Part shown: positions 1-64,000 of the stretch, in pieces
How positions within the stretch are numbered: position 1 is the stretch's first letter
Layout of the letters: each line of letters starts with the position of its first letter
DNA from: Ulota crispa
Lineage: Eukaryota > Streptophyta > Bryopsida > Orthotrichales > Orthotrichaceae
Assembly (NCBI GenBank): GCA_963920765.1
Contig: OY987245.1
Location: forward strand, 24,754,727-24,818,726
Reading direction: 5' to 3'
Length of the DNA: 64,000 nt
Position numbers and translations under genes: made by a program
The notes under the pieces: generated by a model
What the model saw: only the letters and a program-made list of their open reading frames with translations
Database searches by the model: none
Told to the model about the DNA's origin: nothing

Positions 1-287
1 TCATCTCGTTTTGTTTGTGCCTAGATGTTGAATTTCGTTTTTGTATAGGAGCATTTGACTTTCAATTTTGTTCATTTTAACAACTTTGACATGGTGGGCC
101 CAAGCAACTTTCTAATTGATGTACGAATAGTACTTTCTGACAACATAACTTGGCTAGCATTTACTCTAATCTTGGATTGACTTGGTTTTGGGTTATGAGC
201 AAAGACAGCTTGCAGGTAGTTACTCTAGAGATAATAGGATTCTGAATGTAGTGCCTACTCACACAAAAGTTTGAACTCCTGCTGCAG
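1..287. other. Intron sequence of the TRS130 gene
   Basis: T-rich sequence just before the first recognised TRS130 exon, ending in a CTGCTGCAG acceptor at 287. No translated frame matches the preceding part of the family, so I read it as intron. A very short exon could be hidden here. Confidence 0.6.
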
Positions 288-3200
288 CTTATGCGGCTGG
301 CAGACTTGATTGGATATGGCCACAACATTGAAAGAAGTCCTTGCAATAGGTACTAAGTTAATTTATTAGGCATTGGGCGTTTCATTGGCCTCTTTATTTG
401 GGATATGTGATCTGTTTGAGTTGTGCATAATGGTTCACTTTCTGCTCAGGTGCATCCTATACGAATATTTTATTTGGTTGTCTAATAAGCAAGACGGTGT
501 GTGAGCTTAATCTGTTGAAATTTTGTTAGTCTCATTATGTCTTGTCAGAGTATGCAGAGCAAGTTTTCATGTTGATAAATTTAGCGCATTTTTGACCACT
601 TGTCGACATATTTGTGATTCTGCTTTGTCATTTACAATTGAAAAGTATGGTAATCTGAGCAGTGCAGCGTTGAGCATGTTGCCATGGCCGAGGCCTGCTG
701 TTTGGCCTGCTGTTCCTCCTGATATTTCTCGCGTGCAAGCTAAGGAACAGGTACCTTCTGTTTTCTCCTCACAATCCTTAGAGGATCAATTTTTGAGTGA
801 AGTTTTCTCTACGAGCAAATGAAATTGATGTCACGATCATAGACTTCTTCCACTTATGTTGGAGTACGTGAAAACATGCAGATGTCACCACCAAAATTAT
901 CAGAAGGTTTTGGAAAGCTTAGGAAGCAACTCTCTCTTTCACCAAATGTTCTACTCCGTGAGGCCAATCGTCGAAGATCATCTCTTTCAGTTGGTAGTCT
1001 GGCTGAGATGCTTGCTTTGAGCCGCGTTTCGTTGAAGGAAAGGTGAGAAGGACGGTTGTCAGTTATTCAATTCTAAACAGTGAATTGATTGTTGGGTTTT
1101 TTGAATTATTTTTTGTTAATCTTGAAGAAGATTTCTGTGATTCTGTTTTCCTGCGTTTGTAAAGTCTGCAACCTTTTTCAGGAAATGTTGTGCTTTTGAA
1201 TGCAGTTTGACCGAATATATGATTTGTCCTCTCTATAATGACTCGAGAATATACATGGTATCCTGGCGTAAGTGTCTAACATTTGAATCAATGGCAGCCC
1301 AGCTGCAGATGCTGCAGATTCTGCTGTTGCTGCAGTTGCTGATGCTCCATCACTCCCTTCTACTCTTCCTCAGGAGTCTATTTCAGGAGCAGATTCTTCA
1401 AGCCCTGAACCCTTGCAGAAACATAATACCATAGAGCCCCCAATGAAGCTGCCTGAAGTCCAAGCAGCAGCAGAGCATGCACTGTTGACCAGTATTAGTG
1501 ATGAAACCTTACGCACGGCTTTATCATCTGTTGAGGGGTTTGAGGTACCTGCGTGCATCTTTCATCGACCTGAGTCATAACGAACTGTTTTAGGCTTGGT
1601 TGTCGACTTGGTCATCTCGCATTAATTTTCAAATTATTTCAGCAAAATATTTCAGTCACATTCGACTGTAGTGCTTTTTTCCGACTCTTCCTTGGTAGAG
1701 GAATCCTCAGAGTTGCAAAACAAGCCCGGATTTTGAGAGGCTACGGTGCAATTTTTCTAGCACCAATCGTATAAATTACTTTTTGTTTCGATTGTATTTA
1801 GAAATTTTCCTGTAATTTATGGTCGTTTTGTTATTTTGCTATTGAATCAAGTAACCACTTTGTGATAGGATCTGTTTTTGGACCTTACACGGGCTGCTGC
1901 TGACAATTTCCATCGATCTTGGCGTAAAAGACATGGCGTGGTCTTGGATGGGGAAGTTGCAGCTGTACATTATCGACGTGGAGCACTGGATGCTGCTGCA
2001 AAGCTTTATGAGAAGGTACATTTGACCTTTATTAAGATGACATCAGAGGGGCAATCGAAAATGCATCATAGTATTTTCTGAAAATGATCATTCCCGGTCT
2101 TGCCTTTTCTAATTGATGGCTACGGCATTGATTTACAGCTCGGATAATTTGTCTTACTTTGGGCCTAATCCGACCGTAATCTCTTGTGAAGCTATATTTT
2201 TCTATATTTTATGTTTTGGACCTGTTGAACCGATCATCGACTTAATGTGTGTTATTCCAATGAACAGGTTTGTGCTCTTTATGGGAGTGAAGGGTGGCAT
2301 GCTCTGTTAGTACAAGTTCTTCCTCGACTGTCCGAATGTCAGAAGAAACTGTCAGATTGGGCTGGCTACCTCTCCTCTTGCATCAAGCTTTTGTCCTTAG
2401 ATCCTGGGCCTGTATCTAGTGAGGATCGGATCTCTATTCAAGCGGAAATTGTCAAATTAGCCTATGGTGGTTTGCCTGTACCGGTATCGTTGGACGTCTC
2501 TACACTTATCACATTTGCTGCAAGGGGAGGTCCACCACTTGAACTGTGCGAGGGGGATCCTGGTACTTTGATGGTAACTGTGTGGAGCGGGTTCCAGGAC
2601 GACATTACTATGGATTCGTTGAGCTTAACACTGGTTACCACCTTTGCTGCTGACGAGGGAACAAAGGTAATCATCTTGAACTCAAACCGAAATCACTAAA
2701 ATAATCGTTGTTTCATATTTTGCACAGCAGATGAATTAGGTTTCGTGTTTACAAGTTATCTTCTGAGGATGGTCATTCATTTGCACACGCGCAACTCTTA
2801 ATTTTTCTCGTTTAGCCTAACAGTATTTCTCTGCAGTTCGTGAAGAGTGTGGATGCTCCCGTACTCAAACCCGGAAAGAATCGCGTTTTAATGACGCTGC
2901 CACCTCAAAGGCCAGGTTCCTATGTACTGGGAGTATTAACCGGCCATATTGGGCAAGTTAAGCTGCGTTCGCATACATACTGTACCACGAGTGCCGCAAG
3001 TTCAAAGGGTGGGCCTCCAGATAGCGACGATTATTTAAGTAACGAGAAGCCTCTTCGGACCGTACTGGAGGTTGTTACTGTCTTCTTCTTTCATTCTTCT
3101 TTGGTTGTGGTTAGTTCATTGTCATATTAAATGCTCGTCAGTGGTTAATGACTAGCTTTGGCTTTGTTTAAATAGTCCTTTAATAGAGTATATAACTGAT

Positions 3201-6065
3201 CATTTTGTCGTGTTTCGTGTGTTCTTGAGAATGCGTTAGCAGTTTCTCGCATTTGCGGTCATTTGTTCTGGGTTCTGAATTTTTGATTCGAATTTTGAAA
3301 TACTGTTTTTACAGGTTGCTAAACCTCGAGCATTGGTAGAAATCAAACCAGCAATCACAAAGGGACTTCTATTTGGCGAGGCACAGTGGGTAGGTTTGAT
3401 TATCAGGCCTCTCAGCTACTCCCTCGAAGGTGCGCGTGTGCACATTACAAGTGGACCAAATTTGCAGTTTTTGAGTGATCAAACTGCTATGCTGGAAGTA
3501 AGCAAATTGTCTCAAGCTGACCCAAATGCACCATCCAATATCGAAGTGGATGCTGCGAAACCGGGCGTTCAATCTATTCACCACATTCTCGAAAACGGCG
3601 ACTCTCTGAGCAAGGATGATTATGTGTATGGGAAGCTTGGTTCTGATTCTGTTTTGCCTCAGCAATTGCAAATGAAGGACGGTTGCATAGAGCTCCCCGA
3701 TTGGGCTAGAATGGTGACGTCAATTCTGTGGGTTCAAGTCAAGGCAGATTCGGATGGTAATTTGTGTTCACAATTCTCTGGAGACTCGCATCTATTTTCT
3801 CCTCCTTCCCCGAAGAAAGCTCCCTTGCTGGCGCCTGATTTACAAATGCAAGATCTAACTGCAACTTCAGTTGCAAACGGACCTCCTACAGCTTCAGATC
3901 TTGTTCCTGCAAGTCTGAAAAATGGCAATATTGGACACGGACACTTGTTATCAAATGGTAGCCTTGTTTCTAGATTTGGCATGAAGACTTTGAAGGTGAA
4001 GATGGAGTTCGGAGTTTCTCGAAGCCGCTTGTATGAAAGGTAATGGCTGCTTTAAGCAGGAATTGATTACAAGTCTTACTTGTATGGTTCATAGCATCAA
4101 AATGCACAATTCCATGTCTGAGCTCGTGTTAAACTTTTCATCTAGGTGTAGAGTGTTGACAATACCAGTAAGTATTTTGTATGTTTTGCAGAACCATCGC
4201 AGTGCAGTTTACCCATCCATTTCGCGTTTCTACTCGTATTGTCAGTAGGGGGAACGACGGGAGATTCCTTTTGCAGGTTAGTCTCCACTCTTAGAGCTTC
4301 TGGTGTGTTCCGAGGACCTCTGAAGTCACTCTGAAAGTTCGTGAATTTAGTGCTAACTTATTGATAGGTTTTAGCAATGTCATTTTGGGGAGGCAGTACT
4401 CGATAATGATCCAAATTCGCTATTTTTGTTGAAGTCCTTAAAAAAGAACCGACAATAGTTTCCAGTTAGGAAGTGTTGTTTGATCTCCTATGTATCATCG
4501 TTTTTGGTTTTGTGCAACATTAATCTATAGTACTAACTGGGAGGTCCTATTCTACAGATCACCTTGAACTCTCAATTAGCAGCGGCTGTGACAATCAAGA
4601 GTGCAAATTTGGTACCACAGCCAGGTTTTGCTCATGTCAACAACCACGAGGGACAGCCCACTCCTGCATGGCTTCTGCCTCTATCGGTCTCGGCCTCGTC
4701 TGAGTGTGCCCTTCTCTTTGCAATTCGTTCAGAACCAGTCACTGCAAAGGACGGTGAGTACAAATAGCTTACGCTTCTGTTTCAGGGGAGTCATAAAAGC
4801 AGGAGCGTAGAGTTGGCAAAAATGTTCTGCTACACATACCATCAAGGATTAAAGATATCTTTATGATTGGAAGTGCGAATTCTGTAAGTATCGACTTGAT
4901 TCGGTGTTAATACCTATAATTTAATAGTGTCCAAGATGTTGCTAATCCTTCACGTTGGCGCTTAACTGCATCACTCTCATCTAATTGGCAGGTAATGGCG
5001 ACAATAGGAGCAGTTCTGGTGCAGGGCATCCAAAAAAGGTAAGTTGTCTGAATATTCAATACAAGGTTTCAGGAAACCATGAAGCTGGACTGCAAGCCCC
5101 TGTAACAGCTGGTGTCGCAAACAGTGAGAGCTGCTTGAAATTTTCAAGTAGTTTCCACCTTAAAATGCCAGTTCTGGAGCAACTGGTGGCGGTCGGCATG
5201 CTCCCTGTGCCTTCACAATGTCCCTGTGTTGGACAACAAATTGTATTCCAGTGGCGAGTTGAGAGGCTCAAGGAGGGTTGGGCTGCATCTCAACAGCAGA
5301 ATTCCGCAGAGAATTTGTCCTTGCCCAGGGCGCACAGCGATCAGGTGTGTGTGCTATCATCTTTGTTCTTTGTGCATGCAGAAACAGAATGGTACTGGTG
5401 CTTTCAGCAAAGAACTAGAGCATTGCGCGCTACCGTAATATTGGAGACCTTATGGGTTAGACGCCTGCTTATGTTGTAGAACGCAAGGATGTGATAGCAT
5501 TGTTATTTTTTAGATTCTCAAATTGCGATGGTTTTTAAATAGTAGTGTGATTGATGAATAGTGATTTGTATGTGGTCAATTTGGCTTCAGGGGATATATC
5601 ACGTGTTTCAGCTGCTGTTATTCTTGAAGTTGATGATCGTTGGAACGGGTTGCTTTTCTCCGTGCATATAATTGCTGACATATCAGCCACGCTTCGCTCA
5701 GTGCATCCTGGTCCGAATTAGTACTCAACACTTAACATTGTTGATTTCCTTTGTTAAGTTCCATAGCGTGTGGTTTTGTCGTGCAGGAATCAGAAGACCT
5801 GTATTATGAGCTCAAAGCAAACAAAGAGTATTGGATGATTGCAGGAAGGCAAAAGGGCTTTATTTCTCTTCCTCCAAGTGTAGGCTCCCGCATTGTCCTT
5901 TCAATGGCTTGCGTGCCTTTGGTGGCGGGTCATGTTCATCCGCCTGCTTTGCGATTGGTGAACATAGGCCGTGCCCATGTCAGCCGCAGTCCTGCTGGTC
6001 CTCATTTGGTTTGTATTTTACCCCCTGCACCTTGTACTGCACTGTGTATCAGAAAAGGCATATAA
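288..6065 (+). CDS. TRS130: TRAPPII complex subunit TRS130 (TRAPPC10 homologue), 3' part
   Basis: This is the C-terminal ~990 residues of the TRAPPII-specific tethering subunit, which acts at the trans-Golgi and early endosome as part of a Rab-GTPase exchange complex needed for cytokinesis and polar growth in plants. Exons I can place: 288-349, 663-750, 882-1042, 1298-1544, 1869-2015, 2268-2666, 2837-3070, 3315-4039, 4192-4276, 4558-4753, 4992-5344 and 5787-6065. All have GT-AG borders and consistent phases, and the stop is TAA at 6063. The match to Arabidopsis TRS130 as I remember it is continuous: LMRLADLIGYG, SMLPWPRPAVWP, RSWRKRHGVVLDGE, CEGDPGTLMVTVWSGF, PGSYVLGVLTG, EAQWVGLIIRP, QWRVERLKEG and SPAGPHLVCILPP. 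The region is longer than in Arabidopsis, mainly from an Ala/Ser-rich stretch in the 1298-1544 exon and extra sequence in the 3315-4039 exon. About 380 N-terminal residues lie upstream of the window; I could not place an exon in 1-287. Confidence 0.95.
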
Positions 6066-9000
6066 TTTTCGTGTTCATGCTTCCGATGTGAAGCTGATTT
6101 CGTGCGTTTATACGAAGCTATCTCCATATGCTAGCGATCTGTCAATATCAGCAACATTTTCTATAAACCAGTGTTCCATTTATTCCAGATTCTTACTGCG
6201 TATCTTATCTACGTGACTGAAATCCTTGGTTAACTTGCCCTGTAGTCGACCAGTCTGGTTTTTCTTCTGAAATACATTTAGACTAATTTACAATGCATTT
6301 TGTTCTGGATAGCCAAAGGTGGAATTACTTATGTTGTAAGTTCTCTTTGGGCCGGAGGCCGGGTTCTTGAGGCCTCTCCTTGTTCGGTACTTGGTTGGTT
6401 CCCTTGAAAATCCCCTCATTACATGTCAGGTATTATTGCTCTGATTATTTTAACTCGCTTGAAATTTTTGGTGGACTTGACATGTGTATGATATCAATAT
6501 TCTTGACATGTATTGTTTGTGCTGGGCTACATGAGCGGATGGTATATCGAGTTGGAAGGAGCCTCCATTGTAGTTTACATTTCTCAACGTTTCTGTTGAC
6601 ACAGTTCTCGTAACCCTTGACCGTTTAATGACCCCAGCTTTTTATGAAGGCTTACAAAATGTTGCCACCACGTGTTTGACCTCAAATAGAGCTTGGTTGG
6701 AAGGGTGATGTAGATTCAGTGCTTTTGAGGCATAATAAATTATGGCTTGAGAAGAATCCAGAGAATTTTGTTCCTTAAAGTGTTCTCTTTCTTTCTATCT
6801 CTAGATGAATTGATTCAGAACCTTGCATTCAACTCATGAAACACCAAGTGACCAAGTTAGTCACATTGCTGAAGAGTATGAAAACATTTCCTTTTGGATG
6901 CACTTCGTCCATTACTTGTAGTTCATGTATTACGCTGAGAATGTTTATTGTCCACCCACTAGATGCCTGCTCTTTTAGGGGTGTATAGATATAAGGATGG
7001 CACTTGTCATTACCATGATCGCAGCTTTTGCTTTCCAATTTACTTGTTTTCAAACTCTTGCTTATGGTGAGAATTGTTTACTAAAGGTCAGCTTTGTTGA
7101 TGGTCATTGTTTGAGCGTACACTATCCAATGGTTGGGATTGTTTGAACTGAAACTATTCAATGGTTAGGATTTTATAGTGACATGAGTCTTCAATGGGAT
7201 GTTTTGTGAATTTAGTGGTGTTCAAGATGCTACTTCTTTGAGACAATTTGTATTGACGTTGTGCGTATATCATTGCATCTTTCATTGTGTCATTCTTGGT
7301 ATGATATGTTTGTATACATGCAACTAAAAAGTAAAGTTTAATCTTTCTACCGTAGATCTCTCTAATTTATTTAAAACTATGTGATTTTGTTTGATTCTAT
7401 ACTTTAGTCACAATTGTCATTGCTCAACTTGTGTAAAAAGAATCAATACATGTTTGAGTTGATTTTTTGTTTTGTTAAAGGCCAACTTATATAAAGGCCA
7501 AACTTATTATAGATATAGATTCTTTTTCATTTAGAGTTTTTTTGTATGACCAAATACATTTTGATTTGGTAGTTGTCTAGACTTGTGCAAAACATAACAC
7601 GCTTTTTCATTTTCTTTGTTAATGCTTATTATTTAATCATTGAATCTTCTATGTTTGTAACTTTTTTTGTATGATCATCTTAAAAAGACACTTGGAAAAC
7701 ATTATTGCCATTATGATTTGGTTTCCAATATACTTTTGCTTGTTCATTTGAATTATGTAAAATCTTGAATGTGCATATTCTTGATGGTTCCAAACATATT
7801 CTCAAATTGTTAAATCCAAAGGCACAAAGATCTCAATACTAAACTTCATGTTCATTAAAAATTGTCTTGAATTTTATAAAGATTTACACTTGATAAAAAC
7901 AAAGTCCAAGACTTAACCAAAACAAAAGCGTTGTAATTACTAAAGTGCTCTCAATTGAAGTCACCAATTGATTTATCATGAACAATTGATCAAGACTTGT
8001 AAAAATTCTTAAATTGTAAGACCACTAATTATTTGATATATAACATTGATATTATTTGATGCCAAGTACACCTATCATTATTGCATATGTATTTACAATG
8101 TAGCAATAGGCAAATCTAACTTACAAATATAAAGGCTCCCAAGAAAAATCTAGAATAAGAATTGTATATCTTAAGAACATGATAGCACAAAAGTTTGACA
8201 CTTGACACAAACACAACTCAACCAAAAGGTTTTCATTGACATTTGGAGAAAACAATTGAGTATTGGGTGCTTGGATGGAATATGGCAAAATAAAATGTAA
8301 TCATTAATTGATGTATGAATTGGTATCAACAAAACTTTAACCCTTAGTAGCCAAATTGTCACAATGCCTCATTTTTTGCTTACAAGTCCAAAAGAAAGTA
8401 TCACCACTAACTCCCAAATTGCACAAAGAATTTGTATGTAGCTATTTTTTTCAACAAATTAGAACAATGCTACACAAATCAAGTCCATCTTTGTTTGTTC
8501 TAATGTTTGTAATTTTTATTGAGGGGAAATACGTGATGATAGCAGCAAAAGCATTTCCCAAAAGTAAACACTTGAGTCTTCAATGAAGATTCAAATGGAA
8601 TATGTTACTTTGCAACCGCATAAACTTCAATTGCAATCATCTTAAACTTATCCAATGATGTCATAACTAACTTGCTCTATTCAAAAAAATGTTAGTATAA
8701 ATTGAAAAGTTTATAATTCACTAATTTTATGCATTCCAATCTTTATATAAAGAGTGCAAAGGACTAGTTATTACAAATACACCTTATTGGATCCCACTGC
8801 GTATATATCAACCTAAGCTCAAAATGAAGTGAACTAGAAAACCAACGCAATAAAACATATAAGAATGCAAATACTTGATGTGTCAATCACCGACAACACA
8901 TCCAACTAGTTTGATTTGAAAGTTCAAAACTAGTTGTAACAATATACCCAAAAACTTCATATTTTTCAAAAGTGGAAACTACATGAAAACTAGCTACCTC

Positions 9001-9290
9001 ATGGCTAACAAGACAAGGCAAGGGGGTCCAAAGTGGGTAGACCAACTTACAATGAAGAAAATCTAGAGTCTAAGTAATAAATTTTTTTAAGCTCTCAGCT
9101 TTTTACAGTGAAATGAATTTTGTCAGGTAGGCCAATTCTTTGCTTTTGCTACAACACTTTCAATAGGAGTCATGAACCCCTAAATGCCCACAGCACCCAA
9201 TTTAGGTGTTTTCAACACTGAAATTTGATATTGTGGACATTTAAGGGTCAAGCAGCTTTTAGTCATCTTCTCAGGTGGTGGTCCTCTCAC
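6066..9290. other. AT-rich intergenic DNA after TRS130
   Basis: TRS130 3' flank and spacer. The first ~600 bases should hold the 3' UTR, though I see no clear poly(A) signal close to the stop. The rest is AT-rich with only short open frames, none recognisable. Minor structure: two imperfect copies of an 'ATCCAATGGTTGGGATT'-like phrase near 7123-7175 and a small inverted repeat at about 8903-8935. I see no coding or terminal-inverted-repeat element here. Confidence 0.6.
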
Positions 9291-9454
9291 GTACCGACTA
9301 GTAAAGCCGGCTCCGGCGGCTAGAGTGGCGCCTAGAGTGATGGTGATGGTGGTGATAACGAGATCTACTTGTCTCGCTCCATTCTCCCGTCAGCAGCTCG
9401 ATCGCTCTTTCATATACATCCATGTCCATCTCCTCATCCTCGAACTCGGACTCG

Positions 9455-10408
9455 CTATCGTCGGCAGATCCTCCGTCCCTTGCAACAAAAGCAGTACTTG
9501 AATTTGGTGCTTCCTAGGTGCCTGATGGGTTGGGCAGCACCCGCGGCAGGGGGTGCCCCCCCTCCAGAATGGACGGCAACATCAATGTCATTGGTGTCAT
9601 AAATGTCATCTGTGTCATCAATGTCATAGGATGCATGTGGTCGACCTGCTCGCTCCCAAGCAGCATGAAAAAGCTTGCACCACGCTTGCATAAAATGGTC
9701 GTAATGCTCACGTGCAGAAAGTTGCCAATCCAGAGCCACATACACCGGCAACCACGAGCTCTCAAAGTCGTGAAATTGGGGGCTGCATTCGCCGTAGTTG
9801 ACGAGCAAGTCCGAGACAAAAGCCAGATGCTCTTGCAGCGTTGGCCCAGGGTCTCCAAGATGTTCCATGGATGGGTTGAAAGTGAGGGCAAATTCTTGGG
9901 AGGCTTTGGTTATCCAGCCCTCGGACGACTGCGGATGAGCCGCACGAATCACTCCAAACTCTAGTCGTGCTTTCAACCTCAAAATGAGACTGCTCATAGC
10001 ATTTTGCCTTGCTAGCATTTGCTGCATCCACTCTGCACCAACAGTCATCACGGCTCCTTCAAGAGCCCCAGTTGCGCTTGGACGGCGCCGGACGCCATAG
10101 TCGACTCCTCTGCCTATCTGGCATCCATAGACAGGAATGAAGGTGCCCTCTCCTAAGATGAACTTGCAATCGGGACACGGCTTGGCAAGGCCCTTTTGCT
10201 GTTGTTGCCATCGGTGCAGGCACTACCAGCAGAAAAGGTGCCCGCAGTAGGCGATGATTGGATTCTGAGGCTGGTTCATGCAAATGCTGCAACTAAACAC
10301 ATTCGGCTGATTATCATCTTTGCCTCCTCCTGCACCTGCCATGCCCGTAGCATCATCCTTGTGGCAGCCAATTGCAAGTATCGAACTTGAACTGCTGCCC
10401 TTCTCCAT
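9455..10408 (-). pseudogene. RMA-type RING-HC E3 ubiquitin ligase gene with one in-frame stop
   Basis: Reading the - strand from ATG at 10408 gives MEKGSSSS..., then a C3HC4 RING: CSIC, YCGHLFCW, CLHRW and CPDC, followed by FIPVYG and a YGRG-like tail. This is the pattern of RMA/RNF5-type ligases, which attach ubiquitin to ER membrane proteins. A TAG at 10225-10223 sits between CGHLFCW and CLHRW, where the family normally has proline. The same frame is then open to 9455, giving about 317 codons with this single interruption. Unlike RMA proteins I see no C-terminal membrane anchor. Instead there is a ~190-residue region with a Trp-rich, helix-like stretch and an Asp-rich patch that I do not recognise. 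There are no introns, and the locus is much more GC-rich than its surroundings, suggesting a retrocopy or a transferred segment. It could be a young pseudogene, a sequencing error, or a gene tolerating readthrough. Confidence 0.75.
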
Positions 10409-11900
10409 GAATTTTGCCAATCCCGCGCGCCGCACAGCAAAAGAAAAAGCACAGAAAAAGCTCCCACCTCAGGTGCAGCAAGAAAACTTGACAACGCTCA
10501 GCTTCTCCAGCAGTGTCAAACCTCCAAAAAGCTTTCGGCAATTCTCCGGCTGTGTCAAAGCTAGCTCTGCTTTTCCTCCAGGGTGTGCTTTTCCGCCCTG
10601 GTGTGAAGGAGCTCCTGCTCTCGAATGTCGTCTCTCTCTCTAGAATGATGCAAATGGCAAGCTGTGAAAGTGTACAGGGTTGATGACCGTGGTAGCACTT
10701 ATAGTCGGAGGGATGGGGGCGCTGAGGCCTACACTCCTCGATCGATTCCTCGTCTGTGGCCGGCCTAGTTGCCTCGGTACCTCGGTGGGGCGGCAGCCCG
10801 CGGAAGCTCGAGTGGCAACGACAACCCAGCTTGTATGTGAGTGGCTTGGGGTTTCCGAGCTGTCACTGGCACTATGCCACTCTCTGCTTGACAACCATGT
10901 CGATCGTGAAATTCCAAGTTCCTGATGTCGGCACCCTCTCACACACCTCCAGCTCGAATGAAGGATCGATGGACGGGTAGAATCACGCCCCTCAAAAATG
11001 ATTGCCAGTCGGTAGATAACACATGGCTGGTCAAGCTGGTCAAGAGAACATGAACAAGACTCACGGTAGTTACTATCGTTTTGGAGCTGCTGGACCTGTG
11101 GGGTGGAAGTCCAGTGTGTCTATCCGTTAGCAAGTAGCCCCAAACACGGTCGTTTTTTGATAGCGTTTACAGTTGCCAAAGACCTCTGTTGTCTTTGTCA
11201 GGAGGATCACAAATGCAAAGTAATCTGGTGAAGTACTCCAAGTGGCTGCAGGTTGCTCCTCGCTATCAGCTCCTGCCTGCACATATAAAATGAGCTCTTA
11301 GCACTTCTCAGTGGAGATTCCTAGTCCTAGTTTGAGCAATTCTTCTACTGCCATGGGAGTAGGTGGCTCTTTGGGAACCTAGCGGCTTTCAGTTTCAGGC
11401 CTGCAACAACATCCAAGCCTTTTCCTCAGTCTGATGTGCCTGTCAATCCCCTCCTGACCACTTGGAAATTTCATGAGATGGATCGCATTTATTAGAACTT
11501 TAGTTACTAACAATCAGCAGTCAGTTTCCTTCCGTCAACCTCAAAATCATAATCTCGTCTAAAGAACCCTAAATTTTGTGCTGCAGCAAGTCTTCGGCTG
11601 CCCAGATACGAGGTAACTCTCCGGGTTCACAATCCTTGGCCCGGGAGCTTCGTGATGCAATTACAAAGTCAACTTTGTTAAGGTGGGGATATTAGTTTTG
11701 GGACGGTCCAAGGTGCTCTGCCCATATCGCCACTTAATCTCTATACGATAATGCAGCTTCTAGTTTAAACAAATTAATGTGGATATTGTCATGACAAGTA
11801 GAAAACATGTAATTGTTGAATTTAATGGATTGCATGCAACAACTTGATTGACAAGATGAGATAGACAATTTGTTCAAGAAGATGGGGAATAGCAAGAGCT
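10409..11900. other. GC-rich upstream region of the RING gene
   Basis: The GC-rich block continues upstream of the RING start to about 11150 and then fades towards 11700. It contains a CT-rich run at about 10627-10640, which would lie in the leader or promoter of the - strand gene. Overlapping short open frames occur on both strands, as expected in GC-rich DNA, and none matches a known family. Function as promoter is inferred from position only. Confidence 0.4.
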
Positions 11901-11912
11901 ATGACTAAATTA

Positions 11913-12169
11913 ACACCATATTAGGTAAATTGGGAAAAGTAGAGGTACCATTTTGTACTCTATCTTAATCTTACATATAATAAATGTAGGTATAGCTATG
12001 GCTCAAAGTTGAAGATTATTTGAAATTCTTGTAGGCAATCATTGAAACTTCAATACTATACAAGAAATTGCATGCTTTCTTTTTTTTGTAATATGCTGAA
12101 TTTTACATAATGACAAAAATAGTGAAAGTCCCAGAATGTACTCTTTTTCCCAATTTACCTAATATGGTG
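11913..12169. mobile_element. MITE with CACCATATTAGGTAAATTGGG termini
   Basis: About 257 bp, non-coding. The left end reads ACACCATATTAGGTAAATTG and the right end is its inverse, so the terminal inverted repeats match for about 25 bases. It is flanked by CTAAATTA at 11905-11912 and CTAAATCA at 12170-12177, a 7/8 match consistent with an 8-bp target duplication as made by hAT elements. A diverged relative lies near 55160-55306 and an isolated end near 57520-57580. Confidence 0.7.
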
Positions 12170-12674
12170 CTAAATCAAGTGATATGCTAGAATGCATTGG
12201 TGTGTTAACGTGGACTATTGAGTTTAATTGTGAGTAAAGGGCGATGTGTGACAAATTGTTGATTAGGAAGGATCTAGATCAAGTGTGGGGAGAATTAGTG
12301 TACTAGTGTATCTAATGTATGCCAAAATGGAACTTGCTAGTTAGTGATGATGTATATATTGATAAATAGAAAAATATGAATTATGCCATTTTTTAAACAA
12401 GATAAGCTAACTTGGTTAAAAGGCCTAGTTGCTGATTATAACACAAGATATTGCAATTTTTTACAAGTGTAGGCACTCGTGTAGGCAAAGCGTTAATTGA
12501 TTTTAGAATGTGTTTTGTAATCAACTAAGATTATAAGTTTAGATTTGGCAGTTATTTTAGAAACTTTGTGAATACATTCGAATATATGTTGATTAGCCAT
12601 ATAATTTTGAATAAAAAAGGGTTGATTTCAAGTTTGGATATCTTTGATATAGAGCGGTGCAATACAATACATTG

Positions 12675-13985
12675 TGTTACAAACCTCCCACGATTTTAAA
12701 CTCAAATCATCCATATACCTACAAAAACCAACTTATATTTAATAAAACTACAAAGATCACACAGAACTCACCTTTGAATTCTCAATCATAAAGAGAAATC
12801 AATTCTCAAAGAGAACTAATCTTCTCACCTTCCAAATCCTATCTTATATTCTAAAAAGATTATTAGACAGTTCTTTAAATAAACTAGGAGTTCTTTGTCT
12901 AAGTTTAGCTTTCTATTTTTAATTTTCATCTTAAACCATCAGCTAAAGTGAAAGTCTTAGTTATACTAACTTTATATCATATCTTATCTATTACTTAAAG
13001 TTATCTAACTCCAAGTTCCAAGACTTTGTCTTATCATCTAGTGTACAATCAAGTACTGGCTCCTTACAGGTGGCTCATTTGGGCCACCTAGTTTTTATAT
13101 AAAACATGGATCAGAGTATAGTTGGTCCATTTTGGTAGGAAAAATTACCATTGCAGCCTTATGCAATACCAAGCAAGTGTAATAAATTTCAACTCCTAAA
13201 AACCAAATCTCCATTTTTGGTAAATGGGTTTGTAATAAATTTATGGTTTTACATGATAATTTATTGAGATATATTGGTGATGAATTTTTGAGATTTGATT
13301 CCATGGATATGTAGGAAACACTCATGCGCACATCTTCCATGCTAAAAAACACCCCCTTGAGTAACAAAACTTTGAACTACAAAAAATTCAATGAAACTTG
13401 TGATAGGCCCAAATTTGGTAAAATACATATTTTTCTATGAAAATCCAATTTTGTTGTATTACTCAAATATTGTAACTAAGTTTGAACCTCTAAACATCAT
13501 ATTTTGTTTACTAGATGAAAAGTTAGTTAAAAAACAAAAATATGTATTTTACCAAATTTGGGCCTATCACAAGTTTTATTGAATCTTTTGTAGCTCAAAG
13601 TTTTGTTACTCAAGGGGATGTTTTTTATCATGGAAGATGTGCGTATGAGTGTTTCCTACATATCCATGGAATCAAATCTCAAAAATTCATCACCAATGTT
13701 TCTCAATAAATTATCATGTAAAACCCATTTACCAAAAATGGAGATTTGGTTTTTAGGAGCTGAAATTTATTACACTTGCTTGGTATTGCATAAGGATGAA
13801 TGGTCATTTTTCCTACCAAAATGGACCAATTATACTCCATGTTTTATATAAAAAACTAGCTAGCCAAAATGAGCTATCCGCAAGGAGCCACTACGTGACT
13901 GTACTTCTAAGTTCTAATACACCTCTTGTACACTTGTCATCTAATGTACTTTTTGTGCACTTGTCATTTAATTAGTGTACATCCA
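12675..13985 (+). repeat. LTR-like repeat fossil, interrupted by a fold-back element
   Basis: Sequence beginning TGTTACAAACCTCCCAC at 12675 resembles a second stretch beginning TGTTACAGACCTCCCAC at 36347. Similarity runs through several shared phrases such as CTCCAAGTTCCAA and TAATACAC. A TG start and the two-copy pattern suggest solo or fragmentary long terminal repeats of one retrotransposon family. The fold-back element at 13054-13894 splits this copy. No internal coding region is attached. It is old and broken. Confidence 0.4.
13054..13894. mobile_element. Fold-back element with ~370-bp inverted arms
   Basis: Two long inverted arms, roughly 13054-13435 and 13531-13894, surround a ~95-bp loop. 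The outer ends read ACTGGCTCCTT and its inverse AAGGAGCCACT, and the innermost paired segment includes GGCCCAAATTTGGTAAAATA. The short open frames that can be read in each arm are mirror images and not genes. The arms differ by a few small indels and scattered substitutions, so the element is not recent. It lies inside an LTR-like repeat. Confidence 0.8.
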
Positions 13986-14640
13986 ACATGGTTTTTACTA
14001 TGGGCAGTTTTAGGATGTCAAACAGCATATGCAAATAGCCCAAAAAGACAAGATGGACGGACTTATTTAGCTTGTTTTTTTGGGGCATTTTTAAGGTATT
14101 GACCTAAAAATGGAAGAATCAAATTATCATTTTTTATTTTATTTATATGATATGTTTTTGAATTCAGCTTTTGACTTCATGTTGGCAATAACAAGTGTCA
14201 CCAACATGTACAAAGTAAGTTTTTTTATCATTTTGTACCATTTTTTTAAGTCAACTATGAGGTGACTTTGTTGGACAGACCATGAGCTCAATCAGGCACT
14301 TTGGGCATACAGATGGGCAGCCCAATGTAATAATCATGTACATCCTAACATGATTGATACTTTGGGCAAGATTTAGAACAACACATGTGGAAGTACAAAA
14401 TGGATGGTATGGACTGATGTGCCTATCCATTCCCGCTTGTTAAGGCATTTTTAAGGTTTTTGACCTAAATATGGAAGAATAAATTTACTATTTATCATAT
14501 TTACTACATGATATTATTTTAAATCTATATTTTGACTTCATATTGGCAACAGTAAGTGTAACTAGCATGTACAAAGAAATTTGATTTTATCATTTTGGAA
14601 ATCAACTATAAATTGATTACATTAAAACTTATCAAGATGT
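13980..14640 (+). repeat. Diverged tandem duplication, unit about 360 bp
   Basis: Two direct copies, starting near 13980 and near 14340. Shared phrases include GGCATTTTTAAGGT, TTGACCTAAA.ATGGAAGAAT, TTGACTTCAT.TTGGCAA and AGCATGTACAAAG-like sequence. The copies differ at many positions and have no open frame. No known family was recognised. Confidence 0.65.
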
Positions 14641-15193
14641 GAAATCATTAGCACTTATGTGACACTTTAGAGTCTGTTTTGGTTTAATTACATCAAATGC
14701 CAACTTTTAAAGATGAGGAAAGATCATGCTCATCATTCTATTCAAAATTAAGAAACTTTGAATTTATATACATTTTACATTTTTTAGTTGACATTTTGTA
14801 AATCTTGTATAAGCTGTCAAAAGTACTTCAAAATAAGTTTGTAGATATTTCCACTATAGGTTCTACATTGAAGACTAAAATAGTAACAATCAAAATAAGT
14901 TTTTTACTTGACTTTTGTAATTTGAATTATGGATACTTTTTAATCCAAATACTTGATTTCATATAATACCACAATTTGGACCTCCTATTAGATACTTCAA
15001 TTGTTTGTCCAATGAAGTAAGGGGATCTGATTTTCAAAGTATTCATGTCCTTAGGGATCCTATTGGAGCAGATTTTTAAAATGCACTTATGTTTCAAAAA
15101 TTGTATTTTAAAGCAATATGTAATGTTTATGAAATTAGAGTTGTTGATAATGATATCATTGATGCTTTTAAAAGTTAAATCCAATTCATATGC
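14641..15193. other. AT-rich spacer
   Basis: AT-rich sequence between the tandem duplication and the first TTAA-bounded element. I see no gene, repeat structure or regulatory motif that can be supported. Confidence 0.5.
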
Positions 15194-15444
15194 TTAACCT
15201 CTAAGCGCCCAAGAGACATTATAATGTCTTTCCAAAAGGGTCAATGCACATTTGATTAAGATAATCACATTGCTCCTTTGGTGTAACCACCTCTGGACAA
15301 TCAAGCCCATCATGATGGAGATGCTTCTTGCTAACCGTTTGTATGGTTCCAATCTTGTAAATTGTATTTTTCAGTGCACAGGGGCACTTTGATTGCAAGT
15401 AGGTTGGACTTTTTTTGTTTCAAGTCTGGGCGCGTAGAGGTTAA
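15194..15444. mobile_element. Short TTAA-bounded element (piggyBac-like, non-coding)
   Basis: 251 bp flanked by TTAA on both sides (15194-15197 and 15441-15444). The ends are CCTCTAAGCGCCC and the inverse GGGCGCGTAGAGG. Duplication of TTAA with C-rich terminal repeats is the hallmark of piggyBac elements. No transposase is encoded, so the superfamily assignment is inferred from the ends. Confidence 0.65.
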
Positions 15445-15490
15445 ATAGCAACTTGGATTTTCATCATAGAAAAAATCCAATTAGATGCTT

Positions 15491-16271
15491 TCAATCCCTA
15501 AAGGACAGAGCATGCCGCTGCGACCAGTAGAATACAAAGTGTTTTTCTTGTATTTGAAATAGATTCATATTGGAAAAACTTCATAGCACAAGAAGACTCA
15601 ACACATGGCTCTACGATTAGGTCATATTAGCTGTAACCTTCAAGTAATCATAGCTCTCACTTCCAAGATCACAAAGTTGATGAGGAGTTTGTTTAGCTTC
15701 TTTTGTCTATTTAGCTTCTTAGTCTATTTAACTTCTTTTTTAATATTGTGTATGTAAGTGGGGTATTTATATGTATTGGACTAAGCTATTTAGTGTGTGT
15801 GTTTGTGTAGCTGTAGTGAGCTCAATACTATGCATTAGTATAGTGCCAACGTGTGTAAGTTTCTACTTACAGAATAATAGGTAATTGCCTGAAGTAGATG
15901 ATTTGTTATTTGATTCTTGTGAATGCGTGTATGTGTAACCTTGATGTACTCACTAGTACAATAGATTAGTTAAATTCCTAAAATTCATACCTTTATTGCA
16001 TTTGAGATCAACAAAGAAGTTGGAGAATAGATCAAAACGGTTGTAGTAGACTTCTTGATATCCCAAATTAAAACTTCTTATTGGTAGTAGATACCAGCTT
16101 TTTTTTTGAGTGACTGCTCTCCTCCTTGCATTGGAAATTTTTTGGAGGGATTTAATCACATTTGCCAAAACTTGATTAAAGGTGGCAAAAGTTTGCCAAC
16201 AAAAAAAACTCTAGCAAATACCAATTATACGGTAGCATATATACTATGCCTTATCGTCCTTTAAGGGTTAA
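15491..16271. mobile_element. TTAA-family element, ~780 bp
   Basis: Left end TCAATCCCTAAAGGAC at 15491 and right end GTCCTTTAAGGGTTAA ending at 16271 form a terminal inverted repeat of the same family as the copies at 34630, 40863 and 42259. Internal sequence near both ends also matches the 231-bp copy at 29256-29486, including a TTTTCTTGTATT phrase and a TTTGAGATCAACAAAGAAG phrase. The left flank is TCAA, not TTAA. Non-coding. Confidence 0.65.
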
Positions 16272-16673
16272 AACAGTATGAAAACAAAAAATGCAAAGAA
16301 TCTTCTACTATGTATCCCTAACTAGATGGTATAGCTTATAAGCTAGAATTTTTTTGCTTTCAAGCTACAAGGTTCTATAAAATAGATAGATCAAACATTT
16401 GAGGATCTTTGGATATCAATTAATTAGAATTCATCTTTAAAATTAAAATATTCTAATTGGCTTACTCTTTCAAAAATAGCTAGATGTCAATGTGTAAGCA
16501 TAGCTACTTGTGAAAAAGCCTCTTTTATGCAAAACAATATTAAACAAAAACAACACAAGTCCATGATTATCACATATTTAGAAAATACTATACATATAGC
16601 CATAGAAGGACCATCAATATATTATGGTAATATTTTAAATGAGGGCAATATTCAACTTGAGGGTCTAAAAAGG
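16272..16673. other. AT-rich spacer before the LTR element
   Basis: AT-rich sequence with no recognisable gene or element. It ends at the AAAGG target site of the retrotransposon fossil. Confidence 0.5.
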
Positions 16674-16916
16674 TGTCACGGACATAGAAATAGAAAGATA
16701 ATCGATAAGAACTAGGAATGAACTTGGATTCAATGATGAGGAAACAAATATAAAAAGAAGTGAGCACTAGCTCCAAGAGATGTATTGTCGAGTTTGAATA
16801 ACACTTTAGCCTCGACCTCTATATATACTTTGATCTAAAGTGAAAAAAATCTAAAATAAAAATATTCTAAAGTCGAAAGTAAAAAAACAAAACGCTCCAA
16901 AGTAACATTCTGAACA
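16674..16916 (+). repeat. Left LTR of the Ty3/gypsy fossil
   Basis: About 243 bp beginning TGTCACGGACATAG and ending in CA. It pairs with the right LTR and follows the AAAGG target site. Confidence 0.85.
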
Positions 16917-19640
16917 TTATTCCCTTCTCAAACAATAAGTCCCAAGAGGAGCTTTAGGCTTATCCGAATAAAATTGATAAAATTCTTGTACCATTTCCGG
17001 TGCATTTACAAGATTCTCAATTGATTTCCACGTTCGCTTGTTTATATCATAATCGCTCCAATGTTCAAATAAGACTCACCTATATTGAGCAACTTTGATA
17101 TTTTTCTTGAAGCCTTTGCGGAAGCGTTTGGTAAATATGATAAGATTCGTTGGGCAACTACAAAAATTCGGTCGTTACAGCAAGGGACACATTCTGCATT
17201 GGCTTATGCCTTGGACTTTCGACAAGTTGCACACGACATCAATTAGAATGAAGCAGCCTTCATGAGCCAATTCTAATAAGAATTAAAGGATTTTGTAAAA
17301 GATTTACTTTTACCACTCCCTGATCCTCAAATGTTGAAAAAGACAATTAATCAAACGGTTAAATGTGACAATCAACTTTTTCAACACCGTCAAGATCAAG
17401 TTCTACCAAAAGACCAAACGGCTTGTCCTATCTCATCTGTATCGACAAAAAACCTAATTTTGCATTTAGAGACGATAGACATGCAAATTGACGCAATACG
17501 TATCAAGCATTTCACTCCGAAAAAAAAAGAAACATTGCATAAAGGAAAGATTATGCTTGTATTGTAGCGAGAGAGGCTACAAAATTCTCAACTGCCCAAA
17601 GAAGCCGAGTTAATGTATTGTTAAAACCAGAGCTGTCATCATCTATAAAAACAAAGATACCAAGTCATAATAGAAACCTTGCAACTGGATAATACAATTT
17701 TACAACAATATTTAGGTTTATCTTGATCCTTTCAACTTGCTTCTTGTTTTTTTATTTTTTTATCCATTGGTCCTCAGAAATTTGAAAGCACTGCTCTATT
17801 AAATTCAAGAGCATTTGCTTGTTTTTTAGATGAAAAATTTGTTAAAAGTCATAAATTCCATTTAATTAAGAAATCTCAACCCATCAATGTAAAAGTGATA
17901 GATGGACGACCTTTGTCTTTTGGCAATGTGACACACAAAACTAATGCCTTTAAAGATGACATTTAAAGGCCATAATAGCCAAATCATCTTCAATCTCATC
18001 AAAATCCCATCAAATCCTATTATTCTTGGTCTTTTGTGATTAGAAAAGTACAATCCGTCAATAGATTAAAAGTTACGAAAGATGATTTTTTTCGAAAGTC
18101 ATCCAATCAATAAACTTGTTACATAACTTGTTGAAAAATATGTTGAAAAACCTATTAGCAAACAAACTAGTAAATTGCAAGTGAAGAAACTCATGTTTAT
18201 TGGAGCAAAGGCATTTATAAAAATGATCAAACAATATACATCATTTGTTATCTATGCGGCTCTAATTAGTGAAAAAAAGATCACAACAATTGGTATCTTA
18301 GAGCAATATAAAAATTTTAAAGATATCTTTTGAAAAAGAATGCCGACATACTACTAGAACATTGAACATTTGATTGTGCTATACACTTAGAGGTAGGAGC
18401 ACAACCTCCTTTTGGTCCAATTTATAACTTATCATAAACGGAGTTGCCAGAACTACGGAATCACATTGATAAAAATTTGGCCAAAAATTTCATTTGTCAC
18501 TTCAAATCACCTGCTAGAGAATAAATTATCAAGATTTTAATAAGGTGACAAAAAAAAACCGCCATCCATTACTTTTGATCTCTAGACTTTTAGATCAACT
18601 TAGAAGTGCAAAGATCTTTACCAAAATCAACCTATGTGGAGCTTACAATCACGTAAGAATCATAGAGAGAGATAAATGAAAAACGGCATTTTGTATAAAA
18701 TATGGTCATTTTAAGTATAATGTCATGTCTTTTGATCTTACAAATACTTCAGCAGTCTTTCCGCACATGATGAATGACATTTTTTGAGAACATCTTGATA
18801 ACTTTGTTATTATCTATTTAGATGACATTTTGATATTTTTTAAAAATGAAGAAAATCAAGCAAAATACGTTCATTTAGTATTTGAAAAATTACGCGAACA
18901 AGGACTTTACGCCAAACCAGAGAAGTGTTTATTTCACTAAACTGAGATGAAGTTTTTGGGATTCATTGCAATTACAAAAGATTTGAAGATGGATCCCAAG
19001 AAAATGAAAATTATCTTGTATTGAAAAGTTCCAAAAACTATTAAAGACGTATAATGTTTTCTTGGTTTGCTAATTTTTATCAAGTCTTTATCAAAGGCTA
19101 TTCTCAAGTTGTTGCTCCGCTCACTCGATTGACAAGTAAGGACAAATTTGACTGATAACCATTAGAGGATAAAAAATTTTAGGATTTAAAGACCGCATTT
19201 ACTACGGATCCAATTTTAATATACCAAAATTGTTCAGATTCATTCTATTTGAAAACCAATGCATCAGATTTTGTTTTAGGAGTTATACTTTTACAAATGG
19301 GGGAAAACAAGAAGCTTCATCCCATTGCTTTCTATAATCGGAATTTTTTTGCTGCCAAAATCAATTATAAGATTCACGATAATGAACTTTTTGTTATTAT
19401 GGATTCCTTTCAAGAGTGGCGTCATTTTCTCAAAAGATTTAGACACTCGGTGACTGTTTATATAAATCACAAAAATTTAGAGTACTTCATGTCATCTTGT
19501 GTTTGAAATTGGCGTCAAGCTTAATGGAATATATTTCTATCCCGATTTAACTTTATTATCACATATCAACCGGGGAAGCAATAAGGATTATCTAATGCTT
19601 TATCAAGAAGATTGTACTTTGCTTCCAATACTTGACAAAC

Positions 19641-19887
19641 TATCACAGACATAAAAATATAAAGATAATCAATAAAAACTACGAATGAACTTGGATTCAA
19701 TGATTAAGAAACAAATATAAAAAAAAAGTGAATAATGACTCCAAGAGATGTGTTGTTGAGTCTAAATAATACTTCAGCCTCAACTTCTATATATACTCTG
19801 ATCTAAAATGAAAGAAATTTAAAGTAAAAGATATTCTAAATTCAAAAGTAAAATAAAATAGAACGTTCCGAAATAACGTCCTTAACA
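19641..19887 (+). repeat. Right LTR of the Ty3/gypsy fossil
   Basis: About 247 bp, homologous throughout to the left LTR. Shared phrases include GAATGAACTTGGATTCAATG and CTCCAAGAGATGT. It ends CTTAACA and is followed directly by the second AAAGG. Confidence 0.85.
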
Positions 19888-19892
19888 AAAGG

Positions 19893-21750
19893 ACGTCTAA
19901 TGAAAATTTCACATTATTTCCCACCTTTTGTAATTAAATGCACCAATTTTCATTATTGTATTATTGCAAATCAAGTAGTTTCCAATAAGGCATATTCTTT
20001 ACGTGTACACAACAATTATTTTTAAACCCAACAAAGTGGTTTTGCTTGTCCGGATTAGATCTTTTACGCTAAAAACGGAAAACTATCACAATTCCATAAA
20101 AAGAAGAAAATAAATGATCCGGACATGTAAATTAAGTTTATATATTTTCAAATTTGGTCCATAAATATAGGCTAAGGTATATAACAAATATCCAAACATA
20201 TCAAAAGCAATGCAATAATAGATATTGAACCATTAATTACCAAACGGTAAAATTTTGAGCTTTTTTTACACCCCCCCTAAGTTGTAGTTAAATACATCAA
20301 ATAGAAGTTTTTTTTTTGAAAATATGATCTACATGGTTGTGTAAAGGTACCCATTATGTCAAAATGTAATAAATTATATAAAATCAAAATTTTTAGTGAT
20401 AGTGTGAAATAGTCTATAAAGGACTTTACAAAGGACTTATTCCGTCTAGAAGACATACAAGTGTTAAAAGTAGTTGGAACTTAGAGGGAAGTGGAGCCAG
20501 GTCACTTCTTGACCTATTTATCATATTTTCAACAATCCCAAGATAAAAGTTTTGAAATTGATACCACAAAGAGCCTTTCATTTGACTTTCAATTTTAGGC
20601 TAAATTTTTAAAGTTAAAGTGGTTGCATCTTCTTTCCATGCTTTGTGATTGCAAAGTCATTTTTGTTAAAATACCCTTTATTTGAAACAATCATTTTTGC
20701 CCATGCTTGATTTTGAAGTTTTTTGCAATGTTTGTAGGTTCATGGGTTTAGGACAAATAATATCACAATTCTTTGAATACTATATAATTTTCAAGATTTT
20801 CATCTATATTAATAATTTGAAAGTAAAAGATAAATTTTAGACATTTTTGTTTTGTTAGATTGGATTTTTACCATCTCATTTAAGATTCATGATTTTAGGA
20901 GGTTTCACTTCATTAATCAATAAAATAACTTTGACAATTTAGAAAAGTTCTATTAAATTATTCATACATTAAAATATCTAATTTGAAACTTAGGAAAAGT
21001 AAAGGTAATAGAAATGAACATTGTAATATTTTTATATGGTTGTTGAATTTACATAAATAGGTATTTGATAAAATCAAACAATTAAAATACACATTGATGT
21101 TTGACATTGCTAGATTCAAGAAATAAGGTTGTCCATATCTTTTACACATCAAATTAGAGTCCAACAAATTGAAATTCTCAACAAAGCATTTGATGCTATG
21201 ACCAAGTTCTTTTGGGGGGCAATTAAATGCCCAATTACCTCCAGAAAAAAGGTGAGCTTCAAGCCTATAGAAACCAAAGGGGAAAAAAAATCAAAATATG
21301 CCAAATTGCAATAATGAAAATTGCACTATAGCCTAGGCTTCCATAAAATTCTTTTTAGATTAAAAATTGATGTCAATCATTTTAAAATTATCTGAGCATT
21401 TTAGAATTATTTGAAGTGATGCCTAATCCAATTTATTGCAATACTTAAGTATTGACAATGGTTATTTGAATATTTTCAAATAATGTATAGTGAATGCCAT
21501 TTGCACAAGCAAATCTTGTCACATGTCACCTTAAAAGCTAGTTAGGGAGCGTTGGGATTGGGACCGTCAAGTACATGTATAGGAACACATTCAAGCAATT
21601 TCAAACGTAGTTGAGAGTTGCTAATAGGAACTCTATAAGCTACAACTTTATCCTTTGTTATAAAATAATCCAAAATACTTTTTTCCACAAAAATTACATT
21701 CCCCAATAGCTTCCTCAATAGCTTGTTAAATTTTATCCTTACGAATTTTT
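19893..21750. other. AT-rich intergenic DNA
   Basis: Very AT-rich spacer without a supportable gene. Short open frames are scattered and unlike any known protein. I see no terminal inverted repeats. Confidence 0.55.
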
Positions 21751-22595
21751 TTTCACAATTTTCCGAGACCTTGTAATACCCTAAACCCTTTAAACACTCC
21801 GGTATGGGAAGAGTACCTTGTAGTGTGAAAAAAAATAGGAGATTCCTTAGCCTCGATCTTCTTGGCCTCCTTCTTGTTGACCTCGTTGCTACTTCCCGCG
21901 GCCGTTCCTACTTCAAAAAGCTCCTGCTTCCCGCGGCCATTCTTGCTTTTGTGTCCAGGCCGCGTCGTGTGTATTTTGTGGTGGTGGCGAGAGAGCAATT
22001 GGTAACAGCGAGTTTTACTCTCAATAAACTTTCTGTCGTCCTTCTCGAGGTCGGATTACAACGCCCTTCAGGTATTGCGTGTATGTGTGTGGATCGATGA
22101 ATTAGGGTTTAGGGTGTCATCTTGCGTTGCGTCGTGGAGAAGGCGCATGTGAGTTGTTGTAATAGACAGGCTTCGATTATCTTGATCGTTGTCGAATTTT
22201 GGCGGCCTTGCTTGTTCAATTGGCTTGGCTACTCAGTTTCTTTCTCGGTGTTTTTGTTGTGAAATTTGTGTTGGAGGAGACGTTTTGGTTGTTTTAGGGT
22301 TTCAAATAAACATAACTCCAACTATACATCTCCCGCAAAAGCAATACTCAGAGAATAAGAGGCATGAAGTGATTTAGTGAGAAGTACATCATGACAAACT
22401 CAAACACGTATTCAGTATGAAAATTCTTGTAATTCGTCCAAAGCCTTTCTCACTTTAGTGGCTTTGAATAGTAGAATCGCTGCTGCTATTTTGAAACAAC
22501 TATGTTGGATATGACTTCAAGTGCTGTTGTATAGAAATAATTGTGCTGGATATGGGTGCAGCTGTGCAATGGAGGCTGATGTGTAGAGGGAGGGG
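21751..22595 (+). promoter_or_regulatory. GC-richer block with telo-box-like motif before the carrier remnant
   Basis: Base composition rises here, and TTAGGGTTTAGGGT lies at 22102-22115 with another TTAGGGTTT near 22295. Such telo-boxes are common in 5' regions of plant housekeeping genes. The open frames at 21753-22100 on both strands overlap and match nothing I know. This may be the remnant promoter and leader of the mitochondrial carrier gene whose exon follows, but that is inference. Confidence 0.3.
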
Positions 22596-22859
22596 GGAAT
22601 TGGTGTTGCAGGAGCAATTGCGCAGGCGGCCATCTACCCCATAGACTTGGTGAAGACGCGTCTGCAGTGTTATGGGGAACCGGGGCGAGCACCGCGTTTA
22701 GTCAAGTTCACGCGTGATATTCTCGTCAACGAAGGCCCTCGAGCCTTGTTTCGGGGCCTGTTACCCTCCCTGCTCGGCATCATTCCCTATGTTGGCAATA
22801 CCTGGCTACCTACGAAACGCTGAAAATCAAGTCTCGCCAGTTTCTGCCGCCTGATACTG
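22596..22859 (+). pseudogene. Mitochondrial carrier (SLC25 family) exon fragment, frameshifted
   Basis: The translation [20 protein letters not shown] carries the carrier signature P-x-[DE]-x-x-[KR] of this inner-membrane transporter family. It continues with [19 protein letters not shown] and [11 protein letters not shown], closest in my memory to plant Ca-dependent ATP-Mg/Pi-type carriers. Near 22793-22803 one base is missing relative to the expected frame. The following [18 protein letters not shown] reads in another frame, ending at an intact GTGAGT donor. I find no other carrier exons before or after, where a working gene needs six transmembrane helices. The segment is therefore a broken, isolated exon of a host gene. 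Confidence 0.8.
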
Positions 22860-24399
22860 GTGAGTTTTTGCCCTTCTTCCCCAGGATGAAACCACTGGTG
22901 TTTTCTCCTTCGGTCATAACTTTGTTCATCCGTTTTCCCTGCTTGAAATTTCGAAACTCCATTGTAGTGGATTTCTTTTCTTCACTGACGTAGCTTTACA
23001 CCTCCACACTCTAGCTCATGTTCAGGTTTATTTGGTGAAAAGAGCCATGTTAGCTACTGATGGCCTCAACGGTCAAAGTGGTTGCCTTCATATTTATAAG
23101 AGCTGGAACAGGTCATTTAGACAAGAAAATGTACCTATCAGAAAAAAAAAAATCCTTTCCTGACGTTTTTAAACGATGGATACACGTCTTCGAAGTTATT
23201 GTAATTGAGTGTTTGCTTCCATAGAGGACCTTCTGTTTTCTTTGCTAGTGCGCTTAGGTGTAAAATGTTGTTAATGGTGTTTTTATTGAAAGCTTGTCAT
23301 TATCAACATCTCAGCTAGTCTAATAAACAGTCGGAACATACTCATTTTAAGGCAGGGTGTCTACATACAGCGCCTTTCTTCCAACCTATCTGGACTTGTT
23401 AAAGGGAGAAATCTTTGTCAAGTGGAGGTTATGGTTAACCCACTTTCATTCATTATTTTTAGACTCTTCCTGAATTACTTACAAATTTGGGAATAAGGAA
23501 TGGGGTGCTCAGAAAATGTCTACCCTAAAAGTCTATTATTGAGGCATTTTAAAAACTTTAATATTTACCTTCGTTTCAGGGGTAGTTTTTGGCATCCCAT
23601 GTTACATAGACTTAGCTGATATGATGTATTTTATGGTGTTAACAAAAATAGGAAGTCTGTTATGGAAGCTAATTGTCAATTATAGGAACTGTCAAAACAC
23701 AGTTTTATAATTCAAAATTTTAAGACACCATTTCCTCTTATTACAGTAGAGCCCGTCTTAATGCATATCGCTTAAGTGATCAATCTCCGTAACTGAAATA
23801 CCACTGTGCAACAATATTTTGATACTTAGTTACAAATCTTGAAAAATATCTTGTAGGGAGTTCAAAATTTCAACTTGATGAAAGTGACAATTCTAAACTT
23901 TGAATTTTACATTAGTTTATTTAATTTTTTTTATTATTTTGAATCTCTTCTCCAATTTTTGGAATTCGGAGAATACTTGACCTTTTCCCGGTGGAAGGCT
24001 GTGCCAGGTTCAATTCTTCCCAAGTTACGAAGTAATTAATCATAAACAAACAAATTTGTGACACAAACAAACATTGACCAGTGTGAATGTTTGATGACAA
24101 GGGGAATCAACTGGTTTAAAGTCATATACAAGGAAACTGGCCAAAAAATAGTCAAGACGTCCGACTATAACCGGCCAAAGTATCAAAAAAAATCCGGTTG
24201 TACAAAACAGGAGAAATTAGCAGCCAAATTCAAAAAAATCTCCCCAAACCCTGGCCTGCACATCTCGAGCCCCACGCCCAACGAGGTGCCAACGTCGGTC
24301 CCAAACTCGCAAACACGCCGCAATTTTCTTCTTCGTCGCCATTTTAAGCTTCCATGGATTTTGGGTTTCACGAGGGTTTTTGCATGCCACTGTGCAGCC
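22860..24399. other. Intergenic region upstream of the aminotransferase gene
   Basis: The first part follows the carrier exon's donor site and may be former intron. The rest is AT-rich with no recognised exon. The last ~150 bases (24250-24399) are C-rich and CT-rich and look like the leader of the aminotransferase gene. Confidence 0.5.
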
Positions 24400-27300
24400 A
24401 TGGATGCTACCATGGTTCTGGGATCGTCGGTCTCTCCAGTGGCGGGGCTCTGCACTTCCCGTGATCTCTCTTCTTCAGCCTCTTTCTCCTCTGCAACGTT
24501 TCTTCTTCCGAGGGTCTCAGCTCCATGCAGAAGATTTGCGTCCGTGACTCGATGCACCGTGCAGGTTCCAGCTCAAACCACGAGTGCCAGTTCTTCGAAG
24601 CTTCAGGCTAAGGTGAGGATTCGTTTCGTTGCAATGTAGGTTTTCATTGTTGGCTTGTTACTGGTAAGGCGTGGAAGCTTTTTTGGAACATGCAATTAGT
24701 GAGAGTGATGGTTGATCAATTTCGTTTTGGAGCAGCTTTGCCGTGCCATTTGGTTCCCAGGCTGTATAATCATTAATCATTTAAGGCAACCATACCTGAA
24801 CGCAATACTTAAGGCACTGAGCATACTTACTATTTTTGTATGTTCTAGTAAGCAAACCAAAGAGAATTTCAATTTGCTAACGAATGCGTTAATTTGTAAA
24901 GTGTATGCAAACGTTCTAAGGATTCAAGATATTACTGGTAGATGACCTAACATGAGTTCTTGTGTTAATTGTGTACATTCTGTACATTCTCAAGAAGTGC
25001 GTACCATGCAATATTTGAAAGTAGCTTTATTTAGGTGTGTACCTCAATGAGTTACCTCTGCCTTGATCGCTTTACAAAATCTACACACCTAGAGTTTAAA
25101 AAATGGCATTTACCTGCGAGCCAGGCCCTCACCTTCACATTTTTCTGTGGATGATATCTTGATTTTGTTCTTGCTCAATGCTTTGAAGAATTTGGACCTA
25201 CGCCAGAGATTAGTCTAATGTCAGTGGATGCTTGTCTCGTGATTGCAACGATTTATGGAGATACTGTTCCTTTCTTTTGTGTATCTGTGAATTAAAAGCA
25301 GGGACGTGTTTTCTTTCTAGCAGGACATAATCGAGGCAGAGTCTCAGCTGTTTGTGCAAACATATGCCCGGTCACCTGTGGTGTTTGTAAGTGGAGAGGG
25401 ATGCAAGTTATATGACACCGAGAACAAGGAGTATTTGGATTTGACAGCAGGAATCGCTGTGAATGCTCTGGGATATGGAGACCCGACTTGGGTTAAAGCA
25501 GTGACTGAGCAGGCAGGGAAGCTCGCTCACGTGAGCAACCTTTTTCATACATTACCACAGGTAAAGACCAAAAGCCACTGTCCTGTACGCTAAGAGTAAA
25601 GGATACTATTTGCTTCCCTTTAAGCATGTAAAATCTGTTGAAAATTGAATTTTCATTTCCACGTAGGAATTCGTTATTGCAATGTCAATGTGGGAAGTTG
25701 TAGACTACTATGGAAAGGACAGTAGATAAACTAGTTCCCATTCAAAGATTAGTGGTCATGAACATTTATTGTGATCATGCTCATAGCGCTTGCTTATAAG
25801 TCCAACCAAGTGCATGAAGTGATGAAAGATGAGTTGTTGTTGATTACAGGGTTCAGTTTAAAATCCAGGTCGCTAACCATTTTACATCTTGTGTCCTATT
25901 ATTTTTGTAGGTCATCAACGAGTATGACGTTGTTGGATCAGTAAGAAAAAATAAGTGTGTAGGACATGAGCTTCTGGACCCGTTACAGTGCTGATTGTTA
26001 GTAGCTTATGCGCAGGTGGACCTAGCCAAACGTCTTGTGAAATCATCGTTTGCGGACCGGATTTTCATGACCAACTCAGGCGCCGAAGCCAATGAAGCAG
26101 CAGTTAAATTTGCACGGAAGTATCATCATGCATTGGCAAAAAGGAATGGTGGAAACGCACAAGGAGCCACTGAGCTTGTAGCTTTCACCAATGGATTTCA
26201 TGGGCGGACGCTTGGAGCACTTTCACTGACAAGCAAAGTGCAGTATAGGACTCCTTTTGAACCTTTGGTACCTGGTACACCTCGTTAGCTCTCTTATATG
26301 TCGGATCTGTGTAGGTTTGATTTGGCGTTAAAATCCAATCTGTCGAATACTCTTCTCATACATGAGTCACAAAAGGGTGTGCTGATTGTGCCAATTTCAT
26401 TTGTTAGCTGAACCGCCTTGTAATTTCTGAGTTCCGTAAAGCAGTAGTACATGTGGTTGATATTTGCCAGGGGAAAGTGTGAATAAGAGAAAAGCTGGAA
26501 TCTAGCAACGGTTTTCTTTTGACATGATTCATGCACAAATCCCTGTCAAGCTCTTCCACATCATGATACTAGATCATTGTTTTGGAGCAGTTGCAGTTTT
26601 TGTTGTTAACTTTTAGCTGCTCTTCCTCGTTGCGTTGTGTACATGTTGACCATAAATCAGAGTAATCTTGAGCCTCTCACGTAGATGAATGGAGGATATT
26701 TTGATTTCGTGTCGGAGCAGCGGATTGACATTAGAGTTTACGCGTGTCAGGTGCAATGCGGGCTTGGTCGTACTGGTCGCTTGTGGGCTCACGAAGCCTA
26801 TGATGTTAAACCTGACATTATGACATTAGCGAAGCCTTTGGCTGGTGGACTACCCATTGGAGCTGTTCTTGTAACGGACAGAGTAGCTTCGAGCATTGCA
26901 GCTGGAGGTCACGGGAGCACGTTTGCCGGAGGACCTCTTGTGTGCCATGCTGCGTTGGCTGTATTGGACCGCATCCAGGTATTACATCCAATGTCTTTGA
27001 TTTCATGTTAAAGTATGTACTTCGTGTATTAGGAAGGAGTTGAACTGATTTAAGCTTTTAAAAAGGTTGCATTAGGATGGTAGGGACCCCAGTCGAGAAA
27101 TGCATACCTTTGAGCGATTCTATTAATTATGACTGGCTAGTTACACCATTCATACTATTTATGTCATCCATGATTTCATGTGCCACCAATAGTAGATGCG
27201 ATGTAGTAAATGTACTATTTTTTGGTAAATCTTATGCTTGGTTTAACATTGGGACCACCATCAAATGAGAGGAAAAGGAGAATATTTGAGTGAATGCTCA

Positions 27301-27804
27301 GTCAATGAACAAGCGGCTCAAGTGCTTGGGAGTTTCTTTTTTTGCTAATGTTGTTTCAGTCATATCAATCTAGGGATATACTACTTATCGGTGTTTAAAT
27401 TACCACTAAACCTGGGAACTATTGTATTATACACTAAGTTCAATAAACGGCGTAGCCTGAACTGAAGGCCTTCATGTGCTAAGGGTTTGGTTGTCATACA
27501 TTTTCAGGCGCCAGGCTTTTTGGAGAGTGTTGCACAGAAGGGCGCCTACCTCAGGTCGCAACTCGAAGAGAAGCTGGGCAAGAATCCTCATGTGAAGGAA
27601 GTGCGAGGTGAAGGTCTTCTTGTTGGCATTCAACTCGATGTCCCTGCGTCACCACTAGTGGCTGCTGCTCTTGATGCAGGACTCCTCATTCTCACCGCCG
27701 GTAAAGGTGATGTTGTTCGCCTTGCACCTCCCCTCATCATCTCCATTGAAGAAATCGACCAAGCTGTGGGAATTATACGGAGTTGTATATCCTCGCTACA
27801 ATAG
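24400..27804 (+). CDS. argD: Acetylornithine aminotransferase, plastid-targeted, central segment missing
   Basis: PLP enzyme of arginine synthesis that makes N-acetylornithine from N-acetylglutamate semialdehyde in the plastid. Exons: 24400-24612, 25324-25560, 26016-26267 (or -26274), 26751-26978 and 27508-27804, stop TAG. Exon 1 is a Ser/Ala/Arg-rich transit-peptide-like stretch from a good start context (CAGCCATGGAT). The body matches the family: [79 protein letters not shown], the PLP lysine in [28 protein letters not shown] and [18 protein letters not shown]. The ~60 residues normally between PFEP and VQCGLG, with VEP-x-QGEGG and the PLP-binding Asp of VFDE, are not encoded anywhere in 26268-26750 or in the other introns. 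The flanking exons can be joined in frame, giving ~408 residues against ~457 in Arabidopsis. The gene is either defective or the assembly has lost an exon. Confidence 0.9.
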
Positions 27805-29255
27805 TAGTTTGTGAAGCTTAAGCCTTTACAGTATGCATGGACGGCTAGTTTTTGGTGAAAGGTTGGTGGCACGTCACATAGTGAGTCAGTTATAATATTC
27901 AATCATATAGATAGCCAGTCGGGGGTTGCAACAGAAAGAGCACCCCATTCCCAAAGTATATCTTCGGAGATTTTCAAGGGACCAACAAGGTGATCCCAGT
28001 CTAGTTTCATTACATTTTTGTGGAGTTACACCTGTACCTTAACATGGATAAGTACCTTGAAGAGCGGAAGTGAAACTATATCTAACACCTTATCAAAATA
28101 GTTTGCAATATGGTTTTGCTCGTTTGGCTTTGTATCGTGTCTATGTGAACCGCATCGTCAAAATCAGAGAATCCGTAAGCAGTGTTTCATGGTTTCGTAA
28201 CATAATGTAACTCTGAATAACTCATAGTTCCTTGTTTTTATGTTTATCTCTCAACTCTTTTGTGAACATTCTGCTTACAGAAATTATAGAAGCAATAAGA
28301 TAAAGTAGATTATCAAATGAGTTTTTTGATGCAAGTATTTGGATCTTCGCCGTCCATCCTTTGGCAACCTGGACCTATAAATCTATCACATTTGTTGCAA
28401 AGTTTCATTTTACTTGTCGATCATGCAGACGGAAGTGGAAAGCTAACCATGTTTGACATGTTTTGCTTAGATAGAAGGGCTTGTATTTTTAAATACAAAA
28501 AAGCTACTCTCAAAGATTTTTGCCATATGGATTTTAAGATTATAGGTTTTGAAGTGACAATTTTTTTGCATTCAAATTCAAGGTAGCTCTAATTTGGGGA
28601 GATTTTTGCACCAATTAGTATTATTATTTTTGCTTGAACTCCTTTGTTTTGATTTTTTTTTTTTAAAGAGCTAGCCATGTGTCTAATAGTTTTCATCACA
28701 TTTTGAATTGGGGAATACGTACCAAAATAATAGAATGAAGAATAAGTTTCTGAAATGTCTTATACAAAGCTTTTCTTTCAACAATTTTTGGTTTTCAAAT
28801 ACAACAATCTTTTCAAAATGTGAACAATGGAGATTTTGATTTTAGCTAGCTTTAGAGGAAGAGGGAAAAAGGGGAAATTTATCAAAAATTACAGCTTTAA
28901 GGTGAAGTAAAGGGCAATAACCAAAAGCAATTGCCTTCATGAAATGAGGTTGGGTCAAGGTGTGATAAAGAAATAACTTTGCCTCTCAATCTTTGAGCAA
29001 GATCCTAAAATATCAATTGCAATGTAAACAATTGTGCCCATCTTGCTCTTCAAGCAAGCAAAATTACATACCCCATCATATTGTTTTTTTTCAAAAATCA
29101 AAATAGTTTGAAATTTTTTGCATTGGAAAGATACTCCTTGAACACACATCCTCTTAAATTTTTGTGAAAATATGTATTCATTATTCTATAAATACTAGCC
29201 TACCTAGAATTGCTATGTTGCCACAAAAAATAAATGTTGTTTGGTTCTATAGGGA
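27805..29255. other. 3' flank of the aminotransferase gene and AT-rich spacer
   Basis: The first ~400 bases should include the 3' UTR. The remainder is AT-rich without a recognisable gene. The last ~100 bases before 29259 resemble the 3' end of the TTAA element ending at 43346 (shared phrases ACTCCTTG.ACA and AATTGCTATGTTGCCA), so a partial copy probably ends here. I could not find its left end. Confidence 0.5.
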
Positions 29256-29486
29256 TTAACCCCTAAACGTTAGAACAGTCCTTTGTGACCAATACAATAC
29301 GGCGTATTTTCTTGTATTGAGAATGGATCCTTACCTCTACTACATTTGAGGTCAACAAAAAAGTTGGAATTTAAATAAATGCGATTCTAGTGAGCTATTT
29401 GAGATCCCAAGTTAAAATTTCTTGTAGGTAGCAAATGCCAAATATACAACACCATATATACAGCCCTTCTAATGTTTAGGGGTTAA
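29256..29486. mobile_element. TTAA-bounded element, 231 bp
   Basis: TTAA at 29256-29259 and 29483-29486, with ends CCCCTAAACGTTAGA and the inverse TAATGTTTAGGGG. It is internally related to the longer copy at 15491-16271. It shares its left TTAA with the end of another partial family member, so two elements abut at one target site. Confidence 0.7.
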
Positions 29487-32039
29487 GTGGCCAACCATTT
29501 GCATGTGTGCTACTACATCCAAATTCAACTTTATAAATATATGAGCTTAGTTCCTATCATGAAACTAGTCCTACCCAATATTTAGTTGGATCTCTTTGGC
29601 AGTAGAAAAAAACCCCAGAACGCCCTCTTTTTTTAAATGAAGTTTTAGAACATTATGAATATGATTAAACTATGGATTTCAGAGTTCTCTTTAGAGATAT
29701 CTTCAAACCGGATATCAGACTCTCATGTCCCAAGGGTGTGCATGTCCCAGGGCTGTACATGTAAGACAAAGACATGGAGCATGGTTGTTATGACCCCTTC
29801 AATAAGGATAGGACTTGCATGTACGGGACAGCACTGGGACAAGCTAGTGGGCAATTGGACATTACCCAAGATATCCAGAGTTCAAGACTAAACTTAAGTT
29901 AAGTTATTTTGTGTGCCAGCAATTGCCTTCAGGTGACCAAACTTTGTACATACCTAGCCAACCACTGGCTTCTTGACTTTACCTGCTGCTCTATAATTTT
30001 GCCACGTGTACTCTCACCCCATCTTTATTCTTCTGTTTTTTTGTACCATTACAATAGCACTGGAGTCTAGTCTTGGAACGGGGAGTTGGAGACTCTTGTG
30101 AGCAACTGAACATAGGCGGTTCACAAAATATCCAAAGTCCTTATTCTACAAGTCCCTATACACTTGCATTGTAAAAGGAATAAAATTGAATGCTAATGAA
30201 ATTCAAAGCAAAATTTAATACTTTGACGCAAAACCTAGTGTTAAGATTTGGTTTCAAAGTCCGCTTTCTATTTTGTGACACCCAACTCTTGGAGCCGAGT
30301 TTCATTTTCTTATCCCCGCGAATTTCAAAATCAAAAAGTGCAGTCACTTTGACATTTTTTCCAATGAATTGGGACTTGAGACACACTGCGGAGATCCAAG
30401 TCCCAATTATCCTTCCTCTCAACCCATCAGCTTTTGAGAACTTGGGACCAATAAATTGTGAGCATCTCCAAGTCATAACTGAGTGACAAACATGGTGGAG
30501 ATGAGGCTGCTCTCAGGTGGTATACATACTGTAAGTTAAGTCTTACATCGACTCAAGATTGAAACAATGGCCATTTCTAGTACGCAAAGAATTTTGTTCA
30601 ATATGGGAGGCATTGTAGAAAAAAGTAGTATGATTTTGCAATCCAATGAATGTGATCAAAGTTGGAATTTTTCTCAATAGGGGAGAGCGGTTAAATGAAT
30701 TGCTTTTGTGGGAGCACTTAGAAGCACTTGGTTTCAACCCTTTCAGCAATCCCCCAAGTTTTAGATAACTGCATGCACAATTTGTTACAAAGAAGTGATT
30801 AATACAATTAATTTGATAGAAGCAAAACCATATCACAAAAAATAAATGTTGAATAGAAATTTTGTATTTATATTACAAGAATAAAAAAATTAGAAGATTT
30901 TATATCATTTCTTTTTTATGGAAAGTATATGTTGAATAACAAGGTAAACATATCAAAATAAATAAAAATAGTTGGTTCTTTATTATAAGAAACATAAGAG
31001 AGAAATAAATTTTAACTATTTTACACAATAGCGTGACTTATATTCAGATGGAAATTGTATTTTAAAATGATCCCAATTTAAGATGTACTCTACCATTAGC
31101 ATGTACCAATTTTAGTCATATTCAAAACTAATAATGTTTAAGTAGAATATCCAATACAAATTTTACCTAAAATCACCACAAGTTAAATGTTGTATCGTCT
31201 TACGATAGTCTTACATCTCCATGTAATTTCTGACAAAAGGCACCATGCAAGTTTTGTTTGAAAAAAACATCATTTTATTCCTTTTTCCTCTTCGAACATG
31301 TGAAGTACATACAACCAAAAATCCTCAATATAACAAAACCTTGTGTTACAAATTTATTCAACTTTTTGACGTTGACTTCTTAAAATTTCAGTAAATTTTT
31401 TCTTGCTAATTCTGCAAATATCACATAAAATTTGCAATGTTTTATTTTCGTTAAGAAGATTTGATTTACGCGTGACTTGACAAATAGACATCGCATAAAC
31501 AAATTTGCCCAAATTTTGGCTAACCCATTATCTTCAAAATTTTAGTTGATGTATATTTGGATTTATAATTTGGCATAATTAATTGCCATAAATTGCATTT
31601 ACATTTGGATTTATAGAGTAGTTTCAGGATAATCTTATTATGATGCACAAAATGATAGGATTTCAAAGGGAGATTTTGAAAAATAGTTTTATTTCTTGCT
31701 ATATTCTGAAAAACATACTTGTAATTTTTGAATTTGTGAGAATATCCTTATACCATGGTGTAACAGTAGTATGGCTAGCAAAATGCTTCCAACCACCTCC
31801 GTTACCACTTATACAATATATGAAAGAACATCAAAATATCTCCCCTAAACTCACGATTAGTCAAACAACTTACCATTAAATAGTAAAGTTAAAAGCTTAA
31901 TATATTTGCGTATTTGCATATTCATTTTCACAACTGAAAAGTTTGCTTTCAATAATCAAAATATTTATGCAAAATTGGAAGTGGAAGCATTACTTTGAAA
32001 CTATGTGAAACTCAATGTATAATTGCAATGTAAGTGCTT
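29487..32039. other. AT-rich intergenic DNA
   Basis: No gene can be supported. Overlapping open frames on both strands at 30156-30486 look like chance. A small perfect inverted repeat, AATTGGGACTTG with its inverse, lies at about 30366-30407. Two short similar phrases at 29860-29885 and 30105-30140 ('CAAGATATCCAGAGT' and 'CAAAATATCCAAAGT') hint at a decayed repeat. Confidence 0.5.
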
Positions 32040-32049
32040 TATAAAACTC

Positions 32050-32304
32050 GGAGGACACTATTTCATGAGCGTAAAATGGTGAGTTTATGAGCGGTGAGCC
32101 AAGATTTGGTGACCAAGAATCAATTTTGATTTTAAAATCAATGAATTTTTTGTTTAAAGTAACTTTTTCAAAAGATAAAGGTTTAATAAGCACAATTATA
32201 GGGCCCTATGTACATGGTTATAGGTGAAATTGAGTATTTTGACAAAAAAATCTAGGCTCACCGCTCATGGCCCATAGATCTCCGCTCATGAAATAGCATT
32301 CCCC
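32050..32304. mobile_element. Mutator-like MITE with 10-bp target duplication
   Basis: A 255-bp non-coding element flanked by exact TATAAAACTC at 32040-32049 and 32305-32314. The ends share CTATTTCATGAGCG as an inverted repeat, with further paired inner segments GAGCGGTGAGCC and GGCTCACCGCTC. Target duplications of 9-11 bp are typical of Mutator-like elements, so the superfamily is inferred from that length. Confidence 0.75.
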
Positions 32305-32314
32305 TATAAAACTC

Positions 32315-33446
32315 CTACAAAAAGATTTAGCAATTCTAAAAATTAAAAGGATGTTTTTAGAATAGGACAAAGTATAGACGTATTTTCCCTAAACCAAATT
32401 ATACTATCCCTAGTTATCTTCAAAATCTAGCACAGATGGGCATTTGCATGGTCGGTTGGACCAAATAAGACGAATAAGACCTCATAAAAAGTCCAAAATT
32501 TTGAGATTTCTATGAGTATGGATCACAAATGTTTGTTTTCCTTTATACAAATATGTGCATTATACAAAAAAAAGACCAAGCCCATGTAGCCATTTGAAAG
32601 GCTTTTGCAAAAGAAAAAACCAAAAACTAAATAAATATTAAATCATTAAGATATTGTTGCATAATCATTTTGCCTTAATTTGGGCACTAAAATCTCCATG
32701 GCTACTATTGTACACCACTTGTCTAAATTTATAGCACATTTTTGAAATACTTAAAAGATGCTAAATCACATATGTAGTCCCTATGTATGCATTAAAGCTA
32801 AATTGATACATTATGTCTATCATTTTCATAGGATGTTATGAATGGGAGAGTCTAAATATATGCATTGAAAAGTCCCTTATTTCTTATATTTTCAATTTTA
32901 ACAAACATTGATTAGATATTTTGTTTTATGAACAATTATAGAACATATTCACTAATTTAAGATGCTTCCAAGCTCTTTCTTCTATAAGAAATCAGCCTTA
33001 CAATCAAAACATGTTACTGAAAATTAAATGGGACATGCATTTTGGTCCAACCGACCATGCATCCACCCATATAAATGACTTCAAAAATATACTGATACCT
33101 ATTAGTTGTGAGTCAAACTAGAAGTGGAAGCTCTCCCTTTTGGTCAACCACAATCAAGGAATTTCATCTACAGTTAATATTTTTTTGCATCTATACTAAA
33201 CTAAATAGTGCAATTAGGTTGCCCCACACTATTTTCTCAATATTTTAGACTATCTATATCCTTATTGATACTACAATGATTATCTTTAATACTTACTATA
33301 ATAAATAAAAATTTAACATAAATGAGGGCTTGGCGATAACAACAATGCTGCAAAAAAAAAACAAACAAACAAACCTCATTTACGCTGTAAATTGTGTGAA
33401 ATCCTAAAATCCAAAGAGTTGCATGCACCTCCAAATGGACAAGCAA
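32315..33446. other. AT-rich spacer
   Basis: AT-rich sequence between two MITEs. I see no gene, no paired ends and no regulatory motif that I would defend. Confidence 0.5.
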
Positions 33447-33449
33447 TAA

Positions 33450-33791
33450 GGGCGGCTTCACGCTATGGCCAAAGGTTGAGAAGTCATTAGTCTGCACCAA
33501 TCAAATTGCACAAAACCGAGAGTCCGGCCGCTCAAGCCTTCACACTAGAGGCCAAACTCCAAAGGCCATCATCCACCATTTGCTTACATGGCAGCACTTT
33601 ATCATTCAAGATTTACGGCCTTTGGGCAAGAGTTTGGGTATAGCATTTTGCTAGATCCAAATTCTGAGCGAGAGGCCATCAATTTCAACATTTATTGTCT
33701 ATTTTTAGCAAATTTGCTTAGCCTCTCAGCAAAGTTTGGCCACTCAATTTGCCAGAATCTCGACTTGGCTGGTCATAGTGTGAAGCCGCCC
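33450..33791. mobile_element. Tourist-like MITE with TAA target duplication
   Basis: 342 bp with terminal inverted repeats GGGCGGCTTCACGCTATGGCC and the inverse of GGGCGGCTTCACACTATGACC (19 of 21 match), flanked by TAA at 33447-33449 and 33792-33794. TAA/TTA duplication with GGG-start ends is typical of PIF/Harbinger-derived Tourist elements. No transposase is encoded. Confidence 0.8.
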
Positions 33792-33794
33792 TAA

Positions 33795-34629
33795 GTTCAA
33801 GCAATAAGTCTTGATGTAACTTTCTAAGATAAGAGCAACCTAATTGTTAAGGCAACCTAATTGCTCTATTTAGCGTACAGCACATCTGCTTTTGAAGATT
33901 TGTCCAGAATTTGTTCACAAGTCCTTTTAAGATTCTTCACTTGAATGTGCAAGAAAGGGGCCAAATCTTGGATGGTACTTCTCAATCTCAACGATACTGA
34001 AACCTGCTTGTATAACAATCCCTAGTTCCCTACCACCCGTAGAAACTGAGGGCACTAGGGGTTAAGTAGGTTTGCAAGACCCTTCAGTCATCAAGGAGCC
34101 AGTTCCACATTTCCTTGCCGTCTTTGGTACATGAAACCAGGTCACATGTTGCACTCCCAGTCCTCATGTACCCCTCAGTATTCACATGTCTCCTTATGTT
34201 CCTTATGTTTTGAGCGTACTTGTGTCGTAACCAAGTTCCAAGCCATTTCCATGTGATTTTCCCTTTGTAACGTCTCTTAAGGACCGAAGGAAAATCTAAA
34301 CTGATATATTACCCATCATATAAATCATTCTCAAAAACAAAGGACTTAGTCAAATCGATGAAAATGTTGAAAGTCTCGTTTTTCTATTTAGCTAATAAAA
34401 ATGAACTTCAAAAGCATTAACACGTTTCGGATGCCAATTTGTTAAGAAACAATGTGTTAGTTGTCTATGTCCCTTTTTTAGATTGTTGGCCTTGATTTTG
34501 CCTGTCAATTAGAGAATTATGATTTGGAACAAAATGTATAAAATTTCCTTTTGACCAATATTAAGTCTACTAATCTTCAATCAAGAACTCCCTTGTTATG
34601 TGATGGAATTGTATGTAAATGCCATTGTT
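33795..34629. other. Intergenic spacer with a possible short TTAA-family remnant
   Basis: No gene recognised. A 50-bp segment near 34015-34065 has ends CAATCCCTAGTTCCC and GGGCACTAGGGGTTAA, which look like a minimal TTAA-family hairpin, but the pairing is short. Confidence 0.4.
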
Positions 34630-35560
34630 TTAACCCCTAAAGGACCATTGTCCCTTTGGGGGACAAATGGGATTTCAGGCAGGTACCTACAGTCTCAATT
34701 TTTGTCTCAATTTTTTGAAACTTTTTTTGAAAATAGAAAAACACATTGTCTTTTAGGGAATATAATTTTTATTCAAATTGATGCCAAGGAGCAAAATATA
34801 TGCTCAAATAAGCACAAATTTGGGTACTAGGGGCAACAAAAAAAATTCTTATAAAAACTTGAAAAAATAAATAAATTTTCTTTTCTCATAGATTATATCT
34901 TTATCTACTTTTGAAGCTTTGATTCATTCCATTTGGACTAGTTATGAGAAAGTTATGGACAATCTTGTTTTTCGGGCAACTTAAGCATCTTCTTGAAAAA
35001 ACAACTTATACACTTCATTTTTGAATGCAGATTTAACATTTTTTCAAAAAGAATTGTTGGAGAGGATGAAGTTTGCTTTTTAGAACAATCTCACAATTGA
35101 GATTATTGTGTTTCAATTCCATTGCAGGGTTATTAGCAATTTAAGTTTTTCTTCAATCTCATACCTTCTTCTACCTAATGTTTTTTTTAAAGAATGAAAG
35201 TTAAGTATTCTTTTTTGAAATTTTTACCCAAGATTCCCAACTCAACTTCCCACCATGCAAAAATAGAATTCCAAACTCTACGGTGCAAAAATTTTGAGTT
35301 AAAAATGTTCAAAGTTAAAAAATCTAATCAAGCAAGGTGCAAAAAAAGTTGTTTTTTATTATTTAAATGCAAATATCTTCCAATTTGTGCAATCAAAGTT
35401 CTTGAGTTTTGTATGACACATTCTTATAATAGTCTAGCATAAGATCCTACGGTCAAATTTGCAAAATGCCTGATTTTCAAACTTTTTTACTCTTTGCCAT
35501 AGAGGTGGCAATTTTGAGTGACTTTTGACAAAATAAAGGCCATGGTCCTTTAGGGATTAA
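34630..35560. mobile_element. TTAA-bounded element, 931 bp, full-length form
   Basis: Flanked by TTAA on each side. The left end is CCCCTAAAGGACCATTGTCC and the right end is GGCCATGGTCCTTTAGGGA. The length and both ends match the 962-bp copy at 42259-43220, including a shared GAGGTGGCAATTTTGAGTGA-like phrase near the right end. It encodes nothing, so this is a non-autonomous piggyBac-like family member. Confidence 0.75.
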
Positions 35561-36346
35561 ATGCTAATGCAAGAAAAAAAATGAACAAGTCTTCTTGAAT
35601 GTACAATACCCAGTAGAACATTTGAGGTTTGATATAAATATATATATAAAAAATTGACTACATTGTGATTGTTTGCTTGTATTATAGACCAGCTACATAG
35701 AAGACATGACTAATTAGCACTTAAAAGAATACAACACATCTTAAGACAAGATAGATCAAATCTTTAGAAAATTGTAATTGAATAAACTTAGTATAATTGG
35801 TGAGACCATAAATGGACTAGACTTCAAGAAATGAAAATTATGGAAGTTGGATTCACATCCTACAAGATACAAAGACTATGGAAAAAAAAATAGTATTTAA
35901 CAAGAGAGACCAAGCAATGAGTTGCGAGGACTTGTTTGAAATTACCATGTAGAAAGCCATAAATTGATAGGGAATTCAAACATTGGACACAAAAATCTAT
36001 TGCATAACTTTCTTGTAACACTAAGCAAGAAAATTGATGTTGATGAAATTATCACACCCTTTACCTACAAGTTTCAAAAACATCACAAGCATATTTTTGG
36101 CATTTTCGGATTACTAACCTATCGTTATATAATGCCAATAGTGCCTATCATTTGAATAATCAAGAAGTATATAGGATTAGAAGTCCAAATCGTACCAAAG
36201 CTCCATATGTAAAAACATCTAGATGGCAATCATCACTTCCAAACACTACTTCAAATACACCACCATGGTGGCACATTTTAATCCTTGAGCATGAGTTATA
36301 TGAGTTATAGCTCAATATTATAATACTGGTCATACTTTTGCCTTGA
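35561..36346. other. AT-rich spacer
   Basis: No gene or paired structure seen. There is a short (TA)n run near 35637-35650. Sequence similarity to other parts of the window was not noticed. Confidence 0.5.
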
Positions 36347-37270
36347 TGTTACAGACCTCCCACATTTTGTAGCATCAAATGAAAAAAGACTCAAATAAAA
36401 CACCAAGATATATTGAATAGATTATAAAATTCACAAAGAGCTCAAATACCCAACTATAAGGAGAGGTCAATTCCTCCCCAAAAATGCCTCCTCACCGTTA
36501 CAGCTCCATCTTATATCAAAGCTATCACAAAAGACCATCTATCTTTTGAATTGACAAGGATTTCTTTTTCTAGCTTCAATTTTCTATCCTTTATTCCATC
36601 TAGAAACACATATTAAAATAAAATCTTAATCGAAGAATTAGACTTCATGTTTTATCCAACCTTGATTTTCTAATTGAAGTTATTCAACTCCAAATTCCAA
36701 TACCTTGTTTTTATGTCTATCTCCAATTTAGTTCCAATACACTTATCTTCCAAGTGAAGTTGTTTAACTATAGTGCACAGATCCATTGTTTGGAGTTATC
36801 CATTTCCATGCACTCCAAAACACTTATCATCCAAGCAGAGTTGTCTAACTCCACTGCACAAATTCACCATCTAAAACTATCTATCTTTCTTTTAATAACA
36901 TTTGATTATTCACTAATTCGCATTTCATCATGAATTAGTTCAAATCCACATTTAAAAATTGAATTGAGTATCCTTCAATTATTAAAGAACATACTCAGAA
37001 TCTTTAATGCAAACTCTCCCTTATCCGAATGGTTCAATAATTCTCAAAAGAATATTAAACTGGTGTTCACAAATAAATCAAAAGCTCAGCACGAGGGATC
37101 CAGTCACTGAACATATCACATTCAAAAAATTCTTCACATCAACTAATCCCCCTTGTAAATGGGTGTGCAGCATTCATCACTCATGCAGATCTAACTCTCG
37201 AATGCCCAACAGTTGGTCAACTTTACATCCATGCAAAGTAGAACTTCATCCTCAAGTGTCACTTTGCCGA
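36347..37270 (+). repeat. LTR-like repeat fossil, second copy
   Basis: It begins TGTTACAGACCTCCCAC, as does the sequence at 12675, and shares later phrases with it such as TTCAACTCCAAATTCCAA. Within it an imperfect phrase recurs (CACTTATCTTCCAAG and CACTTATCATCCAAG). The right border is unclear and may be nearer 36860. It is probably an old LTR fragment; no internal coding region was recognised. Confidence 0.35.
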
Positions 37271-39022
37271 TCTTATTTTTTCACAATTTTTATATAGTGC
37301 ATGACAATTACAACCAACAACTCCTGAGTTTGAGCAACTAGTCTACTGCTTTACAAAAAAAATTATCATAAAATCAAGAACACCGTGATCAAGCTTGAGT
37401 TTTGTTTTTCTTCCTAGTAGATATGCTTTTGAGCTAATATGTATATTTATTTTGTTTTAGTAATTCTTGTGGCCACAATAATTGTTAGTTATAAGTGTCA
37501 TGCACTCTACTCAATTCCCTGTTTGAAGAACTTGTCAACCACTGAGGCAATGATCATATGGCGATTACAACCTAAATATTATTGAATCAATTTGCATCGA
37601 AGTTTGACCCAACATGTAATTGTTTTGCTATGTTTGAGAGAATTTAGAAACCTACCAAAAGAAATTTGGGGGTTCACTTTAGGATTTGGAGACCTTGATT
37701 TTGTCTACAACCACAAAGGAAAATACCACTGAATAACGCCAAAATTGGAGACAAATGATTACTTTCTCCATTGTTTGTAAAAAAAAATAGAAATTTTCCA
37801 TCCTAATCTGAAAACCTGAATGTGCAGGTGACAGAGCTGCTGGCCCATCCGTCCAGGCGGGGGGCCGGCCCATTTTGCTTGTGCAGAAATGAGGAAAAGC
37901 CCCTAAATGGGGAATGATTAGAACATGAGAAACCTCTCCCAACATAACCCCCTACGATCCCAGCTTCTCAGCTCGCCCTTGGGAACACACGCACTCTGCT
38001 GGCTGCCACCACGGAATTCTTCTGGGCTTTTCATTGGTCCATCCCCACGCACCCAAGCAATGCTGGTACAATTGTCCATAGTAACTTAATAACGTAAGAA
38101 GGCGTGGTGTGGAAGTAGGCATGGTGTGTACAGAACAATATGTTTTGAGACTTCTTCAACAATCAAAAGCCCTCTATAAGGGGCATTTATTAATTCTTTG
38201 TAACCAATAAGTTTAAGCACTTGAATCCATGTACATAGAGACTTGGTTACTTATTCAACCACAAGGTTGAACCATCTATTATTAGGCTTCAATGTAGGCT
38301 TTTTGGAAATGACTTGTGTTTCAATTCCATATCTTCTTGCACTACCACTACCATAGAGAATTGTTCTCTGGTCATGTTCGTTCTTAGCATTCGCTATTTT
38401 TTATAACTTCCATCCAAAGGTTGGCAAGCCTAATATTTTTGCACGAAGGGAAGAAAACAATCATTTTTTTCTCGAAATATTTTTCCCATCATTCAATCGT
38501 GTACCTAAGACACAATATGACAAAAGTCTAATGGGGTTGTAATCTTTTTAGAAATTGAGGAGATAAGGAAGGCCTATTTCACAGGCCAGTGTTGAGGTAT
38601 TGTAAGAGAAATTTGGCAATTTCACCCATTTTATTGACTTAACTATCTTTAACCCTCAAAAGCTTGGCAGGTCATCATTACTGCCCCTTTACAATATATT
38701 TACAATGGTATGACAAGTGTCTACCTGTTGAAATATTGTTTCTAAAAATTGCAAAAGTTAACATTGCATGTTGATCTCATGAGAACTGCAAGATGGACAA
38801 CATGAGACCTAAAATTGCATCATTGAGTCTTTTCAAAATTAAGATTACCTAAAAATATAAGTATATTTGGTGAAATTGTTTTTTTTTGCCTTCCATGATG
38901 CACCATGTTTTTGTGATCTTTTCCAAAAAAGAGAGAGATGAAAAACAACTATTTTTTCTATCCTACCAAGTGTTTTTTTAATGAACATGGGAAGAACATT
39001 TTCCTCCTTTGATGTTAAGGTG
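37271..39022. other. Spacer with an unassigned GC-rich island at about 37800-38110
   Basis: Mostly AT-rich. The island contains GGCGGGGGGCCGGCCC-like sequence and CCACC-rich stretches that stand out sharply, but no open frame in it matches a family I know. It may be a captured gene fragment or a former CpG-rich promoter. Confidence 0.35.
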
Positions 39023-39675
39023 TTCACCCCTAAAGAACCCTAGAATTTCTTGAGCTTCTAGGCATTTTCTCTAATTTGAAAAAAAATACACCATTTTGAT
39101 AAGTTGTATTAGCTCTTTTTAAATCATAACGCTACAAAATCAAACTAGACATGTAGAGATCACATTAGAGAAGAAAACACAGCACTGTCTCTTATAGATT
39201 GAAAGATTATAATGTTTGATCATGAGGGTGTTAAAACTGTGAAGGTGATTTGAAGTCTTTCAATCTTCTTTCCACATGTCAAATTTAAAAAGTTGGTCAC
39301 CAAAAAAATATGAGGTTAAAGGGCTTAACATGCATAGCTCCAATCAATTATAACTTCTTAAAATCTACTCTACAAATTTTTTAAATAAATTTCTAATGTG
39401 ATTTTTTCTCAAAGATCTAATGTATTTGAGGCTCATTCCCTAGAGCCCTCAACACTAAATGAGGTCAAGATTGCAATGGACACCAATGCACAAAATCTTG
39501 AATAGAAAAATCATAATCAATCATTTGCAAAATCAAATTGTTGAAGCTAAAACTAAACTTCAAAAATAAATTTTCAAAAATGTAAACTACTAGAAATAGT
39601 AATTTGGGAAGGTTTTATTTGACTTCAAAAATTGGTCAAGGACACATTTTGTCTTCATGGTCCTTTAGGGGTTAA
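39023..39675. mobile_element. TTAA-family element, ~650 bp
   Basis: Left end TTCA then CCCCTAAAGAACCCTAG; right end GGTCCTTTAGGGG followed by TTAA at 39672-39675. Non-coding and more diverged than the 931- and 962-bp copies. A Tourist-like MITE begins 12 bases after its right end. Confidence 0.65.
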
Positions 39676-39687
39676 GGTGTTAACTAA

Positions 39688-40057
39688 GGATATGTTCACA
39701 CTTGGTGTTAGAAGGGGTTGTTAGCAAAATGAATGCAGTCTAAAGGTATATCCAATTGCATCTAATTTTCCTTCACTACTAAGATAGGATGCTCTAATTT
39801 TGACCATGCTCTAATTCAAATCAGCTTTAAGAAGGGCTGACATTTTAGATCAATTATCTATTATTGTCATTGATGAGTTAGGTGAGTTTAGCAAATTACT
39901 AAGCTCACATAACTTATCAATGACAATAATAAATATTTGATTTAAAATATTAACCCTTCCTAAAACTAATCCAAATTAGAGCATGATCCAAATTAGAGCA
40001 TGGTCCAAATTAGAGCATCCTACCTAACCACTCTTAACACCAAGTGTAAACATATTC
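39688..40057. mobile_element. Tourist-like MITE, 370 bp, TAA target duplication
   Basis: The ends GGATATGTTCACACTTGGTG and the inverse of GAATATGTTTACACTTGGTG are flanked by TAA at 39685-39687 and 40058-40060. The interior is also partly palindromic. Near the right end about three tandem copies of a CCAAATTAGAGCATG unit lie at roughly 39968-40020. A 123-bp relative is at 54383-54505. Confidence 0.8.
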
Positions 40058-40060
40058 TAA

Positions 40061-40730
40061 CTAGGGTCAAAATGTGGTGAAATTCTGGCAAAAATCTGCC
40101 CGAGATTAGTAAAGCTAGCTGCGATAACAAACTCACAGTGGCCGTGTCAACATCTGACATTGGACCAATGGTTTAGCAGATATGGGTGGTCCCAAAGAAT
40201 TGACGGTTTTCACCTATGACTGGAGGGTGGACTTTTTACCACTATGATGCTTGGTCCACCTCAACCGTCTTGCAAGCCTTTCTTATTGGTTCTTCCAACA
40301 ACTCCGTTCTGTCAGGCCCTTGATTATCGTGGGTTGCAACAACTGTCGAGTATGGATTTTTCACTTGTCCATTCGGAGGAAATCCTTTCAGGACTGCTTG
40401 GAATATTGGGACCGATTTCAATGAATCGCAGAAATGTCAGTGAAGAGAATTGGTACTGTATTTGGTGCATCGATATCCGGCCTATCTTCACAAAAAGCCA
40501 ATGTAAAGGCCCAAGCAGAGGACCAGCGTTCCCGGAATTGGTTTTGGGTTTTTTTGCCAAGTGGATATATCTGTGGGAAGAAAGGAGTTATTACCATGAT
40601 ATGGAAGGAATATGGTAAAAGCATGATATATAACTCAAGGATAAAAAATTAGAACATTGGATTTTTTTGAGGTAGAGTACAATTTGCAAACCTAAAGGAA
40701 ATTGTGGAGTTTATTGATGGTTACTTTTGG
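40061..40730. other. GC-richer island, unassigned
   Basis: About 40080-40600 is GC-richer than its neighbours and allows a 124-codon + frame (40244-40618) and shorter ones. None matches a family I recognise, and the two main + frames overlap, so I do not call a gene. It could be a captured fragment of a host gene lying between two transposons. Confidence 0.3.
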
Positions 40731-40862
40731 TTAATCCCTAAAGTCCTAAGCTAAGTTTTTCACCAAAACAATTCCAAAATTGTCATTTCTAGTACAAGTA
40801 TCAAATCTTAGAAAAAAACATTTTTGACACATGTAGTTGTAAGATCTTGTACTACACTGATA

Positions 40863-41589
40863 TTAATCCCTAAAGGACCAAGGGCCCTTTTGGAGGACTT
40901 TCGGGATTTTGGGTAGGTACCGATGGTTAAACTACTTTGCGTGATTTTTTGAAACTTCTATTGAAGGTGAAGAATTCAAAAATCTAGGTGGGAATGTAAT
41001 TTGTTCTTCATTCCAACATTTATTGAAGAAGTTAAAAATAAATAATTAAAAAAAGCTGTTCAAGGGGCAGCCCAAAAACTTCTATAAAAATTGCACAATT
41101 TTCAAATAAAAATTTGAAATAGGTTGTTTAGACTTATGTAGACGTGGGGAGCTTTGAATCATTCAATTCTGATAGATGAGATGAAAGTTATGAGAACTTT
41201 TAGTTTGCGGGTAGGTGTGGTTTCGAGCGAAACCACACCTACCCGCAAACTAAAAGTTCTCATAACTTTCATCTCATCTATCAGAATTGAATGATTCAAA
41301 GCTCCCCACGTCTACATAAGTCTAAACAACCTATTTCAAATTTTTATTTGAAAATTGTGCAATTTTTATAGAAGTTTTTGGGCTGCCCCTTGAATAGCTT
41401 TTTTTAGTTATTCATTTTTAACTTCTTCAATAAATGTTGGAATGAAGAACAAATTACATTCCCACCTAGATTTTTGAATTCTTCACCTTCAATAGAAGTT
41501 TCAAAAAATCACGCAAAGTAGTTTAACCATCGGTACTTGTCTGAAATCCTGAATGTCCCCCGAGGGGACTTTGGTCCTTTAGGGGTTAA
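40863..41589. mobile_element. TTAA-bounded hairpin element, arms ~363 bp, 2-base loop
   Basis: TTAA at 40863-40866 and 41586-41589. The two arms, 40863-41225 and 41228-41589, are inverse copies meeting at TTTCG-AG-CGAAA around 41226. The inner ~300 bp of each arm are almost identical, while the outer ~60 bp differ at more than ten positions. Each arm corresponds to the left third of the 962-bp element at 42259. A transcript would fold into a long double-stranded RNA. Confidence 0.85.
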
Positions 41590-42258
41590 AAGATGTGAAA
41601 ATAAATTCAAAATTTTCACCATGTAGATTGTAAGATATTTGAATTTCAATTGACAAAAAACCATATTTTGTCGCTACAAAAATCTAGGCAGCTGCACTTC
41701 ACAAGGTCATATTTGTATGAAATTTTTCCAAAATTGTTGTAATTTTTTGGATTTGCTCTTCAAAGCAAGTCAAGTACATACTTGAAAGTTTTCAAATCAT
41801 TTGGAATTGTGTAACACATGGGAAAAAAATAGTAAGTTAAAATAAGTAGAGAATGATTCAAACGACTAAATTGTTAAGAACTTAATTATGGAAATGAAAA
41901 ATTCCAATCCAATGATTGTAATGTTGTAATGTTGTAAGAAACAATCTACATCCTCAAGTTTGTTTTTTTCCAAAATATTGAAAATTGAGTAAATCAAAGG
42001 ACTTCAAAGTTTATTTTAGAGTAGAGAATCCATAACTGCCCGCTAACAAAGTCTTCTCATAAATTTCACCTCATTGATCAAGATTGAATGATTCAAAGCT
42101 TTCCATGTATATATAAATCTAAAGAACCAATTTATAAAAGAAGAAGTTTAAATGGAATTTTTAAAGAATTTTCTTGTCTGCCTGACAAGTTGAGAAAACT
42201 ACATATCATGTAATAACTTTTGAACCATGAAATCAAATGTTATGAAAATTGTTGGACC

Positions 42259-43220
42259 TTAACCCCTAAAGGACCAACTATCCCCTCAAGGGACAAATGG
42301 ATTTTGGGCATTTACCTACAACTAATCTACTTTTTGTCGTTTTTTGAAACTTTATTGAAGGTGGGGAATTCAAAGATCTACGTGGGTATTTAATTTTTTC
42401 TTCATTCCAACATTTATTGAAGAAGTTATGCTTGAATTTCTGAAAAAGGGAGAAGGCGGGCAGCCCAAAAAAAAATAATCAAAATTGCATTAAAAATAAT
42501 AATACGAAATTGGTACTTTAGATCTATACAAATGTGAGAATCTTTAAATCATTCAATTTTGATTGATGAGATGAAAGTTATGAGGTGTTTTTGTTTGCAG
42601 GTAGGTATGGGACTCCCAAACCTCCATTCTTTTTGCCTCTTGTAAAATTTGTTGCTTCCCTCTTTTGAGCTCTTTGTGTTTTTTTTTTTTGACTATTTTT
42701 TCCAAGTTGTAGTAGACTAAGATTCCTTGGTTTTCACCATTTGGATTAAAGTAATTCAGATTTCTGAATTATTCATAAATTCTCCAATTTTGCCTACCGT
42801 ATATGCACATTTCATGGCCTTATGACATTGTATGATTTTATAAGGTATGATTTAAACCTCCAATTCATTTGAAAATTCTCCCACACATACCTAACTTGGT
42901 CTTCTACATGAAAAAAATAAACCTCAATTTTGCATAGAGCAATTTTTTTGATATAGGAGCTGTTAAAGGCTTCTGAAATTTTTGGGCAGCAGGGGTTTTT
43001 TTTTTTTTTTTTTTTTTTTCCATTTCAAATGTCAATACCTCACTCCTCTACTTCTAGAATGAGCCAAAATTTCCCCAAAAGTACCTCCTATAGTCCAGGG
43101 CAAGATCTTATGGTTGGTTTTTTGATTTTTGATTTTTTTCCTACCTTTCTACACATTCCCTCAAAAGTGGCAGTTTTTAGTGATTTTTGAAGAAAAAGGG
43201 CTTGGTCCTTTAGGGGTTAA
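42259..43220. mobile_element. TTAA-bounded element, 962 bp, full-length form
   Basis: TTAA at 42259-42262 and 43217-43220, with ends CCCCTAAAGGACCAACTATC and GGCTTGGTCCTTTAGGGG. It is homologous along its left third to the arms of the hairpin at 40863 and at its right end to the 931-bp copy at 34630. It contains a T24 run at 42996-43019 and has no coding capacity. Confidence 0.75.
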
Positions 43221-43346
43221 AGCTACTCCTTGGACATATCATGTGTGAAGATGTCATAGAAAAAAATACTTCAAAATTTATTGGTAGTGAGCTACCAAAA
43301 ATTGCTATGTTGCCAAAAAAATGGTGTTCAAGACTTTAGGGGTTAA

Positions 43347-44290
43347 TCTTGGAAATGTAAAATATTGGCAATTTTAGTGCAACATTTCAAATGTTGTAAG
43401 ACAAACATTGTTATTAACATTGTGTTACTAATTTGGGAATTGAACTCAACTTGCATTAACAAATTGCCCATTTTGTAACATTAGAGATTTGCACAATAAC
43501 AACTAGTGGAGGTTGTTGGAGTTAAGATTCAACTTTAGAATTGCAAAGCATGCTTAAACTTTGGTGCAATTCAATTGCTCATGCGTGCATTTTTGCAAGC
43601 ACACATTCCACGCAGTCAAACCTAAATTGCACAATAACAAGCAATTCAGCACTAGGTTGCACAATTCTATGGACAACAACAAGTACGCAAGTAAAGAACT
43701 TCACGGTTTGGTGGTGATTGCCATGAATGAGAGGGCTACAAAGGGTGATGTGCTATTGCAAGTTTGCAACAAAGATCAGCGTCTCAATAGTTAAACCACC
43801 AAACCTAAATTCCACTAGTTCAACTAAATTCTCCACTAACCTCAATATGCAAATTGCATAGGAGCAGATCAAAGGTTGCAATTTAGACGGTGGATATGTT
43901 GCTGCCAAAGCAATTGGTGCATGCTCAAGATAACTGAAGAACAACATCCTTAAGGCCAATATAGGAGATGAATGCAATGTGGAGTAGGAAGAAATAGCAA
44001 GCCGCAATTTGACATTTTCTAGGTACAATTTTTTGCACAAATCTCCATTTCTTTCACTTTTTTTCCCATGTACATGTAGCGCAAATTTTAATTTTGTATA
44101 AATCCAACTCAATTTAGCCTATTTAGGGAAAGCTGATCGCTTTGTGATATGTTAAAGCTAGTGACAAAATTGTAATAATGTTGCAAACGGGAAGGCCTTT
44201 TTGACATTTTTTGCTAACATATAATGCCATCCTATTTGCATAGAATTTTGACTTATGAAGATGTGTTAAAACATCTATATAGTAGTAAAA
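43347..44290. other. Spacer without a recognised gene
   Basis: Moderately AT-rich. A 119-codon frame on the - strand (44112-43753) has no family resemblance. Repeated TTGCACAAT-like phrases near 43440-43670 suggest old repeat material. Confidence 0.45.
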
Positions 44291-44610
44291 TCAAGGGGAA
44301 ATTTCATGGATACCCCTGAAATTTGCAATATTTTCATAGATACCCCTCCTTTTGCACAAGTGTCACAAATACCCTTGGATCAAAATGTTTAAACGTTTGT
44401 TTTGTTATGCATGTCATTTCCTTTTCTCTTTGTGCACACACTATTTCTTTCTTATTGTGCGTACACATAAAGAAAAAATGGAAGTGACATGCACAACAAA
44501 ACAAACATCTAAATTTTTTGGTCCAAGGGTATTTATGATATTTCTGAAAAAGCAGGGGTATCAATGAAAATATTGCAAACTTCAGGGGTATCCATGAAAT
44601 TTTACCCTTG
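44291..44610. mobile_element. Palindromic MITE with ~150-bp arms
   Basis: Near-complete inverted repeat: left end CAAGGGGAAATTTCATGGAT, right end the inverse of CAAGGGTAAAATTTCATGGA. Pairing continues inwards through ACCCCTGAA.TTTGCAATAT to an inner GTGCACACA/TGTGCGTACA region. No clear target duplication. Non-coding; the short frames on either strand mirror each other. Confidence 0.75.
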
Positions 44611-46219
44611 AGTTTTTTTTGACACCACAAAAGTGCAATCCCATTCCTTTGACTGTCTTCTCTCTACAGTACCCACATGGATATGAGCAGCGAAACTTAT
44701 GTTTGTCATGAGAGAATAAGGGGATTCTCTTTGACCAACTCCTGAAAACGAGTGGAACCTTTGCCGACTTAGCCGGTAGTCCGGTAGTGCGGCACATGGA
44801 AGTCTGTTCATAGGTCCGACACGTGGAGCTTTTTCATTTGTTCCAGGACTGTAGTGACGATTAGACGCAGTACCGTCAGTCCCTGGATCCCCGTTTCCAC
44901 GGCCGCTGGCGATGGTGATGGCGCTTGCGCTGGTGCTGGTGCGTCGGCGTTTGTTGGAGATGGCAGAAGAAGCTTGAATGGCTTGAGCATAGTCTCGGAC
45001 GCTATTAACTGATTACAACAAGCCGCACGTGATGCTGAAGCCTCTCGTCTGACTGATGATTCCCATTTATTGTTTGTTGCAATGTTTGATGGAACCGCGG
45101 GTACGGGACAGACAGTGCGCGTTCATGACGCATGTATGGGACTGTTCACCGTGTGATGTTGGACTTGGCTTGCCCTGCTCGAGCAGTGAGTCCCTAGGTG
45201 TCGGATTGAGAGCTCTGATTGAGCGACAATGCTGCGATCTTTTGTGTCGTCGTGTTTGAGATTTTGGCGCGGCCGGGAAGAATTGTGGTTGTCGCGAGTG
45301 GCCATCGTCGATCGAAAGTTTTTAGGAGAGGCAGGCAGTTCTGGAAATGCGAGATTGTATGAAATTGTCCGAAGAAGAAATTAAAGTAGAATGGACACGG
45401 CGATTTGGAGGAAGCGGGAAGCAGCAGGTGGAGTTTGAGCTTAGCATGGCCTTTGGTTACTCTCGAGGAGTGGTTGGAGTGAGATGCTCGCTCGATTGTT
45501 CAGAGACGTCGTCTGGTGCGCTTAGGACACCCTGTTCTTGTGATCTTGGCTCGGGAAGGTTTGACGGCGTTTTGTGACTACGGCGTTGACGCTCCGGAGC
45601 TCATTATCAAAGAACAGACAGGCATTGTGTGCTGAGCGCCTTTTCAGGTTTGGCGAGTTGAACGTCTGGTCCATTGTAAACCCCTGGAGCTTTATAAACA
45701 ACATGATGCATTTGTAAAACCTCGTCAAGGATCGGGGCGGCTGCTGATTATAGTGAAGACACCTGAATAGAAGGAACGGCAGTGTTGAGGTTCTTTCACA
45801 TAATTTCTACCTGAATTTTGAATGGAAGACGCCTCTTTATGCTGTTGTGAATATCTCTCGGCCTATCACCTGCAATTGATTTTCCCCGGGGTCCATGAGC
45901 AGGTTATTTCCGGAGTAGCTGCATTAGAGCGTTTTGTCGGAGTATAGAGGTAGTCCCGGTGACCCGTAGCATTCCTATCGCAATGCTGCTGTTAGAGGAC
46001 ATGGCGGCATGGAATGTATTGAGATTAAGGACGCCACTTATTTTCTTTGTGCTACAATAAGACTACCATAGATCTAGCTGTCTCCACAAGGACGGTACTC
46101 TCGCAAATATCTGGCTTCCTAACGCGAGGGCAGACAGATGGAATTGGAGTGAAGCTGGCTGTAAGGAACATGAAAGGCTATGGCCTTGGTTGTCACAGGC
46201 GAATGAGGAAGGGGAGAGT
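44611..46219. promoter_or_regulatory. GC-rich upstream region of the MIP1-zipper/DUF547 gene
   Basis: Composition rises sharply from about 44640 onwards, with CG-rich stretches near 44880-44950 and 45200-45600. Several short open frames exist on both strands, none convincing. By position it is the promoter and long leader of the + strand gene that follows. I see no clear TATA box and cannot place the transcription start. Confidence 0.45.
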
Positions 46220-49200
46220 ATGGTTATGACGGAAGTAATCGAGTTCGGCGCGAGACAGAGAAAAAGCAGCTCGTACTTTACTAATAGTAGCGAGATGGAG
46301 TGTTCTTCACCAGCTTCTACCTCGTACGGGGGTCATTCTCCATCGCAAAGGAGGAACGTTGGTTCTTCCCTACTCTCCGAACATCGAGCTGACCGAGAGG
46401 TAAATGGTTTCTTCTCGAAGATTTCCTCTTCCTACTCTCGGTTCACTTTCTCTTCTCAGTTGAGCAAATACTTCTCCAGCTTCAGTCATTTCTATTCCTC
46501 ATTTTCATTTTATATCTCCTTCAGAAAACCGCAAGGGTTCCACCGTGTTTATAAGCAGTCAGTAAGCAGGTGCATTTACCTTGCCGGTGCAGCCTTGTGA
46601 GTATATGCAGAATAACGTTTCTTGGGGAGCAGTCGGAACGCTTTACTCGTCTTGGAAATATCGTCCATCCTCTGCAATTTTTTTATTTGTAACTCTACAG
46701 AAGCCGTTATCTGTAGTGAATGAGGAAATCTTCATACGAATGCAATATATATCATGAAACACGATTCGTTTACTAACCTTCTCAGTGGAAAGACTGTTGG
46801 CCTAAGCATTTCGTTTTTGGGAAGCCCTGAGCTGCTGGTTCACTGAGAAGCATTTTTAACACTCTAAGAGTTAGGGAGTTTTCGTCACCACTTGCACCGA
46901 TGCTCAAAATAAGGGTCATAAACTTCGACGAGCGCAAAGCCTCGTATGTTGGTTTCAGCTTCTATTAGCCTTGTTACAATCCCGAGTACCGTATTACGTC
47001 CCGCTCTTGTGTGTCTGTTTCGCAAAGCCGTTTAGTTCTTCGTAAACTGTATGTTGACCGGCTTCTATCGGTTTAGATGTTATTGCATTCTGCATGTTAG
47101 TGCTCATTCGTGTCCTGACTGTCTTGACTCGAATTTTTTTGGTAATTCTAAGTGCTTGTAATGCAATTGTAATGATTCAGTTTTGGGAACCTGTACAGGT
47201 TTGGTTTTAATATTCATTGATTGCTTGCTGGCTTTACAGAAAAAATTGAAGGTGTGCAAACACGTACAATCAAGACGACGGTTGAATGGCAGCCCAGGGA
47301 GCCGGGTAAGTGTGTCAAGGTTAATCATTCGCTGATTTGCATCAATATTACTAAAGACTCTTCCTTATCTAGATCAGCGGAGATACATTTCTTGGTTGAT
47401 AGATAATTGAACAATTTCAAACTTACTTTTAGTATAGGTCAAGCAATCAAAGATTCATCGATATGATCGCACAACGTGCTTACAGTGAAGCTTGTAGGAA
47501 TTAGCAAGAGGTCAATATTTGATCCATTTTTTTTCTATCTTCACCAAGTTTACTACTGCCCGAAGTGTAGCTAAGTAGCATATGCCCAGTTGAACCGCTC
47601 TTAGAACAAAGCACTGCACACGTGTGCAGAAGACCTTCGAGAAGGCAGTGACACCGAAGACTGTGGCACCTGATTGTGGGTTGAGTTGGACTGGCAAGTT
47701 TGAAGGAAAGAGGTAGATTAATCTTTCTTTTTCAATGTCTTCTTGCTTTGAATGCGCAAGTTGAGTGCTTATTTTCATGGTCACTTGCCTTGGAATCATT
47801 TTGCACATTTTATGTTTAGCTGCAAGAAAATTCCAGTTATAGACAGGATATTCTTCCCAACTTTAATGTTTTTGATATTAAAAGTTGTCGGAGTTGTTTT
47901 GTTTTGTTTATATACGGTTCCAAAGGTGCTAAGGCCTCACATGCAATGACCTTATTATTGTTTTTTGAGTGTGACAATAAAGCTAAGTTGGTCTGAGGGA
48001 AAGCTAATTGCATCGGCTCTACTTGGATGATAGTTGGGTGAAAGTAAACTATTTTCCATAATGTTGCATAGAGGATCTAGCAACTATTCCCATAGCCAAG
48101 CAACGGTTTATAGCTCACCATAACATAACTTGCTTCCATGCAAATAGAGTTGTAACATGTAAGTCTCTCAAATGAATCACAAAGAATAAATGTTGGTGGA
48201 TATGAAAACTGACAAGTATCCTTTTGTCACGTAGCTCAAATTTGAATCCCGGCCGCAAGAAGCTGACAGGTCGGAAGTTGCTTTCATCTAAAGTTTGCCT
48301 TGCTCAACACGTGGACGCACCTGTGGAGAGTGAGGTGGGTTTCTATTATATTACCAGTCAGTCAATTGATCACTTGGGCTGTATGGATTCTTCAAATTCA
48401 TTTTGTCAATAGTTCAGTGGTTGTGTTTATGAAAGTAGAGTGTTTATGTCAGGTTTTATTGTTCTGATTATGGATATTGTAGAATAAATTGTCTTTAGGA
48501 AGGCGGTTGGCTTTTCTCGATTAAATAAGAAGTGGAATCTGGCTCAATAGGCAAATGGCGAGGAGGACCTGGAAAACTCTAAGACTTTTGAGCGTCTGGT
48601 GCAGCTGTCTGAACTCGAAGAAGAAGTGAGTTGTTTTTGCGGTTCTTTTCCTAGAAATTTTGAAAACTTTCCATTTTGCAGTGGTTTGTGATACGCTTCG
48701 GTTTCTCTAATGAGCATGGATGCTTGCAGGTCTTGCTGTTACACAAACGACTGGCGGAGGAACTTGAGTTGCGTGAAGTGTTGGAAAATGCCTTGAAACA
48801 TGCGTCAGGGTCTTTGACAAATTTTTCACGTTATCTCCCAATTTCTGTAAGCTTGTTCTTGGCAACGGAAACTCTTGATTTTGGTTCTACTTTCTGTTCA
48901 AATGTCTTCAGGGATTTAAGGTTCTTTTATCACCAAAGATTGGAAACGATTTGACAATTCTGAACACTACGTGACGCAGGCCCAAGAACTTTTGGCCAAT
49001 ATTACTCTGTTGGAGGTTGAGGTTTTGAAGTTAGAAGAAGAATCTTCGATTCTAAAGAGTGAGGTGGGACAGGCGCGCACAGAGAGGGAGATAGCTGAGC
49101 TTAAGCATTCTTCAGCAGAAAGGCCACAACTTAGGGTGGAGGGTTCTGATCTTCAATCGTTTTCTTCTCTCTCTAACGGAGATCTTAAAGACGATCACAC

Positions 49201-52200
49201 TGTCAGATTACCAGGCTCAGCACCTGACTTTGAGATCCAACATTTTACGGCAGCTACAGCTCCAACATCCATCAAGACGACTACACATGAGTCTTGTTTA
49301 TCTCTTGATATTCCTGTGCTTGGAGAAGAGTTGGATTCTCAAAATCCTCAGAAAAGTTGGGAGGTGTGTTTCGATGAGCCTTCATGCTTTGGCTGTCAGT
49401 TGTACTTGCGGAAATACGTGTCTTGTATGTAGAATTCCTATTCAGTCATCAGTTTCATGTTTAAGTGGTGTTTCTTTAGTTGTAATTGCCGTCATCATTT
49501 AAAAAAATCAAATTCCTTACCAGTTGCTTGGTGAGAATGATTATGTCAGAGTTATGTTAATATTTGATGGCGCTGGTTGTTCAGGTAACTAGTTGTCGTC
49601 TTATGTGTTGTTATTCATCTATTTGACAGGAGCAACAGGCTTTTACATTGCGTCAGGATCTTCGTTTGACGTTTCCAGAGGCCTTTGAAAACTACCATGC
49701 AAACATGACATCCTGGTGTTTAAATCATGAGTATGATCCAATAAGGGGCAGGCAGAGTCAGAGGCTGAAATCATTTTGGAAGAACAACCCTTTGGAGGAG
49801 GAAACCCATTGGGTACCTCTAAACGAGCATCATCCACAAACAATGAGTTCTGGAAACGATTACGACTCTCCTCAAGATCGAAACGGAGACCCTTATCCTC
49901 CGTTGATGGGTTGTGTTGCATACGATAAGAACGATCCATCTTGTTTCTCTCCTGCTATTATCACTAAAACTGTGCGGACACATTATCCGGATATGGCCGA
50001 TCTTGCTGAGGACGATGACAAGTCTATTCTTCCTATAGCTGAAGTTTTGTGGAAACCTTCACCGAGAAAGCCTTCGGCGTTTGAGGACTCTGGAAAAAAA
50101 AAACCAAAAATGTTATTACTGACAACCAAGCCTGAGTCGTGGAGCTTTAGGTCTGAGGATGATCATCCTCGGCCAGAGAGTGGATCCGTTTCTCATAGCA
50201 TGGTTTTCGAAGACCAGCCTTGTTCGCAAGCGAATGAATCTCTCTCTATTGATGAGGTAGAATTGGCCTTCCTCTTTGATAATGAATCGTCTTTACGTAT
50301 CTTTTCCTTGGTCTCTGGATGCCCTACTATTGCTCTATTTTGGCACATTGATGAATTGATAGTGTATCTGCGGAGCTAGCATATAACACTGGTACTGTCC
50401 GAACTTGTTTCTAAGTAGGTGTCAGCTTCTAATCTTCTAAGATACTTATTATGCAGCAAAGGACGAAATACCGGATTGGCGTTTTAAAGGTTCGTGAGCA
50501 GCGACGGCAAGGTATTCTGGAGAAGAATTTTGAAAATGTGAAGGCGTTAGACTCCCCTCAGACGCCCAGCATCTCATTGGTAGCTCGCTTCGAAACCTCG
50601 TCAGTCTCTTTTATATATATATATGTATGTAGTGGGGGAAATTTCTGATTGTACGTCTACATGGCATCTTGGAAACACGTGAAAGTTCAAGGCTATGTTA
50701 TAGTTGAAATTTAAATTCTTTTTATCACAGCAACTGCCGATTTGTGACGGTTCTGAGAAACAACTCTGGTCCGTATCCCTCTTCTGGCAGGCTAAACTTG
50801 GCGGATATCTTTCTCCATCACATCGGTTACCACTAGGCACAGGAGCACAAATTGAGAACGAGTACGGATTAGAAGAGAGTGTTGAGACAAAAAATATTTA
50901 TGATCACGCTACATCAATCAAGTCTCCTAATGAGCTTTCAGAAGAAATGGTGCAATGCATGATCTGCATATATGGCCATCTTGCTGACTCAGTCAGCACA
51001 ACAAAAGAGTCCTTGCCTTCGGAAAGTATCGGATCTCCTACTTCACCATTCACAACGATGACGAATTCACCTACCTCTTTCTTTGAATCATCTCTACTAT
51101 CAGTTGGCCGAAGTCCTCTTGTAGATCTTCGTAGTAAGGATGTGTTGGGAAATGATGCCTCTTCGGACCCCTTCAAATCAAGGGGAAAGCTTCCTTGGGC
51201 AGACATAGGCCCTTATGCCAATGTGCTGGAGGTTTCGTGGCTTTCTGTGGATAAAGATCAGCTTGAACTCGCGGCACAAGCTTTGCGGAGTTTTAAGTGA
51301 GTTACAATCAATTACACTTAATTTCTGAAAGTTTTACCTTGCTTTGTTGGTTCGACGATTGTATACTGTCTTCTTCGTTCAATTACATTCTTTACGGATT
51401 TCTATTATGCGACAAGTAATAGAAATCAATGGGATATTCATTCGTTTGAGAATAATAGAATCTGAACTTGCAGGATAATGGTGGAGCAGCTATCAAGAGT
51501 GGATCCTTCAAGTTTAAAACATGAAGAAAAGCTGGCGTTCTGGATTAACCTCTACAACGCCATTCTGATGCATGTAAGTCTGACTTTGGCACGATCAGAG
51601 ACTTTCAAAATAGCTTGCAAAAGCTAGATTAATGAAGCTGGCATTTTCCTTTTGTATGTTTGTTCGGGTGTAGTAAGTTGCCGTTGTGCACTCGCATCTT
51701 CGTTCTACTCCTAGATATGCAGTTTTTGACAGTTGATCTGAACAAAGAGTTTACCATTGCAGGCATATCTGGCATATGGCATTCCAAGGAGTGACCTTAA
51801 GTTCTTCTCCTTGCTTCAAAAGGTAAATTTAATCTGTCTTCCCTCTGTGTAATTTTCAGTAACCTGTTTAAATACTGCAAAGGATATCCTATTTGTACTT
51901 GATATATGAGGTCCTTCAAAGTCGCTGTGTCTTGATATAAGTTTAGCTGGGCTTCTTATCCCTGTGTGCAGGCCGCATATACTGTAGGAGGTTACTCGTT
52001 CAACGCTGCTACGATAGAGTTCTGTCTTCTCAGGTCGAAGTCCACGGCACATCGACCTCAACTTGTAAGCACTGCTGCATATTTCCGCTACGTATAACTC
52101 TGCTTCGGTATGTCTGATCTTAGTTTCTGGGATTTTTATTGTGAGCAATCAATTTGGGTCTTATATAACTGCAGTATGGAATACCTAACTGGAGAGAACA

Positions 52201-53251
52201 ATAGTTTAACATCTTCAATGATCCAGAATCTCTTGACATCCCTGCATAAGAACAAGCTTGCCGAGGACCAAAGCAAATTTGGAATCGACCACCCCGAGGC
52301 GCTTGTCAGCTTCGGATTGTGCAGCGGCACTCGATCATCACCCATGGTATGTATGATATCCCGTGGTGAATGAACATGTCGAAGTGCAACCTTTCTGGTT
52401 TCCTGTGTTCCGCAAATTTATGTATCCCCTATTGAATGGTTGTGCTCTTGTACATATTTTCAGATGTCTTATCCAGAGGAAGCTTATCCTTCTGTATTGT
52501 GTCTAATTCTCGTTGAACTAATTTCTAGGCTCAGGCCGTGGGGCGTTCCGGCAATTAGAACTTTCTTCATAGAATGTTATTATTTCCTCTTCCGATACCC
52601 TCGGAGGAAATAGCAAGGAAAATAGTGGCTATGGCTATGGCTATGTCGATAACCAGTCAAACACTAACCAAATTTTTATGTATTTTTAGTTTATGTTTGA
52701 ATCCTAGAAGGCTTCTCTATCGAATTTTGAGTCTAATTTACACAAAATGAATGGTGTTTTCAGTGGAAAAAACTAGATCATGCTTTCACGGGGTAGCTGC
52801 CAAAACGTCTGTGACGCTTTCAACCAAAAGCCAGAAACTATTGTCATTTGTTGCTATTACCGTTGATGAGTTTCAAATTCAGGGCCTTGCAATTCTTGTT
52901 TATTCTGAAGTTTTTGGCTACTGGCAGGTTCGCGTCTACACACCTAAACATGTGAAGTCACAGCTCAAAGATGCACTTTGTGATTACGCAAGGGCCGCAG
53001 TAGGAATCTCAACAAAGGGCAGGCTCTTAGTTCCCAAGCTGCTATATTCATATGCCCGTGAGTTCGTGGAAGATGTGGACCTCTTGAATTGGGTATGCAA
53101 CCTCCTTCCAAGCAATCAAGTAGCTGTTGTCATGGAGTGCAGTCAACAACGGAAGCATCGTATTCTCGGATCAAGAAACTTCAACACTTTACCAAATGAC
53201 GTCTCCTTCCGGTACCTGCTTCCTGAGAGTCGCTCAAAGATGATATTGTGA
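46220..53251 (+). CDS. MIP1 leucine-zipper and DUF547 domain protein
   Basis: Plant protein with an N-terminal coiled coil (ternary-complex-factor MIP1 zipper) and a C-terminal DUF547 domain; the molecular role of this family is unclear. Secure exons: 48551-48625, 48730-48846, 48980-49363, 49630-50256, 50457-50579, 50731-51296, 51474-51573, 51763-51822, 51972-52064, 52227-52346 and 52928-53251. The zipper reads LSELEEEVLLLHKRLAEELE and AQELLANITLLEVEVLKLEE. DUF547 starts near LAFWINLYNAILMH and includes SFGLCSGTRSSP, VRVYTPKHVKSQL and VSFRYLLPESR before the TGA. A linker includes the family's NELSEEMVQCMICIYGHLAD. For the 5' end I prefer exons 46220-46399 and 47240-47305, which join in phase to 48551 and give ~944 residues. 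The alternative is a start at ATG 47286 with exon 48235-48334 included. Confidence 0.88.
48235..48334 (+). other. Candidate alternative or poison exon of the DUF547 gene
   Basis: 100 bp between TTTGTCACGTAG and GTGGGT. In one frame it reads SNLNPGRKKLTGRKLLSSK and enters the next exon in phase, but this needs two bases from upstream, as offered if translation starts at ATG 47286. In the frame set by the upstream exon 46220-46399 it gives an early stop. It is either a normal exon of a shorter N-terminus or a cassette that lowers expression. Confidence 0.4.
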
Positions 53252-54379
53252 TACAACGTGTCTCAAGTAAGTAGTATCACTTGGAAGTTGAGAGCACTTT
53301 CTTTTCAATTTCGCTTTGTGCTCCTGAGCTTCCACTATATAAGATGATAGTTGTACTGTGTGTAGCAGAGTGCTTTCAGCATTTCCTCTGAAAGACAATC
53401 GATTTTTTTCAGATCCATCGTAGAGGATTCTCGTCGTTGGTTACGCCATGGGGTGTAGAAATTAGTTCCAAGATTATCAAGAGACTGCTTAGAGTCATTT
53501 GTAGCATGTGTTTGAGTGCCTGTTGCCTAATCTGTGATGGAGCACACCCTGTATCTTTGAGGCCTCCACTCCACGTGATAATGCGTAGAAAGAGTAAATT
53601 GCAGACAAATAGAAGCTGAAAGGGAATTCCCTCTTGAACCCCACATTTGGGGTTGTTGTATAACAGGTGGCATTTTCCACCTAACACTCACAACTGAAGC
53701 AGATGGGTCATCAATGTATGCTGCCATTGTTGTATTTGACTTTTTTGAATAGCAAATAAGTTAGGCACCTATGTTGACAAATGAAGCAATTCAGATTGTA
53801 AGCAGATATCAAGTTTTCAACTTTATTGAAGCTTTCTTGCAAAACAGAATAAAAGTATTGAAGTCAACTACCTGAATCTTGATTGTAGAGTTTTGTTGAA
53901 AATCTCCATTTGATTTAAAGGTTTATGAAGCAAAAATGGTGAACTTGCAAGTGCTGAGATCTTCAAATCATTTACATATGGAGTCTAAAGCATACTAAGT
54001 GTGTTTTTGTTTATGTTGGAAAGGGTTTGAGGGAATGTGTATTTCCATCTTGAAAATGGAGGATTGCCCAACCTCAGTATTTTTTTTGTGAAACTGGTCT
54101 TTTAAATTTATGCAACAATCACAAGTTCACAACCTCTTCAATAGAGATTGGGTTGATTTGTTTGGCACCTTTTTCAAAGTAAGAAACTAATCATTGTTTT
54201 TGAGAGTGGTTGAACTTACTCCACCAAGTAATGTTCAAGGGCAAATGTCCACTTGAAACACCTTCTATGCCAAAATAATGAATAAATACCTTCCAAATTT
54301 AGTTGTGAAATACAAAAAGAATACACAAATATCTAGTGTTTGCTAATGGAATAAATATTGTGAAATCAACCTACACAAC
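53252..54379. other. 3' flank and AT-rich spacer
   Basis: The 3' UTR of the DUF547 gene probably occupies the first few hundred bases. After that the sequence is AT-rich, with no recognised gene or repeat until the Tourist-like MITE at 54383. Confidence 0.5.
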
Positions 54380-54382
54380 TAA

Positions 54383-54505
54383 GGGTATGTTCACACTTGA
54401 TGTTAGGAGGGGTATTAGCATAATGAATGAAATCTAAAGATGTGAACAAATGCATCTAATTTTTCTTTGCTACTACCACTCTTAACACCAAGTGTGAACA
54501 TACCC
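54383..54505. mobile_element. Short Tourist-like MITE, 123 bp
   Basis: The ends GGGTATGTTCACACTTGATG and the inverse of GGGTATGTTCACACTTGGTG (one mismatch in 20) are flanked by TAA at 54380-54382 and 54506-54508. It is an internally shortened relative of the element at 39688-40057; the 5' interior (AGGGG..TTAGCA.AATGAATG) also matches. Confidence 0.8.
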
Positions 54506-54508
54506 TAA

Positions 54509-55159
54509 GTTGGTTAAAGCAAACCTACAGCAAAAATATAAGATCCAAAAAATCATGAAAGCCTAACCAAACAAGAATATAGGTGTAAAACAAGCAAAGA
54601 TGCTTGTTGACTGATGTCCCTCAACAATCACAACATTCAAACTATTGAGCAAATCTCTAGGAAAAAATCAGTACCCTTTTTTGGTTTCAACACTTAACAT
54701 TCTGAGTTCCAACTTGCAAAAGAGCAATAGATATGAAAAGCTTGTAGCAAACACAAACTAGGATGTGGTTGCTAAAGCAAGAAATTAGGGCTTCACAAAA
54801 CTTCTTCATTGCTCAATGATTCAATTTGCAGAGAACTTGGGAGGTTGTTCTTGGAGGGTAACCTAGAAGAAAGAGGATTTGAAGCTAACCCTACAAACTA
54901 CAAAGCCCCCTAACTAGTGTTTGGGAGAAATTTGAGCTTTATTGGCAGAAATTTGGCATCTCTTGGTTTCAACCAAAATTTCACTAGTGCGTGTTGGTAA
55001 ATTTTTCATAGATTTTTTATATTTCTATTGTAATCTACTATATTAGGATTTTTTGAAAAAATTGACGGGTTTTCTAGCTAATAATTTCAAGTTTCAACTG
55101 GCTTTCCTGCAATTTCAATTGGTTGATAATACGCTACCAATGGTTTTCCCTGAACGTTG
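54509..55159. other. AT-rich spacer
   Basis: No gene or element recognised. Short open frames only. Confidence 0.5.
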
Positions 55160-55310
55160 CCCCTAACTCCATATTAAGTAAATTAGGAAAAGTTGCAATT
55201 TTGGGATTTTTGATATTTTTTATTTTTTATTAGTGCATTTAGTGAATCTTCTTCAAAAAATATAAAATCCAAAAGCCCCAAAATTGCCAATTTACTTAAT
55301 ACGGTAAGGC
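55160..55310. mobile_element. MITE with CCATATTAAGTAAATTAGG termini
   Basis: Inverted ends CCATATTAAGTAAATTAGG and the inverse of CCGTATTAAGTAAATTGGC, with further pairing of AATTTTGGG and CCCCAAAATT. It is about 140 bp and is a diverged relative of the element at 11913-12169. No clear target duplication remains. Confidence 0.65.
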
Positions 55311-55568
55311 CTATCCTTGTGACTAGTTGGTACTACTAACTAACTACGCAAGCTATTTCATTTATTGTGCTTTGCATTAATTATGTAACTTTATACTGAT
55401 TTAAGAAACAAGCAAATTTTCAAGACGTGTTAATAATTTACTTCAGTTAATTCAATAGGTCAAGGAGATTTTACTATCACATAATTTGACAAGAGCGTGG
55501 AAAAGATGTTACATCACTAAGGCTATACCACCAAGTTGCTATTTAAGATGTGGTGTTGCCTTGTAACA

Positions 55569-55620
55569 CAATGTATATATTATTCAAAAATGTACAATGT
55601 ATATATTATTCAAAAATGTA
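55569..55620. repeat. Perfect tandem duplication of 26 bp
   Basis: Two identical adjacent copies of a 26-base unit beginning CAATGTATATATTATTC, at 55569-55594 and 55595-55620. Its perfection suggests a recent duplication. Confidence 0.85.
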
Positions 55621-55766
55621 GTTGAAATTGCGCTAATACAACCAAGCATATGATTAATAATAAATAGAAGAAAGGCAATTATAGCATGAATAAAAGTGAA
55701 CCATATATGAATATGAAAGGATAAAGGGGGGTTCTTTAGATGGAAAAGACTACACAAAGTTGAATT

Positions 55767-55830
55767 TTATATATATATATATATATATAGATATATAAAT
55801 ATAGAGAGAGAGTAAGAGAGAGAGAGGGAT
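55767..55830. repeat. AT and GA microsatellite
   Basis: An (AT)n run of about 11 units at 55767-55789 is followed by ATAGAGAGAGAGTAAGAGAG-type purine repeats. The number of units is likely to vary between individuals. Confidence 0.8.
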
Positions 55831-55882
55831 TGAAGGTATATATAGGCATGTGTGTATTTGTGTCTACATATAAATGTATATA

Positions 55883-56300
55883 GGGAATTGCTAACGCAAC
55901 ACTCTAAATTGCTAACAATACACCTCTTGTGAGCATGAAATGTGATTTTTAATGCTGATTTTTTTATTTGGATCAAAATATTTGTTTCACCTTTAACATT
56001 CTAAGGCTATATTTGTTTTAAAAAGGTGTGCTTAAATTTGAAACAAAAAATACAGGACTTTTGAGTTACTTAAAGCAAAAATAAATCAAAAATAGTATTG
56101 GTGCAATAACGTTTCAACAAAAATTTGTATTTGTCATGTTTTCTTTCATGGAGGTGTGAATGTTGTAATTGAATGGATGATGAACCACTTGAACAAATAA
56201 AAAATAGCACTAAATTGTAAAACTTCATGCTCACATGGGGTGCTCCGTTAGCAATTTGGGGTGTCATGTTAGCAATTTAGGTGTCCCATTAGCAATTCCC
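55883..56300. mobile_element. MITE with GGGAATTGCTAA termini
   Basis: 418 bp. The left end GGGAATTGCTAAC and the right end ATTAGCAATTCCC are inverse, and TATATA flanks both sides. The GTTAGCAATTT motif is repeated two or three times at each end, a subterminal-repeat pattern as in hAT elements. A truncated relative lies at 58700-58880. Non-coding. Confidence 0.7.
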
Positions 56301-56934
56301 TATATATATAGTTACATAGGCACATTGGGAACTTAGGCAAACTATAAGACTTGCTATGTTTTAGCTTGTGTGTGCACTAGGGTGTTTTTCAACAAATCCT
56401 AAACTTTCTCCATGAAGTTCCATCATCCATATTTTTGGACTCTAAATATGGCCGTCCAAAAAATGCGGTTTTAAATTTTTAGGAACAATATATGAAATGT
56501 TTGGTTGGGATTGCATAAGAATTATAAAACCATGATGCAAGACAATAAAGTGCTAATTATACATTCTATATTATGCAGAGAGGTTCTATGAATGGCAAAA
56601 TGAGTAGTTATGTGTAATTGTGTATCATGGTTACAACTTGCAAGGTACTATACTTGTTTATTTGCTATGATTGCTATGACAATTGCAAAGGCTTTTTTGA
56701 AGATATGTTAGTATTCTTTGAAACATCTTACTTTAAGTTAATATCAAGTTTGAATATGTTTGCAAATTGCTTTCATTTATTTTCTTAGTATGAATGTGAA
56801 CACCATAGTGTAAAATTTGAGATTTACCACAATTAGTGTAAAATTTCAACAAGTCATGTAAATTGCCATGATTTGAACCAAGCATGGGAAGTGAAGGTTA
56901 TAGTGTACAAGGGTTGATGCTATTTATTCCAAAT
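56301..56934. other. AT-rich spacer
   Basis: No gene recognised. A (TA)n flank of the preceding MITE is followed by AT-rich unique sequence. Confidence 0.5.
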
Positions 56935-57387
56935 CACTAGAAGAAAAAAGTGTCCTACAGAATTGGTTTACATCAACTCCAAATGTCCTAAAACAACTAT
57001 ACAATGTCTCAATTATAGTCATTTAGGACATTTTTAGTTGTTTAAAGTAGCAACACCCATAACCATCATTGTACCCATAACCATCACCTCTAAGATCTTG
57101 GGAAATTTGTGAAAGTGAATAGATGTAATTACAAGGATTTACTACATGTGAACATGAAACTTTTGTGTTGGTATTAGGTGCAAATTCAATCAGCTCTTTA
57201 AAAATTCATTCTCACAATATCCAAATAATACATTCAAAAGTGCAAACTTATCATTTTTCTCTTGCTAATAGGATTTAATAATTTGCTAGATGTTTATTAT
57301 TAATCCTCATGTTCAAAACCTATAATTTGATAGTTATGGGTGTTGCTACCTCAGGACCAATTGTTTATTGCAAGTTTTCTTCTAGTG
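56935..57387. mobile_element. CACTA-like non-autonomous element, 453 bp
   Basis: It begins CACTAGAAGAAAA and ends TTTTCTTCTAGTG, with a 3-bp target duplication AAT at 56932-56934 and 57388-57390. CACTA ends plus a 3-bp duplication are the defining features of En/Spm-type elements. An inner inverted pair, GTAGCAACACCCATAAC and GTTATGGGTGTTGCTAC, lies at about 57045-57065 and 57333-57352. No transposase. Confidence 0.8.
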
Positions 57388-57390
57388 AAT

Positions 57391-58699
57391 GATACTATTC
57401 TAAGGGATTATAATTATTAATTTTAAATGACTATGTGATAGCAAGTTCAAGGAACTCCATAACCATTAAATTTGTAATTTTGTAATATTTTTGGTTTAAG
57501 TTGATAAACTTAAACCAACCATTAGGGTACAACTTGGGAATCTGATTTTCCCAGTTTAATGAATATGGTGTTAAGGGTAGAATTATGGTTTTTATTTGAT
57601 TTCCTAGGTTTTACTACAAAGCTACTTTAGTTAGTATGAGATGTTAAATAGCGCAAGAATCCTTCACATTAATTTGGGTAATATTTGCCTAAATAAAACA
57701 AAAATATGGACATGCCTTTTGTCCTTTTTTTCTAAGTAGAGTCTTGACTACAATCTTTTCCTTGGTATAATTTGTTATGTCAAAAAACACCATGTTTTTT
57801 GCAATTACTCAATTAAACCTTACAAGTTGAAATCTTACAATGTTTCAATCTTAATAAGGAAATTACTTGGGTGGATCACTCTTTGTATGTTAGGTACCCC
57901 ACGTGCGGTGAGGGGGTAATTTATAGGGGGCTATTTAGTTCCTTGGGCCAAATAAAAGGGTCTCTATAATTATATAATTGGGTCAAATGACCAATTTTAG
58001 GGCACTCTTTAGTTACTTATAAGGGCTAAGCAATTGTTTTTCTTAGGCTATCTTCTTTATAATTGAAAATTTTGAATTGTTAAGTAATTTGACAATTTAG
58101 GCGTAGGGTTTAGGGTATGAATGCACTATGCTTTCATAAGTAATTTCAAGACAAAGATCAAATCCTTCATGGAATAAACAATGCAAATAGAAATGCTTCT
58201 TCACTCCAAAAATTTAAGAGTAAATCATTTAAGAGTCAAAGCATGTGAATGAACTCCATTTACATGTATGTATTAAAAAACCCTATTGCGCACAAGCCAA
58301 ATGAAACAAGCTGAAACTTGGAAGGCTGGAACGTGCACCCTAACACCAAGCAACAAAACCCTGATCCAAAAGTGAAGTAGACCTAACCATTCATCTACAT
58401 TTGTTGCCCTCATTTTTCATCACCCAACACCTGGCACCATCATTGGAACATTGGATAACCTATACCCACCATAAATATAGTAGGACCATAGGATACCCCA
58501 CTATACTTGCCCCTAAATTACTTGTAAAAAAAAGTAATAGGGTATGTTTAAAACCTACCTATATTACTTATACTCAATTTTTCCATTTGAATGATCCCTT
58601 TTTTAGTTGTAAATTTTTTATACTTATTACCTCAAAAGAATAAACCCCTCTCTATATTATGCCGCATGTCAAATCTAAAATGCGTTAAGTTATTCACCC
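57391..58699. other. AT-rich intergenic DNA
   Basis: No gene recognised. A decayed end similar to the CACCATATTAGG MITE lies at about 57550-57580 (TTTTCCCAGTTTAATGAATA), and a TAGGGTTTAGGG telo-box-like motif lies at about 58104-58115. Confidence 0.45.
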
Positions 58700-58880
58700 G
58701 GGGAAATTATTATTGCGACACCCTAAAATTGCTAACAAACACCCCTTGCAAGCATAACATTTGATTTTTAATGTTGATTTTTCTATTTGAATAAAAAATA
58801 CTTGTTTCACCTTTATCATTCTAAGGTTGTATGCTTGTACTAAAAAAAGTGTGTTTAAATTTGAAACTAAAAATATTAAG
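58700..58880. mobile_element. Truncated copy of the GGGAATTGCTAA MITE
   Basis: It follows the left half of the element at 55883-56300: GACACCCTAAAATTGCTAACA, the TGATTTTTAATG.TGATTTTT phrase and TTGTTTCACCTTTA. The right half is absent. Diverged and incomplete. Confidence 0.6.
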
Positions 58881-58983
58881 CTTTATGTCGCACTTTTTAT
58901 AATTGGAATTGCACCTTGGAGGTGGAACTAGACCTGGAGTTCACTTCAATTGCGACTTGAGAACTTGGGAAATTGGGACTAAC

Positions 58984-59155
58984 TTAACCGCTAAGTGCCC
59001 AAGGGGCCAAAATATGGCCTCTTAGTTTTGAAAATTTTCTTGTTTGACCATTATAATCTTTTCAATGGTACGGTGAAAAGACATGTCCTTTTCCTTGGAG
59101 CTCCCGGCTTATGTTTACTACCAATTGGTACGGTCAATTGTGGATCCTTTTAGGT
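58984..59155. mobile_element. Possible decayed TTAA-family element
   Basis: The left end TTAACCGCTAAGTGCCC resembles the end of the copy at 15194 (TTAACCTCTAAGCGCCC). A right end near GGATCCTTTTAGGTGA is much less convincing. No coding. Confidence 0.35.
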
Positions 59156-59740
59156 GATAGTTTGATTGGAATGAGTTCCAAAGGGTTTAGATTTGAATGA
59201 ACTTGTGAAGAATTCCAATGCTTGACCTCAGGAACTTTGTTTCCTTGTGTGGAGGACAATCCGTTCGCCATGCCAGTTTCAAATTTCAATGCCAGGGCGA
59301 CTCCATGCATAACGGACGTACAACAAGGGACTACGGAAAGACAGAAGTGGACACGTGGCATGAAGGCAGCACTCCAGCTGGACCTCAAGGCCTGCAGAAT
59401 CTGCACTGGCCAAATGGCCAGCTGGGTCTGCTCCCGAGTTGTCGGAACGCTCCCCCGTCCCAAGCGAGCGAGGGAGCGAGGGAGAGAGCGGAGCCGATTC
59501 ACGCACGCACGCGCCATTTGCAGGCTAGGGTCATGCGATCGCCTGCCGTGACTGACTACAGTTCCGTGGTGGGGGTGGAGTGGCTAAGCTGAACATGATG
59601 CTCCCATGGTCCAGCATTGCCTCTCTCCTCGCCTTCGTGCCTGCGCGCAGGGCGCTAGCCTTCGCGCTCCAATCGCTCCCTCCGACTCTTCCCTCTTGAC
59701 CCGAGTCGGCCTTGCCTAGGAGCTCCAGCAGCCGCCCTCC
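59156..59740 (+). promoter_or_regulatory. GC-rich promoter and leader of the acetolactate synthase gene
   Basis: GC-rich block with purine runs (GCGAGGGAGCGAGGGAGAGA) and a GCACGCACGCGCC stretch at about 59462-59516. It lies directly before the start codon of the downstream gene. No TATA box is obvious. Open frames on both strands here overlap and match nothing, so they are not called. Confidence 0.45.
59595..59699 (+). other. Upstream open frame, 34 codons, before the acetolactate synthase start
   Basis: Starts ATGATG, reads MMLPWSSIASLLAFVPARR and ends in TGA, in a different frame from the main start 42 bases further on. Its composition (Ser, Leu, Ala, Arg, no acidic residues) is like an organelle-targeting peptide, but it is not connected to the main frame as the sequence stands. 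It may act as a translation-damping upstream frame. Confidence 0.35.
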
Positions 59741-62700
59741 ATGAAGACCTCCGACGTCATGGTCAAGGCGCTCGAGAATGAGAACATCGAGTGGGTCCCT
59801 CCAATCCCCACATTCCCACTCTTCATCATTCCCCCCCGAAACCATGCCACTCGAGATTGCTTAGGAATATACCATCGTAGCTCATTTCTTCGATGATCAA
59901 GATGCCCAAGTTGTGTCTCATGTTAGGCCAATTCTAAAATTTACATTGTCCAAGTTTTTTGACTTTTTGACCACCACGTCATGTGTTTTTTGCTGATATA
60001 AGATTTGGCCAATTGTGAACAATTATAATGTTTTTACGACATGGTCAATTGAATCAATCATTTTAAGACCATGAATCCTTGTATGGTTCTGTTAGTATGG
60101 GTTCATTGAAAAACTTCGGTGTCTCGTGGTATACGCTTGTGAAGCTGACATGTTCAACAGGAGGTGTTGGTCGTATATTTTGAAATCTTACCCTTTTCAT
60201 TTGGTGCACGCAAAGTAATTTACATTCTCCCTGTCGCCCACTGTATAATAATCCGATTCTATTGAGTACGTGGGAGTCGAGTTCTTGGTTCCTTTGGAGG
60301 AGCAAAACCCCGGTTCGCCTCCTTTGAAGTTTACCCTAATTACAGTCCTCAGAATGCCTTACTCATATGTTCTCGAAACTGTATTAGCATCATGAACCAA
60401 AGCCTCAATGTGATGGTAAAAGAACTCGTTGTAATGTGTAGGTATATATTTGGAATACCAGGAGAAGAGAATCTGGATTTTCTGGATTCCTTGCGAAGCT
60501 CCAAAATAAAACTGGTGGTGACACGGCATGAGCAAGCTGCTGGGTTTATGGCCGCCACAGTGGGTCGCCTTACTGGCAAGGCTGGCTGTTGCTTGTCTAC
60601 CTTGGGACCAGGGGCCACGAACTTCGCCACAGCGGCTGCATATGCTCAGCTGGCTGGGTTCCCAATGGTGATTACCACAAAATCTTGTCAGAGAAAGAAC
60701 CCTAAATTTCTGTTGAAAGCTTGTGAGCTAGAACTGAACTGATTTTTGTTGTTTTTTTTTTGTGACTTGGGCTTGGAACAGGTAATGATCACAGGGCAGA
60801 AGCCAATTCGGAAGAGTAAGCAAGGGTCCTTTCAAATCGTGGACATTGTGGAGTACATGCGACCCATGACGAAGGTATGTTCAAAAACCTGTAATACCTT
60901 GAACCTTTCGCTTTAAGGTTTTGATACAGATTCTGTAAAAAGAAGGAGGAATTCTAAAATCTGGTGACCGTGCCGTTTGCTACAGTTCACTAAGCAAATT
61001 GTTGATGGAGATTTGGTGCCGTCGTTAGTGAGAGAGGCAGTCCGTGTTGCCGAAGAAGAGCGACCTGGTGCTGTGCATTTAGAGTTGCCGGAAGACATCG
61101 CCGGAACATCCACGGAATCACATCCCTTCCCAGTCTACCCAGTCAGACGACCCATTGCTGAAGCCAAAGCCATTGACAAAGCCGTGGAGATGATCCACAG
61201 TGCTACCCATCCTCTTCTCTTGATCGGAGCTGGTGCTAACCGCAAACTGACGCAGAAAATGTGAGTAACACCAAAACATACCAGAAATCTAGTCTTACAG
61301 AAGATTTCACAATTTCCAAACCTTGTCAAACCTATGTTTTTGAAATTTTACTTGGCTACTGCAGGCTGAGGGAGTTCGTCGACCAGGTGCATATTCCCTT
61401 TGTAACAACTCAAATGGGCAAAGGAGTCGTGACTGGTAAATCTTCAACCAATCTTGACCTTTTGCTTAGAACTCGAAGCATCAGTTTTCTCCTTTTTATT
61501 GCTTTGCTTTTCAGTTTTCTGCGTTCTCATTGTGGATGGAAGTGGAAGACTACTCATTAACCATTCGACTTGAATTTTGGAGGTGTGTGTATTCTGCAGA
61601 GGAGCACCCCTTGTATTTAGGGTGCTGCGCATTATCAGCCAAGGATTATGTACACGTGTGTATCGAGAAGGCTGACTTGATCATCAATGTTGGGCATGAT
61701 GTGGTGGAGAAGCCTCCATTCATGATGAAGTGAGCACTCTCTCTCCCCCATCTTTTAATTTTATTTGAATTGTTTTTCTGATTCTTAACCAAATGCGTTT
61801 TTCCTGAAAAATTAATGAGTTTTCTTTCAGTCTTCCATTAGTTCCAGATTCTGAAGTATCTGAGAGAAATGCCGGGTGTTTTTGACTTGTAGACATAATG
61901 CGCCTCCTCTTGTTATCCACATCAATTTTTACACTGCGAAGGTGGATGAGGTTTATTTCCCACAGGTTAGAGAACTAGGCTCTCTCTCTTTTTCTCTTCA
62001 GGGGTGCTTGCCTCCTCCCTTCTGTGTGTATGCATATTATTGTGCTTTTTCAATGTGCAGTGTTGTTTGAATGTAACGCCCTTGTGATATTGTGCTTCTG
62101 CAGTTGGAAGTTGTGGGTGACATAGCCAATACGATTTGGCAACTGAAGGAACGTCTGAAAAATCAACCTTCGTGGGACACTTCTTTCGTGATGGCGGTAA
62201 GTAGTTCTTTTCTTAACTCTGTTTTTTTAATTCTCGGACTGCAAAAGTTTTTTCATGGAAATGTTTGTGGAAATTGTTCAACAAGTACAAGCATTCGCCG
62301 TTGTGCCAAAACCAGCTGATGGCTGGAATCGTGGGGAACTGCACAGGTGAAGAAAGATCTGGATGCACACTTACTGAAGGGTTTTGACGATCCTAGCTTC
62401 CCTCTTGTACCACAACGAATAATTGCAGATTTGCGGTAAGCTTTTGCGAGATGTCTGCTCTTGTTACACCTGTTCTTGAGTAACTCATCATGTGTTTATT
62501 TCAGAAGTAAGCATCAGAATGAGTTATTTACAAATCTTTGATTGGCTGAGAATAAGATGAACATCTCATCAGAAATCTGACGGTATCTTCGTTTTGCAGG
62601 AAACAAGTGCCTAATGATGGCATTGTGTGCTTGGACAATGGTAGGTGAAAGGAATCGAGGCTGTCAAAATTTCTAAGTCTTCTAAACAAGGGTTGTTGCC

Positions 62701-64000
62701 ATTGTAACATATTTCAAGCTTGTTGTTTACAATACTTTTAGAGTATTATTAATAATCCCAATTTTTAAACTTTCGACAGGTATGTACAAGATTTGGTTTG
62801 CAAGGTGTTACAAGGTAGTGATTTCACAATTCTTTTTGGTTTTAGTAACTTTTTTGATTTAGGCTGACTATGATGCTTGTTGGTGATTGTTGTGTTCGTT
62901 TTTTTTATGATGATGTCGAAATTGTGTGGCACATTGATGAAGCATATTTTGTTTCATTTGTTTGAAAACAAGGATAGTTAAAGCTTTCTTTTGTATTGAC
63001 GAGCATTGAAGTATATATGAAAGATAGTGATTGAAGTGCATTGTTTAAGTGTAGGCTTATGAGCCAAACACGTTGCTGCTAGACAACGCGCTAGCAACCA
63101 TGGGTGCAGGACTACCATCAGCAATTGCAGTAGCAATTCTTCATCCTGAGAAGAAGGTTGTTGCTGTTTGTGGAGACGGAGGCTTTCTGATGAATTCGCA
63201 AGTAAGTCTATCTCAGCAATTCCTTTTTGTTCTAATAGGCTAACCTGCAGTACGGTACTTGTCCTTTATGCTTTGGATGTTTTGATAGAGTCTTTTCAAG
63301 AATGTTGCTAAATATTTTTTGTTGTTTTTCCTGTACTCGTGCAACTTAATGATTAGTTAAGTTTTCTCTTCTTTTTTCCTCTGTCGATCCCCTGACATTA
63401 GCGTGTGTCTTCTTCAGGAGCTAGAAACGGCTGTACGGTTGAAACTGAATTTGACAATCTTGGTCCTTAATGACAATGCATTTGGCATGATCAAATGGAA
63501 ACAAAGCCTCGGCGGCTTTGAAAAGTAAGCAAAACATTCAATTTCGTTATAAATAAATTATTTATTTTCTTCATCTCCTGGTTTATGTGAAGTTAGTTTT
63601 TATATTTCTTGTGCTCATCACAAATATTGCGGCATTAAAAAGCTACAGTGATTAGAGTTCTGAATTTGCTGGAGGTTGAAAACTCGGTAGTTGTGCTCAC
63701 TCTTAGTATTGTGCAGGTTTGGCTTGAATGTAGGAAATCCAAACTTCGTTGCATATGCATGCAGGTGAGTGTTTCGTTGCTGCGTTTTGATAAATGGAGT
63801 CGAACACCGTCAATCTCATGCTTATTTTTAATAACCTTTCTCAAGCAAAATTCTGTTAAAAAGAAGACAGACTTTTTTATAGAGAATTATTTGTCGCTAT
63901 GGTTTGAGTATTTTGCATTTGAAATAGCCGTTTATGCAGGAGATGAGTAACATTAACCTCTGTTTTGCTGTGGCAGCTACGGAGTCAATGGGTATCAAGT
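59741..64000 (+). CDS. Acetolactate synthase, bacterial type, 3' end beyond the window
   Basis: Thiamine-diphosphate enzyme that joins two pyruvates to acetolactate. Exons: 59741-59790, 60442-60667, 60782-60874, 60986-61260, 61365-61435, 61600-61729, 61893-61965, 62104-62196, 62347-62435, 62600-62640, 62780-62814, 63055-63201, 63418-63524, 63717-63764 and 63977-64000 onwards; all GT-AG and in phase, ~500 codons. Start MKTSDVMVKALENENIE, then YIFGIPGEENLDFLD, catalytic Glu47 in TRHEQ, LGPGATNFATAAAYAQL, MITGQKPIRKSKQG, INVGHDVVEKPP, DNALATMGAGLPSA and the ThDP motif GDGGFLMN at ~432-439 with LNDN ~25 residues later. These phrases match bacterial large-subunit/AlsS-like enzymes, not the plastid AHAS of plants (which has VPGGASMEIHQ at this point). 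No transit peptide precedes the start; a stop lies in frame at 59717. It is probably an old acquisition from bacteria, since introns are numerous and codon use is plant-like. Confidence 0.93.

Follow-up and report, generated by a model that had tools for sequence, protein, structure and literature searches.

A gene of probable bacterial origin in Ulota crispa and its candidate role as a ThDP 2-oxoacid decarboxylase

The locus and its second copy

The 64,000 nucleotides of Ulota crispa analysed here (the window) end within a gene on contig C4. The gene model, predicted from sequence alone with exon borders picked so that the reading frame and GT-AG hold, has 17 exons encoding 577 amino acids, with GT-AG at all 16 introns and no internal stops (Table 1). 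Fourteen exons are complete within 59741-63764, and the gene ends 726 bp past the window on the same contig. The first donor is at 59790 (GA followed by GTGGGT), so that the exon-joined phrase is NENIEYIFGIPGEENLDFLD. Three TPP-enzyme Pfam domains were found in the predicted protein; eight open reading frames of the window compared with Pfam gave no match over the cut-off. An earlier note on this DNA had described a conceptual protein with at least 15 exons. The phrases it quoted and the many introns in phase were all found in their places.

Table 1. Exons of the predicted gene, in window numbering
Feature	Positions	Strand	Content
Exon 1	59741..59790	+	ATG start, MKTSDVMVKALENENI..; donor GTGGGT; in-frame stop 8 codons upstream
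Exon 2	60442..60667	+	FGIPGEENLDFLD; catalytic Glu47 in RHEQ
Exon 3	60782..60874	+	GQKPIRKSKQG
Exon 4	60986..61260	+	gene model
Exon 5	61365..61435	+	gene model
Exon 6	61600..61729	+	NVGHDVVEKPP, at site of RFDDR in AHAS
Exon 7	61893..61965	+	gene model
Exon 8	62104..62196	+	gene model
Exon 9	62347..62435	+	gene model
Exon 10	62600..62640	+	gene model
Exon 11	62780..62814	+	NGMYK; Lys384 = MaKGD Lys386
Exon 12	63055..63201	+	ThDP motif GDGGF, Asp433
Exon 13	63418..63524	+	NDNAFGMIKWKQ; Asp460, Lys469 = MaKGD Lys471
Exon 14	63717..63764	+	gene model
Exon 15	63977..64000	+	cut by window end; full extent to 64076
Exons 16 + 17	beyond window, to 64726	+	same contig

A spliced-alignment script located an intact second copy on contig C1 that agrees with the first in its 17 exons and their phases, and the two copies have a dN/dS of 0.078 over 572 codons. 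It is supported that the 16 introns are older than the duplication into the C4 and C1 copies. The frame upstream of the C1 copy is open for 47 codons, and this copy may have an N-terminal extension. Contamination was considered and rejected as very unlikely because of the introns, the second copy and the chromosome-scale contig of 25.7 Mb, as the earlier note had also held.

Bacterial relatives of the predicted protein

The protein matches the NF006187 (PRK08322) profile with 842 bits against a cut-off of 509, with residues 1-542 aligned to positions 2-541 of the 548 in the model. The best bacterial relatives are 61-67% identical over approximately residues 1-530 to 1-575 (best 80 loci). In a tree of 47 hand-chosen rows, for which the only plant genome searched was that of the window itself, the plant copies are nested among bacteria with support values of 97/92 and 100/99. 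A constraint joining the plant copies to the Planctomycetota pair L011/L012 has a p-AU of 0.30, a value that neither establishes nor rejects this grouping. A scan of viral contigs gave one relative at 24%.

Vertical inheritance, with the gene being either a plastid AHAS copy that has diverged or an old eukaryotic TPP enzyme, might be suggested by the several TPP enzymes in the genome (PF02776 is found at nine places, four of which were examined). However, identity is 32% to the plant's own AHAS (L119) and up to 67% to bacteria, and a forced clade with this AHAS, which is a long branch, lowers the log-likelihood by 223 units (p-AU 3.8e-05). This value rejects an origin from the plant's AHAS, and vertical inheritance as a whole appears very improbable. 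That the gene would have been acquired by transfer from bacteria is well supported. The earlier note had proposed a bacterial-type enzyme obtained by horizontal transfer and phylogeny as the way to check it; the profile match, the position inside bacteria and the rejected grouping with the own AHAS are all in line with that proposal.

Active site and the comparison with acetolactate synthases

The TIGR00118 model for the biosynthetic AHAS large subunit scores 361.8 bits, below its cut-off of 538.35, whereas the plant's own AHAS on contig C5 exceeds it with 677 bits. Two AlsS models are also below their cut-offs (TIGR02418 with 402.8 against 551.1 and NF006378 with 445.1 against 510). The RFDDR motif, which together with the specificity Trp we take to be a functional feature of AHAS, is absent from the plant protein, and the column of the specificity Trp holds a Lys. 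At this position, 469, AHAS has Trp and AlsS Gln, and at position 384 the plant protein has Lys in place of Gln in AHAS and of Ala or Tyr in two AlsS structures. Among relatives with a solved structure the best match is 13bb, which bears the name acetolactate synthase; of the two lysines, it shares the one nearer the C-terminus and lacks the other. The low identity to the own AHAS, the missing motif and Trp and the score below the TIGR00118 cut-off bear out the earlier note in that the protein is not plastid AHAS.

In a docking model of MaKGD, a characterised cyanobacterial alpha-ketoglutarate decarboxylase (KGD), the contacts of alpha-ketoglutarate include the lysines K386 and K471, neither of which is among the MaKGD variants described in the available part of that paper (PMC10418658). 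Our comparison with MaKGD used the residue numbers printed there rather than the full sequence, with the columns of Q254 and Y531 placed by motif and not by plain offset. The corresponding lysines, K384 and K469, are present in both plant copies. Among 138 family rows, 136 keep one of them and 137 the other; for the 72 clusters formed at 90% identity the numbers are 70 and 71. The count was made without five rows of 300-400 bits (L133, L145, L148, L149 and L150), all of which have both lysines. The outgroup, consisting of 22 rows with two duplicates, has the lysines in 0 of 20 distinct rows, with Gln in 17 and Trp in 16.

The ThDP and catalytic residues E50, D435, D462 and M410 (MaKGD numbering) are all conserved in the plant protein, and of 14 active-site columns 8 match MaKGD in the C4 copy and 9 in the C1 copy. 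The changes in the C4 copy are Q254S, V382N, A384M, H385Y, Y465F and L467M, where the columns Q254, V382 and L467 belong to the six alpha-ketoglutarate docking contacts. Most of these changes are common to the plant's branch nearly throughout, and no member with a known substrate was found in that branch. Six bacterial rows are identical to MaKGD in all 14 columns. Two rows of the MaKGD-like branch, L192 (14/14) and L131 (13/14), are over the NF006187 cut-off with 820 and 774 bits. In a plasmid search with L192, none of the 40 matches listed, out of 1698, was a cyanobacterial record.

Aldehyde dehydrogenases and a possible 2-oxoglutarate bypass

Of 80 bacterial loci, 76 have an aldehyde dehydrogenase (ALDH) no more than 3 kb downstream. 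Of the 63 loci with 1.5 kb flanks, 22 contain any ALDH; no ALDH lies within 4 kb in two of the five plasmid regions, and some relatives have an ALDH of another type, or no ALDH at all, as neighbour. Next to the closest relatives, the ALDH scores 555 bits to ALDH21 (5mz5), compared with 294 for the next different kind. An ALDH tree comprised 37 of the 98 bacterial ALDHs, including 21 of ALDH21 type, and a related run was made without one long branch. We take 5mz5 to be ALDH21 of Physcomitrella. A review also assigns ALDH21 to Physcomitrella and describes the enzyme as a cytosolic NADP+ succinic-semialdehyde dehydrogenase, stress-induced in moss and hitherto ascribed to the GABA shunt (PMC7823795).

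Among the matches listed for 319 genomes, at least 27 genomes have a near full-length ALDH21 match at 50% identity or more, and in at least 13 of these it is on the same strand as the NF006187 match and 28-123 bp from it. The count includes Planctomycetota from the best 30 match rows and Pseudomonadota from the best 33; partial matches at this identity (G170, G026 and G290) stand outside it and were entered in the Fisher tests, and genomes in the paired searches were taken as the same from common identifiers. In Planctomycetota, 25 genomes match ALDH21 at 50% identity or more, and 13 of them are without an NF006187 gene over the cut-off. Linkage to the ALDH21 type is seen in both branches of the family, with L131, L142 and L144 representing the MaKGD-like one. 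Ulota crispa has one ALDH21 locus (C10:1360833-1363392) with seven exon matches of 67, 71, 79, 83, 90, 91 and 96% identity covering positions 26-471 of the 471 in Physcomitrella ALDH21, and on C10 it is unlinked to the decarboxylase-like genes on C4 and C1. No acetolactate decarboxylase (PF03306) was found in a six-frame search of the genome, in which introns may hide a match and which was positive in 3 of 14 control genomes.

Rather than to acetolactate production, the active-site residues, the gene neighbours and the missing PF03306 match point to a 2-oxoacid decarboxylase that would feed succinic semialdehyde to ALDH21. We find it somewhat probable that the protein is a bacterial-derived ThDP 2-oxoacid decarboxylase of the KGD kind, misnamed acetolactate synthase. 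A bacterial gene would have been gained long ago by a moss-like plant, and the putative decarboxylase, probably cytosolic, would convert 2-oxoglutarate to succinic semialdehyde and CO2. ALDH21, related to the partner in the bacterial operon, might then oxidise succinic semialdehyde to succinate with NADP+. The best reading is that the plant would hold both halves of a bacterial bypass from 2-oxoglutarate to succinate.

A decarboxylase of the same family and origin might act on another 2-oxoacid, with the aldehyde oxidised by ALDH21 or another ALDH. In the plant's branch, the deviations from the MaKGD signature recur nearly throughout at a few positions, of which three are docking contacts, and not all relatives have an ALDH21-type neighbour. 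On the other hand, both lysines are retained, and the linked ALDH type, which occurs beside both branches, is the one described as oxidising succinic semialdehyde (PMC7823795). Another substrate seems rather unlikely. An acetolactate synthase of catabolic type, which would provide the plant with a second route to acetolactate, as the earlier note had suggested, or to acetoin, is disfavoured by the active-site residues, the bacterial neighbours and the lack of a PF03306 match. The name given to the family by NCBIfam and to 13bb speaks for it, as does the rank of the AlsS models as next best matches (445 and 403 bits), and AlsS lacks RFDDR just as the plant protein does. However, the AlsS and AHAS models remain under their cut-offs (445/510, 403/551 and 362/538), lysines replace the AHAS and AlsS residues at 469 and 384, and bacterial relatives often adjoin aldehyde dehydrogenases. 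We regard this function as improbable.

Should ALDH21 be accompanied by a working 2-oxoglutarate decarboxylase of bacterial origin, early-diverging plants would have a TCA bypass. The findings also suggest that decarboxylases are among the members of the large bacterial family to which NCBIfam gives the name acetolactate synthase. It is possible, if doubtful, that a moss ancestor took up the bacterial operon of a KGD-like and an ALDH21-type gene in one event and that mosses still run a cytosolic, NADPH-yielding bypass from 2-oxoglutarate to succinate. The drought-linked ALDH21 would then gain a dedicated source of substrate.

The TCA bypass has been described for cyanobacteria, some other bacteria and Euglena (PMC4224347, PMC10418658, PMC7403612), with succinic-semialdehyde dehydrogenase as the partner of KGD in cyanobacteria (PMC10418658) and a phylogenetically distinct enzyme in Euglena (PMC4224347). 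An OGDC of land-plant chloroplasts, putatively derived from cyanobacteria and annotated acetolactate synthase, has been reported (PMC4224347); we take it to be plastid AHAS. Two other thiamine pyrophosphate proteins, in Volvox and Arabidopsis, have been given as transfers (PMC9667741). The available parts of PMC9667741, PMC11228847, PMC7823795, PMC4224347, PMC7403612 and PMC9405923 hold no description of the enzyme in a moss, and the gene may have been listed earlier.

The cyanobacterial KGDs (MaKGD MAE_06010, SynPCC7002_A2770 and sll1981) have E50, A408, M410, D435, D462, Y531, K386 and K471 (MaKGD numbering) in common with the plant protein and differ from it in 6 of 14 columns for the C4 copy and in 5 for the C1 copy. 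In contrast to their genes, the plant gene is eukaryotic, duplicated and divided into 17 exons. The plant's own AHAS, taken as the plastid enzyme, has three TPP domains, the catalytic Glu and the GDG motif in common with the window protein but, at 32% identity, differs in having RFDDR, the specificity Trp and the TIGR00118 match. ALDH21 (5mz5), a proposed partner rather than the same enzyme, is 52-57% identical to 21 bacterial ALDHs of its type. The NF006187 / PRK08322 genes in Planctomycetota, KSB1, Burkholderia and Xanthomonadales are single open frames, often beside an ALDH, unlike the plant genes. Their proteins are the most similar ones (61-67% identity among the best 80 loci), and 68 rows have the same 14-residue string as the C4 copy.

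The gene on C4 and its copy on C1

The genome comprises 157 contigs with a total of 274.8 Mb, and the acetolactate synthase-like gene lies on C4, a contig of 25.7 Mb. It is predicted from genomic sequence alone to have 17 exons, with GT-AG borders at 16 of 16 introns, consistent phases and one frame of 577 codons plus stop. The exons were read by eye and checked by script, and their borders were set to fit the frame and GT-AG. The model bears out the earlier note, which had described at least 15 exons with introns in correct phase. A stop lies in frame 8 codons upstream of the ATG and the start position matches the bacterial starts, so that the present model leads us to expect a protein without a transit peptide, but an additional spliced exon may lie upstream.

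Searching the plant's own genome revealed a second exon set on C1, which in spliced alignment has 17 exons with the same phases and is open through to a TGA stop. The two proteins are identical at 492 of 572 aligned residues (86%), with dS 1.16, dN 0.091 and dN/dS 0.078 (Nei-Gojobori). The shared exons and phases together with these values indicate that both copies are old and maintained by selection, and that the gene had its introns before it was duplicated. The closest in-frame stop upstream of the C1 copy is 48 codons away, which is why a cytosolic location is something that we infer. Elsewhere in the window, the open frame at 48920-49429 has a weak match, under the cut-off, to the leucine-zipper family PF14389 (20.8 of 32.2 bits).

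Features of the acetolactate synthase-like gene and related loci (G000, the plant's own genome; L010, the same contig past the window end; MaKGD, characterised Microcystis alpha-ketoglutarate decarboxylase)
Feature	Location	Strand	Basis or remark
Exons 1-14	whole within window	+	gene model
Exon 15	cut at 64000	+	gene model
Gene end	64726 in window numbering, in L010	+	gene model
Second intact copy (L117, L118)	G000:C1:39121089-39131311	-	own-genome search and spliced alignment
Other TPP enzyme (L120), 533-aa open frame	G000:C1:22103212-22104585	-	30% identical to C4 gene
Place taken as the ALDH21 gene	C10:1360830-1363144		bacterial ALDH and ALDH21 as queries
Rows with 14/14 MaKGD residues compared	L192, L133, L197-L200		column comparison

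Placement within a bacterial family

The C4 protein scores 842 bits (cut-off 509) with NF006187 (PRK08322), a bacterial family named acetolactate synthase large subunit in NCBIfam, and stays under the cut-offs of the AlsS and AHAS models. The closest GTDB relatives listed are two Planctomycetota MAGs (67%), KSB1 (66%), and Rudaea and Burkholderia with their kin (61-65%). NF006187 was found above cut-off in 34 of 199 Planctomycetota genomes, 41 of 120 Pseudomonadota genomes, 6 of 59 in the phylum of the KSB1 locus and 1 of 39 in a fourth phylum; among 14 control genomes, 2 carried it.

Both copies fall within the bacterial family whether 90 rows are used in a quick tree or 47 selected rows in a careful one (LG+C20). 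In the latter they lie in a 31-row clade (97/92) and a 35-row clade (100/99) with no single resolved nearest neighbour; constraining them with the Planctomycetota pair (L011, L012) is 4.2 log-likelihood units worse (p-AU 0.30). Grouping with the plant's own AHAS is 223 units worse and was rejected (p-AU 3.8e-05). The model scores and the tree, in which Ulota crispa is the sole plant or algal genome sampled, thus agree with the earlier note, which had proposed a bacterial-type enzyme distinct from plastid AHAS and a phylogeny as the check.

Transfers into mosses are numerous, with 273 candidates in P. patens in the available text of PMC11228847, and this gene may be among the published lists. 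No paper linking the enzyme to mosses or to ALDH21 was found in the literature searched. The novelty would be the function and the pairing with ALDH21, not the transfer itself.

Aldehyde dehydrogenase neighbours and ALDH21

From at least 565 relatives among 593 stretches in GTDB genomes, 80 loci were kept (61-67% identity by best segment). In 76 of them an aldehyde dehydrogenase follows on the same strand, at most 3 kb downstream; of the four without one, L022, L054 and L087 run out early on their contigs. Because the loci are mostly from Burkholderia and Paraburkholderia, the 76 are not independent cases. A broader sampling, with flanks of only 1.5 kb, gave an ALDH of any type at 22 of 63 loci. 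Three of five plasmid regions examined carry one (upstream in the haloarchaeal and Leisingera regions, downstream in Aurantiacibacter); the remaining two lack an ALDH within 4 kb.

P0001 and P0003, the dehydrogenases found next to the closest relatives, match best three solved aldehyde dehydrogenases with no finer name (738-777 bits) and then ALDH21 (5mz5; 555 and 574 bits); the next different kind for P0001 is at 294 bits. This ALDH21 is from Physcomitrella, in agreement with a review (PMC7823795). When 37 ALDHs from the loci were put in a tree, ALDH21 grouped with the 21 members of its type (support 97/99 with L133 included, 81/97 with it omitted), beside this type and not clearly within it.

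In the reverse test, the best ALDH21 matches were compared with NF006187 places in the 120 Pseudomonadota and 199 Planctomycetota genomes. Of these genomes, 27 hold a match to ALDH21 that is close to full length and at least 50% identical; in 13 it lies on the same strand as an NF006187 match, 28-123 bp away (Pseudomonadota 4 of 4, Planctomycetota 9 of 23). With partial matches included and kinship uncorrected, NF006187 is present in 5 of 5 Pseudomonadota genomes with an ALDH21 match, compared with 41 of 120 (Fisher p 0.004). For Planctomycetota the figures are 12 of 25 such genomes, compared with 34 of 199 (p 1e-4); its absence over cut-off from the other 13 of the 25 speaks against the association. 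Five Pseudomonadota genomes (G309, G369, G313, G341, G345) carry, on the strand opposite the NF006187 gene and 3-5.7 kb from it, an ALDH21 relative at 45-47%, an arrangement looser than the operon form.

In the plant's own genome, a bacterial ALDH as query picks out one place on C10 (47-65% per exon match), with other matches over 120 residues at 28-35%. ALDH21 as query gives seven exon matches there (67-96%, residues 26-471), and we take the locus as the plant's ALDH21 gene, whose presence points to a moss. In the review PMC7823795, ALDH21 is a succinic-semialdehyde dehydrogenase that works in the cytosol with NADP+. Another TPP enzyme, L120, resembles 2-hydroxyacyl-CoA lyase by eye.

Active-site residues and the probable substrate

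Taken together, these results are most simply explained by a plant enzyme that would decarboxylate 2-oxoglutarate and pass its output to ALDH21, the moss succinic-semialdehyde dehydrogenase. The analysis shows ancestry, gene structure, residues and neighbours; substrate and partnership in the plant, like location, are what we infer. The earlier note had suggested a second route to acetolactate. That suggestion fares less well, as no acetolactate decarboxylase was found in the plant genome by a search positive in 3 of 14 control genomes, and residues and neighbours fit a 2-oxoglutarate decarboxylase better.

According to the available text of PMC10418658, the cyanobacterial enzyme MaKGD (MAE_06010) decarboxylated alpha-ketoglutarate and did not decarboxylate the five further 2-oxoacids assayed. 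A docking model of it names six residues in contact with alpha-ketoglutarate (V382, A408, L467, Q254, K386, K471). Lys occupies the first lysine site in 136 and the second in 137 of 138 family rows above 400 bits, and in 70 and 71 of 72 clusters at 90% identity with five weaker rows added. Either Lys is found in 0 of 20 distinct outgroup rows, with Gln at the first site in 17 and Trp at the second in 16, the plant's own AHAS included.

Six bacterial rows match all 14 MaKGD columns compared, the C4 copy 8 and the C1 copy 9, the two differing at one (F vs Y); motif matches, not the plain offset, decided which columns stand for Q254 and Y531. On the columns compared the family falls into two branches, one MaKGD-like (V-A-H-K) and one that includes the plant gene (N-M/I/V-Y-K), with both lysines in nearly all rows of each. 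Because active-site positions differ from MaKGD, it is possible that the plant enzyme acts on another 2-oxoacid. The two MaKGD-like members scored against NCBIfam, L192 (14/14) and L131 (13/14), pass NF006187 at 820 and 774 bits, and the family's name of acetolactate synthase is possibly a systematic misnaming; the Synechococcus enzyme is annotated as an acetolactate synthase gene in the available text of PMC4224347.

At the two lysine columns, solved relatives read Ala and Gln in AlsS (4rji), Tyr and Gln in another AlsS-like chain (9zgl), and Met and Lys in 13bb_A, the best solved relative (495 bits, named acetolactate synthase). The plant protein retains three of the MaKGD contacts, A408, K386 (K384) and K471 (K469), whereas V382, L467 and Q254 are changed.
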